NCBI GenBank assembly: GCA_029906195.1
Contig: JARWSJ010000001.1
Location: 1,550,001 to 1,614,000 of the forward strand
DNA length: 64,000 nt
Origin: Chitinophagaceae bacterium 26-R-25
GTDB taxonomy: Bacteria; Bacteroidota; Bacteroidia; Chitinophagales; Chitinophagaceae
Direction: 5' to 3'
Shown here: positions 1-64,000 of the stretch, one piece after another
Layout: the number at the start of each line of letters is the position of its first letter
Position numbering within the stretch: the stretch's first letter is position 1
Made by a program: the position numbers and the translations under genes
Notes under the pieces: generated by a model
Told to the model about the DNA's origin: nothing
Databases searched by the model: none
What the model saw: only the letters and a program-made list of their open reading frames with translations

Positions 1-1
1 G

Positions 2-466
2 CAGGGTAAAGAAGTTGCGGCACGTATTGCAACATTGAGCAGAATCTCTGTAGGTCAGATGGCGCCTAATTTCCAGCAATTAACCACAGAAAATGCACCT
101 GTTACTTTGGCTTCTTACAAAGGCAGATATGTATTGCTTGAGTTCTGGGCAAGCTGGTGTGGCCCTTGCAGAGCAGAGAGCCCGAATTTGCTGAAAGAAT
201 ACAACCACTACAAAGACAAAGGTTTTGACGTACTGGCAGTATCGCTTGATGACAAGAAAGACAAATGGGTGGAAGCGATCAAAAAAGATGGCATGCCATG
301 GACACAGGTTTCTGATCTGAAAGGCTGGAAAAATGAAGTGGCCGGACTGTATGGCATCAACGCCGTGCCCGCAAATTTCCTGATCGATCCAACAGGCAAA
401 ATCGTTGCACGCGACTTGAGAGGTGAGGACCTGGGTAAAGCGCTGGCGAAGATTTTCCCGATGTAA
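2..466 (+). CDS. TlpA-like thiol-disulfide oxidoreductase (5' end outside window)
   Basis: C-terminal part of a periplasmic thioredoxin-fold reductase of the TlpA/ResA type. The open frame runs to the left edge, so the N-terminus (signal peptide and perhaps a DUF4369 domain, usual in Bacteroidota) is missing. The visible part has the thioredoxin fold: FWASWCGPC carries the redox CxxC, followed by the strand FDVLAVSLDD and the cis-proline strand INAVPANFLID. Known role of the family: reducing disulfides in exported proteins or supporting cytochrome c maturation. It lies just before the FecR-SusC-SusD block on the same strand, but a 386-bp repeat-rich gap makes co-transcription uncertain. The family is secure, the substrate unknown. 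Confidence 0.9.
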   Translation, partial: QGKEVAARIATLSRISVGQMAPNFQQLTTENAPVTLASYKGRYVLLEFWASWCGPCRAESPNLLKEYNHYKDKGFDVLAVSLDDKKDKWVEAIKKDGMPWTQVSDLKGWKNEVAGLYGINAVPANFLIDPTGKIVARDLRGEDLGKALAKIFPM

Positions 467-518
467 GCGAAAAGGAAAAATTTAAAAGTAAAAAGTAAAA
501 AAGCGTGTCGGATTTATC

Positions 519-614
519 AAAGACCTGGCGGGTTTTAAAACCTTGTCGGGTCTTTTTAGTTTGTTCCGGTTTTGCACCAGACCTGACAGGTTTCTAAAAA
601 CCTGTCAGGTCTTA
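519..614. repeat. Rep-N palindromes inside the 467-852 gap
   Basis: Two adjacent palindromes. The first (521-553) is imperfect around AGACCTGGCGGGTTTT. The second (579-593 / 598-612) is perfect, with 15-base arms of AGACCTGACAGGTTT and a 4-base loop. The rest of the 467-852 gap has halves of Rep-M (AAAAGTAAAAAGT words at about 482-501, the complementary TTTACTTTTT words at about 684-716) and no gene. The hairpins could terminate the TlpA transcript, but they lack a clean T-run and look like dispersed elements. Confidence 0.75.
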
Positions 615-852
615 TTCTCCGAGAGTCAGCCACTTTTTACTTAGTATTCCTGTGATTATCATTTTTCGCGCCATCGCTTCCATCGTTACTTTTTACTTTT
701 TATTTTTTACTTTTTTTCGCCGCCACTACTACCAATCAACTTCTCAAGTGTCTTGCTATAGAGAACCACGATTTTGCTATCCATATTAAATAACCAAAAC
801 CGCTATTACTGCCGCAAAAAGCGCAGCAAAGCAAGTTGAAAAACGTCACTTC

Positions 853-2061
853 ATGACAAATTCGAATGACAGACTGGACCATCTTTTTCGTCGTTATATA
901 AATGATGAGGCAACTGCTGCAGAACTGCAGGAGCTGCTGGACATTATTAAACAGACTTCCGCCAACGAGTTGGGAGAGGGCCCTGCACGTGAGCTTTGGC
1001 ATCAACTACAAACCGATCAGCAGGAATATACAGTTGACTGGAATGCTATGTACAGCAACATTACGGCAGAAAGCAAGACGCCGGTTTTACCATTGCACCC
1101 ATACAAGCCAAAACCTTCCCGTAATCGCAAATGGCTATTGGCAGCATCAAGTGTAGCCGCCATGTTGCTCATTTCCGCAGGCATTTATTTCCTCAACAGC
1201 AAAAAGGATACACCCGTTGCCACTGCTCAATTGCAATCAAAGTTTGGCAATGATGTAGCGCCCGGCGGCGACAAAGCAATGCTTACACTCGCTGATGGAA
1301 GTGCTATTGTTCTTGACAGTGCCAACAATGGTTTGGTTGCAAAACAAGGCAACAGCAACATCGAAAAACCTGCAAATGGACAATTGGTTTACAATGCAGA
1401 AAAAGCTACAGAAAACATCGCTGTTCAATACAATGTACTTACCACACCACGAGGTGGGCAATACCGCGTCGTATTACCCGACGGCACCAGAGTTTGGCTG
1501 AACGCCGCGTCCTACCTGAAATTTCCCACAGCCTTTACCGGCAACAAAAGAAATGTGGAGTTAAAAGGTGAAGCATATTTCGAAGTGGCACAGAATGCTA
1601 CACAACCATTTGAAGTAGCGGTAAACAACATGCAGGTGCAGGTTTTGGGCACCGGCTTTAATATTAACGGCTATGAGGATGAGAGCAATATTAAAACCTC
1701 ACTCATTGAAGGAAAGGTGAAAGTAGTAAGTGAAGATAATACCAGCATTCTCGCGCCCGGACACGAGGCCATCATGAATAAAAATACCAATGACATAAAA
1801 GTTGCAGCAACAGATGTGGAAGATGCCATTGCTTGGAAAAACAATCTATTCTCTTTTCACAATGCAGACATCCCAACCATCATGAGACAAATTGCCAGAT
1901 GGTACGATGTGGAAATAAGCTATGAAGGAAAAGTGTCGACGGAAACATTTGTGGGTGAAGTATCACGCAACAACAATGTATCGGAAGTACTGAAAATACT
2001 GGAGGCGAACAAAGTTGTTCATTTCAGAGTAGAAGGCAAAAAAATAACTGTATTACCGTAG
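853..2061 (+). CDS. FecR-family anti-sigma factor
   Basis: Inner-membrane FecR-type regulator of 402 aa. The N-terminal cytoplasmic segment (1-90) would bind an ECF sigma factor, one membrane helix spans about 94-114, the periplasmic FecR domain lies around 195-295 (TTPRGGQYRVVLPDGTRVWLN is the typical start), and a DUF4974-like domain fills about 332-400. In this class the SusC STN domain signals through FecR to release the sigma factor that transcribes the susCD genes. Order and spacing to SusC fit that circuit. Oddly, no ECF sigma gene precedes it, the upstream gene being TlpA-like; the only ECF gene in the window (41069) has its own membrane partner. The sigma factor may lie upstream of the window. 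Confidence 0.93.
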   Translation: MTNSNDRLDHLFRRYINDEATAAELQELLDIIKQTSANELGEGPARELWHQLQTDQQEYTVDWNAMYSNITAESKTPVLPLHPYKPKPSRNRKWLLAASSVAAMLLISAGIYFLNSKKDTPVATAQLQSKFGNDVAPGGDKAMLTLADGSAIVLDSANNGLVAKQGNSNIEKPANGQLVYNAEKATENIAVQYNVLTTPRGGQYRVVLPDGTRVWLNAASYLKFPTAFTGNKRNVELKGEAYFEVAQNATQPFEVAVNNMQVQVLGTGFNINGYEDESNIKTSLIEGKVKVVSEDNTSILAPGHEAIMNKNTNDIKVAATDVEDAIAWKNNLFSFHNADIPTIMRQIARWYDVEISYEGKVSTETFVGEVSRNNNVSEVLKILEANKVVHFRVEGKKITVLP

Positions 2062-2326
2062 AGAGGGGAGAGTCGAAAATTGAGAGTGGAGAGTTGGTCG
2101 TTATATTTTGAAACGCCCTCAAAACTCATAACTCACTACTCAAAACTTCTTTAAAAGCTTAATTAAATTATAAACCAAAACCAACCAATGAGTTAACGAA
2201 ACACAACCGCTGAACTCCCCATACAAACAAAAGCCGGAAGTGCTGCTACACGACCGGCGGAAGTTGGGGATCATCAGAAATTTTGAGACAAAACTGCTAT
2301 TGAATAATCCCAACCATTACAAAAGT
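2062..2326 (+). other. leader region of the SusC gene
   Basis: This gap holds GAGAGT/GAAAATTGAGAG words (2070-2095) and a Rep-K stretch of ACTCATAACTCACTACTC words (2118-2150), then an A/T-rich run. The open frame ahead of SusC extends back to a GTG at 2240, but that extension has no signal-peptide character. No further gene is seen. Confidence 0.4.
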
Positions 2327-5300
2327 ATGAATTTAACTGCTTTTAGCGGGCGCGTGTATATACGCGACCTTGCGAAAAACAAAATTTTCACCGTGATGAA
2401 ACTGACTGCTATTATTTTACTTGTGGGTTGCTTACAGGTATCTGCCGCAGGCTATTCTCAAAAAGTGACCATTTCCAGAAAGAATGCGTCGCTCGAAACG
2501 GTATTTAAGGACATTAAGAAACAAACAGGCTACCTGTTTTTTTACAATGCGAAAATACTGGAAGCTGCACATGAGGTGAGCATCGACCTGAAAGAAGCGC
2601 CGCTGAACGATGCACTTAAGGAAACACTAAAAGGACAGCCGTTTACGTACAGCATTGTAAGCAACACCATTGTTATCACTTACAAAAAAGAAGAGGCTGC
2701 CCCGCAGATAGCCGCAGCTTCTGTTGTATCAGACGTGCGTGGTAAAGTAGTAGATGACAAGACCGGACTGCCGGTGGCAGGCGCCACCATCGCATTAAAA
2801 GGCAACAAACAGGTCATTGCAAGCAACGGCAAAGGCGAGTTTGTCATTCCTTATACGCCGGGTATGACTGTCACGGTGACCTCCGTTGGCTACGAGAGCC
2901 AGGAAATAAAATTAACGGACAGCAGCTTCATAACGGTAAGGCTTACCCTAAAACCAGAAGCGCTTGATAAAACGATCGTAACCGGTTACCAGGTATTGAA
3001 GAAAGATAACTTTACCGGTACGGCGATTACTGTTTCCGGCGAGGATCTTAAGAAAATGAATCCGCAGAACATGCTGCAAAGTATTTCTGTGTATGACCCT
3101 TCGTTTAAGATTGTCGAAAACAATATAGTGGGTTCTAACCCAAATTCACTTCCGAACATTACCGTTCGCGGAAGTACTGCATTGCCTTCAGGCGCTAATG
3201 AAGTCTTAACCAGGGACAACCTGAAAGGCAATGTAAACTTGCCAACTTTTATAATGGATGGTTATGAAGTGAGTCTTGAAAAAGTATATGACCTCGATGT
3301 TAATCGCGTACAATCCATTACCATATTGAAAGATGCCGCAGCTACCGCCGTGTATGGATCACGCGCTGCGAACGGCGTTGTGGTGATTACTACCAAGGCC
3401 CCTAAAGAAGGAAAGCTTTCTGTGTCTTACAACTACGAGTTAAATGTTACAAGCCCTGATCTCAACGACTATCATGTTTTAAACGCTCCCGACAAACTCG
3501 AATACGAAAGGCTGGCGGGTCTTTACAGCCAGAGCCATGTGCAAGGTGCCTCACAGGATGAACTGGATGCACTTTACTACCAAAGAAAAGAAATGGTAGT
3601 GGGCGGTGTAAACACTTACTGGCTCTCACAACCATTGAAAACAGCCATCGGCAACAAGAACTCCCTGTACATCGAAGGCGGCACAAGCACCATGCGTTAT
3701 GGCCTTGAGCTTCGTTATCAAACTTCTCCCGGAGTAATGAAAGGTTCCGGCAGAGACAGATACAGCGCGGGGTTGAGCCTTTCTTACAATCCCGGCAAAA
3801 AGATATTGTTCCGCAATGCGCTTACTGTAACACAGGTAAATGCAAAAGAATCTCCCTATGGAAGTTTCGCGAACTATGTGTCGATGAACCCATATTATCC
3901 AAAAACAGATTCTGCAGGCAACATCATCCGAGTGATTGACAAATGGCCGGGAACAAACCAGGTACACGACGGACAGGTACTGAACCCAATGTACGATGCT
4001 ACGCTGGGAAGCTTTAACAGAACAAAATATCTTGAGCTGATCGACGCGCTTTCACTTGAGTGGAACATCACCAACAACTTGCGTTTGCGCGGCCTGGTAA
4101 GTTTGACCAAAACAAAAACAGACCAGGATGTCTTTACTTCACCATTTGCCAACGAATTTTTCTATTACTCAACACAGGATATTAAAAAGCGGGGCCGTTA
4201 CACTTATGGCAACGAAGACATGACTGCCGTTGATGGAAACATCATGCTGACCTACAACAAACAGCTTGGCGGCCACTACATCAACTTTGCATTGGGATCA
4301 AATATCCGTTCGGTGATCGATGATTATAAAGCGTTCACTGCAATCGGGTTCTCCAACGACAGGTTTACCAGCATTGGTTATGCAAACGCTTATCCGGAGT
4401 CCTCCACACCTTACAGTTCTTATACGCAGGAGCGTCTTGTTGGCTTCCTTGGAACGCTTAACTATACTTACAGGAACAAATACCTGCTCGACTTCTCATT
4501 CCGCGAAGATGGTTCTTCAAAGTTCGGAAGCGATAATAAAATGGCGCCATTCGGAGCGTTGGGTGTTGGCTGGAACATTCATAAAGAAGATTTCTTCCGG
4601 TCAAACATCTTTAGCCAGGTAAAACTGAGAGCAAGCACAGGTATTACGGGTGCTGTATCTTTTCCTCCCGACATGGCCGTTACCACTTATAACTACTATA
4701 CCAACAACTGGTATTCAACAGGCGTTGGTGCTGCTGTGCGTAACATCGGCAACAACAATTTGCAGTGGCAAAAAACACAAAATTTCGACGTTGGCCTTGA
4801 CCTCGGTTTGTTGAAAGACCGCATCATTATTTCTCCGAGATATTATTACAAATACACGAAAGGGATGTTGTCTGACATCATATTGGCGCCATCAACGGGA
4901 AGCTCTACACAAAAAGCAAACCTTGGCGACGTAGAAAATTTTGGTGCAGAATTGAACGTGAGGGCTGTGGTATACAGACAAAAGAATTGGAACATCAGTG
5001 TGTTTGCAAACATGACCGCAAACAGAAACCAGGTAACGAAAATTTCCAATTCACTTAAAAAGTACAACGACAATGCGGACACTGCACAAGTAGGTTCCAT
5101 GAAAGGTGTACCTCTTGTAAGATACGCGGAGGGTCAGTCGCTTGACGCCATTTATGCGGTAAGATCAATGGGCATCGATCCGGAAAATGGTAGCGAGATC
5201 TACATGAAAAAGGATGGAACGCTTACCTATAACTGGGATGTAAAAGACAATGTGCCTATTGCAGTAACGACACCGAAAGCAGAAGGCTATTTCGGAACAA

Positions 5301-5722
5301 GCTTGTCCTACAAAGGATTCATGTTGAATGCTACATTCTACACGAAGTTTGGCGGCTATCTCTACAACCAGACATTGGTTGACAGGGTGGAAAATGCTGA
5401 CCCAAAGAAGAACGTGGACCAAAGAGTGTTTGATGAAAGATGGAGACAACCTGGTGACAGAACTTTTTACAAAGACATTGCAAACCAGGATAAAACGCAG
5501 ACCACATCAAGATTTATACAGAAAGACAATGTTTTGCAATTACAATCATTGTACTTCTCTTATGACTTCGATAAAAAAGTATTTGAGAAGATCGGAATGA
5601 ATAATCTGAGAATTGCCCTGACTGCAAACGATCTATGGCGCTGGTCGTCCATCAAAGCTGAAAGAGGTATCGATTATCCGTTTGCAAGAACCTTCACGTT
5701 CTCTCTGCAAACATATTTCTAA
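2327..5722 (+). CDS. SusC/RagA TonB-linked outer-membrane transporter with STN domain
   Basis: About 1131 aa. After a hydrophobic export segment (LTAIILLVGCLQVSAAGYSQ) comes a secretin/TonB short N-terminal (STN) domain at about 45-95, a carboxypeptidase-regulatory-like beta-sandwich at about 135-220, the TonB plug (SITILKDAAATAVYGSRAA, the classical SusC plug motif), and a 22-strand barrel ending in an aromatic residue (QTYF). It imports an oligomeric ligand captured by SusD, powered by TonB. The STN domain points to FecR-type regulation and the gene just upstream is FecR. The longest frame starts at GTG 2240; ATG 2327 is preferred because it gives the usual short prelude before the signal, and ATG 2396 is a third option. 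The ligand cannot be inferred. Confidence 0.95.
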   Translation: MNLTAFSGRVYIRDLAKNKIFTVMKLTAIILLVGCLQVSAAGYSQKVTISRKNASLETVFKDIKKQTGYLFFYNAKILEAAHEVSIDLKEAPLNDALKETLKGQPFTYSIVSNTIVITYKKEEAAPQIAAASVVSDVRGKVVDDKTGLPVAGATIALKGNKQVIASNGKGEFVIPYTPGMTVTVTSVGYESQEIKLTDSSFITVRLTLKPEALDKTIVTGYQVLKKDNFTGTAITVSGEDLKKMNPQNMLQSISVYDPSFKIVENNIVGSNPNSLPNITVRGSTALPSGANEVLTRDNLKGNVNLPTFIMDGYEVSLEKVYDLDVNRVQSITILKDAAATAVYGSRAANGVVVITTKAPKEGKLSVSYNYELNVTSPDLNDYHVLNAPDKLEYERLAGLYSQSHVQGASQDELDALYYQRKEMVVGGVNTYWLSQPLKTAIGNKNSLYIEGGTSTMRYGLELRYQTSPGVMKGSGRDRYSAGLSLSYNPGKKILFRNALTVTQVNAKESPYGSFANYVSMNPYYPKTDSAGNIIRVIDKWPGTNQVHDGQVLNPMYDATLGSFNRTKYLELIDALSLEWNITNNLRLRGLVSLTKTKTDQDVFTSPFANEFFYYSTQDIKKRGRYTYGNEDMTAVDGNIMLTYNKQLGGHYINFALGSNIRSVIDDYKAFTAIGFSNDRFTSIGYANAYPESSTPYSSYTQERLVGFLGTLNYTYRNKYLLDFSFREDGSSKFGSDNKMAPFGALGVGWNIHKEDFFRSNIFSQVKLRASTGITGAVSFPPDMAVTTYNYYTNNWYSTGVGAAVRNIGNNNLQWQKTQNFDVGLDLGLLKDRIIISPRYYYKYTKGMLSDIILAPSTGSSTQKANLGDVENFGAELNVRAVVYRQKNWNISVFANMTANRNQVTKISNSLKKYNDNADTAQVGSMKGVPLVRYAEGQSLDAIYAVRSMGIDPENGSEIYMKKDGTLTYNWDVKDNVPIAVTTPKAEGYFGTSLSYKGFMLNATFYTKFGGYLYNQTLVDRVENADPKKNVDQRVFDERWRQPGDRTFYKDIANQDKTQTTSRFIQKDNVLQLQSLYFSYDFDKKVFEKIGMNNLRIALTANDLWRWSSIKAERGIDYPFARTFTFSLQTYF

Positions 5723-5759
5723 ACCGGTGTGCATGTTGTTAAACACTAAAAGGTAAAGC

Positions 5760-7259
5760 ATGAAAAAAAATATTCTAATCATAATAATAATTGCAACGGC
5801 ATTTACATCCTGCAAAAAATGGCTCGACGTAACTCCGCAGTCGCAAGTATCGGAAGATGATCTTTTCAAAACAGAACAAGGTTTTGAAGAAGCAATGAAC
5901 GGCATTTATTCCCGTTGTGCACAGGGCGATCTGTACGGCACCGAGCTTACATTCGGCTTTCCGGATGTACTGGCGCAAAACTTCTCCATTGAGTCTGCAT
6001 ACGATGAGCGCAGATATTTGCAAACATCTTTGTACAATTATAAAGACGCAGATTTTATAAGCAGGAAAGACAATGCCTGGAAAGGTTTGTACAACGCAAT
6101 CGGCAACTGTAATCTTATACTGGAAAATGTAGATAGCAAAAAGAATTTGTTTACAGACATTGGTCATGATCTCATCAAAGGAGAAGCTCTGGGAATGCGT
6201 GCCTACCTCCATTTTGACGCGCTGCGTTTATTCGGGCCATCATTTGCAACAGGTGCGAGCACAAAAGCAATTCCTTATGTAACAAGTTTCACCAATAAGG
6301 TTACGAACTTATCTACTGTTACCGAAAGTCTTGATAAAATGATCGCGGACCTGTTACAGGCAAAAGAATTGTTGCGTCCTATCGACCCGATCATGAGCGC
6401 CTATTACAGAGTGAACTATCCAAATATTACCGACACGCTCCAATACACAGAAGAGTCATCAACTGATCTCTTTTTGCAAAACAGAAGACATCGCTTTAAC
6501 TACTATGCGGTTTGCGCGGAACTGGCAAGAGTGTACCTATATAAAAACGACAAAGCGAATGCACTCGTAAACGCAATGGAAGTAATCAACTCCAAAAAAT
6601 TTCCTTTCACAGACAAAGCAGATTTCATTAACTCTGACATCAAGCTTAAGGACAGGGTCATGTACAAGGAGTTGATCTTCGCATTCTACATTCCTAACAT
6701 GGCTGGTCAGCTTTCATTGATGTTTAACCAGGCTAATAGAAGCATACTCATCAAACAATCCGGCGCTGATTTCCTGTATGAAACAGGAGGCGTGGGTGGA
6801 AGTGACAACCGTTACAAACAATGGTTCGCAACAGTGGATGCAGGCAATCGCAATCTCGCTTTGCAAAAATATGTACGCAATCCGGATGCGAAGGACAATG
6901 ATGCAACAGCCAACAGGCACCCGCTGATGGCACCGGCATTGCGACTCAGCGAAATGTTTTATATAGCTGCGGAATGTACGTACGATGCAAATCCACAACA
7001 AGCTCAGGGACTAGTTGATTCAGTAAGAACCGCACGAGGCATCGATGCGAGTTTGGCAACCAATTCCAAAGATGAATTCATGAACGAACTGGTAAAAGAG
7101 GCCCGCAAAGACTTTTATGGCGAAGGACAAATATTCTACATGTACAAACGCCTTAACAAAGCCATTGCAGGACTTAACGGCGGCTCGTACGGACCTTCCA
7201 GCAACATATTTGTTTTGCCTTTACCAAATGATGAAATAGAGTTCGGACAAAGAAACTAA
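5760..7259 (+). CDS. RagB/SusD-family nutrient-binding outer-membrane lipoprotein
   Basis: 499 aa with a lipoprotein signal (lipobox ending FTSC, Cys18). SusD hallmarks are the N-terminal KKWLDVTPQSQVSEDDLF segment, the helical repeat region (KGEALGMRAYLHFDALRLFG) and the C-terminal RLSEMFYIAAECTYDANP stretch with the terminal LPLPNDEIEFGQ motif. It caps the SusC barrel and binds substrate at the cell surface. It begins 37 bp after susC, certainly in the same operon. It has no close GH or PL neighbours, so glycan is not the obvious ligand. Confidence 0.95.
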   Translation: MKKNILIIIIIATAFTSCKKWLDVTPQSQVSEDDLFKTEQGFEEAMNGIYSRCAQGDLYGTELTFGFPDVLAQNFSIESAYDERRYLQTSLYNYKDADFISRKDNAWKGLYNAIGNCNLILENVDSKKNLFTDIGHDLIKGEALGMRAYLHFDALRLFGPSFATGASTKAIPYVTSFTNKVTNLSTVTESLDKMIADLLQAKELLRPIDPIMSAYYRVNYPNITDTLQYTEESSTDLFLQNRRHRFNYYAVCAELARVYLYKNDKANALVNAMEVINSKKFPFTDKADFINSDIKLKDRVMYKELIFAFYIPNMAGQLSLMFNQANRSILIKQSGADFLYETGGVGGSDNRYKQWFATVDAGNRNLALQKYVRNPDAKDNDATANRHPLMAPALRLSEMFYIAAECTYDANPQQAQGLVDSVRTARGIDASLATNSKDEFMNELVKEARKDFYGEGQIFYMYKRLNKAIAGLNGGSYGPSSNIFVLPLPNDEIEFGQRN

Positions 7260-7286
7260 CAGCGTATTCATTCAAAAATTTCGAGC

Positions 7287-8111
7287 ATGAAAAAATTATT
7301 TCCCATCATACTACTTGTACTGGCAGCTGCCTCCTGCAAAAAAGCAGAAGAGCTGAAGTACAACAGTCCAGACAACATTGTTTTCGATTTCAGTTCAGAA
7401 GACAAGGACAGCATAGTGTACACATTTGCGTATACACCGGATCTGGCACGTGACACCATTATGATACCGGTTCGCATCTCCGGCGTTCAAACAAGCACTG
7501 ACAGGACTTTTATCCTCAAAGCAATGCCAGATTCTTCTACAGCATTGCCGGGCAAACACTACGAAGCTTTTAAAGACAGCTATGTGATGCCGGCAAACAA
7601 GGGGAGAGTTTCTATTCCATTGGTTATTTATAACACCGATAGTGCATTGCTGAATCGATCTGTTAAGCTGAAATTTAAGTTATATGCAAATGACAATTTC
7701 GGAACCGCGTTGGTAAAAGAGATCAACGGAACGCTTATATTTTCAAGCACCCTGGAAAAGGAGTACTGGTGGACCTACTATCTAGGCGATTATTACTCCC
7801 GTACAAAACACTTGCTTTTTCTTATTGCTACTAATGGCGTAAGAGAATTGACCGTTCCTCAACCAGGTGTTCCATTTTTTGATATTCCGAAAAACTTATA
7901 CATCATCAGTCTGCTCACTTCTTTTATGGCCGACCCGGCAACATGGGTGAAGAATAATCCGGGACGTGACTATGTGCTGGAGAAAATTAAAGACAGCGAC
8001 AATTACTATTTCTATAGCATTAACAATCCTGCTAAGAAAATATTGTACAAGAAAGATGATGGTGCCAGTACTTATCATTTCATTGATGAGTTTGGACAGC
8101 GGATAGATTAA
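7287..8111 (+). CDS. DUF4843-type lipoprotein
   Basis: 274-aa surface lipoprotein with a lipobox at Cys17 (LAAASCKKAEEL). The body resembles the DUF4843 family that travels with SusCD pairs: an early beta-rich part (NIVFDFSSEDKDSIVYTF, then TIMIPVRISG) and a C-terminal region rich in Tyr and Trp (EYWWTYYLGDYYS). The family's function is not established; it probably acts as an accessory surface protein of the SusCD complex. It starts 27 bp after susD. The TAA stop is followed at once by Rep-M words. Confidence 0.8.
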   Translation: MKKLFPIILLVLAAASCKKAEELKYNSPDNIVFDFSSEDKDSIVYTFAYTPDLARDTIMIPVRISGVQTSTDRTFILKAMPDSSTALPGKHYEAFKDSYVMPANKGRVSIPLVIYNTDSALLNRSVKLKFKLYANDNFGTALVKEINGTLIFSSTLEKEYWWTYYLGDYYSRTKHLLFLIATNGVRELTVPQPGVPFFDIPKNLYIISLLTSFMADPATWVKNNPGRDYVLEKIKDSDNYYFYSINNPAKKILYKKDDGASTYHFIDEFGQRID

Positions 8112-8195
8112 AAAGTAAAAAATCAAAAGTAAAAAGTAAAAAAATAGAGCACCTGCATCACAAGCTTTTGAATTCTGACTTTTAACTTTTGAATT
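8108..8195. repeat. Rep-M inverted word repeat
   Basis: AAAAAGTAAAAAATC words (8110-8145) face complementary TTCTGACTTTTAACTTTTG words (8171-8192). The element begins at the stop codon of the DUF4843 gene and ends about 40 bp before the next start. It also keeps open a false N-terminal extension (from TTG 8189) of the following gene. Confidence 0.6.
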
Positions 8196-8236
8196 ATTAC
8201 AGGCAGCGACATTCCATCAAATTTAAACTAACGAGC

Positions 8237-9649
8237 ATGAAGAAATTATTAATCATCATATTTTCCGTTTCACTTGCAGTTGCTTTTAACTCTTGCTACA
8301 AGGATAAAGGCAATTATACATACAATATACCCGAAGAGCCAGTGGTTACACACCTTGATACGGTGTACAAAGCGGTTGTTGGAGACAGCCTTATTATTAC
8401 ACCGACCATTACCGTAAAGGACAATGCCTCATTAAGCTTCGACTGGCGCATTGGCGGTCCTAATGTGGCCGATCAACACTTCTCCGGATCTTCTTTACGA
8501 GTACTTTACGGATTAGGTACAGGCAGATTTTATGGTCGTTTAACTGTTATCAACAACGATAATGGCATGCGTTACTTTCACGACTTTAAAATAGATGGCA
8601 TCACCAATTTCAGCCTCGGCACAGCCGTGTTAAGTGTTGAAAATAATGTGACACAATTTTCATTTATCAAACCCGATGGTACTGTGCAAGCCAGAATTTA
8701 TGCAGCCGTACAAGGTGAGAACCTGCCTGCAAAACCGATTTGCATGGTACCAACGATCCACCAGCAAATCGTTCCCGTAACCATTTCCAGCTATTGGGTA
8801 ATGACAGAAAATGGAGGTGTTCAGATAGGTGCAGACTCATTGAAACGTGCAAAAGACTTGGCAGGCAACTTTTTTAATGCCCCTGATACAACGAAAGTAA
8901 CGGAGATGTCCGGCACACAACTCGGTGTAATAACAGGCGTCATCAACCACAGGCTGTACGCAGGTTTCTGGCAAACATGGAACATGGCGCCCATTTATGG
9001 CATGTTTGGTGTAGCCTGTGACGGAGACTACAATCTGGCAAACGGTCTCATTTATGCCAGCGGCAACACCGGTGATTATTACATAGGATATGATGCGGTA
9101 AAAAAGAATATCATTCGCTTTAATGTATATGGGCAACCGATGTATTTTGGCACACAGTATAGTGTCATCGGCACCGCGTTTGACCCCACCAATGTAGGCC
9201 TCGACCTGGTAACGATGATGCAGGTAAACAAAGGCAACTGTTTTCTGTTTGGAAAGGCATCCGATGGCACTTTGTATGAGTTGAAGTTCACGGCAAACTT
9301 CACCGGACCGTTCCAGGTTACAACTCTATACAAGCGCGCCTTCAGCCAGCCAGCATTGATCACGGCAACTACAAAATGGCAGGCCACCGACGATGAAATG
9401 TTCTATTTCAACTCGGGCAGCAAAGTATACAGATACAACCCAACCAATCAAAACCTTACAGCGCTTACAACAGACTTCGGTGGTAAAGATGTAACGATGA
9501 TCAAACTCATTGACCAGAATACACTGGTAGCGGGCGTTGAAGGTTCTTTGTATTACCTGAACATCAGCACAGGTAAAAACGGAGATTTGATTAAAAAAAT
9601 AGACGGCATACCGGGTTCACCGGTTGATATGGCAGTAAGGGCACAATAG
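8237..9649 (+). CDS. PKD-like family surface lipoprotein
   Basis: About 470 aa with a lipobox at Cys20 (AVAFNSCYKDKGNYTY). The N-terminal part reads as one Ig/PKD-like fold (VVGDSLIITPTITVKDNASLSFDWRIGG); the rest looks like a beta-propeller-type region with repeated short strands and aromatic turns. SusCD loci with DUF4843 often end in such a protein, and the order here matches. It is likely a ligand-binding accessory. ATG 8237 is preferred over the longer frame from TTG 8189 because it gives a proper signal and avoids repeat-derived residues. The exact family is inferred. Confidence 0.72.
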   Translation: MKKLLIIIFSVSLAVAFNSCYKDKGNYTYNIPEEPVVTHLDTVYKAVVGDSLIITPTITVKDNASLSFDWRIGGPNVADQHFSGSSLRVLYGLGTGRFYGRLTVINNDNGMRYFHDFKIDGITNFSLGTAVLSVENNVTQFSFIKPDGTVQARIYAAVQGENLPAKPICMVPTIHQQIVPVTISSYWVMTENGGVQIGADSLKRAKDLAGNFFNAPDTTKVTEMSGTQLGVITGVINHRLYAGFWQTWNMAPIYGMFGVACDGDYNLANGLIYASGNTGDYYIGYDAVKKNIIRFNVYGQPMYFGTQYSVIGTAFDPTNVGLDLVTMMQVNKGNCFLFGKASDGTLYELKFTANFTGPFQVTTLYKRAFSQPALITATTKWQATDDEMFYFNSGSKVYRYNPTNQNLTALTTDFGGKDVTMIKLIDQNTLVAGVEGSLYYLNISTGKNGDLIKKIDGIPGSPVDMAVRAQ

Positions 9650-9683
9650 TTCTTCTTCTCATGCGTTTAAGTGTGTTTTTTTC

Positions 9684-9720
9684 ACGGCCCATTCGAAAGG
9701 ATGGGCCGTTTTGTTTCTTT
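9684..9720 (+). terminator. Rho-independent terminator of the SusCD operon
   Basis: 9-bp perfect stem ACGGCCCAT / ATGGGCCGT with an 8-base loop, followed by TTTTGTTTCTTTT. It lies 35 bp after the last gene of the operon. Confidence 0.85.
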
Positions 9721-9748
9721 TCTGGCACGTTGGAGGGGAGAGTCGTTC

Positions 9749-9850
9749 TTTCACCACTAAGGCACTAAGGACACTAAGCCTCACTAAGAGAGGTCTAATT
9801 CAAAACAACCCTTAGTGAAACTTAGTGTCCTCAGTGCCTTAGTGGTAAAT
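9749..9850. repeat. Rep-A copy 1 (CACTAAGG word hairpin)
   Basis: Left arm of ACTAAGG words at 9752-9790, loop reading GAGAGGTCTAATT, right arm of CTTAGTG words at 9811-9848. The loop is asymmetric, so the element has an orientation. Copy 2 at 10482 carries the reverse complement of the same loop, on the other side of the 9930 gene. Confidence 0.85.
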
Positions 9851-9892
9851 CTTCGGGAAACTCTTTTTTCTAACCGTAGTATTGTGTAGATT

Positions 9893-9900
9893 TAATTTTG
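9893..9900 (+). promoter_or_regulatory. Bacteroidota -7 box (TAATTTTG)
   Basis: Exact match to TAnnTTTG, 29 bp before the ATG at 9930. It supports 9930 as the start, since the longer frame from 9882 would begin upstream of the box. No clear -33 TTTG is visible. Confidence 0.5.
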
Positions 9901-9929
9901 TCATTAAACCTCTTAAATCCCGTTTCAGT

Positions 9930-10451
9930 ATGATTGCAATCCGTAGCGTTCTTCTGGCGTCATTAATTGCCTTGTCAGGCATGGCATGTGAACAACACGC
10001 AAAAATTACAGTTGAAAATGTACAGATCATAGAGTCTGAAGAAGACGTAGAACCGCCGGCGCCGCAACAGGTTTCGCATTTCAAAACCTTACAGGATTGG
10101 CTGGTTGATATTTGCGAAAACAGCAAACCAGAGAAAAAGATTGACAAATTTAAGCTTGGCCTTTTTGAAGGAAAGGACGAAAAAATACTTTACCTGGTAG
10201 GAACCAACACCTACAAAGAAGGAGACCGTCAATCGGCAACACGTATTGAGTTTGAGCCTGCGCACAATTATTTAAAATTGCCGGAAAGTGACTACAATAG
10301 TCTCGTCCACGATGAACTTGTAAACAAATTGACCCGCCAACTAAAAGATTTCACCAACACAAGCCCATTTGAAAATTCATTTCTCTCCAAAGCAAATACG
10401 ATTGTGTTTGAGACGAATGGAACCATAATTTGGTCAAAGGCAAATAAATGA
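9930..10451 (+). CDS. small lipoprotein of unknown function
   Basis: 173 aa with a clear lipoprotein signal (LSGMAC, Cys20), then an acidic linker (ESEEDVEPPAPQQ) and an alpha/beta region without a motif I recognise. The longest frame adds 16 residues upstream from 9882, but the -7 box at 9893 and the signal peptide both argue for ATG 9930. The gene sits between two Rep-A copies in inverted orientation (9749-9850 and 10482-10583), as if the pair and the gene formed one cassette. No operon partner. Confidence 0.7.
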   Translation: MIAIRSVLLASLIALSGMACEQHAKITVENVQIIESEEDVEPPAPQQVSHFKTLQDWLVDICENSKPEKKIDKFKLGLFEGKDEKILYLVGTNTYKEGDRQSATRIEFEPAHNYLKLPESDYNSLVHDELVNKLTRQLKDFTNTSPFENSFLSKANTIVFETNGTIIWSKANK

Positions 10452-10481
10452 CTTGTAAGACTTTGAAAGTCTAACCCGCTC

Positions 10482-10583
10482 TTTCACCACTAAGACACTA
10501 AGGACACTAAGCCCCACTAAGGGTTGTTTAAAATTAGACCTCTCTTAGTGAACCTTAGTGTCCTCAGTGCCTTAGTGGTAAAT
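10482..10583. repeat. Rep-A copy 2, inverted relative to copy 1
   Basis: CCACTAAG words at 10486-10520, loop GGGTTGTTTAAAATTAGACCTCTC, complementary arm to 10582. The loop is close to the exact reverse complement of the loop in copy 1. A short Rep-D-like stretch (TTAGGCATTTAGCATTTAGC) follows at 10610-10630; the remaining bases up to 10734 hold nothing further. Confidence 0.85.
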
Positions 10584-10734
10584 CTCAGAGTTGCAACATG
10601 CGTTCAGCCTTAGGCATTTAGCATTTAGCAAAAAAGAAAAAATACCCGTCAGGCAACTCTTTTTGCATGCCCTCGTATATACTTACAAAGACGGATCACT
10701 GAGAGATTGATCATCCACTTATTGCAAGTACATT

Positions 10735-11427
10735 ATGAACGGACATGCCGAATCTTACACCGACGTGGCTATACAGCTGCCTGTGCGAACCTCTGACCTC
10801 AACGTTGTTTACCGCGACGAGAAGTTGAGCTCACCATTGGAGAAAACGTACTACAAACTACTAAAAAGAACGGTCGACATTCTCATTTCGACCTTTGTCA
10901 TCGTATTCATTTTGTCGTGGATGACGCCTCTTGCAGCCATCATCATCAAATTAAATTCCCGCGGGCCGGTATTTTTTATACAAAAGCGCCATATGAAAAA
11001 TGGACAGGTTTTTAACTGCATCAAATTCAGGACGATGATTGTAAATGAAAATGCAGATACTGAAGGAGCCTATGAAAATGATAAAAGAATCACCCTGACC
11101 GGCCACATATTTCGCAGAACACATTTAGATGAACTGCCTCAGTTCCTGAATGTTTTGGTGGGAGATATGTCCTTTATCGGCCCGCGTCCGCAAATGATAG
11201 CGGAGAACCTGCGCAACGAAGTGTTGATAGACGCTTATTCATCCCGGCACTTTGTAAAGCCCGGCATCACAGGTCTTGCACAGTCTTATGGACAATATGG
11301 CTACACCGAAAATATTGAAACACTAAACGAACGGCTGGAAATGGATCTTTATTATATCAAGAACTGGTCACCTGGAATGGATATTAAAATTATTGCGCGC
11401 ACCATCGCTACGGTTTTCTTTATCTAA
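10735..11427 (+). CDS. bacterial sugar transferase (PglC/WcaJ-type phosphoglycosyl transferase)
   Basis: 230-aa monotopic initiating transferase that moves a sugar-1-phosphate from a nucleotide sugar to undecaprenyl phosphate at the inner membrane. It has a single hydrophobic re-entrant helix (about 45-72), KFRTM (97-101), the catalytic Asp-Glu pair in DELPQ (132-133), GPRP (149-152) and KPGITG (175-180). The size matches the short single-domain class. It starts the biosynthetic island and is followed after 17 bp by an ABC exporter, the arrangement expected when a lipid-linked sugar is made and flipped. The sugar is unknown. Confidence 0.93.
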   Translation: MNGHAESYTDVAIQLPVRTSDLNVVYRDEKLSSPLEKTYYKLLKRTVDILISTFVIVFILSWMTPLAAIIIKLNSRGPVFFIQKRHMKNGQVFNCIKFRTMIVNENADTEGAYENDKRITLTGHIFRRTHLDELPQFLNVLVGDMSFIGPRPQMIAENLRNEVLIDAYSSRHFVKPGITGLAQSYGQYGYTENIETLNERLEMDLYYIKNWSPGMDIKIIARTIATVFFI

Positions 11428-11444
11428 CGCCTAACAGCTGCCAC

Positions 11445-13118
11445 ATGAAGCTCATTATCAAACATATTTTTAAGGCTCTTACCCGCGAAGAAAGAAGGCA
11501 GCTATGGTCCATGATCATTCCGGATATCCTGTTAACCTTGCTGGACGTAGCTTTCATGGCTGCACTGGTTTGGCTCACAGCCATGTATGCAGGAACAAAC
11601 AATGCATCCGTTGAAGCCGTCAACAATTTTTTCGGAAAAGATTCCCTGTGGCCGATTGCTATCTTCTTACTGTTATTCATTGCAAAAAACTTTTTCGCCG
11701 GAGTGGTACTCTCCAAACAATTTCAGTTCATTTACAAAGTGGCACTACGAATTTCCCGCAACAATCTTATCAGTTATTTTCATTCAGATTATGCTGAACA
11801 TGTGCAAACGGCGCCGGCGATTTATGTGCGAAAAATTTCACAGGAGCCCATTGAGTTTTGCTACTATGTATTGCGCAGCTTCCAGCAAATGGTTGCCCAA
11901 GTCATTTTGATATTCATCACCATCACGGCGGTACTATTGTACAGCCCTGTTATTTTTTTATTATTGCTGATCGTATTGCTGCCACCCGTTATTATGTGCT
12001 CATCACTGATGAAACGTAAAGTGGACACCGTAAAAAAGGTCGTAAAGAAAAACAGCGAGCAGTCTTTACAATATTTACAAGAAGCACTTGCAGCCTTTAT
12101 AGAAAGCAACGTGTACAATGCACAGTCATTTTTTACGGAACGCTATGTTAACCATCAACAGCTGATGAACGCAGGATTGGCATCGCAACAAAGTATACAG
12201 GCGCTGCCTTCAAGATTCATAGAAGCGTTCGCCGTTGCCGGATTGTTCATTCTCATAGTGATCAACAAAACATTATCAGGAACCGTGCACCTGGAAGTAG
12301 TAACGCTTGGGGCATTCATTGCAGCAGCCTATAAAATTATTCCCGGTGCGGTGAAGATATTAAACTGCATCGGTCAAATAAAGGCTTACGAATTTACCAT
12401 ACATCCGTTAGCACCACAGGAAAAAGCTGAGGCAACTGGCGACGCTGATACCGAAAAAGACACTGATAAAAGAATTCAACATATCGCGTTCGAAAATGTT
12501 TCTTTTGCCTACAGGCCATCTACACCTGTACTAAGCTATTTCAATCTTTCCCTGCATCGTGGGGACATGGTCGGCATACACGGGCTTTCGGGTAAAGGAA
12601 AAACAACAGTAGTTAATTTATTGCTCGGATTCTTATCGCCATCGTCAGGCGCTATTAATATAAACGGAGTTACCACCACCATAGAGGATCGCAAAAAAAT
12701 AAGGCATTTGATCGCCTATGTAAAACAACATCCTTTCCTGTTCAACGATTCGGTCTGGAACAATATTACATTGGGCAAAAAGGAAGGAGAAAATGCCGAA
12801 GTAGAAACAGTCCTGCGGGCCACCAGCATGCAGCAAATTGTTTCCACCGGTTTCGACGCACAGCAAACGCACATTGCAGATGCAGGCAGGGATCTGAGCG
12901 GTGGCCAGCGTCAACGCATCACCATTGCGCGTGCACTGTACAAGAACGCAGACCTTATCATACTGGATGAACCATTTAAAGAACTTGACGAAGGTTCAGA
13001 GATCAAACTGCTAAATTACTTCCAGGAACTGGCATCGCAAGGAAAGATCATTGTACTGATCACGCATAATAAAAGCAGTTTGCATTGGTGTAATAAGATG
13101 GTGGAGATTGATGAGTGA
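11445..13118 (+). CDS. ABC exporter, fused permease and ATPase (MsbA/PglK-like)
   Basis: 557-aa half-transporter. The N-terminal 300 residues hold about six membrane helices, the C-terminal half the nucleotide-binding domain: Walker A GLSGKGKTT (380-388), Q-loop Gln428, signature LSGGQ (484-488), Walker B LIILDEP with catalytic Glu509, and switch His541. It should work as a homodimer and flip or export a lipid or lipid-linked sugar. Partnering with a PglC-like transferase suggests a PglK-like flippase role, which is inference. No peptidase C39 domain is fused, so a peptide exporter is less likely. Confidence 0.92.
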   Translation: MKLIIKHIFKALTREERRQLWSMIIPDILLTLLDVAFMAALVWLTAMYAGTNNASVEAVNNFFGKDSLWPIAIFLLLFIAKNFFAGVVLSKQFQFIYKVALRISRNNLISYFHSDYAEHVQTAPAIYVRKISQEPIEFCYYVLRSFQQMVAQVILIFITITAVLLYSPVIFLLLLIVLLPPVIMCSSLMKRKVDTVKKVVKKNSEQSLQYLQEALAAFIESNVYNAQSFFTERYVNHQQLMNAGLASQQSIQALPSRFIEAFAVAGLFILIVINKTLSGTVHLEVVTLGAFIAAAYKIIPGAVKILNCIGQIKAYEFTIHPLAPQEKAEATGDADTEKDTDKRIQHIAFENVSFAYRPSTPVLSYFNLSLHRGDMVGIHGLSGKGKTTVVNLLLGFLSPSSGAININGVTTTIEDRKKIRHLIAYVKQHPFLFNDSVWNNITLGKKEGENAEVETVLRATSMQQIVSTGFDAQQTHIADAGRDLSGGQRQRITIARALYKNADLIILDEPFKELDEGSEIKLLNYFQELASQGKIIVLITHNKSSLHWCNKMVEIDE

Positions 13119-13126
13119 ACTAAAGC

Positions 13127-13219
13127 AGGAATTAGAAACTAGGAGTTAGGACTTAGAAGCTAGTTTGCAATTCCTAAATTTTTTCTTTACTAATTCCTAA
13201 TTTCTAATTCCTAATTCCT
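13127..13219. repeat. Rep-C hairpin (AATTAGGA words)
   Basis: GGAATTAGAAACTAGGAGTT words (13128-13163) face AATTCCTAATTTCTAATTCC words (13190-13219). It starts about 10 bp after the ABC exporter stop and ends 2 bp before the next ATG, so it fills the whole gap. Confidence 0.8.
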
Positions 13220-13221
13220 TC

Positions 13222-14271
13222 ATGAACAACACCCTCATAATTCTCACCCCCGGTTTTCCCATAAATGAGGCTGACTCGGCGTGCCTTCCTTCGGTACAGG
13301 TTTTTGTAAAGAACTTGCAGAAAAAATATCCGTTGCTCAATATTGTGATCATCACATTTCAATATCCTTTTGTTGCCAAAAAATATGTTTGGAACGGCAT
13401 CCAGGTGATTGGCGTAGGGGGCGCCAACAAGGGAAAACTGTTCAGGTTGAGAGTTTGGATAAAAGTTTGGCGCATACTGAATGACCTGCAACATCAACAG
13501 CATATCATCGGCATTCTTAGTCTCTGGCTGGGCGAATGCGCCTTGCTGGGCAAACGCTTTGGCAAAAAATACGGCATCAAATATTATACATGGTTGCTGG
13601 GGCAGGATGCAAAAAAGAACAATCGTTACAAGATGCTGATGCGATCCTCTGGTGATGAATTGATCGCTATTTCAGATAGTGTTGCAAATACTTTTGAAGA
13701 ACATTACGCCATTACTATCCCAAATGTTGTCCCGATTGGTATTGATGGCAGTTTGTTTACCAATACAGAAACGGCACGAGATATTGATATAATGGCCGCG
13801 GGTTCTCTCATTCCCTTAAAACAATACGATGTATTTATTGAAGTGGTAAAACAGGTAAATGAAAGTTTCGGTAAACTAAAAGTAATGCTTTGCGGGGAAG
13901 GGCCGGAAAAGGCGAAACTGCATGATCTTTTGGAACAACATCATTTGCAGGACAACGTCACTTTAACAGGAGAATTACCGCATGCTGATATACTCGCCAA
14001 TATGCAGCGGACAAAAATATTTTTACATACCTCTTCCTATGAAGGCTTTAGCACCGTTTGCGCAGAAGCCGCTTATGCCGGTGCATACGTGATCAGCTTT
14101 TGCAAACCAATGCAGCATGACATTCCACACTGGTTCATTGTTGATACCATTGACGAAATGGTCGAGCGAACGGTTTCTCTTTTGAAAAACAATCAGCTGA
14201 CGCATTCAAGCGTTACTGCTTACGGGATCGATGACACCGTTACCAACATAATGCGGTTGTTTGACAAGTAG
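13222..14271 (+). CDS. GT4-type glycosyltransferase
   Basis: 349-aa cytoplasmic GT-B retaining transferase. The C-terminal domain shows the strand MAAGSLIPLKQYDVFIE, the nucleotide-sugar loop LCGEGPEK, the strand VTLTGELPHADILANM and the E-x7-E motif at Glu274/Glu282. The N-terminal acceptor domain starts with TLIILTPGFPINEADS. It probably extends the lipid-linked sugar primed by the 10735 product. Its last 66 bp overlap the 3' end of the convergent glycosyltransferase gene (14206), which is unusual. Donor and acceptor are unknown. Confidence 0.88.
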   Translation: MNNTLIILTPGFPINEADSACLPSVQVFVKNLQKKYPLLNIVIITFQYPFVAKKYVWNGIQVIGVGGANKGKLFRLRVWIKVWRILNDLQHQQHIIGILSLWLGECALLGKRFGKKYGIKYYTWLLGQDAKKNNRYKMLMRSSGDELIAISDSVANTFEEHYAITIPNVVPIGIDGSLFTNTETARDIDIMAAGSLIPLKQYDVFIEVVKQVNESFGKLKVMLCGEGPEKAKLHDLLEQHHLQDNVTLTGELPHADILANMQRTKIFLHTSSYEGFSTVCAEAAYAGAYVISFCKPMQHDIPHWFIVDTIDEMVERTVSLLKNNQLTHSSVTAYGIDDTVTNIMRLFDK

Positions 14272-15375
14272 TGCAGTACAAATATCGCAAAGCTCGGTTG
14301 CTATTTTTTCAAATGAATAGTTCGCTCTAAAATGATCGGCTACTTTCTGCGACATTTCTTCCAGATCATATTGATCAAGAATTGTTAGCAGCAAACTCAA
14401 CACGTCCACATCGCCGGGCGGAAACAGGAAACCCGTTTCTCCATGTTGCAAATAACGTTGCATGGTTGGAATGTTGGTGGCTATTGGCACACAGCCGCAG
14501 GCCATTGCTTCCAGTAAAGCATATCCGCCATATTCGTTATGGCTTCCGGTAATGAAATAATCGGCGGCATTGTACCACATCTCCAGTTCATTTCTATCTC
14601 TTTTTCCAAGCAGGTGAACATGCCCAAACAGCAAATCGTTCTGATTCAATAAATCAGTTACAGCCCAAAGCAAATCCTCAGTCTGGTAAATCATATATAG
14701 TTGCGCATCAGCATTGTAGGAAAGATATTTTGAGAACGCCTGCAAAATGGTAAGCGGATCTTTGTTATCATTAAGTCGTCCCACCCAAAGAAAAACAGTT
14801 CCTTCAGATTCAATGCCCGCCTGCATTCTCGCTTCCTTCTTATCCTTCTTTTGAAAAGTATTAGAACCTTCGGGCAGTAGCAGTATTTTATCCTGATAGC
14901 TTATTAATCCAAGCTGCAGCCTTTCTTCTGCATATTCAGGTGTATTGAAAAGATAAGCGTCAATGTATTTATCAGCAAAACGTTCAAACATTCTCTTCAC
15001 AACTGAGCGGGCACATCTTTCACCATGATGCTGGGCAATGATGCGTGTTTTGCTTTTTGCAAACAGTCTCAACATCAACACCTGGAAAGGAAACGAAAGA
15101 CCCTGCGTAAGCACAATTTCCGGCTGCCGCTTTCGTATGTACAAAAATGTTTTTAATGGGAAACTAAAAAAACGATTATTGTTTTTAAAGAAATGATAAG
15201 GCACACCGTTCACAACAAAATGTTCTTCTTTGCGCGTATGTTTCACCACCTCCACCGCGACACACTTTTTAATATGATCGACATAGCCAAGTGATGCCGC
15301 CTGCGATATCACGAGCGCTGATCCGCTGGCAAACTCCTTGTTGGCAAAGAAAGTAAGATCAATGAGTGTGAACAT
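14206..15375 (-). CDS. GT4-type glycosyltransferase, convergent with its neighbour
   Basis: 389-aa GT-B transferase. Features: FLWVGRLNDNKDPLTILQAF (donor-domain start), the strand VHLLGKRDRNELEMWYNAAD, and E-x7-E at Glu281/Glu289 followed by AMACGCVPIATNIP and GETGFLFPPGDV. It is the last gene of a three-gene minus-strand operon (methyltransferase, amidohydrolase, GT); its start overlaps the amidohydrolase end by 17 bp, suggesting translational coupling. The final 22 codons lie inside the opposite-strand GT gene. The last ~20 residues may therefore be a late extension. Confidence 0.88.
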   Translation of the reverse strand: MFTLIDLTFFANKEFASGSALVISQAASLGYVDHIKKCVAVEVVKHTRKEEHFVVNGVPYHFFKNNNRFFSFPLKTFLYIRKRQPEIVLTQGLSFPFQVLMLRLFAKSKTRIIAQHHGERCARSVVKRMFERFADKYIDAYLFNTPEYAEERLQLGLISYQDKILLLPEGSNTFQKKDKKEARMQAGIESEGTVFLWVGRLNDNKDPLTILQAFSKYLSYNADAQLYMIYQTEDLLWAVTDLLNQNDLLFGHVHLLGKRDRNELEMWYNAADYFITGSHNEYGGYALLEAMACGCVPIATNIPTMQRYLQHGETGFLFPPGDVDVLSLLLTILDQYDLEEMSQKVADHFRANYSFEKIATELCDICTALLVKQPHYVGNGVIDPVSSNA

Positions 15376-16549
15376 AGGAAGGCGAGTTTGTTTGAATAAT
15401 TTCTACCGGAATGATCGCTTGCGGATGACAGGATCGAATATTATTGATGAGCTGATGAATATTGCCGCGGACAAATTTTATGGCACCATTCACTGAAACC
15501 TGTTTGAAATCATTGAGGGAGATGTGTTGCTCATCTATCTGCTGCAACAAGCTTTCATCAAACAACTGAATTTCTCCTTTTTTTATCACAAGCAAAATCA
15601 TTTCTGGTGTTAACGACAACACAGCATCCCAACCTTCGTTATTTCTCTTATCTGCAACAACAATATCGGCCTGCTGATTTTTCGCGATTTTTCCGAGCTC
15701 TTTCATTTTCCATACTTCTGCAGGTGCGGAAGTCAGCGATTCAAACAATTCCTTGTCAGAAAGCGAGCCATCTTTTCTGGCAATCCGTATATGCTGCCAT
15801 ATATCCCAACTCGCGGTTAGCGTAGAATCACTGCCAAACACGACAGGGGTAAGTTTTTTAAGTTGGCTAATGTTGGCGGTTTGTCCAAACATGAAATAAT
15901 TCGACGCCGGGCACCACACCAATGCTTTGAATTTCGTCGCCTGCATGGAAGTCATGGCGATCCCGTGCACTGCCACTATTTTCCGTTTGATGTAATTGTT
16001 ACTGAGCAATGTTTTTATTTCATCATAAGCACTGGCATCAATTCCTTCCCCGGCATGAATCACCACAGGCTTTTGCATGTTGGAGATATTGTTCAGCTTC
16101 ATGCGCCAGTTTTTTTCAAATGCAACGGAATGCAATGATTGACAGTGTTGAAATACCTCAATCACAGGCTGGTCGAATGAATGCTCGACACCATGATCAA
16201 CGACCGTTGTTACGCCGCAAAGCAGATTTTTATACAAACCCCATTCAGCACGCAAAGCCTGCGGTATTTGCAACACTTCATCAATCTGCTTTTTGTATAC
16301 CGAATGGATGTGCTCGGCCCATTCCTGGTAGTTGTCATATACCACATCGCCCAACTGCGGAAACAAATTGAAATCCAGATGATCATGCGAATTGATAAGT
16401 CCCGGAATAGCCACCGCATTTTTGAAGTTTATCGTAATCTCTTCACTAGCCTCGTTATCCGCACTAAACAGGGAAATAATTTTTTCTCCGGATAAGTGAA
16501 TATCGGAGACTTCATTTTGATTGACAATATGAACGTTACGCAACAGCAT
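15359..16549 (-). CDS. amidohydrolase-superfamily enzyme (TRZ/ATZ/deaminase-like)
   Basis: 396-aa metal-dependent hydrolase. The small composite beta domain frames a TIM barrel: HxH at His55/His57 (NSHDHLD), His165 (VIHAGEG), His195 (AVHGIAM) and the catalytic Asp241 (VFGSDST). This set is typical of cytosine-deaminase/TRZ/ATZ-type members that remove an amino group or open a cyclic amide, commonly with one metal. It overlaps the methyltransferase stop by 14 bp and the GT start by 17 bp, so it belongs to the island. Substrate unknown; within a sugar/radical SAM island it could deaminate or hydrolyse a pathway intermediate. Confidence 0.85.
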   Translation of the reverse strand: MLLRNVHIVNQNEVSDIHLSGEKIISLFSADNEASEEITINFKNAVAIPGLINSHDHLDFNLFPQLGDVVYDNYQEWAEHIHSVYKKQIDEVLQIPQALRAEWGLYKNLLCGVTTVVDHGVEHSFDQPVIEVFQHCQSLHSVAFEKNWRMKLNNISNMQKPVVIHAGEGIDASAYDEIKTLLSNNYIKRKIVAVHGIAMTSMQATKFKALVWCPASNYFMFGQTANISQLKKLTPVVFGSDSTLTASWDIWQHIRIARKDGSLSDKELFESLTSAPAEVWKMKELGKIAKNQQADIVVADKRNNEGWDAVLSLTPEMILLVIKKGEIQLFDESLLQQIDEQHISLNDFKQVSVNGAIKFVRGNIHQLINNIRSCHPQAIIPVEIIQTNSPSYVHTH

Positions 16550-17279
16550 CGATCTTCTTTAAATGCATGCCATAAATGATAGGTGTATTGAAAAATTGCT
16601 CAAACACATGCAGCGCATTTTTCTGCTCGTAATAGTGGCGGTGTGTATCGGAAATTTTGATGTGACGAAAATGCGCGATCCGCAAGTCATTCACTGCCGC
16701 CAGTTGCCGTATAAATGCAATTGGATGCACATAGTTGTGAATGCTTATCGAACGGTTTTTGTATGAAAACGTACGTTTGCCGCCTTTTGCAAGCGCATCG
16801 GGATGGTAATCTGTTAGAAAGATATCGCCGCATGGCTTTAATATCCTGTTCCACTCACCAAATGTTTCGTCCATTCGCTCCATGTGCGCGATAGTGAGGG
16901 TGCAAATGATCACATCAAAAAAACCATCGGCAATTTCGGGATAGATATTGCTGTTTGTTTTCCTGGTGATCGCATCCGGATATTTTTCCTTCAACTTTTT
17001 CAACATTCCTTCCGACACATCAAAACCCACTAACAATTCAGGTTCGTACGACAACAATTTTTGCCAGTGCCTTCCTGTACCGCAGCCGATATCGGCAATT
17101 CTTTTTCCCGCAAGGTCAATATCGTCCAGTAAATCGTACAGCACCATCTTATCGAGGTCCAGCATCAAATTACCGGGTTGTTCGTCATACGAAGCCGCCC
17201 AAAGGTCATAAGCTTTTTCCGGTTCCTGCTCTTTGGTTTTGGGAGTAAACAAACGTTTAAAATAGGAGGAGATTTGCAT
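16536..17279 (-). CDS. class I SAM-dependent methyltransferase
   Basis: 247 aa with the Rossmann-fold SAM site IADIGCGTG (61-69), acidic strand-2 end (LVGFDVSEGM) and post-motif FFDVIICTLTIAHM, then WNRILKPCGDIFLTDYHP. It is the first gene of the minus-strand operon, divergent from the B12 radical SAM gene at 17542 across a 262-bp gap that must hold both promoters. It is probably an O-, N- or C-methyltransferase on a small molecule; the acceptor cannot be read from sequence. Confidence 0.88.
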   Translation of the reverse strand: MQISSYFKRLFTPKTKEQEPEKAYDLWAASYDEQPGNLMLDLDKMVLYDLLDDIDLAGKRIADIGCGTGRHWQKLLSYEPELLVGFDVSEGMLKKLKEKYPDAITRKTNSNIYPEIADGFFDVIICTLTIAHMERMDETFGEWNRILKPCGDIFLTDYHPDALAKGGKRTFSYKNRSISIHNYVHPIAFIRQLAAVNDLRIAHFRHIKISDTHRHYYEQKNALHVFEQFFNTPIIYGMHLKKIDAVA

Positions 17280-17319
17280 GATAGTATATACGGGGAAAGT
17301 GGTGTTGCAGTTGCCTCAT

Positions 17320-17486
17320 GGTCAGGAATTAGGAGTTAGAAATTAGGAATTTGGGAATCCTCATGGGCATCATTGCCTTTTGTTCTTACCTCTCTGACCA
17401 CTAAACATTTAGATAGCACCCATGTAAGAAGGGAATATACCGTCTTCAACAACTCCTAATTCCTAACTCCTAATTCCTAATTCCTG
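17320..17486. repeat. Rep-C hairpin in the divergent promoter region
   Basis: GGAATTAGGAGTTAGAAATT words (17323-17350) face CTAATTCCTAACTCCTAATT words (17448-17484) across a ~95-bp spacer. It occupies most of the intergenic region between two divergent operons, so it must sit beside or within their promoters. No exact TAnnTTTG box is visible. Confidence 0.8.
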
Positions 17487-17541
17487 GCCCCCGGGCAACC
17501 TTTCCCAAATTTTCTCGTATTTATTAGCATAATCGAACCTC

Positions 17542-19050
17542 ATGGCTGTTCATAACAAGATTTTGCTGTTTAATCCAAGAAGTGCAAAAATCACTTTTCG
17601 CGTACCCAATTCAATTCTAAACATCGCCGCATCGGTAGAGGGCAAATATGATTGGGTGGTTGTTGATGGAAACAGGGAAGACGATCCCATGGAAAAGATC
17701 AGCAACTATCTTTCCACGGGCAATTTTAAATACATTGGTTTCACTGTAATGCCCGGGCCGCAACTCAGGCAGGCCGTTGCCTTTTCAAAAAAAATCAAGG
17801 AATTGTATCCCCAAACGACTATGATCTGGGGAGGGTATTTCCCTTCGCAGCAATACAACGCGGTCCTGAAATCGGGATACGTAGATTTTGTTGTGAATGG
17901 CCCTGGTGACCATTGCTTTCCTCAGCTGATCGATGCACTGGAAAATAATACGCCTTATGAGTTGATCAAAAACATCATTTATCGCTCAGGCGACGACATC
18001 ATTAAAACACGGAAGGAAGACCTGATAGAACAGGACACTTTGCCGCCATTGCCGTATGATAAGCTGAATACGATGTATCCAATGGAAAACTATCTCGGTA
18101 AAACCTACCTCGGCAAAAAAACCTTCGCATATCATTCCAGCATTGGCTGTCCGTTTACCTGTTCATTTTGTTCCGTCGTGCCTATTTACGAAGCGAGGTG
18201 GAAAGCCAAATCTGCACAACATATATACAACGATCTCAAGTACATCAAGGATAAATGGGGCGCAGATGCCATAGAATTTCACGACAACAATTTCTTTGTA
18301 TCGGAAAAAAGGGTGGTTGAATTTGCCAAACTTATTAAGCCCGAAAAAATGACCTGGTGGGGTATGGCACGGATTGACACCATGAACAAATTTTCCGATG
18401 AATCATTGGCACTGATTCGAGAAGCAGGTTGCAAGATCATTTTCTTTGGAGCAGAAAGTGGTAACGACGAATTGCTGAAACGCATGGATAAAGGTGGCAC
18501 ACAATCGGGGGCCCAGATCGCAGCATTTGCCGCGAGATTGAAAAAGTTTGACATCATTCCGGAATACTCGTTTGTATTGGGAATGCCTGCACCAACCCCT
18601 GAACTCGTTGAAAAACAAATTGACGACGATATTGCGTTCATAAAAAAGATCAAGAGCATAAACCCTTCCACAGAGATTGTTTTGTACACCTACAGCCCCG
18701 TACCAACCGAGGGTTCGGAGTTGTTTAAAGAAGTGCAAAGCAACGGCTTCCAATTTCCCCAAACGCTGGAAGATTGGGTAAGTCCGCATTGGGAGAATTT
18801 TGACATGCGCAAAAATCCGCTCACACCATGGCTCACACCGGCAATGATCGACAAGATCAGGAATTTTGAAACGGTGCTGAACGGGCGCTATCCAACTGTT
18901 ACAGACATTCGCCTCACCAGTGTAAGAAAGGCAGCCATCAAAGCGGTGGCAACATTGCGTTACAAGATCAATGTGTATCAATATCCATATGAAATCAAAC
19001 TATTACAACGCATTTGGAAATACAGGCAACCGGAAATCCAGGGATTTTAG
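17542..19050 (+). CDS. B12-binding-domain radical SAM enzyme
   Basis: 502 aa. An N-terminal cobalamin-binding-like Rossmann domain (about 5-145; IGFTVMPGP, MIWGGYFPS) precedes a radical SAM barrel with the [4Fe-4S] motif C203-x3-C207-x2-C210 (GCPFTCSFCS). GAESGNDELLKRMDKG is typical of class B radical methyltransferases and BchE/HpnP-like enzymes. The DxHxxG cobalamin-ligand motif is absent, as in many members. Known chemistry: methylation of unactivated carbon or phosphorus, or ring formation. It opens a four-gene plus-strand operon. Confidence 0.9.
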   Translation: MAVHNKILLFNPRSAKITFRVPNSILNIAASVEGKYDWVVVDGNREDDPMEKISNYLSTGNFKYIGFTVMPGPQLRQAVAFSKKIKELYPQTTMIWGGYFPSQQYNAVLKSGYVDFVVNGPGDHCFPQLIDALENNTPYELIKNIIYRSGDDIIKTRKEDLIEQDTLPPLPYDKLNTMYPMENYLGKTYLGKKTFAYHSSIGCPFTCSFCSVVPIYEARWKAKSAQHIYNDLKYIKDKWGADAIEFHDNNFFVSEKRVVEFAKLIKPEKMTWWGMARIDTMNKFSDESLALIREAGCKIIFFGAESGNDELLKRMDKGGTQSGAQIAAFAARLKKFDIIPEYSFVLGMPAPTPELVEKQIDDDIAFIKKIKSINPSTEIVLYTYSPVPTEGSELFKEVQSNGFQFPQTLEDWVSPHWENFDMRKNPLTPWLTPAMIDKIRNFETVLNGRYPTVTDIRLTSVRKAAIKAVATLRYKINVYQYPYEIKLLQRIWKYRQPEIQGF

Positions 19051-19101
19051 GAAGTTGAAAATTGAAAATTGAAAATGGTAGGGGCGAATTGCATTCGCCC
19101 T
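19051..19101. repeat. Rep-B half-element with GGGCGAATTGCATTCGCCC core
   Basis: GAAAATTGAAAATTGAAAAT words start at the preceding stop codon and run into the palindrome GTAGGGGCGAATTGCATTCG. The same composite occurs at 28455 (reverse complement), 41614 and 49622. It keeps the next gene's frame open and so creates a false 18-residue extension. Confidence 0.8.
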
Positions 19102-19115
19102 ACAACCAGAAAACC

Positions 19116-20168
19116 ATGCAACAATCCCTATATCAAACATACCAGCGGTACAAAACATTGCGGACAAATGTGATCACAACTTTGCCCATTGTTATTTTAA
19201 TGCCGCACAGTGCCTGCAACTGTCGCTGTGTGATGTGTGACATCTGGAAGCACAACAATCATCTCAAACAGTTAACGGAAAAGGATGTTGAGAGCCTGAT
19301 CCTCTCGTTAAAGAAATTCAAAACGGTAGAGGTGGTAATGTCCGGCGGCGAAGCGATACTTCACCCGGCATTTTTTTCGTTGTGTGCGATCCTGAAAAAG
19401 CAAAACATCAAAATCACTTTACTTACCAGTGGACATGCCATAAAACGTCATGCTGAAAACCTTGTGAAGTATGTCGACAGCATTATCATTTCCGTTGATG
19501 GAAACGAAGAAATACATAACAAGATCAGGAACATTGAAAACGCATTTGGCAAAACAAAAGAAAGCATCGAAGCAATAAAGGAACTGCAACCAAATTTCAA
19601 AATCACAGGGCGCACCGTCATTCATCAACTGAACTTTCGCATTTGGCCACAGATCATCGATGCTGCCAAACAACTGCACCTTGACAGCATAAGCTTTTTG
19701 CCTGCAGATGTTACAAGCAATGCCTTTGATCATAATGAACAATGGAAGGAAGAAAACAAAGACAAATTGCTGATCGATCAGTCATCTTTACCGGAACTAA
19801 AATCAGTTGTCGATAACATGCTCGAAACACATGCGAATGATTTTGCGAAGCGATTTGTTCTTGAATCGCCTGCCAGGATATGGAGCATTTATCAATACTA
19901 TGCGGCTTTTGCAGGCCTTGCAGAGTTTCCTTACAAAAGATGCAATGCGCCTTGGGTATCGGCAGTTATAGAAGCGGACGGTTCTGTAAAGCCGTGTTTC
20001 TTCCACGATGCTTTTGGCAATGTAAAAGATGATTCACTTGAAAACCTGGTAAACAATGAACAGGCACTTCATTTTAGAAAGTCGATAAATATGGCCGAGA
20101 ATGAAATATGCAGGAAATGTGTTTGCTCATTGTATTTACCGCCGACGGTGAACCCGGGCAGGAACTAG
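19116..20168 (+). CDS. radical SAM enzyme with SPASM-like C-terminus
   Basis: 350 aa. The radical SAM core has C34-x3-C38-x2-C41 (CNCRCVMCDIW) and the SAM-binding VVMSGGEAILHP. Cys276, Cys294, Cys332, Cys335 and Cys337 form a SPASM/twitch-type auxiliary iron-sulfur site (PWVSAVIEADGSVKPCF is characteristic). SPASM enzymes modify peptides or sugars, for example by dehydrogenation or epimerisation (BtrN, NeoN). No precursor peptide or PqqD-like domain is nearby, which favours a small-molecule substrate. ATG 19116 is chosen because the longer frame from TTG 19062 is repeat sequence. The stop codon TAG itself falls in Rep-C words. Confidence 0.88.
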   Translation: MQQSLYQTYQRYKTLRTNVITTLPIVILMPHSACNCRCVMCDIWKHNNHLKQLTEKDVESLILSLKKFKTVEVVMSGGEAILHPAFFSLCAILKKQNIKITLLTSGHAIKRHAENLVKYVDSIIISVDGNEEIHNKIRNIENAFGKTKESIEAIKELQPNFKITGRTVIHQLNFRIWPQIIDAAKQLHLDSISFLPADVTSNAFDHNEQWKEENKDKLLIDQSSLPELKSVVDNMLETHANDFAKRFVLESPARIWSIYQYYAAFAGLAEFPYKRCNAPWVSAVIEADGSVKPCFFHDAFGNVKDDSLENLVNNEQALHFRKSINMAENEICRKCVCSLYLPPTVNPGRN

Positions 20169-20505
20169 GAATTAGAAATTAGGAATTCAATGTCGTTTAG
20201 TTAAGCTGTTTGAAAAATTAAGAGCATGTCGCTTGTCATCCCGACGAAGGAGGGATCTGGGTCTAACGCTAACGAACAGTATGTGTAAACAATCACGCAG
20301 ATCCCTCCTTCGTCGGGATGACAAGCGGTCTTTTCTAACGGATCATAACCACCATTCCGTTCGGAAAAAATCCGTAACTAAAAGACATTGAATTAAGAAT
20401 TAAGAATTTTTGTGTGTTGCATTAAACGTAATATGAACCATTTATTAGTTTCGGAGTCATATCGCTCATAACTCATAACTCACAACTCATAACATAGAAA
20501 AAGCA
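20162..20505. repeat. repeat-only gap: Rep-C half, Rep-H perfect hairpin, Rep-K words
   Basis: This 337-bp gap holds no gene. Rep-C words (20162-20189) overlap the preceding stop. Rep-H is a hairpin with two perfect 30-base arms, 20230-20259 and 20298-20327 (core CCCGACGAAGGAGGGATCTG), and a 38-base loop. Rep-K words (CTCATAACTCATAACTCACA, 20459-20493) end just before the next start. The gap lies between co-oriented genes of one operon, so the hairpin may attenuate expression. Confidence 0.85.
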
Positions 20506-21963
20506 ATGAAAAAAATACTATTCACGCACTCGTATTTTTTGCACTTTGATAAAAAGCAGGAGGCTATTGGCAAACCATATGCGCCATTGGCAACCCTGTA
20601 TGCAGCAGCATGGATGCGTGCAAACGGTTATGAGGTTTCGCTCTTCGACACCATGTTTGTCAAAAACGCAGATGAACTGATCGAAGCGTTAAATACAGAT
20701 ATGCCCGACCTGCTGGTCATTTACGATGACGGATTCAACTACCTCACGAAGATGTGCCTGACCAACATGCGCGAAGCTGCATTCCGTATGATCAATCTCG
20801 CAAAACGATGCGGCATTACTGTCATCGTGTCCAGCTCCGATGCAACGGATCACTATGATCAATACCTGCAGGCCGGTGCAGATTTCATTTTGATCGGAGA
20901 AGGAGAGATGACTTTGCTGGAACTTACCAATGCATTGGCATCCGGAACAAATGACCTGCATAATATCCCAGGCATCGTCTTTCATGAAAATGGAACCAGC
21001 ACAACAACAGCAAAACGAAACGTCTTGAAAGATCTGGATAGTCTGCCGCAGCCCGCATGGGACCTGGTTGACATCGACCGCTACAAGGAAATGTGGCTGA
21101 GACATGCAGGCTATTTTTCCATCAACATAGCTACTACTAGAGGATGCCCGTTCAAATGTAATTGGTGCGCAAAACCAATTTATGGCAACCGCTACAATTC
21201 ACGTTCACCTCAAAAAGTAGTAGACGAACTGAAGTATTTAATGGAAAATCATGGCTTCGACCATGTTTGGTTCTGCGATGATATTTTTGGTCTAAAACCC
21301 GGATGGGTAGAGGAGTTTGCCAAACTTGTACGAAAAGAAAATTTGTCCTTTACATTCAAAATACAATCGCGGGCCGATCTTCTATTGCAACCGGCTTATG
21401 TAGCTTCACTGCAAAAAGCGGGTTGCGAAAATGCATGGATGGGTGCGGAAAGCGGTTCCCAAAAAATACTGGATGCAATGGATAAAGGCATCACTGTAGA
21501 ACAAATACATGAGGCAACAAACCTGCTGAAGGTCTACGAAATAAAGCCTTCATTGTTCATTCAGTTTGGTTATCTGGGTGAGACAAAAGAAGACATAAAG
21601 CTTACCATAAAAATGATCAACGAGCTAATGCCGCATGAAATTGGCATTTCCGTTTCGTATCCTTTGCCTGGAACCGGCTTCTATGAAAAAGTAAAGGCTG
21701 CGATGCAGGAAAAGCACAACTGGACGGACTCTGGTGAACTTGCATTAATGTTTAGAAATACCTATGCACCATCATTTTACAAACAACTGCACCGTTATGT
21801 GCACAACAATTATAAAAAACATATCGCTACTATAAAATGGCGCGAGTGGTTCAAACAGTCCGGAAAAAGTGATGTAAAGAAAATGCTGTCAGCTTTCTAC
21901 TATTTTCCGGCCACGTGGCTTGACAGAGTAAGACTATTCTCACTGCAACACAAGAAAGCATGA
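20506..21963 (+). CDS. second B12-binding-domain radical SAM enzyme
   Basis: 485 aa. The N-terminal cobalamin-binding-like domain (about 1-150: PYAPLATLYAAAWMRANGYE, then GADFILIGEGEMTLLEL) is followed by a radical SAM barrel with C214-x3-C218-x2-C221 (GCPFKCNWCAKP) and MGAESGSQKILDAMDKG. Class B radical SAM family. It differs clearly from the 17542 protein, so the two probably catalyse separate steps rather than being a recent duplicate. The start codon ATG of the next methyltransferase overlaps its stop (ATGA). Confidence 0.9.
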   Translation: MKKILFTHSYFLHFDKKQEAIGKPYAPLATLYAAAWMRANGYEVSLFDTMFVKNADELIEALNTDMPDLLVIYDDGFNYLTKMCLTNMREAAFRMINLAKRCGITVIVSSSDATDHYDQYLQAGADFILIGEGEMTLLELTNALASGTNDLHNIPGIVFHENGTSTTTAKRNVLKDLDSLPQPAWDLVDIDRYKEMWLRHAGYFSINIATTRGCPFKCNWCAKPIYGNRYNSRSPQKVVDELKYLMENHGFDHVWFCDDIFGLKPGWVEEFAKLVRKENLSFTFKIQSRADLLLQPAYVASLQKAGCENAWMGAESGSQKILDAMDKGITVEQIHEATNLLKVYEIKPSLFIQFGYLGETKEDIKLTIKMINELMPHEIGISVSYPLPGTGFYEKVKAAMQEKHNWTDSGELALMFRNTYAPSFYKQLHRYVHNNYKKHIATIKWREWFKQSGKSDVKKMLSAFYYFPATWLDRVRLFSLQHKKA

Positions 21964-22778
21964 ATGAAATGATTCAACATAACGAACAACTTGCAGCTGC
22001 TGCTTTCGGTAAGCAGTCTGCGGTTTTCGACGCGATATACAGCGGCAACACCACCGTACAATACAAACGTGAGCGTGTGCGCGAAGCGGTAATGAACTAT
22101 GTGCCGAAAGATTCGCACATCCTTGAACTCAATTGCGGAACAGGAGAGGATGCGATCTTTTTTGCGCAAAACGGATACACCGTGCATGCCACCGATATCT
22201 CAAAAGGCATGCTCGACAAAATGGCCGCTAAGATTCACCAGCAAGCGCTTGATGGCAAAATTAGTTTTGAGCAATGTTCTTATACCAATTTGCAATCACT
22301 TAGAGAAGGCAGACAGTACGATGCCATCTTCAGCAATTTTGGAGGATTGAATTGCACCAATGAACTCGACAAAGTATTGTCTTCTTTCAATACAATCTTG
22401 AAACCGGGCGGCGTTGCCTGCCTGGTGATATTGCCAAAGTTTTGCCTGCTCGAAACTTTGCTGATTTTCAAAGGAAAATTCAAGACCGCCCTACGCCGGT
22501 TCTTTAGCAGCAAAGGACGATCGGCACACATAGAAGGTGGACATTTTACCTGCTGGTATTACAACCCATCTGATGTGAAAAATATTTTGAAAAACGATTT
22601 TACTGTTGAAACTGTTGAAGGCCTGTGCACCCTCGTTCCACCTTCATACATTGAGCATTTTGCGGAGAGGTATCCACGTATGTTTAGCTTCCTGAAAGCC
22701 GCAGAGCAACGTCTGAAATCAACATGGCCATGGAGATCGATTGGAGATTATTATATTATTGTGCTGCGGAAGAAGTGA
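21960..22778 (+). CDS. class I SAM-dependent methyltransferase
   Basis: 272 aa; SAM motif ILELNCGTG (54-62), acidic strand end HATDISKGML, and FNTILKPGGVACLVILP. The C-terminal third is basic and hydrophobic (LLIFKGKFKTALRRFFSSKG), which could let it work at the membrane. It is translationally coupled to the B12 radical SAM gene through an ATGA overlap, strong evidence that both act in one pathway. Methyl acceptor unknown. Confidence 0.87.
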   Translation: MNEMIQHNEQLAAAAFGKQSAVFDAIYSGNTTVQYKRERVREAVMNYVPKDSHILELNCGTGEDAIFFAQNGYTVHATDISKGMLDKMAAKIHQQALDGKISFEQCSYTNLQSLREGRQYDAIFSNFGGLNCTNELDKVLSSFNTILKPGGVACLVILPKFCLLETLLIFKGKFKTALRRFFSSKGRSAHIEGGHFTCWYYNPSDVKNILKNDFTVETVEGLCTLVPPSYIEHFAERYPRMFSFLKAAEQRLKSTWPWRSIGDYYIIVLRKK

Positions 22779-22794
22779 GTGAGCACTTTCATTT

Positions 22795-22893
22795 ACCACT
22801 AAGGCACTAAGGCCACTAAGCCGCACTAAGGGTTCGTAATAATTTGAACTTCTCTTAGTGAAACTTAGTGGGTTTAGTGTCTTAGTGGTAAGT
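22795..22893. repeat. Rep-A copy 3
   Basis: ACCACTAAGGCACTAAGGCC arm, loop GGGTTCGTAATAATTTGAAC in the orientation of copy 2, and a complementary arm to 22893. It lies between the convergent methyltransferase and nucleotidyltransferase genes. Confidence 0.8.
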
Positions 22894-22908
22894 ATTTGAG
22901 ACGCCAAA

Positions 22909-23841
22909 CTATCGCGCTTCACCTGCACTTTTCATCGCATGCAATTGCTGAAGCTGCAATAATTTCTCCTGGTGTTTTGCCAGCAGTTTAATTGGAAAAC
23001 CAGTAGGATCCGGCTTTGAATAATGTTTGTGTGCTGTCATGCTCATAACATATCCGTGGTCATTCAATTGACCGGCCATTGTTTTTTGTTGCCATCTCCT
23101 GGCCGTTATATTCATCAGGTAATTGTCCAATGCATTTCCCCACCTGCCTTTGAAACAGGTCTCCAACAGTAATTTAACCGGGTTGGAACCAATGTCCTTC
23201 TCCCTGTAAACACGCATAAAATGATTAGGCAGAAATTTTGCTGTCCAGTTATTGGCCTTGAAAAAATCATCAAAAGCTTTGGTGCCTTGCAATGGCATGA
23301 GCGTAACAATTTCAGTGGCAGTAAAAATATTCTTCTCTACAATATCCAGCTCTTTTTCATCAATATAGTAGTTCATGCACAGATAGTGCTGCTTGTTGAA
23401 AAGGTAACTCAGTTTCTTTAACAAATGAGTAAATGTGCGTGCCAGCCAAACCCGGTTGTGCGTTGTAATAATAAACAAATCAATGTCCGCACCGTCTTCC
23501 GCAAAATACTTCGACAGGGAACCTGAAATAGCGACGCCTTTAACGAACGGAAAATGACTGAGCAAAGCGGCCACGCGTTTTCCGGTGTCAATAAGCTTTA
23601 GCGCTTTTGAGTATCCTTCATTGCGACGACGGGCATATTGCTCATCCTTTACGAGGCTGTAATATTGATGCTCCTTGTAAATGTGGCCCGACAGTAAAAG
23701 TTCGCGGAGCTCATTCAGCAGCGCATCTTTTGTACATTGCACAGGCAGGAACAAAAAAATTTCTTTTTGTGTAAGGGGGTACCTGAAGTTGTCAAAATAT
23801 GCAAGTGTCGCCAGTATTTCTTGTTGTACGTCGTTCACCAT
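22909..23841 (-). CDS. nucleotidyltransferase-fold protein with N-terminal winged helix
   Basis: 310 aa. Residues 1-85 look like a winged-helix domain (FDNFRYPLTQKEIFLFL). A minimal nucleotidyltransferase core follows, with Gly107-Ser108 and Asp119/Asp121 (ISGSLSK, then DGADIDLFII), the GS...DxD metal-binding signature of the polymerase-beta superfamily. The C-terminal 130 residues are basic and unassigned. Possible roles are adenylylating a small molecule or protein, or a regulatory toxin-like NTase. It converges on the radical SAM operon and may belong to the island by proximity. It has no HEPN partner next to it. Confidence 0.75.
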   Translation of the reverse strand: MVNDVQQEILATLAYFDNFRYPLTQKEIFLFLPVQCTKDALLNELRELLLSGHIYKEHQYYSLVKDEQYARRRNEGYSKALKLIDTGKRVAALLSHFPFVKGVAISGSLSKYFAEDGADIDLFIITTHNRVWLARTFTHLLKKLSYLFNKQHYLCMNYYIDEKELDIVEKNIFTATEIVTLMPLQGTKAFDDFFKANNWTAKFLPNHFMRVYREKDIGSNPVKLLLETCFKGRWGNALDNYLMNITARRWQQKTMAGQLNDHGYVMSMTAHKHYSKPDPTGFPIKLLAKHQEKLLQLQQLHAMKSAGEAR

Positions 23842-24000
23842 TTCATTTCTTTAGTAAGGACTATACAAGTACATACGGCTTCACTCGAAAAAGGTTGCTT
23901 GCGACCTGCTATAAATAATTGCACAAGCAGGTGATAACAAGTTAATAACAAAAATAACAGGCACCAGCCGATGCGTTCATCTCACGAACCCCTGCTGAAA

Positions 24001-24043
24001 ACAAAAGAAACAACCTGCAAAAATTACGGGTTGTTTCTTTTGT
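24001..24043 (-). terminator. terminator after the protease-nuclease fusion gene
   Basis: Perfect 15-base arms ACAAAAGAAACAACC / GGTTGTTTCTTTTGT with a 13-base loop. The T-rich end follows the stem on the minus strand, 26 bp after the stop of the 24070 gene. Confidence 0.8.
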
Positions 24044-24069
24044 CGCTTGATTTTGGCACCGTCTTACAA

Positions 24070-26244
24070 CTACAAATCAAGGTGCTCCGCAATTGCTTTA
24101 ATATTAACAGAAGGCAGAAAATCGGGTGATTCATACAGCGCCCTCACATCTTCCGGATCAACTTCTGTTATTTTCTTAATTGTTTGATCGCCCTTTCCCA
24201 GTTGCCAGGCGCTGCTCCACAAACTTGCCAAACTATATGCGCCGCTGGCAAAAAGTTTCGGAACTATGGTCTTTCCACTCTTCTTCCAAAAATTATCGGG
24301 AAAGTCTTTATCATCTTTTGCAAACGCATCCACAATAACTTCAGGATTAATTGTTTTAAATGTTTGTTTCATTAAATCAACAACAGACGCTGCAGCCTCT
24401 TTGCCCGAACCAAGAGCGACAAGCTTTTTATATTTTGCTTCTTTGATGAGTTTTTCAACAGCGGGAAAAATCTCCTTATTGTATCTGTTGATCATAGTCG
24501 CCTCAAAGGCCTCGTGCACCCCATCGCCAATCTTTTTTCCACTAGGTGAAGGCTTTCCGTTAAACATGTAAGAAATATGAAGCGGCTGGCAAGCATCGCC
24601 CACATAGTGCGCCAGAACACCTGATGCAGCTACGAAACCGGTTAGGTTCCCTTTTTTAACATAGCCTACCATCTCAAGAAATATCTGCCACACCCTGAAG
24701 GGCAAAATGCCCTTGCTACTGTCTTTGACGGCCTTGTCCGTATAATACTGCAGCCATTCATCCGGCGTGAGGTATTTCATGTTTGCGCCTTTACCGGTGC
24801 AAAGCTCCAGCAATGTTTTGCCATCACTGTTGGGCTTGTCCATATCGGCAAAGTGGTTGGGGTTTTCCAATGATCTTTTAAAATCTCCGCCTACAATTTT
24901 CCAAATAAGATCGGGCACATCAGCTAATGGCGTATAGTCAAGCGCCTTTCTGGCATTCTTAATGGCGCTATCCGTAATCAGCGTTTTATCTTCGAAAGTG
25001 ATCAAACTTAAATTTTGCTGAAAGACCTTTTTCAGTTGTGTGCTTGTAATCATTTTTGCCGCAATATTGGCAATGGTATAATGTCCCACTTCCCCCCAGG
25101 TATAGTCAGCATCGGAGTTCCATCCGGAAACAAGGTCAATATTAAGTTCCCGCAATACATTTGATAAACAAGTGCCCAGCGCATAGGGGTGATTGTATGT
25201 CTTGCCATCGTCTGTGAAACAATGTTGACCCCATTGAATGGCAAGGGGTTGGTTTTTCTTACTCTCGTCATCATCATCATTCGCCAGTACCCAGATTGTG
25301 CCTGAATCACCGTGTTTCGTTGCAAGCCCCGTAGCATGGTCTTTCGCGCCGATCAGGAAGTCGGAAATATAGTCCAAACCACCGACAGATTTGTATCTAT
25401 AAAACAAAGCGCTTATTTCACCATTTAATAATCCACTGGCTGCTCCAAAAGCAGTAACCGCCTTGCCAATTAGATTAAGTGAAAGATTGGTAGTGCTCAG
25501 ATTGAAAACACTTTGCAGTGTTCCTATATTAAAAACATCGGTCTTCCAGTATTTAATGTTGTCTATTTCTATTAAACCAATATCTGCATTAACGACCGTA
25601 TTTGGTGCACTCCAACCGTTATATAGTTTTTCAAAAGAGATATGACCAAGTGCCTTGTCTGAACTTTTTCCAATTGGCACCAACGTTCCTTTCACCTTTG
25701 TATACACTATTGTTCCAGGTGTCCCGGTGACATGTTTATTTGTGATCGCATAATATTTGTTGCCGTCAGAAACAATGCAACCAAGCGATGCTGTTCGCCG
25801 GATTCCCTGCGATTCAATGATCAGCGGATATCCGCCTCCAATATAATCGGAAGGGAAGGTCAAATCTCCTTCATTAACGATCTCATCATTGTCCTGTAAA
25901 GCGGAGGGCGCTTCGATCACACAAAGAGGCACTTCTCTGCCATCCGGCAAATAAACTTTTGAAGGTATGTAGTTGTCAAACTTGTTAGCCTTGTCATCTT
26001 TTGCAGCGACCGAAAAAGTAGTCCATTTCTTAACAAAAACTAGAATACACGGCCATGACGAACTATCGACAAATGTATTGTCCAGTGTTTTCGGTTTATC
26101 ATCGTTTTTTTTACGTCTGCGATATTTCCCGATCGCAGTTCCTATTACATTCTCCTTTCGCATTAAGTGAACGTGAAATGCTTCACGTGCGTCGAGCAGA
26201 TCTTTAATAGAAAGGAAGTCATATTGATTATGTGTGGCTGGCAT
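24070..26244 (-). CDS. trypsin-like protease fused to an S1/P1-type zinc nuclease/phospholipase domain
   Basis: 724 aa without a signal peptide or membrane segment. Residues about 1-115 resemble the N-terminal ENVIGTAIGK module of NAL1-like trypsin-fold proteins. Residues 145-370 form a chymotrypsin-fold protease with a plausible triad His171 (ITNKHV), Asp221 (NADIGLIEI) and Ser314 (KHGDSGT). Residues 383-690 match the P1/S1 nuclease family: Trp383-x4-His388 (WGEVGH), Asp442, His464, His546-x3-Asp550-x5-His556 (AHYVGDACQPLH) and His577-x3-Glu581. These spacings equal those of the P1 nuclease zinc ligands, with Asp replaced by Glu at the last. In P1 nuclease the first residue is the Trp, whose free amino group binds zinc; here it is internal, directly after the protease. 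It is a single-gene unit with its own terminator. Substrate may be nucleic acid or phospholipid. Confidence 0.85.
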   Translation of the reverse strand: MPATHNQYDFLSIKDLLDAREAFHVHLMRKENVIGTAIGKYRRRKKNDDKPKTLDNTFVDSSSWPCILVFVKKWTTFSVAAKDDKANKFDNYIPSKVYLPDGREVPLCVIEAPSALQDNDEIVNEGDLTFPSDYIGGGYPLIIESQGIRRTASLGCIVSDGNKYYAITNKHVTGTPGTIVYTKVKGTLVPIGKSSDKALGHISFEKLYNGWSAPNTVVNADIGLIEIDNIKYWKTDVFNIGTLQSVFNLSTTNLSLNLIGKAVTAFGAASGLLNGEISALFYRYKSVGGLDYISDFLIGAKDHATGLATKHGDSGTIWVLANDDDDESKKNQPLAIQWGQHCFTDDGKTYNHPYALGTCLSNVLRELNIDLVSGWNSDADYTWGEVGHYTIANIAAKMITSTQLKKVFQQNLSLITFEDKTLITDSAIKNARKALDYTPLADVPDLIWKIVGGDFKRSLENPNHFADMDKPNSDGKTLLELCTGKGANMKYLTPDEWLQYYTDKAVKDSSKGILPFRVWQIFLEMVGYVKKGNLTGFVAASGVLAHYVGDACQPLHISYMFNGKPSPSGKKIGDGVHEAFEATMINRYNKEIFPAVEKLIKEAKYKKLVALGSGKEAAASVVDLMKQTFKTINPEVIVDAFAKDDKDFPDNFWKKSGKTIVPKLFASGAYSLASLWSSAWQLGKGDQTIKKITEVDPEDVRALYESPDFLPSVNIKAIAEHLDL

Positions 26245-26638
26245 AAAAAAAATCGTTTAATTTTTTAACAGATAAATGGACGGTTGGTTGTGAAATCGCA
26301 GATGAGGGTAGGGAAGGACGAGCTACAGTCAATAACGCTGTCTAATGACAAATAACGCGTTCAAAATGATTTGACTTTTCAAACTAATGATCAACAGAAA
26401 AAATCGACTATAAAGTTTTGGAAGAAAAACTACAGGCATTGCTGCGCAAACGGAAAACTGAATGTTTCCGTCCGGAAAGATTTAGTAACATAGCATTTTG
26501 GTTTAGGTGGTTATTTGAATGCTGTACAAATTATTGACTTGGTTTAATATTGTCAATAGGCTGGTATTTAATTTTTATTAAGAAAATGTAACCAATACCC
26601 ATTTCCTAACTGCTGGTTTCGCCTTCTTCTTTTGCAAC
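26245..26638. other. 394-bp gap without a recognisable gene
   Basis: A/T-rich stretch between the start of the fusion gene and the stop of the AI-2E permease. I see no repeat family, no open frame worth calling and no clear terminator; it should hold the promoter of the fusion gene on the minus strand. Confidence 0.5.
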
Positions 26639-27712
26639 TTATGCTTGCCTGACCTTGTTTTTTTCCAACCATGAATTAAAAATGGTATAAAACACAGCGA
26701 GTATAATCGCCCCTTTAAACATACCCGTAAAGCCCCAGGCTACAAGGCCACCGATAACTCCCAGGAACAAAACAAGAAAAGGAAGTTTACCGCTTCTGGC
26801 AATGAGAACGGGCTTCAATACTGCATCGACAATTAAAACAGCAACGCCCCAAACCGCAATAAAAATAGCGCCACCACTATGTCCCTGCATGGCGAGCCAA
26901 ACAACTACCGGTATGAATACGATCAACGGTCCGACTTGTATCAACACCAAAAAATAAACAATGGCAGCGAGGCCAAGCGCAAACGGAATGCCTTCGATCG
27001 CAAAACCTATCCATGAAACAACAGCCGCTATAAAGGCAGTGCCCATTACACCAATGGCAACACCTTTTACAGCCTGTGCCGTTGCATCGACCAACGCATA
27101 ACCATCTTCTTTGCCAAACATGTAGGTAAGTGTTGTGCGTACCGGCACCATTATTTTACGACCGCTTACAAGAAAGACTGCCGACACAATAATGCCTGCA
27201 ATAAACTCTAAAGCAACGCCAAGCATTCCGGCACCGCTTGTCACTACACGATGCAGCAACATTCTTAACTGAGGCTCGTAAGCACCGACGGTCTCTTTGG
27301 GTCGGTCCTGCAATTGCTGCCAGAACGCGTCTATATCATCTCCGATAAATGGGATATTTGTAATCCAACCGGGAAGCGAAGGCAATCCATTTTCTCTTGC
27401 GTTGCCTATCCAATGGATCGCTTCTTTTACATGCAGACTCAATGCAGATATCATGTAGATCACCGGCACCGCGATGATCGCAATTAGCAAAATAGAATAC
27501 ACAACCGCTGCTAATTTTCTTCTTTGCCCAAACAATTGCACAAGCCTTTCAAATGGCTTTGCAAACGACACCGCAAAAATGATAGCAAAAGTAAACACAC
27601 CAAAGAAAGCCTGCAACACAGTAAACAAAGCATAAAGCAATCCAAGCAGCAAAAGGAGTATCAATACAGTCTCCGTTATTCGCTTCGAATTTGGTTGTGA
27701 AGGCTCGGTCAT
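26639..27712 (-). CDS. AI-2E family transporter (PerM-like)
   Basis: 357-aa polytopic inner-membrane protein: two N-terminal helices (VLILLLLLGLLYALFTVLQA and the next), a soluble amphipathic segment about 110-180, and a C-terminal cluster of helices (GLAAIVYFLVLIQVGPLIVF, then VAVLIVDAVLKPVLIARSG) typical of the PF01594 family. Members export signalling molecules or act as ion antiporters; the substrate is unclear. ATG 27712 (MTEPSQPNSKR) is preferred; the longer frame from 27871 runs through Rep-B and would add repeat-coded residues ([11 protein letters not shown]). Confidence 0.88.
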   Translation of the reverse strand: MTEPSQPNSKRITETVLILLLLLGLLYALFTVLQAFFGVFTFAIIFAVSFAKPFERLVQLFGQRRKLAAVVYSILLIAIIAVPVIYMISALSLHVKEAIHWIGNARENGLPSLPGWITNIPFIGDDIDAFWQQLQDRPKETVGAYEPQLRMLLHRVVTSGAGMLGVALEFIAGIIVSAVFLVSGRKIMVPVRTTLTYMFGKEDGYALVDATAQAVKGVAIGVMGTAFIAAVVSWIGFAIEGIPFALGLAAIVYFLVLIQVGPLIVFIPVVVWLAMQGHSGGAIFIAVWGVAVLIVDAVLKPVLIARSGKLPFLVLFLGVIGGLVAWGFTGMFKGAIILAVFYTIFNSWLEKNKVRQA

Positions 27713-27749
27713 GATGAAAGGTTTTCGGTAAGTAGAGTTAATATACGCA

Positions 27750-27895
27750 ATTGGAATTGAAAATTGAAAATTGAAAGTTGAAAATTGAAAACGAATGAAC
27801 AGCCGATTATTATTGGTTTGATAAGCTGTAATGATATAATCCAAATCATAAGAATATCCGTCCATTTTCAACTTTCAACTTTCAACTTTCAATTA
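27750..27895. repeat. Rep-B complete inverted pair
   Basis: GAAAATTGAAAATTGAAAGT words (27756-27790) face TTTCAACTTTCAACTTTCAA words (27866-27894) across a ~75-bp spacer. It lies upstream of the AI-2E gene and next to the terminator of the following small gene. Confidence 0.75.
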
Positions 27896-27935
27896 AAAAA
27901 AAGCGCCTGCAGCAGAACATGCTACAAGCGCTTTC
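27893..27935 (-). terminator. terminator of the small membrane-protein gene
   Basis: On the minus strand the hairpin AAGCGCTTGTAGCA / TGCTGCAGGCGCTT (imperfect) is followed by a run of eight or more T residues. It ends about 20 bp after the 27954 gene. Confidence 0.7.
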
Positions 27936-27953
27936 AAGCTATAGGTAAAATTT

Positions 27954-28157
27954 TTATTCAGGCAAAATGGGTCCGAAGCGAAGCTTCTTGGCCGCGATTG
28001 TTTTACTGGGGTACAAGATATCGTGTGCCGTTTCATAACCTTCGTCAGACGCTTTTCTGAGTTTACGCGTTGTATTCATTTGTTTAGACGCATATGCCAC
28101 AAAAGCAATCAAAGCGAACGATGCAACTCCAAGCATAAAAGAATCTCTTTTTTTCAT
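27954..28157 (-). CDS. small single-helix membrane protein
   Basis: 67 aa: a short basic start (MKKRDS), a hydrophobic helix (FMLGVASFALIAFVAYA) and a basic soluble tail (TTRKLRKASDEGYETAHDIL). It ends about 20 bp before its own terminator. It looks like a YtxH-type small anchored protein, but I cannot name the family. It is flanked on both sides by Rep-B copies (27750-27895 and 28455-28530). Confidence 0.65.
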   Translation of the reverse strand: MKKRDSFMLGVASFALIAFVAYASKQMNTTRKLRKASDEGYETAHDILYPSKTIAAKKLRFGPILPE

Positions 28158-28587
28158 AATAATAATTTTTCAGACAGTTAAGCCATTATAGAATTGTTTT
28201 TACGGGCTCAGAAATTATTACCAATTATGTGCCATGAATGCTGAACGCTAAATGTATAACACCAAACGCAGGGTGTTTCCGGCTATATGAAACTGAGCGC
28301 TAAGCCTTAAGCATTAAGCGTTAAGCCTTTCTTCAATTTACAAAAAAAAAGCCACTCTGCAATATTTTCATGATAAAATAGCGGCTATTCATGCCTTGAT
28401 GACGATATGCCCAATAAAGAAAACTTTAACAGGTTTTTCTTGGTTTGCATCTCAAAAGGGCGAATGCAATTCGCCCCTACCATTTTCAACTTTCAACTTT
28501 CAATTTTCAATTCTCTACTCTCAACTTGCTAATAAACTACATACAATAACCAACACATTTTACGCTGAAAGTGCTATTTTGGCGCCG
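28158..28587. repeat. repeat-filled gap with Rep-D and Rep-B
   Basis: This 430-bp gap holds a Rep-D element (28234-28328: TGAACGCTAAATG, later CTAAGCCTTAAGCATTAAGC) and a Rep-B half (28455-28525) in reverse orientation with the GGGCGAATGCAATTCGCCC core. Rep-B keeps an upstream frame open into the GH92 gene from 28396, which I reject as coding. No gene seen. Confidence 0.7.
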
Positions 28588-30906
28588 ATGAAAAAGATAT
28601 ACTCAGCTTTAGTTCTGCTACTATCATACTCAATCAGTGCAAATGCACAAGATGCGGCCAGTTATGTAAATCCGTTTATCGGTGCCAGCACCAACACGGA
28701 TGCAGCTGGAAACTTTGCTGGCCTTGGTAAAACATTTCCCGGTGCCGCTACTCCGTTTGGTTTGGTGCAGGTAAGTCCCAATACCATAACCGGCGGCGAC
28801 AACGGCTCTGGCTATAGTTATGAACACACCAGCATTGAAGGTTTTGCCTTTACGCAAATGAGTGGTGTTGGCTGGTACGGCGATCTTGGCAACCTGCTTG
28901 TCATGCCAACAACAGGTCCTTTGAAAACATTTGCGGGTACAATTAAGAAACCTGAAAATGGTTATCGCTCTTTCTATGATAAAAAATCAGAAAAAGCATC
29001 AGCGGGTTATTATTCTGTTCAACTGACAGATAACAACATCAAAGCTGAAATGACTGCTGCTCCGCACAGTGGCATGTTGCGTTTTACATTTCCCGAAAAC
29101 AAACAATCACGCATTCAAATAGACCTTGCCAGAAGAGTGGGGGGAACCTCTGTCAAACAATATGTAAAAGTGATAAACGATCGCACTATCGAGGGTTGGA
29201 TGCAATGCACACCCGATGGCGGCGGCTGGGGCAATGGAGATGGCAAGGCAAATTACACCGTGTACTTCTATGCACAGTTTGACAAGCCTTTGAAAGATTA
29301 CGGCGTTTGGAGCGCAGACATTCCGGATGACTGGAAAAGAAAACGTGAAGATGTTGAAAGCGATCGATATCACGAAAGAGTTGCAGCAGCAGCTGTCTTA
29401 AAAGGCGTTAATGAAAAAGAAGGAAAACACCTTGGCTTCTATACAGAATTTGCCACCGCAAAAAATGAGCAGGTGCAAATGAAAGCAGGCATTTCTTTCT
29501 GCAGCATGGAAGGCGCAAAAAAGAACCTGGAAACAGAGATCAAAGATTGGAATTTTGATGCGCTTCACAAAAAAGCACATGAAAGCTGGAACACGGCTTT
29601 GGAAAAAATAAAAGTCGACGGCGGCACTGCTGAAGAGAAAAGTATTTTTTACACTGCAATGTATCATACCATGATCGATCCCAGAACCTTTGCAGATGTA
29701 GATGGCAAATACGTTGGCGGTGATGGCAAAGTGTACGAAACCAAAGGCTTTACCAAACGTACCATTTTCAGTGGCTGGGATGTTTTCAGAAGTCAGATGC
29801 CGTTGCAAACGATCATCAATCCTGCGATGGTAAACGACCTGTTGAATTCATTGATCACGCTGGCAGATCAATCAGGCAATCGATATTATGAGAGATGGGA
29901 GTTCCTGAATGCCTATTCAGGCTGCATGATCGGCAATCCGGCCATATCGGTTTTAGCAGATGCCTACGCAAAAGGCATCCGCAATTATGACGTGGCAAAG
30001 TCTTATCAATACGCCCTGAACACCGCCGCAAAATTTGACAATGGCGAAAAAGGTTACACGCCGGGAGGCATATCCGAAACTCTTGAATATGCTTATTTCG
30101 ACTGGTGCTTATCGAAGCTTGCAAAAGAATTGAACAAGCAAGACGACGCCGCTAAATACTTAGCGAAATCATTTGACTACAAAAATATTTTCGACAAGGA
30201 AAAAGGTTGGTTCCGGCCAAAAGAAGAAAATGGGTCATGGCAGGAATGGCCGAAGGAAGGACGTTTGACGCAAGGATACGGCTGTGTTGAAAGCAATCCT
30301 TATCAGCAAGGCTGGTTCGTACCGCAGGATATTGACGGCATGACCGCATTGATGGGTGGCAAGGAAAAAGTAAAAAATGATCTCGTAAATTTCTTTGAAC
30401 GTGTGCCTAAAAACATGATGTGGAACGATTATTACAATCATGCTAACGAGCCGGTGCATCATGTGCCGTTTATTTTCAACAGAATCGGCTATCCATCACT
30501 TACACAAAAATGGACAAGAACCATTTGTTCTGCGGCCTATCATAATTCCGTGGAAGGACTCGTGGGCAATGAAGACGTGGGCCAAATGTCGGCATGGTAC
30601 GTTTTGGCTGCAAGTGGCCTGCATCCTGTATGTCCTGGCGACATGCGTTATGAGATCACGAGCCCGGTGTTTAAAAAAGTAACCATTCAGCTAGACAAAC
30701 AATACGACACGGGAAAGCAGTTTACCATTGTAGCGCAAAACAATTCTGCAGAAAACATTTACATACAAAGTGCCAAACTGAACGGCAAGCCGTATAACAA
30801 ATGCTATCTGATGCACAGCGATATTATTGCCGGCGGCGTGCTGGAACTTCAAATGGGCAAGGAGCTAAATACGAAGTGGGGCACATCGGATGTTAAAAAA
30901 AAGTAG
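28588..30906 (+). CDS. GH92 family exo-alpha-mannosidase
   Basis: 772 aa, secreted (signal YSALVLLLSYSISANAQ). Calcium-dependent inverting GH92 enzymes remove terminal alpha-mannose, mostly 1,2-linked. Markers: the N-terminal YVNPFIGAS...FPGAATPFGLVQVSPNT motif (split here), the helical domain segments ERWEFLNAYSGCMIGNPA and YTPGGISETLEYAYFDW, and GNEDVGQMSAWY (660-671) followed by ASGLHPVCPGD. The length fits the family. It is followed after 18 bp by lgt, probably in one transcript. It is the only glycosidase in the window and is not near the SusCD locus. Confidence 0.94.
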   Translation: MKKIYSALVLLLSYSISANAQDAASYVNPFIGASTNTDAAGNFAGLGKTFPGAATPFGLVQVSPNTITGGDNGSGYSYEHTSIEGFAFTQMSGVGWYGDLGNLLVMPTTGPLKTFAGTIKKPENGYRSFYDKKSEKASAGYYSVQLTDNNIKAEMTAAPHSGMLRFTFPENKQSRIQIDLARRVGGTSVKQYVKVINDRTIEGWMQCTPDGGGWGNGDGKANYTVYFYAQFDKPLKDYGVWSADIPDDWKRKREDVESDRYHERVAAAAVLKGVNEKEGKHLGFYTEFATAKNEQVQMKAGISFCSMEGAKKNLETEIKDWNFDALHKKAHESWNTALEKIKVDGGTAEEKSIFYTAMYHTMIDPRTFADVDGKYVGGDGKVYETKGFTKRTIFSGWDVFRSQMPLQTIINPAMVNDLLNSLITLADQSGNRYYERWEFLNAYSGCMIGNPAISVLADAYAKGIRNYDVAKSYQYALNTAAKFDNGEKGYTPGGISETLEYAYFDWCLSKLAKELNKQDDAAKYLAKSFDYKNIFDKEKGWFRPKEENGSWQEWPKEGRLTQGYGCVESNPYQQGWFVPQDIDGMTALMGGKEKVKNDLVNFFERVPKNMMWNDYYNHANEPVHHVPFIFNRIGYPSLTQKWTRTICSAAYHNSVEGLVGNEDVGQMSAWYVLAASGLHPVCPGDMRYEITSPVFKKVTIQLDKQYDTGKQFTIVAQNNSAENIYIQSAKLNGKPYNKCYLMHSDIIAGGVLELQMGKELNTKWGTSDVKKK

Positions 30907-30924
30907 TTTTACAAAAAGAACCCT

Positions 30925-31884
30925 ATGTACCCCAACTTTTACTATCTCATTAAAGATCTTTTCCATATTGACTTTTATGGCTTGAGCGCGATCAACACTT
31001 TCGGCTTTTTCACGGCTTTGGGGTTAGCTGCTGCCATCTACTTTTTTAAGAACGAATTAAAAAATAAAGAAAAAGAAGGCCTGTTAACTTTTGCAGAGAA
31101 GAAAAACCAACATGGAGTTGTTACAGAAAAAAAATGGCCGCACGAAAGAGTAGGCCAGGTAACTTTGATCGCTTTGATTGGAGGTATTGTTGGTGGCAAA
31201 TTATTTTACTGCCTTGAAAACTGGGATGAGTTTGTGGCTGATCCGCAGAATGCTTTGCTTTCATTTTCCGGGATGACATTCTACGGATCGCTGATCGTTT
31301 CTACGTTGTTTGTTTGGATATATTTTAAGCGAAATAAAATACCACCGATCATTGTAGCAGATGCAATCGCTCCGGCTTTGATGATTGGCTATGCCATTGG
31401 TAGAATCGGCTGTCACCTGGCGGGCGATGGCGATTGGGGTAAAATAAACATTCATCCAAAGCCTTTTAATGCTCTGCCGGATTGGTTATGGAGTTACACA
31501 TATCCGCATAACGTTTTGAGCGAAGGTGTTTTTATAAGCGGATGCGATTGGGGAAATTATTGCAATCAACTTGAACAAGGCGTTTACCCAACTTCACTTT
31601 ATGAAACCATTTTGTGCGCAATATTATTTGCGATACTCTGGAGCACCAGAAAGAAGATCAGTATTCCAGGAAGGCTTTTTGCATTGTATTTAATGTTCAA
31701 CGGAACTGAACGGATGTTAATAGGATCAATCCGTGAAAACCCCACCATGAACCTACTGGGATTGCATGTTACTCAAGTAGAACTGATAGGTTCAATCATT
31801 ATCTTAACAGGCGCACTTCTATATTATTTCTCGCCTCAAATAAAACTGCAACAGGAGATAATAACAGACATTCAAAATCAATGA
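30925..31884 (+). CDS. lgt: prolipoprotein diacylglyceryl transferase
   Basis: 319-aa polytopic inner-membrane enzyme that attaches diacylglycerol from phosphatidylglycerol to the lipobox cysteine of prolipoproteins. It shows about seven helices, the family signature around YAIGRIGCHLAGDGDWG (156-172, with the conserved Arg160), FSGMTFYGSL, and a C-terminal ALYLMFNGTERMLIGSIREN. Lipoproteins in this window (SusD, DUF4843, MFP) are expected substrates. A second, longer Lgt paralogue is encoded at 43253. Confidence 0.93.
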   Translation: MYPNFYYLIKDLFHIDFYGLSAINTFGFFTALGLAAAIYFFKNELKNKEKEGLLTFAEKKNQHGVVTEKKWPHERVGQVTLIALIGGIVGGKLFYCLENWDEFVADPQNALLSFSGMTFYGSLIVSTLFVWIYFKRNKIPPIIVADAIAPALMIGYAIGRIGCHLAGDGDWGKINIHPKPFNALPDWLWSYTYPHNVLSEGVFISGCDWGNYCNQLEQGVYPTSLYETILCAILFAILWSTRKKISIPGRLFALYLMFNGTERMLIGSIRENPTMNLLGLHVTQVELIGSIIILTGALLYYFSPQIKLQQEIITDIQNQ

Positions 31885-31899
31885 TCGAAAATATTATTC

Positions 31900-31985
31900 G
31901 CGACATGTACGATGTACGAAATTCGTTATGGAGCACCCCCCGGATGACTTTCGTACACCGTACACCGTACATCGTACACTGCGCT
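31900..31985. repeat. Rep-L inverted words (ACGATGTACGA / TCGTACACCG)
   Basis: ACATGTACGATGTACGAAAT words (31903-31922) face TTTCGTACACCGTACACCGT words (31950-31981). The gap between lgt and gtrA contains it and no supported gene; a 78-codon frame at 31881-32117 is made of this repeat and is rejected. Confidence 0.65.
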
Positions 31986-32106
31986 TCAAACAATGTCATC
32001 CCCTCAACAACAAACCCGCGGCTTCCCCGCACTACCATTAATTCTTCGTTATTAATAACAATTTACCTTCCAAACGCCTTATATTCGCTCCGAAAAAACA
32101 AATTGT

Positions 32107-32604
32107 TTGAAGAATAACATTACCGCATTTATAGATTTTTTCTATCCGCCGTTTCGCAAGTTTATTCCTTTACAAACTTTCCGTTACCTCGCCTGCGGTG
32201 GAAGCAATACGCTGCTCGACATTTTTGTTTATTTCATCAGCTACAATTTTATTCTTCATAAACAGAATTTCGTTTGGGGTCCGCTCGTAATCAGCCCATA
32301 CATCATGGCATTCATCATGTCATTTACAATAAGCTTTCCCTCCGGATTCTTCCTCATGCGCAATGTTGTTTTCCATGATTCCAACCTGCATGGAAGGGTT
32401 CAGTTGTTCCGTTATTTCCTGCTCGTGGTAGTTTGCATTTTCATTAACTATGTGAGCCTGAAAGTGTTGGTGGAAAATTTTCACATATACCCAACCATCG
32501 CCAAGATCATTACCACGTTTATTGTAGTTTGCTTTAGTTACCTCACGCAAAGAAACTATACGTTCAAGGTCAAGGAAGAGGCTGAAAAGGGTTCTTCGCT
32601 TTAA
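32107..32604 (+). CDS. GtrA-like membrane protein
   Basis: 165 aa with four helices (about 38-58, 64-84, 102-120, 128-150) and the GtrA-family opening FRYLACGGSNTLLDIFVYF and end FSYLTQRNYTFKVK. The family is thought to help polyprenyl-linked sugars across the membrane or to act in cell-wall glycosylation. The frame starts with TTG at 32107; no ATG fits and a near -7 box (TATATTCG, 32080-32087) lies just ahead, so I accept the TTG. No glycosyltransferase partner adjoins it. Confidence 0.85.
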   Translation: MKNNITAFIDFFYPPFRKFIPLQTFRYLACGGSNTLLDIFVYFISYNFILHKQNFVWGPLVISPYIMAFIMSFTISFPSGFFLMRNVVFHDSNLHGRVQLFRYFLLVVVCIFINYVSLKVLVENFHIYPTIAKIITTFIVVCFSYLTQRNYTFKVKEEAEKGSSL

Positions 32605-32649
32605 CCAAACAAAATGCCGTTGTAATTGTCTGTATATGAGACATTTTAC

Positions 32650-33831
32650 ATGGCAATACCAAATCAGTTCCGACAAATCATTTTTGCTGCACTGTTTCTA
32701 GCAGTATCGACACCATTGAAGGCGCAGTTCCTTAAAAAAATACAGCGCGATCTTTACCTGAAGGATTCAGCACGCATGGCACAAAAAAAGCCATTGTTCC
32801 TTCCGTTTCCCGTCATAGGCTATGCCCCCGAAACAAAATTTCAGTACGGCATCGGAGCGGTCTACAGTTTTTACCTGGACAAAACATCGAACATTACAAG
32901 GCCGTCTTCTTTCTATTCGTACAACATGTTTACTGTGGAGAGCCAGATACAACTGATCCTGCAGGGAAGCCTTTGGACTAAAAACAATATGTGGCACATG
33001 TTTGTCAGCGGCATCTACAACGACTTTCCTGCGTACTTCTATGGCATTGGCGCGCATACCCATGAGGCCGACAAGGACTTAATTACTGCAAAAAGATTCA
33101 GTTTCCTGGCAGGAGTGGAGCGCAAACTGGGAAAACATTTTTACGCCGGTGGCGGACTGGGTCTGCAGTCCGATGAATTTACAGATGATGAGAAAGGCGG
33201 CATTTTTGATACAACGGCCTACATCGGAAAAGACGGTGGAAAACTGGCTGTCGTCGGTTATGAGGGAATATATGACTCACGCGATTATGAAAATTTTACA
33301 ACTAAGGGAACATATGTGCGGCTGATCGGATGGACAAATTTTGCCTACAGCGATTGGAACTACACCACCATCACACTTGATGCGAGGCATTTTATACGCC
33401 TCAACGCCACACAAACACTGGGTTTCCAGGCAGCTTACCACACCACACAGGGAAGTACCATTCCGTTTTATGCCATGTCAAAACTTGGCGGCTCCAGCTA
33501 CCTGCGCGGGTATTATGCGTGGAGGTACAATGACCAGAACCTGGTGATCGGACAGGCGGAATATCGCTATCGTCCCTGGGCAAAGAAAAAGGACAAAGGC
33601 TTTATTTCCGATACCCGAATAATATTTGCATTATTTGCCGGAACAGGAACGGTGTATCCCAATAAGGGTTTTACATTCAACGATTTTTTTCCAAGTTTTG
33701 GAGGCGGCATCCGATACATGTTTGATCCACTGGCAAGGCTCACATTGCGCTTAGACATGGCCGTGGGAAACAAGCGACCGGGCGAGGACATCAGTAAAGG
33801 ACTTTACATTTCATTAAATGAAGCATTTTGA
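32650..33831 (+). CDS. BamA/TamA-like outer-membrane protein without POTRA domains
   Basis: About 393 aa. A signal peptide (FAALFLAVSTPLKAQ) is followed straight away by a beta-barrel with alternating hydrophobic strands. SKLGGSSYLRGYYAWRYNDQN is the Omp85 substrate-loop region (GxxxxRG-like) and the C-terminal part has RLTLRLDMAVGN. It lacks POTRA domains, so it is a compact surface-antigen D15-type barrel of unknown role. ATG 32650 is preferred over TTG 32626. Its start lies 45 bp after gtrA, so both may share a transcript. Confidence 0.8.
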   Translation: MAIPNQFRQIIFAALFLAVSTPLKAQFLKKIQRDLYLKDSARMAQKKPLFLPFPVIGYAPETKFQYGIGAVYSFYLDKTSNITRPSSFYSYNMFTVESQIQLILQGSLWTKNNMWHMFVSGIYNDFPAYFYGIGAHTHEADKDLITAKRFSFLAGVERKLGKHFYAGGGLGLQSDEFTDDEKGGIFDTTAYIGKDGGKLAVVGYEGIYDSRDYENFTTKGTYVRLIGWTNFAYSDWNYTTITLDARHFIRLNATQTLGFQAAYHTTQGSTIPFYAMSKLGGSSYLRGYYAWRYNDQNLVIGQAEYRYRPWAKKKDKGFISDTRIIFALFAGTGTVYPNKGFTFNDFFPSFGGGIRYMFDPLARLTLRLDMAVGNKRPGEDISKGLYISLNEAF

Positions 33832-33930
33832 AGAAGTAAAAATTCAAAAGTAAAAAGTAAAAAATCGTTTCCGCAAAACATCATCACTCTTAATCCCATT
33901 TTTGACTTTTGATTTTTGACTTTTGACTTT
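33832..33930. repeat. Rep-M inverted pair
   Basis: AAAATTCAAAAGTAAAAAGT words (33836-33863) face TTTTTGACTTTTGATTTTTG words (33900-33930). It begins at the stop codon of the BamA-like gene. A related arm lies on the other side of the next gene (34827-34858). Confidence 0.7.
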
Positions 33931-33969
33931 TATCTTTCACCCGAACGATCTAAAACAAAAAACATTCAC

Positions 33970-34755
33970 ATGGACCTACCAATAATCAGCAGGGAAATAA
34001 TGATTCCGGTAAGCGGGAATGAGCACATGAAGGCATTCATGTCACGTCCCGACGATGCAGCATCGCATCCATGCATGATCATTGGAATGGAGCTTTTTGG
34101 TTTGACAGATCATATACGGGACATCACGCAACACGTTGCAAAATTGGGCTATGTTGCTGTTGCACCAGACTTCTATCATCGAACATATAACGGAGCTACA
34201 TTACAGTACACACAGGAAGGAAGGGCCATTGGCCTGGAAAACCTGAACATGCTTTCGCGGCAGGGAGTGACCGATGATATCAAAGCTGCCATTCGTTTTG
34301 CGAAAGAAAAATTTTCAGCAAGCGAACGCACCGGCATGCTTGGATTCAGTATGGGCGGACACATTGCATACTATGCCGCCACGCAATTGCATTTCGATGC
34401 CACGGCATGTTTTTACGGCGGCTGGATAACCAGTAGTGGTACGGCTTTGAGCAGACCTGAACCGCTTGTGAACCTAACAACCGGGATAAAAGTACATGAT
34501 GGACGATTGATGTTTTTTTCCGGGGGCAAGGATCCCCATATTCCACCTGCAGACCTCATCGCGATTAAAACAGCGCTGACACAGGCAGAGGTTCCTCATG
34601 AAATTGTAGTCTATCCAAACGCAACCCACGGCTTCTTTTGCGATGCCAGGCCCGAAACCTTCGATAAAGCTGCAAGAGACAGCGCATGGGAAAAATTGAA
34701 AACGTTTTTTGAAAAAGCACTAGGGTCAGCTCAACGCTCAATGCCTAACGCTTAA
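33970..34755 (+). CDS. dienelactone hydrolase family protein
   Basis: 261-aa alpha/beta hydrolase. Triad: Ser127 (GFSMGG), Asp188 (SGGKDPH) and His220 (NATHGFF). Classical dienelactone hydrolase uses Cys in GxCxG; the Ser variant seen here is common in DLH-like esterases with broad activity. No signal peptide, so cytoplasmic. ATG 33970 gives the usual start; the longer frame from 33916 is Rep-M sequence. The last residues (SAQRSMPNA) and the stop are coded by a Rep-D element that has entered the 3' end. Confidence 0.85.
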   Translation: MDLPIISREIMIPVSGNEHMKAFMSRPDDAASHPCMIIGMELFGLTDHIRDITQHVAKLGYVAVAPDFYHRTYNGATLQYTQEGRAIGLENLNMLSRQGVTDDIKAAIRFAKEKFSASERTGMLGFSMGGHIAYYAATQLHFDATACFYGGWITSSGTALSRPEPLVNLTTGIKVHDGRLMFFSGGKDPHIPPADLIAIKTALTQAEVPHEIVVYPNATHGFFCDARPETFDKAARDSAWEKLKTFFEKALGSAQRSMPNA

Positions 34756-34858
34756 TGCTGGGCTTCTGAAGTGTTACGCCGTTTCTGCTTCCTGCTTTCG
34801 GCATTTGGCGTTCAGCGTTTGGCGTTTTTGACTTTTTACTTTTGACTTTTTACTTTTG
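34728..34858. repeat. Rep-D element followed by Rep-M arm
   Basis: Rep-D: GCTCAACGCTCAATGCCTAA words (34730-34758) face GGCATTTGGCGTTCAGCGTT words (34800-34826). Rep-M TTTTTGACTTTTTACTTTTG words follow at 34827-34858. The left Rep-D arm codes the C-terminus of the preceding hydrolase. Confidence 0.8.
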
Positions 34859-34874
34859 GGAAAAGTAAACTGAT

Positions 34875-35414
34875 ATGAAACGAACAATCACCATTGCCGC
34901 ACTTTTGTTTATGGTGGGCAAAATGTCCTTTGCACAAACCTTCACTTTAAAAAGTAGCGATGTGGGCGGACAAGCTACGCAAAAACAATTCGCGAATACA
35001 TTTGGCTGCCACGGGCAGAATATTTCTCCGCAACTTTCATGGGAAAATGCACCTGCAGGCACGCAAAGCTTTGCAGTAACCATGTACGATAAAGATGCAC
35101 CGACAGGCAGCGGTTTCTGGCACTGGGTTGTTTTTAATATCCCTGCGAATGTGATGGAGCTCAAATCCGGCGCCGGTGATGTATCGAAAAATCTTGCTCC
35201 GGCGGAAGCCATTCAAAGCAACACAGATGCGGGAATGCCGGGCTATCTCGGTCCATGCCCTCCTCCGGGTGCTGCTCACCAGTATCTTATCACTGTATAC
35301 GCATTGAAAACAAAACTGCAACTGGATAAAAACGCCACACCACCTTATGTTGGCTTCAATTTGAACATGAATGTTTTGGCGCAGGCTTCGATTGTGTTTT
35401 ATGCCAAGCAATAA
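34875..35414 (+). CDS. YbhB/YbcL-type PEBP-like protein
   Basis: 179 aa, exported (signal ITIAALLFMVGKMSFAQ). Phosphatidylethanolamine-binding-protein fold: QLSWENAPAGTQSFAVTMYD, the ligand-pocket segment GSGFWHWVVFNIP and GPCPPPGAAHQYLITVYAL, all typical of YbhB/YbcL. Bacterial members bind anionic ligands; the function is unknown. It is bracketed by two Rep-D elements (34728 and 35415) and has no operon partner. Confidence 0.88.
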   Translation: MKRTITIAALLFMVGKMSFAQTFTLKSSDVGGQATQKQFANTFGCHGQNISPQLSWENAPAGTQSFAVTMYDKDAPTGSGFWHWVVFNIPANVMELKSGAGDVSKNLAPAEAIQSNTDAGMPGYLGPCPPPGAAHQYLITVYALKTKLQLDKNATPPYVGFNLNMNVLAQASIVFYAKQ

Positions 35415-35489
35415 AGAGCCAAACGCTTAACGCCTAATGCCTAACGCAAAGTCGCCGCGTTAAGCATTAGGCGTTTGGCATTCTGCATT
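35415..35489. repeat. Rep-D hairpin
   Basis: AGCCAAACGCTTAACGCCTA words (35417-35447) face CGCGTTAAGCATTAGGCGTT words (35456-35480). It starts directly after the PEBP stop codon. Confidence 0.8.
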
Positions 35490-35509
35490 ATTATTTTATT
35501 TGGAAAATA

Positions 35510-35523
35510 ATACCAATTGGTAT
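35510..35523. promoter_or_regulatory. TetR operator 1 (perfect palindrome)
   Basis: ATACCAATTGGTAT, a perfect 14-bp palindrome just upstream of a TATAATTTTA -7-like box and 27 bp before tetR. A near-identical site lies at 36157. Confidence 0.8.
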
Positions 35524-35549
35524 AATTTTACATCCGCAATCATCCAGAT

Positions 35550-36137
35550 ATGAGCAAAGCGGACAGAACAAGAGAATTTATCATAGAGAAAACGGCTCCT
35601 ATTTTCAACGTAAAAGGTTACGCCGGTACTTCTATATCTGATCTTACCGAGGCGACCGGGTTGACAAAAGGAAGCATTTACGGCAACTTTGAAAACAAAG
35701 ACGAAGTGGCGCTGGCGGCTTTTGATTGCAACTACAAAAAAATATCCTCCTACCTGAAAGCGGAAATGGATAAGCATTCATCTTACAAAGAGAAGCTGCT
35801 TGTACATGCCAGCTTCTACGAAAACTTCTTTAAAGCGCCATTCCCCGACGGAGGCTGCCCCATCCTGAATACCGCCATTGAAGCGGACGATACACATCCA
35901 CAACTTCGTGAAAGAGCCAGCGAAGCCATCACTTCCTGGAAAAGCAAGATCATGGAGCTGATCAAAAAAGGAATCGACAATAAAGAATTCAGACCGGATG
36001 TTCAGTTGGAACAAACTGCTATCTCTTTGATCGCTTTGATCGAAGGCGGAATAATGGTTGCTAAACTTACAGGAAAACTTAATTACAGAAAACTCATCAT
36101 GCAGTCCGTTGAAAAAGCGATTAATGATTTGACCTAA
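35550..36137 (+). CDS. TetR/AcrR family regulator
   Basis: 195 aa. The N-terminal HTH (about 9-55: REFIIEKTAPIFNVKGYAGT, then ISDLTEATGLTKGSIYGNFE) is classical; a C-terminal ligand domain fits TetR_C-like AefR/YcdC-type members (FPDGGCPILNTAIEADDTHP). It sits between two copies of a 14-bp palindrome, one before its own gene and one before the downstream SDR gene, implying autoregulation and control of the SDR. The inducer is unknown. Confidence 0.92.
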   Translation: MSKADRTREFIIEKTAPIFNVKGYAGTSISDLTEATGLTKGSIYGNFENKDEVALAAFDCNYKKISSYLKAEMDKHSSYKEKLLVHASFYENFFKAPFPDGGCPILNTAIEADDTHPQLRERASEAITSWKSKIMELIKKGIDNKEFRPDVQLEQTAISLIALIEGGIMVAKLTGKLNYRKLIMQSVEKAINDLT

Positions 36138-36156
36138 TATTTTTTTGAACAAAAAT

Positions 36157-36170
36157 ATACCGATTGGTAT
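36157..36170. promoter_or_regulatory. TetR operator 2 (one-base variant)
   Basis: ATACCGATTGGTAT, one base different from operator 1, located between tetR and the SDR gene, 28 bp before the SDR start. Confidence 0.78.
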
Positions 36171-36197
36171 TTTTCATAAACATAAAACAATAATAAA

Positions 36198-36938
36198 ATG
36201 AAAACATCAGGAAATACGGTGCTCGTTACAGGTGGCAGCGCCGGAATAGGTTTCGAAATCGCCAAGTCATTTGTGCAAAAAGGAAATCATGTAGTCATTA
36301 CCGGTAGAAACAAAGAAAGACTAGATAAAGCGGTGGCTAAACTCCAGCATGCAACAGGCATTGTAAGTGACGTGAGCAACGAAAAAGACGTTGAATTGCT
36401 GGAGACAAAAATTGCAAAGGATTTTCCAAACTTAAATGTTGTGATCAACAATGCCGGCTATGCTTCTTATTACAAACTTGATGCAAATGCAGGCGCTTAC
36501 GAGAAAGCATCGAATGAAATACTGACGAATTATCTTTCCATCATTCGCCTGAATGAAAAATTGCTGCCGCTTTTAAGCAAACAAAAAGATGCAGCCATTG
36601 TAAACGTTTCTTCTATCGTTGCATTTTCACCAAGTCATCGCTTGTCGACGTATGCAGCCAGCAAAGCAGCTTTACATTCTTATACACTGTCGTTGAGATT
36701 TAGCTTAAAATCCACTGGTATCAAAGTGTTCGAGCTGATGCCTCCTTTGGTGAATACAGAATTTTCACAGGAAATTGGCGGCGAAAATGGCATTCCTCCA
36801 TCACAGGTTTCGTATGAATTGTTTGAGGCTCTTGAAAATGATGAGTACGAGATTCACGTGGGGCAAACCGCAGATTTGTACAGATTGTTTTTGTCGTCTC
36901 CTGCAGAAGCTTTTAAGACAATGAACGCTGTGGAGTAA
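36198..36938 (+). CDS. SDR-family oxidoreductase (DltE-like)
   Basis: 246 aa. NAD(P) motif TGGSAGIG, the structural NNAG motif (VVINNAGYASY), active Ser in VNVSSIVAF, and YxxxK in STYAASKAAL. The classical short-chain dehydrogenase fold; similar proteins are annotated DltE in Bacteroidota. It is probably repressed by the adjacent TetR, so it may reduce a toxic or xenobiotic carbonyl. The substrate is unknown. Confidence 0.92.
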   Translation: MKTSGNTVLVTGGSAGIGFEIAKSFVQKGNHVVITGRNKERLDKAVAKLQHATGIVSDVSNEKDVELLETKIAKDFPNLNVVINNAGYASYYKLDANAGAYEKASNEILTNYLSIIRLNEKLLPLLSKQKDAAIVNVSSIVAFSPSHRLSTYAASKAALHSYTLSLRFSLKSTGIKVFELMPPLVNTEFSQEIGGENGIPPSQVSYELFEALENDEYEIHVGQTADLYRLFLSSPAEAFKTMNAVE

Positions 36939-36968
36939 ATGAGAGAGCATGAGGGTATGCTTTTCTTT

Positions 36969-37068
36969 ACCACTAAGGCACTAAGGACACTAAGTTTCAC
37001 TAAGAGAGGTCCAAATTTTAAACACCCCTTAGTGAATCTTAGTGTCCTTAGTGCCTTAGTGGTGAATT
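36969..37068. repeat. Rep-A copy 4
   Basis: ACCACTAAGGCACTAAGGAC arm, loop GAGAGGTCCAAATTTTAAAC in the orientation of copy 1, and a complementary arm to 37068. The right arm codes the last residues of the PAP2 gene on the minus strand. Confidence 0.85.
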
Positions 37069-37734
37069 CCGCAGCTTTCTGTGATCATAAACCCGAATGC
37101 AAACAAAGCAAAGCGACAACCACATCACATTTACAAGCAGAGATCCTAAGACATCGCTCGCAAAATGCACGTTGAGATAAATTCTGCTGAGGCCAATAAG
37201 CACGGCCATTACAGCGACAAGGAAAGAAAATAAAATGCGAACAATTTTGCTAAAAGGCAACGTCCACAGCAAATAAATAACAATGCCGCAAAAAGTGAAA
37301 CCCACCATCGAATGTCCGCTCGGAAAACTAAATCCTGCCACATAATCCAGATGTTTAAATGGCGGCCTTGTACGCTGAAAAACATTTTTTAGGAACGTGC
37401 TTAATAACAAACTTATTGAAGCAACAGACGCTACCAGGGCAGCGGTGTTTCTTCGTTGTGTACGAAATAAATAAAATAGTATCAGCAAATAAGCTGGTAT
37501 TAAAAAAATGCCCGTGCCCAGCGAGGTAATGAAAAGCGCAATGCTATTATTAGTGGGAGAGTGGAGGCGATTGACCTGCGCAAATACTGCAGAATCGAAC
37601 CAGTCTTTTTTATTGACAACTATTTGATCTGCTATGACAGAAAACAGAATAAGAGCGATGAAGAACAGCGAAATTGTTAAGATAAAATCCCGCGTAAAAA
37701 TGGTGATCCATGAAGGTTTGAGTGGTTGATTCAA
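37048..37734 (-). CDS. PAP2-family phosphatase
   Basis: 228-aa polytopic membrane enzyme with the complete lipid-phosphatase signature: K116...R121-TRP (KNVFQRTRP), PSGH (138-141) and SR184...H190-x3-D194 (GLSRIYLNVHFASD). It hydrolyses lipid or isoprenoid pyrophosphates, for example undecaprenyl pyrophosphate or phosphatidic acid, at the outer face of the inner membrane. The C-terminal NSPLRH and the stop TAA derive from the Rep-A arm, showing that the repeat arrived at the end of the gene. Confidence 0.92.
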   Translation of the reverse strand: MNQPLKPSWITIFTRDFILTISLFFIALILFSVIADQIVVNKKDWFDSAVFAQVNRLHSPTNNSIALFITSLGTGIFLIPAYLLILFYLFRTQRRNTAALVASVASISLLLSTFLKNVFQRTRPPFKHLDYVAGFSFPSGHSMVGFTFCGIVIYLLWTLPFSKIVRILFSFLVAVMAVLIGLSRIYLNVHFASDVLGSLLVNVMWLSLCFVCIRVYDHRKLRNSPLRH

Positions 37735-37798
37735 TAGGTTAAGTTTTGGGCGAATTTATTGTTGTTTGGATAAAAGACAAGAGATACTTCACATCTAA

Positions 37799-37882
37799 GC
37801 TTACCACTAAGTCATTAAGTACACAAAGTTCCACTAAGGAATCTCTTAGTGCGACTTCGTGCCCTTAGTGACTTAGTGGTAA
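37799..37882. repeat. Rep-A copy 5 (short variant)
   Basis: TTACCACTAAGTCATTAAGT arm and complementary GACTTAGTGGTAA end with a shorter loop (GAATC). Located 64 bp upstream of the PAP2 start. Confidence 0.75.
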
Positions 37883-37937
37883 AAAAATCTGTGACAATTT
37901 GAGTTAATAGTCCTATTAAAAGCCATGTAGAGAAACG

Positions 37938-38540
37938 TTAAAACTTCTTAATCATCTCTTGAATCTTCTCTCTCTCTTCCGGTGTGTTTGCATTGATTTG
38001 TTCGTTAGGAAATTCATTTTGCAATAACTCAATATCATTGTCTTCCAGCACATGCTGCAAGCTGTTAAAGCCTTGAGCCACGCGTTTGCGCAGCAGTTCT
38101 ATTCCGGCGGTTTCCCAGATGGTAATAACAGGTTCCGGTAAATGGTTCTCCGGTCCAATAAATGTTGTAGCAATTTTTTCATGATTTCTATGTGCCACGA
38201 GAGACTTCAACGAACGGTTGGTAAGTAGTGGAAGGTCACATGCAATCAGCAACCACGCAACATCCGGAAAAGTTTTGTTAGCCGCCAGCAATCCTGCAGC
38301 CGGCCCTTTGCCTTCATCTCCATCGAAGATCAAATCATAATTTTCAAACAAGGCTCTCTGATCTTCCCGGCAAGAGATCAATATTTTATCTACCAGTGGC
38401 ATAAGCGTGTTATACAGATAAAGCCACTGTGGCATGTTGTGATATTCCAGCAAAGATTTATCCGTCATCATCCGGCTGCTTTCCCCGCCGCATAAGATCA
38501 GGGCATATAAAGGCTGCTTGTATAAGGAGGGAGTTTCCAT
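37938..38540 (-). CDS. MobA-like molybdenum-cofactor guanylyltransferase
   Basis: About 200 aa. Nucleotidyltransferase start ALILCGGESSRMMTDKSLL with the G-rich GTP loop and the catalytic Lys, then GPAAGLLAA and LIACDLPLL, as in MobA. It transfers GMP to molybdopterin, or acts as a MocA-type CMP/sugar nucleotidyltransferase. The longer frame starts with TTG at 38579; ATG 38540 is preferred because a TAAATTTA -7-like box lies just ahead. No molybdenum genes are adjacent. Confidence 0.82.
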   Translation of the reverse strand: METPSLYKQPLYALILCGGESSRMMTDKSLLEYHNMPQWLYLYNTLMPLVDKILISCREDQRALFENYDLIFDGDEGKGPAAGLLAANKTFPDVAWLLIACDLPLLTNRSLKSLVAHRNHEKIATTFIGPENHLPEPVITIWETAGIELLRKRVAQGFNSLQHVLEDNDIELLQNEFPNEQINANTPEEREKIQEMIKKF

Positions 38541-38659
38541 ACTTAAATTTACGATTCTTGGTCCGTAGGTGCCAGACAAGGATTACCAGAACAAAAAATA
38601 TTTATCCTTTTTTGATACTCAAATATCTCAAAGCTAAAATCACTCAGGCCACAGTTATT

Positions 38660-38667
38660 TACGTTTG
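38660..38667 (+). promoter_or_regulatory. Bacteroidota -7 box (TACGTTTG)
   Basis: Exact TAnnTTTG match 46 bp before the ATG of the first mini-ORF at 38714. A properly spaced -33 TTTG is not seen. Confidence 0.5.
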
Positions 38668-38713
38668 TCTTTTACCTCAACCCCTTAATAATTAAGACAT
38701 TAAAACAATTAAC

Positions 38714-38824
38714 ATGCTACTAGGACCAGCTATTTTATTATTTATCTGGCAACTCATAAACATTGCGGTATTGGTCGCAATGGTTTACATGATTTATAAA
38801 ATCTATAAAAAATTAATGAAATGA
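38714..38824 (+). CDS. 36-aa membrane mini-protein
   Basis: ATG to TGA, 36 residues, almost entirely one hydrophobic helix (LLGPAILLFIWQLINIAVL) with a basic tail (YKIYKKLMK). It lies between a -7 box (38660) and a strong terminator (38953), and its last four bases overlap the start of a second mini-ORF (ATGA). These features make it more than a chance frame, though no family is recognised. It could be a membrane peptide, toxin or regulator. Not tested by any search. Confidence 0.5.
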   Translation: MLLGPAILLFIWQLINIAVLVAMVYMIYKIYKKLMK

Positions 38825-38901
38825 GATATAGGTACTATGGTTACTCCGGGCCATTAAGTGCGATGGTTACTATAACACCAATACTGGTAGGTATTCGATA
38901 A
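38821..38901 (+). CDS. 26-aa mini-protein coupled to the 36-aa ORF
   Basis: Starts inside the ATGA overlap with the upstream mini-ORF. 26 residues: a Tyr/Arg-rich start (MRYRYYGYSGPLSAM) and a short hydrophobic end. The overlap, the shared promoter and the terminator suggest a two-peptide operon. No known family; the coding claim rests on architecture only. Confidence 0.38.
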   Translation: MRYRYYGYSGPLSAMVTITPILVGIR

Positions 38902-38952
38902 ACAACTAAAATAGCGTTGCTAGAAAAATGTTGAGGTAAAGATTCTGAAATT

Positions 38953-38991
38953 AAAAAAGCTGTCTCAAAAATAAATGAGACAGCTTTTTTT
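38953..38991. terminator. bidirectional terminator
   Basis: Stem AAAGCTGTCTCA / TGAGACAGCTTT with an 8-base loop, flanked by A-run and T-run, so it works for the plus-strand mini-ORF unit and for the minus-strand 39005 gene. Confidence 0.85.
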
Positions 38992-39004
38992 ATGTAGATA
39001 AAAT

Positions 39005-40318
39005 TTATTTACTGCTTTTCTTTTTGCTCAGGCGATACTTTTTGTTAACCGCAGGGCTGTTGAAATATTCATTCAGCTCTTCTTCGCTAATGCCGTTCAC
39101 AATTTCAATTGGAATATCTACCAGTTGCACTTGCGCCGCTTGCAGTTCATCACGCAGCTTATTTGTTTTCTTTACAATGTCCGGATCTCGCTCGCCAATC
39201 AAAGCGTTGTCACGCAGCATGTATTCAAGTCTTTTGATCGCACCGCGAACAAGGCTCGCCTGGTTTTGATCATATGTTTTTGTCGGCGACACTGCCTCTT
39301 TCACCGGAACGAGTGTAACACCCACTGTAGGAAGAATTTTTCCCATATTCGCAGCGCTGCTGCCCGTCGTTGATGAAGTCGCCAAGACAGTACCCGTCAT
39401 TGCGGTCGTGGCTGAAGTGACATCAAAAGTTGTTCTGGCACCTTTGTTTTTTTTCACCGTCTTGTCCAACTGGAGGAAAACGAATTTAAGCTGCAAAACA
39501 TAAGTGCTGATGGATTTTGCAATAGCTGCATGTTCCTGTGCGGCGTACGGATAGTTGAGCGCATTTCTCACGACCACTTTAATGGTAGCCGTATCTCTCA
39601 CCATGAATTTGGTTGCGCCAACAAAATTCAACATTACTATTTTCGCTTTTCCAGAGTCTGTCTCTTTTACGAAGTCGTACGAAGGCACCCACGTAAAAGT
39701 GTCATCACAACCGTGAATGGTTGTAAGCGGTTTTAATGGCAGGCTGGAGAAAAAGCTTACTCTTTCAATAGGAAAGCTTCCATTGTCGCACTGTATTTGA
39801 AACGACACAGTATCACCTTCGTCTACGGTCAGCATAGAGCCGACAGTTGGTTTAACCAGTGAAGGGATAATGTCTGTACTATAGAAGACAAGCGTAAAAG
39901 AAGTGTCGACCCTTTCTTTTGGGTTCAGCGTATTCTGTACGCCGAGGCTTACCCTATAGTCGTAGTCATACTTTAGTTTTCCCGAGAGGAAAAAACTTTT
40001 TTCCGCTTTGAACGTTAAAATGCCATTATCCTTGTTGATTTTCAAACCAAGGGGAGCATTTTTAAGGAACCAGAAATAATCCCTGCTTTCCCTGTTAATG
40101 TCCAGCTTGTAATTGAGTGTAGAGTCAACATGAAGCGTGATGTACGGATTGAGATTTAGTATACGTAGCGTAGTGTCGACTTTTTCAACCAGGGTGTCTA
40201 TACCCACTGGTTTTACAGTGTCCGGCTTAACACGTGGAGTGGAATCGGATTGAGAAAAAGCGGTCTGACCTAGGATACATAATAACAATACTAAAAATTG
40301 AACACGAAATCTTCCCAT
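39005..40318 (-). CDS. secreted protein of unknown function with Ig-like segment
   Basis: 437 aa. Signal peptide (FLVLLLCILGQTAFSQ), then a low-complexity linker and a region resembling a He_PIG/cadherin-type Ig-like domain (FLKNAPLGLKINKDNGILTF, near 85-105). A Ser/Thr/Ala-rich stretch (about 300-330) and a basic C-terminus (RLSKKKSSK) follow. No enzyme motif is seen. It probably sits in the periplasm or on the cell surface. Confidence 0.6.
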   Translation of the reverse strand: MGRFRVQFLVLLLCILGQTAFSQSDSTPRVKPDTVKPVGIDTLVEKVDTTLRILNLNPYITLHVDSTLNYKLDINRESRDYFWFLKNAPLGLKINKDNGILTFKAEKSFFLSGKLKYDYDYRVSLGVQNTLNPKERVDTSFTLVFYSTDIIPSLVKPTVGSMLTVDEGDTVSFQIQCDNGSFPIERVSFFSSLPLKPLTTIHGCDDTFTWVPSYDFVKETDSGKAKIVMLNFVGATKFMVRDTATIKVVVRNALNYPYAAQEHAAIAKSISTYVLQLKFVFLQLDKTVKKNKGARTTFDVTSATTAMTGTVLATSSTTGSSAANMGKILPTVGVTLVPVKEAVSPTKTYDQNQASLVRGAIKRLEYMLRDNALIGERDPDIVKKTNKLRDELQAAQVQLVDIPIEIVNGISEEELNEYFNSPAVNKKYRLSKKKSSK

Positions 40319-40431
40319 GAAATAATGTTTTTTAGCCTGTTTTTCTTAAAAACAACAATGTGTAATCGATACAAGAAAGCGCAATATTAGGGCTTTTATC
40401 GGCTAAAAACTCTACAAACGTCAATTATTTA

Positions 40432-41058
40432 TTACTCATTTTCAAGTTCTTGAATCAAATTTTCCAGCAAAAGCACGTGTTCGCCGTATAATTTTTGTAA
40501 ATAAAGTTTTGTGAAAAAATACATGCCAAGGCTGAACAGGCAATAACAAATGATGAGTGGCAACCACAAATGGGAGAACATATACGGGGTGAAAATTGAC
40601 TGATTCGGCGTAACGGAATTGAATTCGAAAAGAAAAACAAACACGGCCATGCAAAGGCAAACCGGTAGCAATATCATGCAAAACCGAAAATAATGCCGCA
40701 CATAAGCTTTAATCACCGCCTGGGTGTCTATAAGATTTTGCTTTACGGAAAGATCACCATCGAGCCTGTGTAATTTTACACGAAGGGCCAGCAATGCAAA
40801 AACAAATGCAATACTTACGCAGGAAAAAACACCAAAATAAATTCTGAAGCTAAAAGAAGGGTAGGCAAGAGCAAAATATACGAAAGCAACTGATGCCACG
40901 ATCGCCAGTGCAGTTTCTGTTACAACACTCTGTTGTATTTTTTTCACCACACCGTTCGCTTTCATCAACATGGCGCTTTGCAAAAGATCCGGCTTTTGAT
41001 AAAAACGGTTGTTTTCCAGCTGCAGCTTAAGTTGATCCTTGAATGCATCGAGTTCCAT
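40432..41058 (-). CDS. four-helix membrane protein paired with ECF sigma factor
   Basis: 208 aa with four membrane helices (about 50-68, 75-95, 127-147, 167-190) and a charged cytoplasmic N-terminus (FKDQLKLQLENNRFYQKP). It starts 10 bp after the ECF sigma gene, so it is probably the anti-sigma factor or stress sensor for it, though it has no recognised ASD or zinc-binding motif. ATG 41058 is chosen over the GTG one codon ahead. Confidence 0.68.
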   Translation of the reverse strand: MELDAFKDQLKLQLENNRFYQKPDLLQSAMLMKANGVVKKIQQSVVTETALAIVASVAFVYFALAYPSFSFRIYFGVFSCVSIAFVFALLALRVKLHRLDGDLSVKQNLIDTQAVIKAYVRHYFRFCMILLPVCLCMAVFVFLFEFNSVTPNQSIFTPYMFSHLWLPLIICYCLFSLGMYFFTKLYLQKLYGEHVLLLENLIQELENE

Positions 41059-41068
41059 CACAATATTT

Positions 41069-41563
41069 TTAATGATTGTTCAAATATTTTTCGCTCTCTT
41101 CTTTCAGTTTCTTTTTTAGCCTGTTCATTTTTACAGCCACATTATTAGCCGTAATACCAAGTACATTACCCATTTCAACATAATTATAGTCATCGAGGTA
41201 GAGGGTCACCAGCGCCTTATCGATATCTGAAAGCACATTGATCGCCTTATACATGGCAGTTAGTTGTTCGTCGGCCTCGGGTTGCCTGTCATGCGAAAAA
41301 GCCAGCGAGTCAACAGCGTTATCAACCTTTCGCTGGCGGTTTTCTTTTCTTTTAAAAGTCAGCGCAGTATTAAGTGCCACGCGGTACAGCCATGTGGTGA
41401 AAAGCGAATCTCCCTTAAAATTGCGAATGCCTTTCCACGCGTTCAGTGTTATTTCCTGGAAAAGATCCTCCTTATCCGTATGGCTCTGCGCATACAGATT
41501 GCAAACTTTATAAATGATCCGCTGGTGATTTGTAATCAGCTCCGTAAATTCTTTCTCTTCCAT
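41069..41563 (-). CDS. ECF-type RNA polymerase sigma factor
   Basis: 164 aa. Sigma region 2 (HTDKEDLFQEITLNAWKGIR) and region 4 HTH (YNYVEMGNVLGITANNVAVK, ending KMNRLKKKL). No region 3, as usual for ECF factors. Co-transcribed with the four-helix membrane protein 10 bp downstream. The start ATG 41563 replaces a TTG one codon ahead. Its regulon is unknown; it is not beside the FecR gene, so it is not its obvious partner. Confidence 0.9.
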   Translation of the reverse strand: MEEKEFTELITNHQRIIYKVCNLYAQSHTDKEDLFQEITLNAWKGIRNFKGDSLFTTWLYRVALNTALTFKRKENRQRKVDNAVDSLAFSHDRQPEADEQLTAMYKAINVLSDIDKALVTLYLDDYNYVEMGNVLGITANNVAVKMNRLKKKLKEESEKYLNNH

Positions 41564-41613
41564 CAATTTGTGCCTGAAGCGTTAGTAACCCAAAATAGGA
41601 AAATATTACAGAG

Positions 41614-41683
41614 CAATTGAAAGTTGAAAATTGAAAGTTGAAAATGAGGGCACCGTAGGGGCGAATTGCATTCGCCCTATTAA
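41614..41683. repeat. Rep-B half-element with GGGCGAATTGCATTCGCCC core
   Basis: CAATTGAAAGTTGAAAATTG words (41615-41645) then GTAGGGGCGAATTGCATTCG palindrome (41656-41680). Same order as the 19051 and 49622 copies. Confidence 0.8.
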
Positions 41684-41697
41684 AAAAACAAAGCGCT

Positions 41698-41735
41698 TCG
41701 TGGGAACCCCACGAAGCGCTGTTTATAAAGAAAGA
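41698..41735 (-). terminator. terminator of the Hsp20 gene
   Basis: Perfect 12-bp stem AGCGCTTCGTGG / CCACGAAGCGCT, followed on the minus strand by a T-rich run (TTGTTTTTTTA). It ends 10-15 bp after the Hsp20 stop. Confidence 0.85.
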
Positions 41736-41744
41736 TGCGCAAAA

Positions 41745-42182
41745 TTATTGAACTGAAATTTCTCTGGCAGTTTCTTTCACTTCTTCCTTTTTAGGAACAA
41801 ACAACTTCAAAATGCCATTTTCATACTTAGCCTCAATGCCATCCGCTTTCAGTTTGTCATCCAAAGTAAAGCTGCGCTTAAAGCTCTGGAGTGAGAATTC
41901 GGTACGAACTGACTTTGCATCTTCTGTTTTAGTTTCTACTTTCTTCTCGTAGCTGATGGTCAACAAGCCATTGTCTACGCTAATTTTAAAATCTTCTTTG
42001 TTTCTGCCCGGTGCGCTTACTTCAAGGGTGTAACCGTTTGTTGTGTCAACAATGTTTACCGGAGGTTGATTAAAACCATTTTTCAACTCCTTGCCCCAGA
42101 AATTTGGCAATTCGTTGAATAACTCGTCAAATACGTTGTTTACTGATTTTTGGAGTGGGTTGTTAACTTTTACGAATGTCAT
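41745..42182 (-). CDS. Hsp20/alpha-crystallin small heat shock protein
   Basis: 145 aa. Alpha-crystallin domain about 45-130 with the typical VSAPGRNKEDFKI and GILKLFVPKK motifs; the terminal IXI-like tail (REISVQ) supports oligomer assembly. It acts as an ATP-independent holdase for unfolding proteins in the cytoplasm. Single gene with a strong terminator. No CIRCE or similar site was recognised upstream. Confidence 0.93.
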   Translation of the reverse strand: MTFVKVNNPLQKSVNNVFDELFNELPNFWGKELKNGFNQPPVNIVDTTNGYTLEVSAPGRNKEDFKISVDNGLLTISYEKKVETKTEDAKSVRTEFSLQSFKRSFTLDDKLKADGIEAKYENGILKLFVPKKEEVKETAREISVQ

Positions 42183-42343
42183 AGCTATTATTTTTTTAGT
42201 TTTTTAAAAATTTGCTTTGATGAGATCTATTTTTCAAATGGCGTACCAATGCAAAAAAGCGATCAGTTTGGCATTTTTCTGTAGCTAAGCCAGACAAGAT
42301 GTCATTTAAATGTAAAATTAGCTGCCACAATTTCATAAAATGC

Positions 42344-42370
42344 TTTGCTTTTATCTTTTTCGTAATTTTG
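42344..42370 (+). promoter_or_regulatory. promoter of the bacilliredoxin gene
   Basis: TTTG at 42344-42347 and an exact -7 box TAATTTTG at 42363-42370, 15 bp apart (shorter than the usual ~20). The ATG lies 30 bp downstream. Confidence 0.5.
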
Positions 42371-42399
42371 CGTTATCATAAAATCTTAAAAAGTAAATA

Positions 42400-42813
42400 A
42401 TGTATCCAGAAGAGATAGTTATACCAATGAAAGAAGAGTTAACTGAAAATGGATTTTCAGAGCTTTTAACCCCATCCGAAGTTGATGCACAGCTTTCGAA
42501 AGATGGTACAACATTGTTAGTTATAAATTCTGTTTGCGGTTGTTCAGCAGGTACAGCACGTCCTGGTGTATTGATGGCCGTTGCAAATGGGGCAAAAAAA
42601 CCTGATTATCTAACTACAAGTTTTGCAGGATTTGATGTTGATGCAGTAAGAAAAGTAAGAGAGCATTTAATGCCTTACCCACCATCTTCTCCATCTATCG
42701 CATTGTTTAAAAATGGCGAACTGGTGCATTTTATTGAGCGCCACATGATCGAAGGAAGATCAGCACAAATGATCGCTCATAACCTGATCGCAGCGTTTGA
42801 TACATATTGTTAA
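42400..42813 (+). CDS. BrxA/BrxB-family bacilliredoxin
   Basis: 137-aa thioredoxin-like protein with the CGC motif (Cys46-Gly-Cys48, NSVCGCSAG) that marks bacilliredoxins (YphP/YqiW). Family role: removing bacillithiol from S-bacillithiolated proteins. The bacillithiol deacetylase BshB1 encoded at 51586 supports a working bacillithiol system in this organism. Single gene, transcribed from a visible -7 box and ended by the 42916 terminator or hairpin. Length and start match the family. Confidence 0.92.
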   Translation: MYPEEIVIPMKEELTENGFSELLTPSEVDAQLSKDGTTLLVINSVCGCSAGTARPGVLMAVANGAKKPDYLTTSFAGFDVDAVRKVREHLMPYPPSSPSIALFKNGELVHFIERHMIEGRSAQMIAHNLIAAFDTYC

Positions 42814-43252
42814 GAACTGATGAGGGATGAATGATGGAAGATGAATATGACAGCTGCATTCGTAGCTCCAACTTTCAACTCTCAATTTTTTTCTGGCTTT
42901 GTTCATAGTGATTATCCCTTCTCCTTTTTTGGAGAAGGGTTTTTTATTTGGTCGGTTTACGAGGCTTCGACAAGCTCAGCCTGACAGCGAAAGCGCAGTG
43001 TCAAGCTGAGCTTGTCGAAGCCTTCTGGCAAAATGAAACGGTTTGGATTAATAATTAATACTAATACACCGCGTTCCTTACAAAACGTGGCTTTTCTGCA
43101 TCTTAATCCTATCGCTTTTCTGTTTTCGTTTGACAGCTAGACCTCTTAATTCTTAATTATTAATTATTAATTCACTAATTCGCATTACTTATAACTTATT
43201 ACTCAAAACTTACAACTTTTCAGTATCATTGCTTCTTTAATCGATAAAATAC
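42814..43252 (+). other. 439-bp gap with terminator and Rep-G
   Basis: Terminator at 42916-42949, stem CCCTTCTCC / GGAGAAGGG plus T-run, serves the bacilliredoxin gene. Rep-G at 42962-43024 has near-perfect arms around GGCTTCGACAAGCTCAGCCT. Then come TTAATTCTTAATTATTAATT words (43146-43175) and Rep-K-like words (43186-43217). No gene is seen. Confidence 0.7.
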
Positions 43253-44407
43253 ATGTATCCGAATTTATACTACGCATTCAAAGATTTGTTTGGAGTTAAT
43301 TGGACGGGCCTGAGGTTTGTTAATTCGTTTGGTTTCTTTGTTGCACTTGCTTTCATTGGTGCTGCGTGGACATTGACGCTTGAGTTGAAAAGAAAAAGTC
43401 AGCAAGGGCTTTTGCATTCTGAAGAGCAAAAGATAGTAATCGGACAACCGGCAAGCACTTCTTCGCTTTTATTAAATTTCATTCTCGGTTTTTTACTAGG
43501 ATACAAGATCATTGGTGCGTTTCTTTCTAACGCAGAAAATCCACAAGAGTTTATTTTTTCGTCGCAAGGCAACTGGATCGCCGGTATTTTGCTGGGTGGT
43601 CTTTTTGCATTTATAAAATGGTATGAAAAAAACAAACAGAAACTAGCAAAGCCTGAAGAAAGGATCATTCGCATTTGGCCACACGACAGAGTGGGTGACC
43701 TTGTGATCTTTGCAGCTGTCTTTGGTTTCGCAGGTGCGAAAATTTTCCATAACCTGGAGAATTGGAACGAGCTGGTGCGCGATCCTGTGGGTTCTCTGCT
43801 TTCTTTCAGCGGACTTACTTTTTATGGTGGTTTGATTTGCGCGGCACTTGCTATCTGGTGGTATGCAAAAAAACATGGTATTGGTTTCTGGCACTTGAAT
43901 GATGCTGCCGCACCGGCTTTGATGCTGGCATATGCCATTGGCCGTATCGGTTGTATGGTTGCCGGTGATGGCGATTGGGGCATTGCAAACACAAAGCCTA
44001 ATCCATTTTCATGGTTGCCAAACTGGATGTGGTCATTCAGGTTTCCTCATAACGTAATTGGCGAAGGTGTTCAAATTCCGGGCTGTGTGGGACAATATTG
44101 CGCGCAACTTCCAGAGCCTGTTTACCCAACTCCATTTTATGAAACAGTAATGTGCCTGATCCTTTTTGCATTTCTATGGAGCATTCGTAAAAAGGTTAAA
44201 ACGCCGGGCATCCTGTTCTCAATTTATCTGATAGTAAATGGTATTGAACGCTTCTTCATTGAGAAGATAAGAGTTAATACCAAATATGATATTGATGGTT
44301 TCCATCCAACACAGGCAGAAATCATTTCTACGTTAATGGTGATCGCGGGCATCGCGCTGATCGTTTATTTGTCGAGGAAGAAACCTGTGGTGGAGAAGGT
44401 AAGCTAG
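43253..44407 (+). CDS. lgt: second prolipoprotein diacylglyceryl transferase with insertion
   Basis: 384-aa paralogue of the 30925 enzyme: both start MYPN.YY..KDLF and share LSFSGLTFYGGL, YAIGRIGCMVAGDGDWG and a C-terminal NGIERFFIEKIRVN. It carries about 70 extra residues (about 62-138) with two added hydrophobic segments (LLLNFILGFLLGYKIIGAFL and WIAGILLGGLFAFIKW). The conserved Arg of the signature is present, so catalytic ability is likely. Duplication of lgt is unusual; the insertion may change substrate or membrane placement. Confidence 0.92.
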   Translation: MYPNLYYAFKDLFGVNWTGLRFVNSFGFFVALAFIGAAWTLTLELKRKSQQGLLHSEEQKIVIGQPASTSSLLLNFILGFLLGYKIIGAFLSNAENPQEFIFSSQGNWIAGILLGGLFAFIKWYEKNKQKLAKPEERIIRIWPHDRVGDLVIFAAVFGFAGAKIFHNLENWNELVRDPVGSLLSFSGLTFYGGLICAALAIWWYAKKHGIGFWHLNDAAAPALMLAYAIGRIGCMVAGDGDWGIANTKPNPFSWLPNWMWSFRFPHNVIGEGVQIPGCVGQYCAQLPEPVYPTPFYETVMCLILFAFLWSIRKKVKTPGILFSIYLIVNGIERFFIEKIRVNTKYDIDGFHPTQAEIISTLMVIAGIALIVYLSRKKPVVEKVS

Positions 44408-44419
44408 GTGAGACACTCA

Positions 44420-44457
44420 TTCACCACTAAGACACTAAGGACACTAAGTTGCACTAA
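44420..44457. repeat. Rep-A half-element (copy 6)
   Basis: Only the left arm is present: TCACCACTAAGACACTAAGG followed by ACACTAAGTTGCACTAAG. It runs into a terminator stem. Confidence 0.7.
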
Positions 44458-44458
44458 G

Positions 44459-44487
44459 AAAAAGACGCTAAAAGCGTCTTTTTTTAT
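44459..44487 (+). terminator. terminator of the second lgt gene
   Basis: Stem AAAGACGCT / AGCGTCTTT with a tight loop and TTTTTT tail. Confidence 0.8.
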
Positions 44488-44645
44488 TTACCACAGAGGA
44501 AAGGAGATTTTTTTCACAGAGAAAGGGAGAGATGGCTGAAAGTGACTAAATTTTCCTAACCAGTTTAGTGATTTCATTAACGAATCATCAATATAATTCA
44601 CCCTCCTTTCCTCTGCGAAAAAAATCTCCTTTCCTCTGTGGTAAA
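44487..44645. repeat. Rep-J inverted words (CACAGAGGAAAGG)
   Basis: ACCACAGAGGAAAGGAGATT (44490-44509) faces AATCTCCTTTCCTCTGTGGT (44624-44643) as an exact 20-base arm pair, with a ~115-bp spacer carrying further inner words. Lies in the convergent gap between lgt and the mutase gene. Confidence 0.75.
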
Positions 44646-44666
44646 AACTTTTGGCGAAGCCAAACG

Positions 44667-46229
44667 CTACCTGTGCTCACCAAACACACTTCTCAGCTCA
44701 TCTGCAATTTCGCCAAGCGTGCATTTGTTTTCCACAGCCTCAATTACGGTAGGCATAATATTGTCACCACTGTTCGCTTTGTCATTTAGGTCCTGCAAAA
44801 TAGAGTCGCATTTCGCCGGATTGCGGCTGTGGCGCAGATTATTTAGTTTCTGCATTTGCAGTTGTCGTATGCTGTCATCAATTTTGAATGAAGGCGGACG
44901 CTGGTTTTCATCGATCGCGAATTTGTTTACGCCCACAATGATCTTTTGTCCAGTTTCAATATTGCGTTGGTATTCATAAGCGCTGCGGGCAATTTCATCC
45001 TGGATGAATCCCGCTTCAATGGCGCTTACACTTCCGCCCATTGCATCGATTTTCGCGATCAGTTGCCATGCTTTTTCTTCTACTTCATCGGTTAGAGTTT
45101 CGATGAAATAACTGCCTGCCAACGGATCGGCGGTATCTGCAATTCCACTTTCGTAGGCGGCAATTTGCTGTGTCCGCAACGCAATTCTCGCAGCTTCTTC
45201 TGTTGGAAGATTCAAAGCCTCATCATAACCGTTTGTATGCAGACTCTGCGTACCACCAAGTACCGCGGCCAATGTTTGAATGGTCACGCGACTGATATTA
45301 TTAAGGGGTTGCTGTGCCGTTAAAGTACTTCCACCGGTTTGTGTGTGAAAGCGCAGCATCATTGCCTTTGGATCTGTTGCTCCAAGCGACTGCATTATCT
45401 TCGCCCACATGCGTCGTGCCGCACGGAATTTCGCCACTTCCTCGAACAAATTATTATGTGCATTGAAAAAGAAGGAGAGGCGTTTGCCAAAAACATTTAT
45501 ATCAAGGCCTTTTTCAAGCGCGGCCTGTACATAAGCTTTTCCGTTACTCAAAGTAAAAGCGACTTCCTGAACAGCTGTGCTTCCTGCTTCGCGGATATGA
45601 TAGCCTGAAATGGAAATGGTGTTCCACTTTGGCAAATCATGACTGCACCATTCAAAAATATCGGTGATGATGCGCATGGAAGGTTTTGGCGGATAAATAT
45701 AAGTACCCCTGGCAGCATACTCTTTCAAAATATCATTCTGGATGGTACCGGAGATTTTTTTCAAGTCTGCACCTTGCTGTTTTGCAAGTGCCACATAAAA
45801 TGCGAGAAGGATAAAACCCGTTGCGTTAATGGTCATGGATGTGGAAACATCTTCCAGTTTGATGCCATTAAAAAGCGCCTGCATGTCTTCAATACTGTCG
45901 ATGGCAACGCCCACTTTTCCCACTTCGCCTTCGGCCAGTTCGTGGTCGCTGTCGTAACCAATTTGTGTAGGTAAATCAAATGCAACGCTCAAACCCATTA
46001 CCCCCTGGTTCAGCAGGTAATGATAGCGTTTGTTACTTTCTTCGGCGGTGCTGAAACCTGCGTACTGGCGCATAGTCCACAGTTTGCCACGATACATGTC
46101 CGCCTGTATCCCGCGGGTAAAGGGAAATTCACCGGGTAGCTCTTTTCCGGCATGGGCAATTTCTCCGTTTGGAGAATACACCTGTCTGATCTCAATACCG
46201 GAATCGGTAAAACATTTTTTTTCTGGCAT
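44667..46229 (-). CDS. methylmalonyl-CoA mutase large subunit (catalytic domain only)
   Basis: 520 aa. CoA-binding TIM-barrel domain of the MCM superfamily: [75 protein letters not shown] and [20 protein letters not shown] are all near-invariant. The C-terminal B12-binding domain is missing, as in the archaeal-type two-subunit mutases, where a ~130-aa partner binds cobalamin. No such partner is encoded in this window. Reaction in the family: (R)-methylmalonyl-CoA to succinyl-CoA, or isobutyryl-CoA mutation. Confidence 0.93.
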
Positions 46230-46278
46230 TCTAAAATTTTAAAGCAATCAATAGGGCCGTGAAGGTAGGATTTTTAGT

Positions 46279-46374
46279 AGTTGAAAATTGAAAGTTGAGA
46301 GTTGAAAGCTCTTCAATTTCAAGCTTTAAAATCGAATCAAATCATTTTCAATTTTCAACTTTCAATTTTCAATT
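46279..46374. repeat. Rep-B inverted pair
   Basis: TTGAAAATTGAAAGTTGAGA words (46281-46308) face TTTTCAATTTTCAACTTTCA words (46343-46373). Confidence 0.75.
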
Positions 46375-46383
46375 AACTCTCCA

Positions 46384-46986
46384 CTATTTCCTAAACGCAA
46401 GTCCTTTCTCTGCCAACGCTGTTCGCAGCTTAGGCATCGTACTTGGTCCCATTCCGTGGAAAGCAAGAATTTCTTTCTCTTTGTATTTGGAAAGTTTTTG
46501 TAGTGTGGTGATGCCATTATTTTCCAGTGCTCTTCTCGCGGGAGCCCCCAACGTGGAAAGGAAATCTTTATCGGCAGGTTTGCTTTTTTCAGTCGTCTTT
46601 TTTACCGGTGCTTTGTTAGCCGTCTTTTTTAACGCGGCTTTCTGTTCGGTTTCTGCAATCCTGAATTGTACGATCTGCTTAATCAAGTCGACCGGTAATG
46701 GCTTGTCGAGCGGAAATTGTATAGCGCCTTTTGAGTTTTTGAATGATTGTATTTCTTTTTGAAAATTGGCAATGCCAGACGCAGTGGGGTAGAAGCCAAT
46801 ATGATTTTTATATCCTGCAAAGTAGACCAACTTGCCATTTTGCTCGAAAGCAGGCATACCATAGCTAATAACCTCTTTCGCTTTGGGCGCAGCTTTTTGC
46901 ACTGTCTTTCTTACTTTTTCCAGAAGCTTTTGAACGTCTGCTGGAAAAGCAGCAATGTAGGCGTCGATGTTTTCGGCTTTATTCAT
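46384..46986 (-). CDS. DUF1801 (YdhG-like) protein with C-terminal HhH-like domain
   Basis: 200 aa. Residues 1-115 match the DUF1801 fold (ISYGMPAFEQNGKLVYFAGY, then HIGFYPTASGI), an SCP-like small-molecule domain of unclear function. A basic linker (ALKKTANKAPVKKTTEKSKP) joins a C-terminal helix-hairpin-helix segment resembling the RNA polymerase alpha CTD (GAPARRALENNGITTLQKLS, LAFHGMGPSTMPKLRTAL). This fusion could bind nucleic acid. It has its own TAATTTTG box on the minus strand at 47001. Function unknown. Confidence 0.82.
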   Translation of the reverse strand: MNKAENIDAYIAAFPADVQKLLEKVRKTVQKAAPKAKEVISYGMPAFEQNGKLVYFAGYKNHIGFYPTASGIANFQKEIQSFKNSKGAIQFPLDKPLPVDLIKQIVQFRIAETEQKAALKKTANKAPVKKTTEKSKPADKDFLSTLGAPARRALENNGITTLQKLSKYKEKEILAFHGMGPSTMPKLRTALAEKGLAFRK

Positions 46987-47000
46987 AACTATGGTTAAGG

Positions 47001-47008
47001 CAAAATTA
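47001..47008 (-). promoter_or_regulatory. -7 box of the DUF1801 gene (TAATTTTG)
   Basis: Exact TAnnTTTG on the minus strand, 14 bp before the start codon. Rep-M words begin right next to it. Confidence 0.45.
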
Positions 47009-47100
47009 AAAAGTCAAAAATCAAAAAGGTTTTATTCAGTCAAGCTTTTTGAATGCGAGCATTTTTTGAATTTTGACTTTTTACTTTTGATTTCTTTTTA
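47007..47100. repeat. Rep-M inverted pair
   Basis: AAAAAGTCAAAAATCAAAAA words (47008-47029) face GAATTTTGACTTTTTACTTT words (47068-47099). It ends at the stop codon of the SRPBCC gene. Confidence 0.7.
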
Positions 47101-47517
47101 TTTCTCAACGTGGTTTTTGAAGTTGTCAAGAATCGCCTGCCAACCTGCCTGTTGCATTTCGAGCGAATTCTGATCCTCAGCTTCAAAGGTTTCCACAACT
47201 TCGGTTTGGCCGTCTTCTTCTTTGAAAAGAACTTTTACTGTTCTACCATCGCCCATGGTGTATTCGATCAGTTCTTTTTCTACCACATCATCGTAAACGC
47301 CGCCAAAATCAAAACCAAAGCTGCCGTCTTTCGCTTCCATGCGATAAGAAAAACTGCCGCCTTTGCGAAGATCGTTTTGCGCTTTTGGTGTGTGCCAGTC
47401 GGGCGATGCATTGTTCCATTGCTTAACCTCTTCAGGATTAGTAAAGCTTTCCCAAACTTTTTCAAGTGGAGCGTTGATGATGGCTTCTACTGTGAGGTGA
47501 GATCTTTTTTGATCCAT
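47098..47517 (-). CDS. SRPBCC/AHSA1-like protein
   Basis: 139 aa with the START/Bet v1-like fold of AHSA1 proteins (VEAIINAPLEKVWESFTNPE, WNNASPDWHTPKAQNDLRKG, then the strand FGFDFGGVYDDVVEKELIEY). Typical end GWQAILDNFKNHVE. Members bind hydrophobic ligands; exact role unknown. The stop codon abuts Rep-M. Single gene between repeats. Confidence 0.9.
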   Translation of the reverse strand: MDQKRSHLTVEAIINAPLEKVWESFTNPEEVKQWNNASPDWHTPKAQNDLRKGGSFSYRMEAKDGSFGFDFGGVYDDVVEKELIEYTMGDGRTVKVLFKEEDGQTEVVETFEAEDQNSLEMQQAGWQAILDNFKNHVEK

Positions 47518-47527
47518 GGTGTTTAAT

Positions 47528-47600
47528 TTTGGGCCGAAGGCTAAAGGCCTAACCTAAACGCAGCTCGTTGCGTTGAGCGTTAGGCATGCAGCGTCCAGCG
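47528..47600. repeat. Rep-D element
   Basis: AAGGCCTAACCTAAACGCAG words face GTTGCGTTGAGCGTTAGGCA words. It occupies the gap between the SRPBCC gene and the 47602 gene and ends at the stop codon of the latter. Confidence 0.65.
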
Positions 47601-47601
47601 T

Positions 47602-48138
47602 TTATTGCATTATCTTCTTCGCCTCAAAACTCAGTGCTTCCTGAACGAGACCATGCATTGAACCTTGCGGCTGGCTCATGATCACTTCAAGGAGCTTCCT
47701 GTTGAGCTCGTGTCCACTTGCATCTGCCGGCAATATAAATGCCACCTGGTTGATGAGGTGAATATTCTGCTCTTTTAAAGTTCTGATGGCTTCCCATGCC
47801 TGGGCTGTAACATAAATCTGCTGGGAAAGGTTGTATTCAAATTCCTGGCGAATCGTGTTTGTCAGCAATAATTGCATTTCAGTCTTGTTGGCATCGGGTT
47901 GATTAAGGCGGCTAATGAGGTTTGGCAATGCAATTCTTTCGGCCAGTATCACCAGCCTTTCATACGCTTGCAATTGTAGAGAAGTTGACGCATTTGCTTC
48001 GGGCTTTGCCGGTTTTTCGGCTTCTGCTTTTTTCAATTCTTTTTTTTCACGCAAGTAATAAAAGAGATAAAGGCCTCCGATTACTACAGCGAGGCCAATC
48101 ACTAACAAAACCATTTGAGTTGTACTTAAGTCCGGCAT
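47602..48138 (-). CDS. anchored conserved hypothetical protein
   Basis: 178 aa. N-terminal membrane helix (TQMVLLVIGLAVVIGGLYLF), a basic-acidic linker, then a helical domain (about 55-178, LQAYERLVILAERIALPNLI, QEFEYNLSQQIYVTAQAWEA). I have the impression of a conserved Bacteroidota family but cannot name it. An exact TACATTTG box lies 22 bp ahead on the minus strand. Confidence 0.72.
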   Translation of the reverse strand: MPDLSTTQMVLLVIGLAVVIGGLYLFYYLREKKELKKAEAEKPAKPEANASTSLQLQAYERLVILAERIALPNLISRLNQPDANKTEMQLLLTNTIRQEFEYNLSQQIYVTAQAWEAIRTLKEQNIHLINQVAFILPADASGHELNRKLLEVIMSQPQGSMHGLVQEALSFEAKKIMQ

Positions 48139-48159
48139 ATTGTATTAGATCTATTTGAG

Positions 48160-48167
48160 CAAATGTA
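48160..48167 (-). promoter_or_regulatory. -7 box of the 47602 gene (TACATTTG)
   Basis: Exact TAnnTTTG on the minus strand, about 22 bp before the start. Confidence 0.45.
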
Positions 48168-48187
48168 AATAAACGGGATTATAGTTG

Positions 48188-48367
48188 AATTATTGAATGA
48201 CTAAATAACTGAATAACTGAGTAACTGAATAACTGAAGGTTAAATGTCAAAAAGTATCTTAGTGTTCGGTCATTCGGCTATTAACCGAGAACATATATTT
48301 TAAAGGCCTTTTCTTAATCAACGATTCAGTTATTCAGTTATTCAGTTATTCAGTTACTCAATTATTC
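48188..48367. repeat. Rep-E inverted words (TAACTGAA)
   Basis: AATAACTGAATAACTGAGTA words (48203-48238) face TTATTCAGTTATTCAGTTAT words (48325-48355), with a ~85-bp spacer. It fills the divergent gap between the 47602 and 48381 genes. Confidence 0.8.
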
Positions 48368-48380
48368 CTAAATTTGCCAT

Positions 48381-48731
48381 ATGGAAGCAACTACAGAAAC
48401 AACTGCTCCGGTAACACTCACTGAAGGTGCGGTGAAGGAGCTGAAAAGATTAATGGACGCGGAGGGTTTCGATAAATCCCAATTTCTGAGAGTAGGCGTA
48501 AAAGGCGGCGGCTGCAGCGGCATGAGTTACGTGCTGGGTTTTGACGCAAAACTGGAAAATGATGAAACCTTCGATATCAATGGCATTACATGCATCATGA
48601 ATAAATCCCACGGACTTTACCTTATGGGCATGCAAATTGACTGGCAGAATGGCCTGAACGCGAGAGGGTTCACTTTTACCAATCCGAACGCCAGTAAAAC
48701 CTGCGGATGCGGAACTTCATTTGCCGTGTAA
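48381..48731 (+). CDS. IscA/HesB-family iron-sulfur cluster assembly protein
   Basis: 116 aa. Conserved Cys45 (GGGCSGMSY) and Cys108-Gly-Cys110 (SKTCGCGTSF), the three ligands of A-type carriers; GLNARGFTFTNPNA precedes them as usual. It carries or delivers [Fe-S] clusters to apoproteins in the cytoplasm. Relevant because three radical SAM enzymes are encoded here. A TAAATTTG box (48369-48376) lies only 5 bp before the ATG, so the mRNA may be nearly leaderless, or that box is a chance match. Confidence 0.94.
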   Translation: MEATTETTAPVTLTEGAVKELKRLMDAEGFDKSQFLRVGVKGGGCSGMSYVLGFDAKLENDETFDINGITCIMNKSHGLYLMGMQIDWQNGLNARGFTFTNPNASKTCGCGTSFAV

Positions 48732-48751
48732 GATTTTCTCAATAGTTTTTT

Positions 48752-48783
48752 AAATGCCGGACTTCAAGACCGGCATTTTTATT
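48752..48783 (+). terminator. terminator of the iscA-like gene
   Basis: Stem AATGCCGG / CCGGCATT with an 8-base loop and TTTTATTT tail. Confidence 0.85.
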
Positions 48784-48960
48784 TACCGGACCTTAATACT
48801 GATTAAATAATGCAGTAAATGCCAATAAATATCTGAATGTCTGCTATTTAATATTATTTGCAGATAATTTATTTCACAAGACTACCCCTGAACTTTCCTC
48901 CCTTCCCAAATCTTCATTATAATTTTTCTTAAAGCGTAAACCTTCATTTCAAAACTCCGA

Positions 48961-48968
48961 TAGCTTTG
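48961..48968 (+). promoter_or_regulatory. -7 box of the 49000 methyltransferase (TAGCTTTG)
   Basis: Exact TAnnTTTG, 32 bp before the ATG. Confidence 0.5.
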
Positions 48969-48999
48969 TTGATTATCAACACATTTTTAATCAACAGTT

Positions 49000-49629
49000 A
49001 TGACAAACGCATGGACCAACAGATGGGACGAGAGATACGCAAGTGAAGAATTTGCTTACGGCACAAAACCCAATGATTATTTAAAGGAGCAGCTAGCCAA
49101 ACTTTCCCCCGGAAAGATCCTTTTCCCCGGAGAAGGTGAAGGGCGCAATGCCGTATTTGCCGCGACGCAGGGATGGAATGTTTCTGCTTTCGACATTAGC
49201 ATCGAAGGTCAAAAGAAAGCCCAACAACTTGCCGCTTCGAACAAAGTTTCAATTGATTACAAAGTTGGGACATTAGAAGAATTACCCTACCACGCTGAGC
49301 AGTTTGACGCGATTGCACTTATTTACGCTCATTTTCCAGCCAATATAAAATCTCTTTATCACAAAACGCTGAGCAAATATTTACGCAAAGGTGGCATCGT
49401 AATTTTTGAAGCCTTTAGCAAGAACCATATTGACTATCTCGCAAAAAACGAAAAGGTTGGAGGACCGAAAGATCTCGGATCCTTATTTTCCATCGAAGAA
49501 ATCAAAGCCGACTTCGACCATTACCATTTCAGAGAACTGGCAGAAGTAGAAATCGAATTGAATGAAGGGGTTTTTCATAATGGAGTAGGGTCGGTGGTGA
49601 GGTTTGTGGCGGAGAAGGTAGCTAATTGA
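49000..49629 (+). CDS. class I SAM methyltransferase (TehB/TPMT-like)
   Basis: 209 aa. N-terminal [20 protein letters not shown] is typical of the TehB/thiopurine-methyltransferase-like group; SAM site [16 protein letters not shown], then [10 protein letters not shown] and [12 protein letters not shown]. Members detoxify tellurite, selenite or thiol compounds, but the true substrate is unknown. The stop codon TGA lies in the first Rep-B word. Confidence 0.87.
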
Positions 49630-49686
49630 AAATTGAAAGTTGAAAGTTGAAAATGATACTGTAGGGGCGAATCGCATTCGCCCTTC
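49622..49686. repeat. Rep-B half-element with core palindrome
   Basis: AATTGAAAATTGAAAGTTGA words (49624-49650), then GTAGGGGCGAATCGCATTCG. Its first bases contain the stop codon of the preceding gene. Confidence 0.8.
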
Positions 49687-49754
49687 TTACATATTAAACC
49701 GATACCCAATCGCTTGCGTGGCACACCTATTCATTATTCTTTGTAAATTATTAA

Positions 49755-50294
49755 TCAAAACGTACATTTCTTCGATTTACAAAATGACAGCATTTCCGAC
49801 AGGCCATTTACGCAATGATGTGGATCATGGTTGGTGCAGCAGTTGATCTGCTTGTATTCCATAACAGCACCATATTGTGGCAGTTGATAATTATTTTGCG
49901 GGTCTTTGTCTCCGCCGATCGTGTAAGCTTGTTTCATCTCTAGCTTGTTGTCATCCTTCACCATCACTTTTACGAAACAAAAATATTTTGAACCCAATGT
50001 GTCGATAATAGTTTTGAATAAAATCTCCTCCGGCTTCGATTCGGAATAGTCAACATAGTAATCTGGAAAGCGCATCGAATCTTTGCCGGTTACGACCAGC
50101 AAACTCATGCGCTGGTTTTCATCTATCGAGAAAAACGAAGTTGTCTTTTTATCCTTATCCTGGTATTTCCAGAGATTATTCTGCAGTGAGGTCACAACAA
50201 CCTTCGTTTTTTCCTGGCTGTTGGTGCCGGGGTTTTGCGCCGCAAGATTAGAATAACAAGCCATTGCCGCACAGCCAATAATTATTGCTTTCAT
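49755..50294 (-). CDS. secreted protein with Cys/His-rich C-terminus
   Basis: 179 aa: a weak signal peptide (IIIGCAAMACYSNLAAQ), a central beta-rich region, and a terminal cluster CCTNHDPHHC followed by CKSKKC, suggesting a metal site or disulfide knot. Its start overlaps the upstream membrane gene by four bases (ATGA), so the two form an operon. No family recognised. Confidence 0.6.
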   Translation of the reverse strand: MKAIIIGCAAMACYSNLAAQNPGTNSQEKTKVVVTSLQNNLWKYQDKDKKTTSFFSIDENQRMSLLVVTGKDSMRFPDYYVDYSESKPEEILFKTIIDTLGSKYFCFVKVMVKDDNKLEMKQAYTIGGDKDPQNNYQLPQYGAVMEYKQINCCTNHDPHHCVNGLSEMLSFCKSKKCTF

Positions 50295-50845
50295 TCTTTT
50301 TTCTTATTTAATAAACCTGAAAAAATGAGATACAGGTTTTCATAGAATTTTTCGGCGTAAATACCGCTGAACAAACAAATGAACATCAGCGCACCCGGCT
50401 TTACATCCAATTCTCCTGAGAAAAACAAATTGGGAATCAACAACGAAAGTCCCAGTACTACAAGGCCTGTAAGCGCCCCCAGTACCGGCAACGACCAATA
50501 GGGCGTATCTTCTATGCGTGCTTTTTTTGACGCTATTTGTAGGATAATTGCGATCAGTGCGCCGATCATGCCAAACGAACAAGCTGTGATGATATAACTG
50601 AGGTAGGAGGGAACGTATTCTGCCCAGGGAAAAAGCTTTTGCGTCTTTTCACCTTCGATAATCGATTCCATGGACACCCTGTTCTTAAACAAGATGCCAT
50701 TGTACTCGACCTTTGCGGTATCCTTTACGTCGATCGTTTTTTTAATGAGGTTATTGTTCTCCATCCTGGTAATGCCGCCACTTCCAAAGTAGAGGGCTAT
50801 GGCCAGCCAGCCAACGATCACCGCAACGGGAACTACGCTTTTCAT
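50291..50845 (-). CDS. membrane protein with four helices
   Basis: 184 aa. Helices at about 5-22, 83-105, 115-137 and 147-167, separated after the first by a soluble loop (about 25-80). Coupled through ATGA to the Cys/His-rich secreted protein. No known family; they may act together at the envelope. Confidence 0.6.
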   Translation of the reverse strand: MKSVVPVAVIVGWLAIALYFGSGGITRMENNNLIKKTIDVKDTAKVEYNGILFKNRVSMESIIEGEKTQKLFPWAEYVPSYLSYIITACSFGMIGALIAIILQIASKKARIEDTPYWSLPVLGALTGLVVLGLSLLIPNLFFSGELDVKPGALMFICLFSGIYAEKFYENLYLIFSGLLNKKKE

Positions 50846-50885
50846 TGCAAGGAGTTAGTACTTAGTAAGATACCCCAAAAAACGC

Positions 50886-51038
50886 GAATTAGAAAATTTG
50901 AAAATATGGGAATTTGAAAATGCTTCAGGTCGATCATCCGGATTTTATAGTTGCCATTCACCTCGACCAGTAACAATAAACAATGCCTGACGCACTAAAT
51001 GCATTTTCAAATTCCCATATTTTCAAATTTTCAAATTG
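50886..51038. repeat. Rep-F copy 1 (AATTTGAAAA words)
   Basis: GAAAATTTGAAAATATGGGA words (50894-50920) face TCCCATATTTTCAAATTTTC words (51014-51035), exact over 20 bases. It ends at the stop codon region of the YtxH-like gene. Confidence 0.8.
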
Positions 51039-51041
51039 CCG

Positions 51042-51353
51042 CTACGCAGTAGTGGCTCCCGGATTATCTTCCGCAGGCTTATCGCCTTTGTTGAAAAGGT
51101 TGTGGAACATGCCTTCAACATCGCCGAAGTGTTCTTTAAAAGCTTCGGAGCCCTTTGTTTTTAGTTCTGCGAAATAATCTTTTGCTTTATCGGCCGCATT
51201 TTCCGCTTCCGATTTGAATTGATGCGCTTTGTCTTTCAGATTTTGGGCAAGCTTTTCTTTTTCCTCAGGCGTCATCGTCATGTATTTATGCGCCGCAAAA
51301 GCTGCTGCCGCACCCAAAAGGAAAGTGGCAATGTGTTTGGAATCTACACTCAT
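51042..51353 (-). CDS. YtxH-like small anchored protein
   Basis: 103 aa with a short N-terminal helix (HIATFLLGAAAAFAAHKYM) and a long charged coiled-coil-like segment (KLAQNLKDKAHQFKSEAENA). Typical of YtxH-type stress-related small proteins. It lies between two Rep-F elements (50886-51038 and 51412-51560). Function unknown. Confidence 0.75.
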   Translation of the reverse strand: MSVDSKHIATFLLGAAAAFAAHKYMTMTPEEKEKLAQNLKDKAHQFKSEAENAADKAKDYFAELKTKGSEAFKEHFGDVEGMFHNLFNKGDKPAEDNPGATTA

Positions 51354-51411
51354 AAAAAGGATTTTACAATTTGATATGACTGTAACATTTGTGCCACCGG
51401 AAGGTTGTGGT

Positions 51412-51560
51412 AATTCGAAAATTTGAAGATTTGAAATTTTGAAAATGCTTCCAATGAATCATTCTTGAGATTAAATATCAATTCTTTGAGGAAGTCGGCC
51501 ATACAAGCACCTGATGCACCCACTGAATTTTCAAATTTTCAAATCTTCAAATTTTCAAAT
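51412..51560. repeat. Rep-F copy 2
   Basis: TCGAAAATTTGAAGATTTGA words (51415-51445) face TTTTCAAATCTTCAAATTTT words (51538-51557). The -7 box of the next gene starts one base later. Confidence 0.8.
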
Positions 51561-51568
51561 TATTTTTG
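51561..51568 (+). promoter_or_regulatory. -7 box of bshB1 (TATTTTTG)
   Basis: Exact TAnnTTTG, 17 bp before the ATG and immediately next to the Rep-F arm. Confidence 0.45.
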
Positions 51569-51585
51569 GCTCTTAAACTAAGCGA

Positions 51586-52323
51586 ATGAAACTTGACATA
51601 CTTGCGATAGGCGTTCACCCCGACGATGTGGAGCTCGGCTGTTCGGGCACTTTGATCAATGAAATAAAAAATGGCAAAAAGGTAGGCGTGGTTGATTTGA
51701 CACAAGGCGAACTGGGAACACGCGGTACGATTGACACACGATACACCGAAGCCGCAAAAGCCGCGGAAGTGATGGGTGTGCACGTGCGTGAAAACCTTAA
51801 AATGCGTGACGGCTTCTTTAAGAATGATGAGGAGCACCAGTTGAAACTGATAAGCGCTTTGCGCAAATACCAACCGGAAATAGTCATCGCGAATATATTG
51901 CACGACCGTCACCCGGACCATGGCCGCGCCGGCCACCTGATCGCGGATGCATGCTTTCTTTCCGGCCTGACGAAAGTGAAGACGAATGATGAGGACGGAA
52001 ATCCGCAGGCGAAGTGGCGCCCGAAATATGTATTGCATTACCTGCAGGATTGGTATCACGAGCCAGATCTGATCATCGACATCTCAGATGTTTTTGAGCA
52101 AAGAATGAAAGCAATCGAAGCTTATGGCACACAATTTTTCAGCACCGGTGAGGCCAACGATGAGCCGGTTACTTACATCTCAACACCCGATTTCCTCGAC
52201 AGTGTAACTGCCAGGGCACGCATGCTCGGCAAACGCATTGGAGTGAAGTATGGCGAAGGCTACATCAGCGAGAAAAAAATTGGCATCAGAAGCCTGGATG
52301 CGTTGATTCAGAATGAAACTTAG
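51586..52323 (+). CDS. bshB1: bacillithiol biosynthesis deacetylase BshB1
   Basis: 245-aa LmbE/PIG-L zinc deacetylase. Zinc-binding HPDD (11-14, VHPDDVELGCSGT) and the ANILHDRHPDHGRAG segment match BshB1 well, as does DGFFKNDEEHQLKLISALRK. It removes acetyl from GlcNAc-malate during bacillithiol synthesis. Bacilliredoxin is at 42400. BshA and BshC are not in the window. Confidence 0.93.
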   Translation: MKLDILAIGVHPDDVELGCSGTLINEIKNGKKVGVVDLTQGELGTRGTIDTRYTEAAKAAEVMGVHVRENLKMRDGFFKNDEEHQLKLISALRKYQPEIVIANILHDRHPDHGRAGHLIADACFLSGLTKVKTNDEDGNPQAKWRPKYVLHYLQDWYHEPDLIIDISDVFEQRMKAIEAYGTQFFSTGEANDEPVTYISTPDFLDSVTARARMLGKRIGVKYGEGYISEKKIGIRSLDALIQNET

Positions 52324-52398
52324 AACGCTTAAAGCAGAACGCCTAACGCTTAACGCAAGGTCTCTCAGCGTTGAGCGTTAGGCATTAGGCGTTGAGCC
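52322..52398. repeat. Rep-D hairpin
   Basis: AACGCCTAACGCTTAACGCA words (52338-52359) face GCGTTGAGCGTTAGGCATTA words (52368-52394). Starts at the bshB1 stop codon. Confidence 0.8.
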
Positions 52399-52499
52399 TT
52401 TCCCATTCAAAACCTGCCCAAGTCATCTCCCTGTAACTTTAATTGTTAAATATTTTACATTTCTACAATGTTTAAAATTAAATGTTCATAGTTTACCGA

Positions 52500-52526
52500 T
52501 TTGTCCGCTACTTAAGCATACTTTTG
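52500..52526 (+). promoter_or_regulatory. promoter of the desaturase gene
   Basis: TTTG at 52500-52503 and exact -7 box TACTTTTG at 52519-52526, 15 bp apart; the start codon lies 26 bp downstream. The same unusual 15-bp spacing occurs at 42344. Confidence 0.5.
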
Positions 52527-52551
52527 TGCCTTACTTTAAAATGAATTTGTG

Positions 52552-53619
52552 ATGGCTATTCCTAAATTTCCCAGTGTCCCTAACTCATTCCACGCTGAGT
52601 TAAAAAAGAGGATCAGTGATTATTTTGAAGAAGTGGGTAAATCACAGACGGGAAATTACAGCCTGTTTATGAAAGCGGTTATTTTGATGGTGAGTTTATC
52701 ATTTGTATACATTCACCTCGTATTCTTTACTCCAAACGCTTTTTGGTGCATTATTGAAAGTGCAGTAATGGGTTGTCTTATTTCTGCGATCGGTTTTAAT
52801 GTAATGCACGACGGTGCCCACGGCAGTTTCAGCAAATATAAATGGGTAAATCACATTGCAGCATTCTCTTTAAACATATTGGGTGGTAACAGCTTTATGT
52901 GGAACATGAAGCATAATGTTATTCACCACGCATTTACCAACGTTGATGGAGTAGATGATGATATCGATGCCCAACCTTGGCTGCGCATGAGTGCTACTCA
53001 AAAGAAATACAAGATGCACAAATACCAGCACTTGTACTTTTGGTTCTTTTATTCTTTGCTTTATTTTTTCTGGATCTTTGTTCTGGACTATCAAAAATAT
53101 TTCAAGTCAAAGGTGGGCACCATGCAATTGAAAAAGATGAGCCTGTCTGACCACCTTGTATTCTGGGGCTTTAAATTATTTCACGCGTTTCTGTTTATTG
53201 GTTTACCTATTTACATGGTAGGATTTACAGATTGGCTGATAAGCTTTCTCATCGTTACATTGGTTGCAGGATTTGTTTTGAGCATTGTGTTCCAGTTGGC
53301 GCACACTGTTGAACATACATCTTTCCCAATGCCAAACGAAAACACCGGCAAGCTGGATGATGAGTGGGCAATTCACCAATTGAAAACAACGGCAAACTTT
53401 GCTACTAAAAACAAAGTGGTTAGCTGGTTGGTAGGCGGCCTGAACTTCCAGATCGAACATCACCTGTTCCCAAAAATTTCACACGTACATTACCCTGCCA
53501 TCAGTAAGATCATTAAACAAGCTTGCGAAGAATATGGCATCAAATACATTGAATACACTAAAGTTCGCTATGCAGTAGCTTCACACGTGTCATTTTTGAG
53601 ACATGTCGGAAGAGCGTAA
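52552..53619 (+). CDS. membrane fatty acid desaturase
   Basis: 355 aa with all three histidine boxes of acyl-lipid/acyl-CoA desaturases: HDGAH (86-90), HNVIHH (121-126) and QIEHH (about 302-306, FQIEHHLFPKISHVHYPA). Four membrane helices lie between them. It introduces a cis double bond in a membrane-bound acyl chain using di-iron chemistry; the QxEHH box suggests a front-end-type enzyme. ATG 52552 is preferred over GTG 52549. Cold or membrane-fluidity response is likely. Confidence 0.93.
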   Translation: MAIPKFPSVPNSFHAELKKRISDYFEEVGKSQTGNYSLFMKAVILMVSLSFVYIHLVFFTPNAFWCIIESAVMGCLISAIGFNVMHDGAHGSFSKYKWVNHIAAFSLNILGGNSFMWNMKHNVIHHAFTNVDGVDDDIDAQPWLRMSATQKKYKMHKYQHLYFWFFYSLLYFFWIFVLDYQKYFKSKVGTMQLKKMSLSDHLVFWGFKLFHAFLFIGLPIYMVGFTDWLISFLIVTLVAGFVLSIVFQLAHTVEHTSFPMPNENTGKLDDEWAIHQLKTTANFATKNKVVSWLVGGLNFQIEHHLFPKISHVHYPAISKIIKQACEEYGIKYIEYTKVRYAVASHVSFLRHVGRA

Positions 53620-53976
53620 GGGCAGTTGAAAATTGAAAGTTGAAAATTGAAAATTGGGCACTCTGTAGAGACGCATTGAATGCGTCTTCCTTGCAGACAA
53701 CGAGTGCTACAATTTATCAAAATATAAAAAAAGGTCGCAGTTTTTTCTGCGACCTTTTTGTTTTGAGTTCTGAGTTTAGCGCTGATTTTTTTGTAAACCC
53801 TTAGTGAACCTTAGTGCCCTTAGTGCCTTAGTGGTGAAAAAACAGCCAGCACATTTAGGTGAAATTTGACGTTCAAAATATTTACCACTAAGGCACTTAG
53901 TACACTTAGATCCACTAAGAATCCCTGCTCACGTACTTGCCTTCCTAACTTCTAATTCCTAATTCCTAATTTCCAG
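53620..53976. repeat. repeat-rich gap: Rep-B, terminator, Rep-A, Rep-C
   Basis: Rep-B words (53626-53660) with a variant palindrome (GTAGAGACGCATTGAATGCG) at 53667-53690. Terminator at 53726-53763, stem AAAGGTCGCAG / CTGCGACCTTT, serves the desaturase. Rep-A copy 7 is turned inside out (CTTAGTG arm at 53797-53836, CACTAAGG arm at 53883-53925). Rep-C words (53945-53975) reach the stop of the LysR gene. No gene here. Confidence 0.75.
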
Positions 53977-54948
53977 CTATTCATTAAGCATTAACTGCTG
54001 AATAAGGCTGCTCGAAAATACATTCTCCTTCTTGCCACTTTCCACTTCAATGTGAATGTTATCAAAGTGCAGCTTTAAACAATCAAGGAAATTATTCACT
54101 ACAATATTTTGTTTGCATGACGCTGCGTACCATGTTCTGCTCGCAACTTCCTTCGGCATTGGCTTGGCAACAATATCTTTCGATTCCAGGTATGGCTGCA
54201 CGATCCAGTCGGCCATAACGGTTATGCCCATGTTCGCATTTACCATTTCAATGATTGCATCGGTATAGTGAATGCGGTGTATATGCTTCGGTTTCACACC
54301 TTGTTCCTGCATAAGGTTTTCGATGATGGGAATGTTGCCTGTTGCAGGATTGGAGAAGTGAAGGAACAACTCTTCGCCCTCCAGATCTTTTATGGTAATA
54401 CATTTCTTTTTTGCCAAAGGATGTTCCCTCGAAACTATGGCAAACAATTTATCCTGGAAGATTGGCTCGTAGTGAATTTGCGGATTGTCTATTTTATTGC
54501 GAACGATCGCCACATCAAGATCGCCTTTCAATAAGTATTCAAGAGGCAAATGCGTTGCCGCGGAAACAACGTGAATGTCGATACCCGGGCTCATTTTCTT
54601 GTAGTACTTAATAATCGGTGGCAACCAGTGGTAGGCAGTGTAACATTGTGTCGTGATCTTCAAAGTACCAATGTCACCGGTTTTGAAGTTATGCAGATCA
54701 GTCTCAAGCGATTTTAATTCAGTGAGGATTTTTTCCGCGCTGCACAAAAATCTCTTGCCTTCGAGGGAGAGTTCCAGCTTCTTTCCTTTGCGGTGAAAGA
54801 TCGTTACACCCACCTCATTTTCCAATTCTTTGAGCTGATGGCTAAGTGCAGACTGGGTTAAAAATAAAGTATCTGCGGCCTTTGTTAAAGTACCTTCTTT
54901 TACGATTGTATCTACAAGCCTGAAGTGGTGCAGTCCTACGTTGATCAT
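53977..54948 (-). CDS. LysR-type transcriptional regulator
   Basis: 323 aa. N-terminal winged HTH (KEGTLTKAADTLFLTQSALS), a helical linker, and a substrate-binding domain (GTLKITTQCYTAYHWLPPII) resembling MetR-like regulators. It lies divergent from the TolC gene with two overlapping -7 boxes between them (54970 minus and 55006 plus), so it probably controls the efflux operon. The inducer is unknown. Confidence 0.92.
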   Translation of the reverse strand: MINVGLHHFRLVDTIVKEGTLTKAADTLFLTQSALSHQLKELENEVGVTIFHRKGKKLELSLEGKRFLCSAEKILTELKSLETDLHNFKTGDIGTLKITTQCYTAYHWLPPIIKYYKKMSPGIDIHVVSAATHLPLEYLLKGDLDVAIVRNKIDNPQIHYEPIFQDKLFAIVSREHPLAKKKCITIKDLEGEELFLHFSNPATGNIPIIENLMQEQGVKPKHIHRIHYTDAIIEMVNANMGITVMADWIVQPYLESKDIVAKPMPKEVASRTWYAASCKQNIVVNNFLDCLKLHFDNIHIEVESGKKENVFSSSLIQQLMLNE

Positions 54949-54969
54949 GAAAATAACTAATGATTTTTA

Positions 54970-54977
54970 CAAAATTA
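54970..54977 (-). promoter_or_regulatory. -7 box of the LysR gene (TAATTTTG)
   Basis: Exact TAnnTTTG on the minus strand, 21 bp before the LysR start. Confidence 0.45.
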
Positions 54978-55005
54978 ATTCATCCTGTTCATATATCTGT
55001 TTATT

Positions 55006-55013
55006 TAATTTTG
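55006..55013 (+). promoter_or_regulatory. -7 box of the TolC-RND-MFP operon (TAATTTTG)
   Basis: Exact TAnnTTTG. It lies only 10 bp before ATG 55024 but 28 bp before ATG 55042, which favours the second as the start. Confidence 0.5.
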
Positions 55014-55041
55014 GTATCCCAATATGTATCAAACATCAAAT

Positions 55042-56442
55042 ATGCTCAGAAGGAGTTTCTTTTTTCTTACGGTCTTATCGTTTAGTGGTTTCGCGTTACC
55101 TGCCAGAGCACAGCAGGTTTTAACACTGAAGGAAGCAATACAAACGGCATTACAGAATTATGCCACATTAAAAGCGAAAGCAAATTATGTAAATGCGTCC
55201 AAAGCATATGTTAAGCAGTCGCAAAGAGAGTATCTCCCAGACCTTAATGTTTCATTTCAACAGGATTACGGCACCATCAACGGCCAAAGCGGCCCGTCAT
55301 ACGGGTACAAAGGCTTGAGTGTTGCGTCCGCTGGCCCTGCATTGGAATCCCAGAACTGGAATGCTGCGTTTGGTGCTTTGTATCTCACGAACGTAAACTG
55401 GGACTTCTTTACGTTTGGCCGGGCGAAAGAGAAAGTAAAAGTAAGCGCTTCCGTTTTGGATCGTGACCAAAATGATCTTGAACAGGAGAAATTTCAGCAG
55501 CAGGTAAGGGTAGCAGGAGCGTATTTGAATTTGCTCGCTGCGCAAAGGTTTGCCCAGTCCGAGCAAAACAATCTTGATCGTGCAGTAGCGCTGAGAAATG
55601 TAGTGGTGACTAGAGTTAAAAACGGTTTGAATGCCGGCGTTGATTCATCTCTTTCGAATGCAGAAGTTTCCAATGCAAAGATATCGCTGACCAGGGCGCT
55701 GGATTACGAGCAGGAGCAGGAAAATGTGCTTGCACAAATGATGGGCGTTGCTCCGACTGAGTTCTATCTCGACAGCTTATTCCTTAAACGCATCCCTTCG
55801 GCAATCAACGATTCTTCTTCTTTAAAGCCGGAAGACCATCCGTTGCTAAAGTATTACAAAAGCCGCGTTACCGTAAGTGACGAACAGGCAAAATATTTTC
55901 ACACATTCAATTATCCAACCTTCTCAATGTTTGGTGTTTTGCAAACAAAAGGGTCTGGTTTTGATTACGACTACGGACAAATGAAATTAAACGCATATTC
56001 AAGCGGTTACTGGGATGGCGTGAATCCTACAAGAGGAAACTATTTGCTTGGGGTAGGCATGGTTTGGAACATCACCAATCCGCTGCGCATTCATCAGCAG
56101 GTAGAAGCACAAAAATTTACTTCCAAGGCATTGAACGATGAATATGAATTGATAGACCAGCGATTGAGAGATCAGAAAATATTATCTGAAACAAAGATCA
56201 AAAATGCTTTGGCCAATTATATAGAAGCACCGATACAGGTAAAGTCTGCATCGGACGGGTATTTGCAAAAAAGCGTGATGTACAAAAACGGGCTAAGCAA
56301 TATCGTAGATGTAACACAAGCCTTATACACGTTAAACAGAGCAGAAACAGACAGGGACATTGCCTACAGCAACGTATGGCAGGCGCTGCTTTTGAAAGCC
56401 GCCGCCAGCGGGGATTTCGGGTTGTTCATTAATGAATTCTAG
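55042..56442 (+). CDS. TolC-like outer-membrane efflux protein
   Basis: 466 aa. Signal peptide (SFFFLTVLSFSGFALPARAQ) then the two OEP repeats: LTLKEAIQTALQNYATLKAK and long helices such as SKAYVKQSQREYLPDLNVSF, NAEVSNAKISLTRALDYEQE and MYKNGLSNIVDVTQALYTLN. It forms the outer-membrane channel of a tripartite pump with the RND gene at 56613 and the adaptor at 59989. ATG 55042 is chosen because of the -7 box at 55006; 55024 is the alternative. Confidence 0.93.
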   Translation: MLRRSFFFLTVLSFSGFALPARAQQVLTLKEAIQTALQNYATLKAKANYVNASKAYVKQSQREYLPDLNVSFQQDYGTINGQSGPSYGYKGLSVASAGPALESQNWNAAFGALYLTNVNWDFFTFGRAKEKVKVSASVLDRDQNDLEQEKFQQQVRVAGAYLNLLAAQRFAQSEQNNLDRAVALRNVVVTRVKNGLNAGVDSSLSNAEVSNAKISLTRALDYEQEQENVLAQMMGVAPTEFYLDSLFLKRIPSAINDSSSLKPEDHPLLKYYKSRVTVSDEQAKYFHTFNYPTFSMFGVLQTKGSGFDYDYGQMKLNAYSSGYWDGVNPTRGNYLLGVGMVWNITNPLRIHQQVEAQKFTSKALNDEYELIDQRLRDQKILSETKIKNALANYIEAPIQVKSASDGYLQKSVMYKNGLSNIVDVTQALYTLNRAETDRDIAYSNVWQALLLKAAASGDFGLFINEF

Positions 56443-56469
56443 AATGATGGATCGATCTGCTTATGGACA

Positions 56470-56535
56470 GGAGGGCTTCGACAAGCTCAGCCTGACACCA
56501 TGAGCAGAGTGTCAGGCTGAGCTTGTCGAAGCCTT
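56470..56535. repeat. Rep-G hairpin inside the efflux operon
   Basis: GGCTTCGACAAGCTCAGCCT (56474-56493) faces the complementary GTCAGGCTGAGCTTGTCGAA (56510-56529). It is a near-perfect stem between tolC and the RND gene and could reduce downstream expression. Same family as 42962. Confidence 0.85.
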
Positions 56536-56612
56536 GTAATAGCCTTGTAATAGTAATTGAACATTCACGAAACGCTTGCTTCACCAATCATCACAAACAC
56601 TAGACAAAACTC

Positions 56613-59600
56613 ATGGGATTAATAAAAAGTGCACTCAGAAAGCCAATTACCATTCTTGTATTGGTGGCAGGTATTTTCTTCTTCGGTATCAATTCCGTAA
56701 GAAATATCAAGGTTGATATTTTTCCGGATCTTAACCTGCCGGTGATTTATATTTCACACCCTTATGGCGGTTTCACGCCTAACCAAATGGAAGCTTATTT
56801 CGGCAAGCAATACGTGAACCTCTTGTTGTATGTGTCAGGTGTTAAAAGCATTGAGACAAGGAACATACAAGGTCTGTCGTTGTTGAAATTAACTTTCTAC
56901 GAAGGCACCAACATGGCGCAGGCTGCAGCAGAAGTTTCCGCGTTTTCCAACCGGGCACAGGCCATCTTTCCGCCTGGCTCACAGCCCCCGTTCATTATTC
57001 GGTTCGATGCCTCCACACTTCCGGTGGGGCAGCTTGTATTAAGCAGCGCCACCAGATCCAACAATGAGCTGATGGACTTGGCCAGCATCTATGTACGTTC
57101 ATCATTCACGTCCATTCCAGGTTTGATCTCTCCGGCGCCTTTTGGTGGTAACACAAGAACCGTGGTGATCAAGGCCGATCCTGAATTATTGCGTTCACAC
57201 AACCTTACTCCTGATCAGCTGGTAGAAGCGTTGCGCGTGAACAACCAGGCGACACCATCAGGTAATGTAAGGATTGGTGACGTTAACTATATTACTCCGA
57301 CAAATACTACCATAAAGAACATTAAAGATTTTGAAAACATTCCGTTGTTTAAAGGAGGTGTCCAAAACCTTTACCTGAAAGATGTTGCAACTGTAGAAGA
57401 TGGAGCCGACATTACCAGTAGTTATGCGTTGGTAAATGGCAAGCGCTCCATCTATCTGCCCATCACAAAATCTGCAGATGCCTCTACATGGGAAGTAGTG
57501 CAAAATTTAAAGAAAGCTATCCCACGATTCCAGGCCTTACTTCCTGAAGATGTGAAATTGTCTTACGAGTTTGACCAGTCTGTTTATGTGATCAATGCCG
57601 TGAAGAGTTTGATCACGGAAGGCGCGATAGGAGCGATCCTCACCGGTTTGATGGTGTTGTTGTTCCTCGGTGATTCACGCGGTGCATTGATCGTTATTTT
57701 AACGATACCTGTCTCTATAATTTCTGGCGTGTTGTTCTTGTCGCTGTTCCATCAAACCATCAATATCATGACCTTGAGCGGCTTGTCTCTTGCGATCGGT
57801 ATCCTGGTCGATGAATCGACGGTGACGATTGAAAACATCCACCAGCACCTCGCCATGGGCAAGCCAAAGGCTCTCGCCATATGGGATGCGTGTAAGGAAA
57901 TTGCCTTTCCCAAATTGCTGATCCTGTTTTGTATCCTTGCGGTATTTGCTCCGGCATTTACCATGAAAGGCATACCGGGTGCGTTGTTCCTGCCTTTGGC
58001 ACTGGCCATCGCATTCTCCATGATTACTTCTTATTTGCTGGCGCAAACATTTGTACCCATCATGGCAAACTGGTTAATGAAGAGCCATCATGGAAAAGAA
58101 AAAACAGATGCACAGGAGTTTAGAGAAGCGGGTTTAACTGCAGACTCTGAAAAAGATACATGGAATCAAAAACACGCAATTGCTGCTAAAGAAGATTTCA
58201 ACGGAAACGGAAAAATTACACGATTCGAGAAATTCAGAATGCGGTTTATGAAATTTCTCGATAGAATATTGCCATATAAAAAACCTGTTGTAATTGCATA
58301 TGTTCTGCTTGCGTGCGGAGCAGCATTTCTACTCATCTCTACAATTGGCCGGGATGTATTACCCAAGGCAAATTCTGGCCAGTTCCAGGTGAGGATGCGT
58401 GCACCCGATGGTACAAGGCTTGAGCGAACAGAAGAAAAAATGGTGAAAGCACTGGATATATTGAATGAAGTGGTAGGCAAAAAGAACATTGCAGTTACAT
58501 CAGCTTTTGTGGGTGCGCACCCGGGACAATTCTCAACGAGCCCGATCTACCTGTTTATGAGTGGGCCGCAGGAGGGAGTGTTACAAGTCGCACTGGATGA
58601 AGATTACAAAGTGGACCTCGATGACCTGAAAGAAAAATTCAGAAACAAGGTGGCAGAAGAAATGCCCGATGTAAAATTATCTTTCGAGCCAATCGAGTTG
58701 ACAGATAAAATATTGAGCCAGGGTTCGCCAACGCCGATTGAAGTAAAGATTGCCGGCAAGAACAAAAAGCAAAACGAAGAGTACGCATTGAAGGTGATTG
58801 ACAAACTTAAGCAAATCCCTTACCTGCGCGACGTGCAGTTGGGACAGCCGATCAAGTACCCCGCGATCAACATCAATATTGACAGAAACAGGGCGGCACA
58901 ATTGGGTGTTGATGTAAATGACATTTCGCGTTCTTTGATTGCATCAACATCATCTTCACGTTACACGGAGAAAAGCGTTTGGCTGGATGAAAAAGTTGGT
59001 TTGAGTTATAACGTGCAGGTACAAATTCCGGAAAACAAAATGAACAGTGTGGAAGAGATCAATGAAATACCTGTTACGAAAAATGCACAACGCCCTGTAT
59101 TAGGCGACGTGGCAACGATTCAAACAGATACCACTTACGGAGAGAATGACAACATTGGGTCTATTCCGGTGCTGTCTGTAACTGCTAATATTCACAAGAA
59201 AGATCTTGGAACTGCTACAAAAGATGTGAGCAAAGCCATTGCATCCATTGGCGCATTACCACGTGGTCTAACCATTAATCTAAAAGGCTTGAGCGAGATA
59301 TTGACTGAGACGCTCGACAGCTTGCAAGCCGGTTTGTTGACCGCCATCATTGTGATCTTCCTTATGCTCGCCGCAAACTTCCAATCATTTAAAGTTTCCT
59401 TTGTGGTACTGTCAACCGTGCCTGCTGTGTTGGTGGGATCGCTGTTGTTGTTGAAGTTAACTGGCTCAACGCTTAACCTGCAATCTTACATGGGAATGAT
59501 CATGTCGGTCGGTGTGTCGATTGCGAACTCAGTATTGTTGATCACCAATGCGGAACATTTGCGAATGCACAATGGCAATGCACTTGAGTCTGCAAGAGAA

Positions 59601-59876
59601 TCGGCATCACTGCGTTTGCGTCCGATCCTGATGACCAGTGTGGCGATGGTAGTAGGTATGATCCCCATGGCATCCGGTTTGGGAGAAGGCGGAGACCAGG
59701 CCGCACCGCTGGGACGTGCAGTGATAGGAGGTTTGATCGCCTCTACCTTTGCGGCGCTGTTCATTTTGCCGTTGGTGTTCTCATGGGTGCAGGGAAAAGC
59801 TTCTACCGCATCTGTATCATTGGATCCGGAGGATAAAGAAAGCAAGCATTTTATTCCTGAATTGGAAAATGCGTAA
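56613..59876 (+). CDS. RND efflux permease with cytoplasmic EF-hand loop
   Basis: 1087-aa inner-membrane pump of the AcrB/CzcA superfamily, with 12 helices and two large periplasmic domains. TM4 region reads GILVDESTVTIENI, so the usual paired Asp is Asp-Glu; the TM10 Lys of AcrB-type pumps is absent (VGVSIANSVLLI). Substrate class (HAE or HME-like) is therefore uncertain. Between helices 6 and 7 a cytoplasmic segment contains a canonical EF-hand loop at 528-539 (DFNGNGKITRFE). It is transcribed between TolC and the periplasmic adaptor, the reverse of the common MFP-RND-TolC order. Confidence 0.93.
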   Translation: MGLIKSALRKPITILVLVAGIFFFGINSVRNIKVDIFPDLNLPVIYISHPYGGFTPNQMEAYFGKQYVNLLLYVSGVKSIETRNIQGLSLLKLTFYEGTNMAQAAAEVSAFSNRAQAIFPPGSQPPFIIRFDASTLPVGQLVLSSATRSNNELMDLASIYVRSSFTSIPGLISPAPFGGNTRTVVIKADPELLRSHNLTPDQLVEALRVNNQATPSGNVRIGDVNYITPTNTTIKNIKDFENIPLFKGGVQNLYLKDVATVEDGADITSSYALVNGKRSIYLPITKSADASTWEVVQNLKKAIPRFQALLPEDVKLSYEFDQSVYVINAVKSLITEGAIGAILTGLMVLLFLGDSRGALIVILTIPVSIISGVLFLSLFHQTINIMTLSGLSLAIGILVDESTVTIENIHQHLAMGKPKALAIWDACKEIAFPKLLILFCILAVFAPAFTMKGIPGALFLPLALAIAFSMITSYLLAQTFVPIMANWLMKSHHGKEKTDAQEFREAGLTADSEKDTWNQKHAIAAKEDFNGNGKITRFEKFRMRFMKFLDRILPYKKPVVIAYVLLACGAAFLLISTIGRDVLPKANSGQFQVRMRAPDGTRLERTEEKMVKALDILNEVVGKKNIAVTSAFVGAHPGQFSTSPIYLFMSGPQEGVLQVALDEDYKVDLDDLKEKFRNKVAEEMPDVKLSFEPIELTDKILSQGSPTPIEVKIAGKNKKQNEEYALKVIDKLKQIPYLRDVQLGQPIKYPAININIDRNRAAQLGVDVNDISRSLIASTSSSRYTEKSVWLDEKVGLSYNVQVQIPENKMNSVEEINEIPVTKNAQRPVLGDVATIQTDTTYGENDNIGSIPVLSVTANIHKKDLGTATKDVSKAIASIGALPRGLTINLKGLSEILTETLDSLQAGLLTAIIVIFLMLAANFQSFKVSFVVLSTVPAVLVGSLLLLKLTGSTLNLQSYMGMIMSVGVSIANSVLLITNAEHLRMHNGNALESARESASLRLRPILMTSVAMVVGMIPMASGLGEGGDQAAPLGRAVIGGLIASTFAALFILPLVFSWVQGKASTASVSLDPEDKESKHFIPELENA

Positions 59877-59881
59877 CATCC

Positions 59882-59958
59882 GTAGAGACAAGGCATTGCC
59901 TTGTCTCCGGCAACACCCGAATAATGCGAGAAAAGACAAGGCAATGCCTTGTCTCTAC
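59882..59958. repeat. Rep-I double palindrome
   Basis: GTAGAGACAAGGCATTGCCT... at 59882-59907 and its reverse complement at 59934-59958; each arm is itself a palindrome around AAGGCATTGCCTT. Lies between the RND and MFP genes, where the operon must be read through. Confidence 0.8.
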
Positions 59959-59988
59959 AATTTTTTAAAAAACGACAAACATCTATAA

Positions 59989-61158
59989 ATGACGCAATTA
60001 GTAAACAACCTGTTTCGCAAAAATCTTTCACCGGTAAATGCGGGAAAATTATTCCTGTCATTATTGGTTATCGCATCCCTAAACAGTTGTACTTCATCTG
60101 AAGCAAAAACGGACGATGATAAAAAAGAAAAGAAAGAAGCAGAGGCGGTACCGGCATTGGAAACATTCAGTCTTGAAAAAGGACATTTGTCTTCGACACT
60201 ATCTGTGCCCGGTGAACTGATCGCCTACCAACAGGTAGACATATACGCTAAAGTAAACAGCTTTGTAAAAAAATTATATGCCGACGTTGGTTCGCAGGTA
60301 ACAGCGGGACAACTGCTCGCAACAATGGAAGCGCCTGAGCTGACATCACAACTGGCAGGAGCGCAGTCAAGATTAAAATCTTACGAAGCCATTTACATTG
60401 CGAGCAAAGCAACTTACAACCGTTTGTATGAAACGAGCCAAACGCCCGGAACCGTTTCGCAAAACGATCTTGACCAGGCATTGGCAAAAATGAACTCTGA
60501 TCATGCACAACTGGATGCGGCACAATCTGCCTACAAGGAGGTTGCAGAAACGAGAAACTATCTTGAAATCCACGCACCATTCAGCGGCGTGATCAGTGCA
60601 CGTAATGCAAACCTGGGTGCCTATGCGGGCCCTAGCGGCAAAGGCTCTGAGTTTCCATTGTTCGTTTTGCAGGAGCAGAAAAAACTTCGCTTAGTGGTGT
60701 CCGTTCCCGAAGCTTACACTGGTTTCCTAAATGATAAAAGCGAAGTGAACTTTACGGTAAAGGCTTTGCCGAATGAATCTTTCAAAGCAAAAGTAAAACG
60801 CCTGGCAGGTGCATTGGATTATCGCCTGCGTTCTGAAAGAGTAGAAATGGACGTTGACAACGCTAACAAAAAATTATTGCCGGGCATGGTTTCTGAAGTA
60901 AAGATTCCTTTGCCTGCAAACGACAGTACTTTCATTGTACCAAAAGGAGCATTGGTAAATGGCACCGAAAGAATATTTGTCATTAAAGTAGTTGATAATA
61001 AAACAGAATGGATAGATGTTAAGAAAGGACGTGAATCAGACGGCAAAATAGAAGTATTCGGAGACTTACATCCGGGTGATCAGGTAATTAAAGTGGCGAC
61101 AGACGAGATCAGAAACGGTTCTACGATCAATACGAAACAACAGAAAAGCATTAACTAA
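59989..61158 (+). CDS. RND periplasmic adaptor (MFP) lipoprotein
   Basis: 389 aa with a lipobox (ASLNSC, Cys34) that anchors it in the membrane. Barrel-sandwich lipoyl halves (QVDIYAKVNSFVKKLYADVG and LEIHAPFSGVISARNANLG), a helical hairpin between them, and a beta-barrel and membrane-proximal domain (PEAYTGFLNDKSEVNFTV, later FIVPKGALVNGTERIFVI). It links the RND pump to TolC. Last gene of the operon. Confidence 0.93.
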   Translation: MTQLVNNLFRKNLSPVNAGKLFLSLLVIASLNSCTSSEAKTDDDKKEKKEAEAVPALETFSLEKGHLSSTLSVPGELIAYQQVDIYAKVNSFVKKLYADVGSQVTAGQLLATMEAPELTSQLAGAQSRLKSYEAIYIASKATYNRLYETSQTPGTVSQNDLDQALAKMNSDHAQLDAAQSAYKEVAETRNYLEIHAPFSGVISARNANLGAYAGPSGKGSEFPLFVLQEQKKLRLVVSVPEAYTGFLNDKSEVNFTVKALPNESFKAKVKRLAGALDYRLRSERVEMDVDNANKKLLPGMVSEVKIPLPANDSTFIVPKGALVNGTERIFVIKVVDNKTEWIDVKKGRESDGKIEVFGDLHPGDQVIKVATDEIRNGSTINTKQQKSIN

Positions 61159-61506
61159 CAACGACTTACCTATCACACAAGAAGGTTGTTCTTACAAGGA
61201 GCAGCCTTTTTTGTTTTTAGCCGATAGTATAAAAAAAATGTCTTCTTTAACCATGGCTAAATAAAGATTCAGCCTTGCTTTGCATGATTATTAATCCATC
61301 CTGTGCAAAGCATGAAACCTGTACGAAAAGAACGTATCGCATTACTATTGTTGATCGCAGTCATAGTAACACTTCACATTTTAAAGCATATAAATTTGTT
61401 ACAAATCCAGCAACAACATTTTGAAATTTCGCGGTACTTAAGGAGTTTTCATCAATAATAAAATCCTGCAAGGCTTTTACACAAGGCGGCTTTCCAGGAG
61501 GCCTTT
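61159..61506 (+). other. 348-bp gap with terminator and mini-ORF
   Basis: Contains a terminator at about 61180-61216 (AAGGTTGTTC / GAGCAGCCTT with G:T pairs and T-run) for the efflux operon, and a mini-ORF at 61312-61458. A weak hairpin (GGCGGCTTTCCAGGAGGCC, then TTTTTATTTTT) at 61484-61515 could end the mini-ORF transcript but also overlaps the stop of the convergent hydrolase. Confidence 0.6.
61312..61458 (+). CDS. 48-aa single-helix mini-protein
   Basis: ATG to TAA. Basic start (MKPVRKERI), one hydrophobic helix (ALLLLIAVIVTLHILKHI) and a Gln-rich tail (LLQIQQQHFEISRYL). It resembles real small membrane proteins in composition and is followed by a T-rich hairpin. No clear -7 box was found upstream. 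Function unknown. Confidence 0.45.
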   Translation: MKPVRKERIALLLLIAVIVTLHILKHINLLQIQQQHFEISRYLRSFHQ

Positions 61507-62307
61507 TTATTTTTCGAGGAAAGAAGTCACCGCATCTGAAAATGCTTTTGTCTGCATCGTTGTATTATGAACACCGGGCACTTCAACAAAAGTCGCATTA
61601 GGTATCAACTTCGCCAACGCCTTACCATCGCCATTATCTTTATCTTCATCACCACAAATTACCATCACCTTGTTTTTGCATTTGGCCAGTTCTTCCTCGC
61701 TGGTGGATGGCTGATATTTTTGAATCAGCGCCAACACTTTGGTATTAAGTCCTGTTTGTTTGGTAAATTTCATAAAACCTTCAAGCGACGGAGGTAAAGT
61801 ATCGCCGTTCAACGTTCTGTAAAACAATACCCGCCTCGGCCATTGCGGATTGGTGAAGTCGGCACCCATTCCGCCCAGCACCACTTTATCCACTCGTTTG
61901 TCTTTTACCATTAGTCTCGTACTTATTATCGAGCCGCGTGAATAACCGATGAGGTGATAGAGATTGATGTGTAAATAATCGAGCAAACCCATGATGTCTT
62001 TTGCTTCGGCATCATTCATGTATGCACTGTCGTTTGTAGGCTTGTCAGACTTTCCATTACCACGCAGGTCCATGGTGATGATCTTATAACCTTTCTGCAA
62101 AAGATCAGTAAACAAGGCGCCACGTTTCCAGGAATTTCCATTTACCACAAATCCATGCACCATCACTACAGGATAACCGCTACCGTGCACTTCATAGTAA
62201 ATGCGCGTGCTGTCAAAAGATTTGAAATAACCGCTGTCTGCTTTCTGCGCAAAAACGGCAGAGAAAAGTAGCAGCATCATGACTATTGCAGAGAAGATGG
62301 ATTTCAT
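61507..62307 (-). CDS. secreted alpha/beta hydrolase
   Basis: 266 aa. Signal peptide (FSAIVMMLLLFSAVFAQ), then the fold markers VVMVHGFVVNGNSW (oxyanion), nucleophile Ser123 in GYSRG, acid residue around Asp220 (VICGDEDKDN) and His247 (VPGVHNTT). The Arg after the nucleophile is an uncommon residue for this position. Periplasmic esterase-like enzyme of unknown substrate. Single gene. Confidence 0.88.
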   Translation of the reverse strand: MKSIFSAIVMMLLLFSAVFAQKADSGYFKSFDSTRIYYEVHGSGYPVVMVHGFVVNGNSWKRGALFTDLLQKGYKIITMDLRGNGKSDKPTNDSAYMNDAEAKDIMGLLDYLHINLYHLIGYSRGSIISTRLMVKDKRVDKVVLGGMGADFTNPQWPRRVLFYRTLNGDTLPPSLEGFMKFTKQTGLNTKVLALIQKYQPSTSEEELAKCKNKVMVICGDEDKDNGDGKALAKLIPNATFVEVPGVHNTTMQTKAFSDAVTSFLEK

Positions 62308-62360
62308 GGTAGTATTTTGAATAAGATATCAATTATTCTCAATGACTGCAAGGGCAGAAT

Positions 62361-62486
62361 ATTTACCACTAAAACACAGAGGATATTAAGTTTCACCAGG
62401 AGGAATGACAAATTTGTATACTATTGATTTTTCGTACATTGTACTGCTAAATGAGGCTTAGTGTCCTCTGTGTCTTAGTGGTGAAA
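62361..62486. repeat. Rep-A copy 8 (diverged)
   Basis: TTTACCACTAAAACACAGAG arm and complementary CTCTGTGTCTTAGTGGTGAA end with a ~75-bp inner part. Lies in the divergent gap between the hydrolase and the vWA gene. Confidence 0.7.
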
Positions 62487-62525
62487 AAAATGTGATACAT
62501 CGAAACAAAATCAAACCATTTTCAA

Positions 62526-63977
62526 TTGAAAACACTACCGTGCCTCTTTCTTGCCTTATTGCCACTCTTGGTCAATGCCCAGCGAAGCAGGTTCATTGAT
62601 TCGCTTTTGAACAACCGTGTTATTCTTGTTCCCAAATACACACAGCCAACTGAAAGTAACGAAAGCCTTTTGCTGAAAATGAACTTCGGCCAGCCTGACA
62701 TTTTAGACACCACCGGAATATGGAAATTAAAAGACGCGCACATATTATCGGTCGACCTGGTATTCACTGATTATCCTTCTGCTCAAGATCTGAAACCTTT
62801 GAACAGAAAACGTTACAACAATCTTTTTGCACTTATTCCAATCAATATTCATGATGACATTATCAGCTGGCAAATGATACGTCAACTGGATGGAAAGGAC
62901 AAGGAATCATCGCTTGGTCTTTTGCACGGCTGGGTGATCAATTATCGTCCAAAATTCAAAACGGAAGACACTGAAACTGAAATTGCATACATTGACAGTA
63001 TAGTTAAGCAACTTCGCAAACCCGCACCAATAAAGGACAGCGTGGCGCCAGAAAAAATCCGCCATTGGGATGTTATTCACGGGAAAAATGCGAACCTCTA
63101 TAGGGAATGGGCTGGCAGGCCCGTGAAAATCATTACTAATGACGACCGATTGGTAAAAAGAATGCTGGACAAAAAAGATACGCTCGTCAAAATACCGACG
63201 GAACTGGCAAGGAAGGAACATCTGCTCGTTTTTCCACAAGAACTTGCCATTCGAAGCGACTCGGTCTCGCTCATACTAAGTCCGGCAGTAGTAATCATTA
63301 AAGGAGACCCCAAAACGGATAAAACATTTTTTGACCGCGAACGATCAATTAAAACCGGCACTATTCCGACTGTGCTAAACCGAATTCCCCTTACAAAGGC
63401 ACTGGTGATCGTGGATGTTACCGGCAGCATGTCGCGGTACACAGGCCAACTATTGTCGTGGTTGTCACTTCACGATGAAGACCTTGCCGTGAAATATCTT
63501 GTATGTTTTAACGATGGCGGTATTAAACCCGACAGTCAAAAAAAGATTGGTGAAACCGGTGGCATATACGGCCAGGAATATATTGACGTTAACAATGCGG
63601 CCAGTTTCATTAAAACTGTGATGTCTAGAGGAAATGGGGGAGACGAACCTGAGAATGATTGCGAAGCGGTCATAAAAGCGATCGAAATGTTCCCTGATTG
63701 TAACGATGTAGTTTTATTGGCAGACAACTGGGCACCCATGCGCGACATTAGTTTGGCAAAAGACATTCATAAACCGGTGAAGGTGGTCATCTGCGGCGAT
63801 AACATGATTGGTGTAAATCCTGATTGCATTACCGTAGCTTTGCTTACGGGCGGATCTCTTCATTTCTTGAACGAAGATGTCGTAGACCTTACCTTGTTAA
63901 AAGAAGGAAAGCAAATGATGATTGGTGGAAAAATGTACAAATTCAACGGACGCAAAGTAGTGGAAGTAAAAAAATGA
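62526..63977 (+). CDS. secreted protein with von Willebrand A-like domain
   Basis: 483 aa. A signal peptide (LFLALLPLLVNAQ) is followed by a long N-terminal region without a recognised domain (about 20-285). A vWA-type fold begins near 290: MIDAS-like Asp297-x-Thr299-x-Ser301 (VIVDVTGSMS), then the strand VKYLVCFNDGG and GNGGDEPENDCEAVIKAIEM, and DVVLLADNWAPMRDI. It probably binds a metal and a partner protein in the periplasm. The frame starts with TTG and no ATG precedes it; the signal peptide begins at that codon. The stop lies 23 bp before the window end. Confidence 0.75.
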   Translation: MKTLPCLFLALLPLLVNAQRSRFIDSLLNNRVILVPKYTQPTESNESLLLKMNFGQPDILDTTGIWKLKDAHILSVDLVFTDYPSAQDLKPLNRKRYNNLFALIPINIHDDIISWQMIRQLDGKDKESSLGLLHGWVINYRPKFKTEDTETEIAYIDSIVKQLRKPAPIKDSVAPEKIRHWDVIHGKNANLYREWAGRPVKIITNDDRLVKRMLDKKDTLVKIPTELARKEHLLVFPQELAIRSDSVSLILSPAVVIIKGDPKTDKTFFDRERSIKTGTIPTVLNRIPLTKALVIVDVTGSMSRYTGQLLSWLSLHDEDLAVKYLVCFNDGGIKPDSQKKIGETGGIYGQEYIDVNNAASFIKTVMSRGNGGDEPENDCEAVIKAIEMFPDCNDVVLLADNWAPMRDISLAKDIHKPVKVVICGDNMIGVNPDCITVALLTGGSLHFLNEDVVDLTLLKEGKQMMIGGKMYKFNGRKVVEVKK

Positions 63978-64000
63978 CATCGTGATCAGCGTATTGGGCC

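Follow-up and report, generated by a model that had tools for sequence, protein, structure and literature searches.

We found that one gene in the window, a stretch of 64,000 nucleotides from Chitinophagaceae bacterium 26-R-25, encodes a Nal1-type trypsin-fold serine protease joined in a single chain to a domain with the S1/P1 nuclease and zinc phospholipase C fold. The tryptophan that forms the N-terminus of the mature relatives lies inside this chain, as Trp383. A sequence-only reading had claimed this order of a trypsin-like and an S1/P1-fold domain, which profile and structure comparison confirmed, and had placed the Trp internally, which the translated open reading frame and the structure comparison bore out. 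We rate as evenly balanced the proposal of a cytosolic zymogen, self-contained and activating itself when its protease cuts before Trp383. The cut site, the fused protease as the cutter, the substrate, the trigger and a role in defence are what we infer.

Domain organization and active sites

The N-terminal half had the fold and the His-Asp-Ser triad of Nal1-type trypsin-fold proteases, and its proteolytic activity is predicted from sequence and model. The C-terminal domain had the all-helical fold of the S1/P1 nuclease and zinc phospholipase C superfamily. Trp383 and eight predicted zinc ligands (H388, D442, H464, H546, D550, H556, H577, and E581) reproduced the Trp plus His/Asp/Glu set of a three-zinc site, and metal binding is predicted from this pattern. 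The features are listed in Table 1.

A search for other fusions with the same join yielded homologues from several phyla. The alignment comprised 26 intact rows, including the query, and was extended by 11 to 37 rows, 33 of them distinct. All twelve catalytic positions (triad, Trp383, and the eight ligands) were invariant in the 37 rows, and the triad and the nine zinc-site positions of the sequence-only reading were thus upheld. Because of this invariance, both enzymes seem to have been kept active. The gene was present in a single copy in its own genome.

Table 1. Positions of the fusion gene, its parts and the surrounding variable stretch in the window.
Feature	Position	Strand	Basis
Complete fusion gene, 724 aa, starting with ATG and including the stop codon	24070..26244	-	ORF translation
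N-terminal Nal1-type trypsin-fold serine protease, residues 1-374	25123..26244	-	
His171, triad	25732..25734	-	37/37 rows
Asp221, triad	25582..25584	-	37/37 rows
Ser314, triad nucleophile in GDSG	25303..25305	-	37/37 rows
Junction, residues 372-382; supposed cut 382/383	25099..25131	-	Alignment and full-length model
Trp383, corresponding to the Trp that starts mature S1/P1 and phospholipase C enzymes	25096..25098	-	37/37 rows and structure comparison
S1/P1-nuclease / zinc phospholipase C-fold domain, residues 383-724	24073..25098	-	
Fusion-bearing variable stretch	23905..26659	.	About 100 bp instead in same-genus G109; different single gene in G009

Residue 308, six positions ahead of Ser314, is by counting presumably the equivalent of chymotrypsin residue 189. 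It was Asn in 15, Ala in 4, Glu in 3, Thr in 2, Gln in 1 and Gly in 1 of the 26 rows. Trypsin-like cutting after Lys or Arg was therefore not indicated, since this residue was never Asp. Among 345 Bacteroidota genomes, the protease module alone gave two matches, each in a reading frame with room for the two domains; one was the window gene and the other a confirmed full fusion, and the module was not found with other effectors in these genomes. HMMER matches of the protease profile to a fimbrial fusion chain (8e-6), in which no stretch passed alone, were taken as chance.

The sequence of the C-terminal domain leaned towards a nuclease rather than a phospholipase: its Pfam match was 3e-6 for nuclease and 0.026 for phospholipase C, and its PDB profile matches were to nucleases only, with a best value of 3.7e-5. 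The structure scores of the nuclease and phospholipase comparison were tied at 17.6 and 17.5. The last zinc ligand of P1 nuclease is Asp, and the fusion family had Glu581 at this position. The secreted nucleases S1, P1, and SmNuc1 share the fold, the WGxxGH start and the zinc ligand set with this domain; unlike the fusion, they are single-domain proteins with a signal peptide, and their Trp is freed by signal peptidase. The HET-C domain, which is linked to cell death, has been predicted to have the same fold and active site; its description in the available passages lists conserved residues, four His and three acidic, without mentioning a Trp (PMC3482391).

Trp383 and the junction

Structure comparison paired Trp383 with the zinc-binding N-terminal residue of the known enzymes. 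In both the full-length model and the model of the C-terminal domain alone, the structural match started at residue 382 or 383, and Trp383 was aligned with residue 21 of S1 nuclease, residue 27 of SmNuc1, and residue 1 of B. cereus phospholipase C. The domain modelled alone from Trp383 had a mean pLDDT of 85.8, a pTM of 0.90, and a value of 88 over its first ten residues, whereas the full-length model had a pLDDT below 50 at residues 378-384, a contrast that rests on a shallow alignment of 14 rows. This difference between the models fits the zymogen idea but is not proof of it. The full-length model also lined Trp383 up with the N-terminal Trp of the relatives, so the models leave it undecided whether the fused form is blocked.

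The junction was uniform in length and varied in sequence. Residues 362-392 had no length change in 37/37 rows (26 plus the 11 added), and the spacing from the protease to Trp383 was constant across them. W375 and N376 were kept in 33 and 34 of the 37 rows, respectively, and this constant, partly conserved linker may be a structural join instead of a cut site. The residue before Trp383 was Tyr in 21 rows, Thr in 14, Ser in 1, and Val in 1, and in the Bacteroidota members the Tyr stood one position earlier. Since this residue can be Thr, Tyr, Ser, or Val, there appeared to be no strict shared specificity and no single cut motif. No Met occurred at positions 366-383 in any of the 26 rows; therefore, the C-terminal domain was not started internally at Trp383.

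Secretion with a signal peptide is a usual trait of the S1/P1 and phospholipase C superfamily, although it does not define the fold. We looked at 25 loci of secreted relatives from the bacterial family of the window organism, one of which (L022) was not an S1/P1 gene. In all 24 relatives with the motif, the Trp directly followed a hydrophobic N-terminal stretch. The hydropathy of the first 40 residues was 2.17-3.57 in these 24 proteins, compared with 0.22-1.26 in the 37 fusion rows. The 40 residues ahead of Trp383 in the window protein peaked at 1.45. No signal peptide or hydrophobic N-terminal stretch was found in the 37 rows, and the low N-terminal hydropathy agreed with the earlier claim of a missing signal peptide.

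Published passages on two relatives describe what a free Trp does. The mature chain of S1 nuclease begins at Trp21, and its N-terminal main chain binds the zinc cluster (PMC5201275, in the passages available). The proenzyme of Listeria broad-range phospholipase C (PC-PLC) is inactive, and an earlier result cited in the accessible text of PMC10576769 is that a single residue ahead of W1 turns the enzyme off; substitutions of W1 other than W1F reduce activity. By the same logic, the fusion should have no activity until it is cut, and cleavage between residues 382 and 383 should complete the zinc centre. On this analogy, a cut before Trp383 is the most parsimonious way for the enzyme to become active.

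Distribution of the fusion family

The family was rare and scattered. Full-length copies occupied 18 loci in genome contigs from Bacteroidota, one Isosphaeraceae and one Terriglobia genome, Sphingobium, Sphingomonas, Bradyrhizobium, and Burkholderia; a row missing from the VIA-align lists does not count as evidence of absence. In the bacterial family of the window organism, 5/294 genomes carried the fusion, that of the window included, and in one of them (G225) it was split into two frames. In a sample of 337 Alphaproteobacteria genomes, the family was present only in the centre genome itself. The full-length family was found in 4/72,556 plasmid records, two of these in pieces, and the neighbours of the plasmid copies were unrelated; 50,697 phage records gave no match.

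Three copies were broken: L005 (G225) in two pieces, L050 (Neorhizobium pNgVX) in four, and L053 (Sinorhizobium B11) in two. These breaks are either real decay or sequencing error. In a further genome (G241, L022 1504-1593), only a 30-residue N-terminal remnant was left, corresponding to residues 7-36 with 63% identity. Collectively, the patchy spread, the plasmid copies with unrelated neighbours and the broken copies look like those of accessory, possibly costly cargo. No sensor domain was seen in the fusion.

A homologue adjoining a gasdermin gene

One homologue lay next to a bacterial gasdermin. In B. tropiciagri SEMIA 6148 (G1331, found via L044), a second family member at L077:6574-8943 (-) was 36% identical to the window protein over the full length and retained both domains, the triad, the Trp, and all ligands. 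It stood 191 bp upstream of the gasdermin gene L077:5603-6382 (-) on the same strand, and the latter matched the solved gasdermin 7n50_A at 4.7e-168 and the PADLOC bGSDM model at 4.3e-48. The gasdermin-linked member was on a long branch in the tree. Near this pair (L077 3095-12535) were a caspase-like CHAT gene and genes resembling RmrA and RmrT. The B. tropiciagri gasdermin was reportedly described by Johnson et al. in 2022. Proteases encoded alongside activate bacterial gasdermins (PMC9079055), and neither this commentary nor the available passages of the review PMC10989679 describe the fusion neighbour, including its C-terminal domain.

The PADLOC model PDLC03017, named 'trypsin-like', fitted this gasdermin neighbour at 3.3e-257 (2e-256 in the genome-wide match) and, judging from the score, was probably built from that gene. 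The model matched nearly the whole length of the window protein at 2.7e-19, with 1.3e-7 and 2.4e-10 for the two halves separately. PDLC03017 had first been suspected to be a retron effector, which was dropped when it proved to fit the B. tropiciagri gene; the accessible parts of the PADLOC papers contained no passage on it. The model matched 1/198 Bacteroidota and 2/398 Pseudomonadota genomes, and the second Pseudomonadota match (G1045) was a different protein, composed of a trypsin and an ATPase, in a CARD-NLR-like locus. This locus (L065 4522-15278) also encoded a trypsin and Endonuclease_NS fusion, a subtilase and trypsin fusion, and a large protein with an AAA match beside the trypsin and ATPase-like protein.

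The association with a gasdermin was exceptional. A gasdermin profile match occurred in 1 of the 25 genomes searched, 24 of which carry the fusion; 23 of these 24 had no match at E <= 0.01, the window genome among them, although the profile may miss very divergent gasdermins. Two of the genomes considered (G002 and that of L035) had identical fusion proteins and are probably the same species. Across 185 Bradyrhizobium genomes, the fusion family was present in 23 and a gasdermin match in 5, with both in only 1. A gasdermin operon as the general context was thus rejected for the window gene, and the Bradyrhizobium loci L036-L047 and the plasmid copies had no gasdermin match either. Since 23/24 fusion-bearing genomes lacked a match, the protein's own C-terminal domain is the likelier usual effector. 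Given the neighbour of the one homologue, the protease may also, or instead, act on an outside substrate.

Comparison with known systems

The sequence-only reading had called the pairing new to it. This held for the pairing itself: searches of the open-licence PMC literature, with subscription papers and preprints mostly outside, found no account in which a Nal1-type protease is fused to an S1/P1-fold domain. The wider principle is not new, since protease-switched nucleases of bacterial immunity and a trypsin-nuclease fusion have already been published (PMC12799240 and PMC13236601, in the passages available). In Hachiman, AVAST, Lamassu, and DRT, an MBL pro-nuclease is cut by a partner trypsin-like protease, so that, as proposed for the fusion, a serine protease cut switches a nuclease on. 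According to the available text, the MBL nuclease is always a separate gene and is loop-gated (PMC12799240), whereas the fusion has an S1/P1-fold domain in the same chain and a proposed N-terminal Trp switch.

LypC of the Caulobacter CARD-NLR-like system resembles the fusion in having an N-terminal trypsin-like peptidase and a C-terminal nuclease in one chain. In the accessible passages of PMC13236601, its nuclease is aligned with EndA/NucA-type enzymes, unlike the S1/P1 fold here, the system has three genes, and lysis was unaffected when the nuclease active site was mutated. Listeria PC-PLC shares the fold of the C-terminal domain and is inactive until a protease exposes Trp1; unlike the fusion, it is secreted, has a short propeptide and is cut in trans by a metalloprotease (PMC10576769, as far as its available text goes). 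Rice NARROW LEAF 1 (NAL1) is a plant protein with about 25% identity, and its solved chains are listed without an S1/P1 domain. The B. tropiciagri gasdermin neighbour has the same two domains as the window protein and differs by its adjoining gasdermin, which is absent at the window gene.

Proposed activation and alternative readings

In the proposed mechanism, the S1/P1-fold domain would be tethered at rest to the protease through Trp383, whose alpha-amine, needed to complete the zinc site, would be locked in a peptide bond. The chain would have to leave the active-site cleft, and the hydrolase would be off. Once triggered, perhaps by altered oligomerisation, the Nal1-type protease of the same or a neighbouring copy would cut the 382-383 bond and turn Trp383 into an N-terminus, completing the zinc centre. 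The freed domain could then hydrolyse intracellular nucleic acid (more likely) or phospholipid, leading to growth stop or cell death, probably as a response to stress or phage. We can put slightly less trust in the fuller claim of a one-polypeptide suicide enzyme, in which the freed Trp383 alpha-amine would complete the tri-zinc centre of a cytosolic hydrolase. Acting downstream of a bacterial immune protease, it would be a stand-alone executioner in place of gasdermin, with the B. tropiciagri lineage having both. If true, this would be a chemically distinct proteolytic activation, by creating a metal ligand instead of opening a gate. A fold known from textbooks in secreted S1/P1 and phospholipase C enzymes would then probably serve as a conflict effector in the cytosol, and the extended C-terminal half of the protease that neighbours the earliest bacterial gasdermins to be crystallised could be explained in a testable way. 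The proposed cut predicts one exact new N-terminus, Trp383.

The fused protease would be the obvious cutter, and the varied residue before Trp383 and the gasdermin neighbour leave other readings. We consider it rather unlikely that the protease leaves the pre-Trp383 bond uncut and works on another protein, a gasdermin or other partner, with the S1/P1-fold domain as a sensor, a localisation module or a second effector. The position of the B. tropiciagri homologue just upstream of a crystallised gasdermin, the activation of such gasdermins by neighbouring proteases (PMC9079055), the close fit of the PADLOC trypsin-like model to that neighbour, and the dispensable nuclease of LypC in the passages of PMC13236601 argue for such a substrate. 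Against it stand the scarcity of gasdermins (1/24 fusion-bearing genomes, and 1 of the 23 family-bearing Bradyrhizobium genomes), the lack of a common neighbour that could serve as substrate, and the invariant Trp and zinc ligands, which would be superfluous in a domain that only binds. It is distinctly improbable, in our judgement, that the S1/P1-fold domain is active uncut, with Trp383 serving for packing, a zinc centre formed without a free amine and a fusion that merely unites two enzymes. The constant linker and the register of Trp383 in the full-length model agree with this, as does HET-C, a domain of the same predicted fold that the available text of PMC3482391 describes without mention of a Trp; however, one extra residue before W1 reportedly inactivates Listeria PC-PLC (PMC10576769, partial text), the Trp directly follows the hydrophobic stretch in 24/24 secreted relatives, and its retention in 37/37 rows suggests that its special role persists.

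A separate cellular protease might cut before Trp383, for instance under stress, while the fused protease does something else. Maturation of Listeria PC-PLC in trans by a different protease (partial text of PMC10576769) and the varying pre-Trp residue, which suits a broad-specificity cutter, are consistent with this; but a suitable protease would be required across hosts from several phyla, and the two active sites staying intact and together would go unexplained, so we hold it to be highly improbable. We would be surprised if the protein were a housekeeping or nutritional intracellular hydrolase outside any conflict. Most copies have no recognised defence genes alongside, and the Bradyrhizobium orthologues lie amid ordinary genes that they have in common, a LysR regulator among them, as this reading expects. 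It fits poorly with the patchy presence (5/294 family genomes, one split, and neither same-genus genome tested), the unrelated neighbours of the plasmid copies, the broken copies and the one gasdermin neighbour.

Genomic surroundings of the window gene

The fusion was absent from both same-genus genomes tested. In G109 (L083, about 9379-9484), the genes that flank the window gene were about 100 bp apart, compared with 2.75 kb here. In G009 (L084 9751-12408), the same spot was occupied by another single gene, encoding a 786-residue protein with an HELTH motif that we take by eye to be DUF4157-like.

Mechanical clustering of 294 ORFs from 22 loci, which recovered the fusion itself in 20/22, revealed no conserved partner gene outside the Bradyrhizobium orthologues and a near-identical Sphingobium pair (L034/L052), except for generic families. 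The latter were a LysR regulator, present in eight Bradyrhizobium loci and in L051, and two single genes, one common to L048 and L051 and the other to L051 and L053. Since distant members had no common neighbour beyond generic genes, the fusion protein probably acts alone.

Pfam and PADLOC scans of ten neighbours in the window found no protease-pair or MBL family, no CARD or ATPase partner gene and no NLR-like gene. The ten included methyltransferases, radical SAM proteins, an AI-2E transporter, GH92, and LGT. A defence-island context was rejected, since the PADLOC matches of two methyltransferases to mad2 and of a radical SAM/SPASM protein to pVip seem to reflect broad shared superfamilies and not systems; the pVip match on the SPASM protein is probably at the superfamily level. 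Three radical SAM genes followed one another at window positions 17542-21960, two of them carrying B12-binding domains and the third SPASM.
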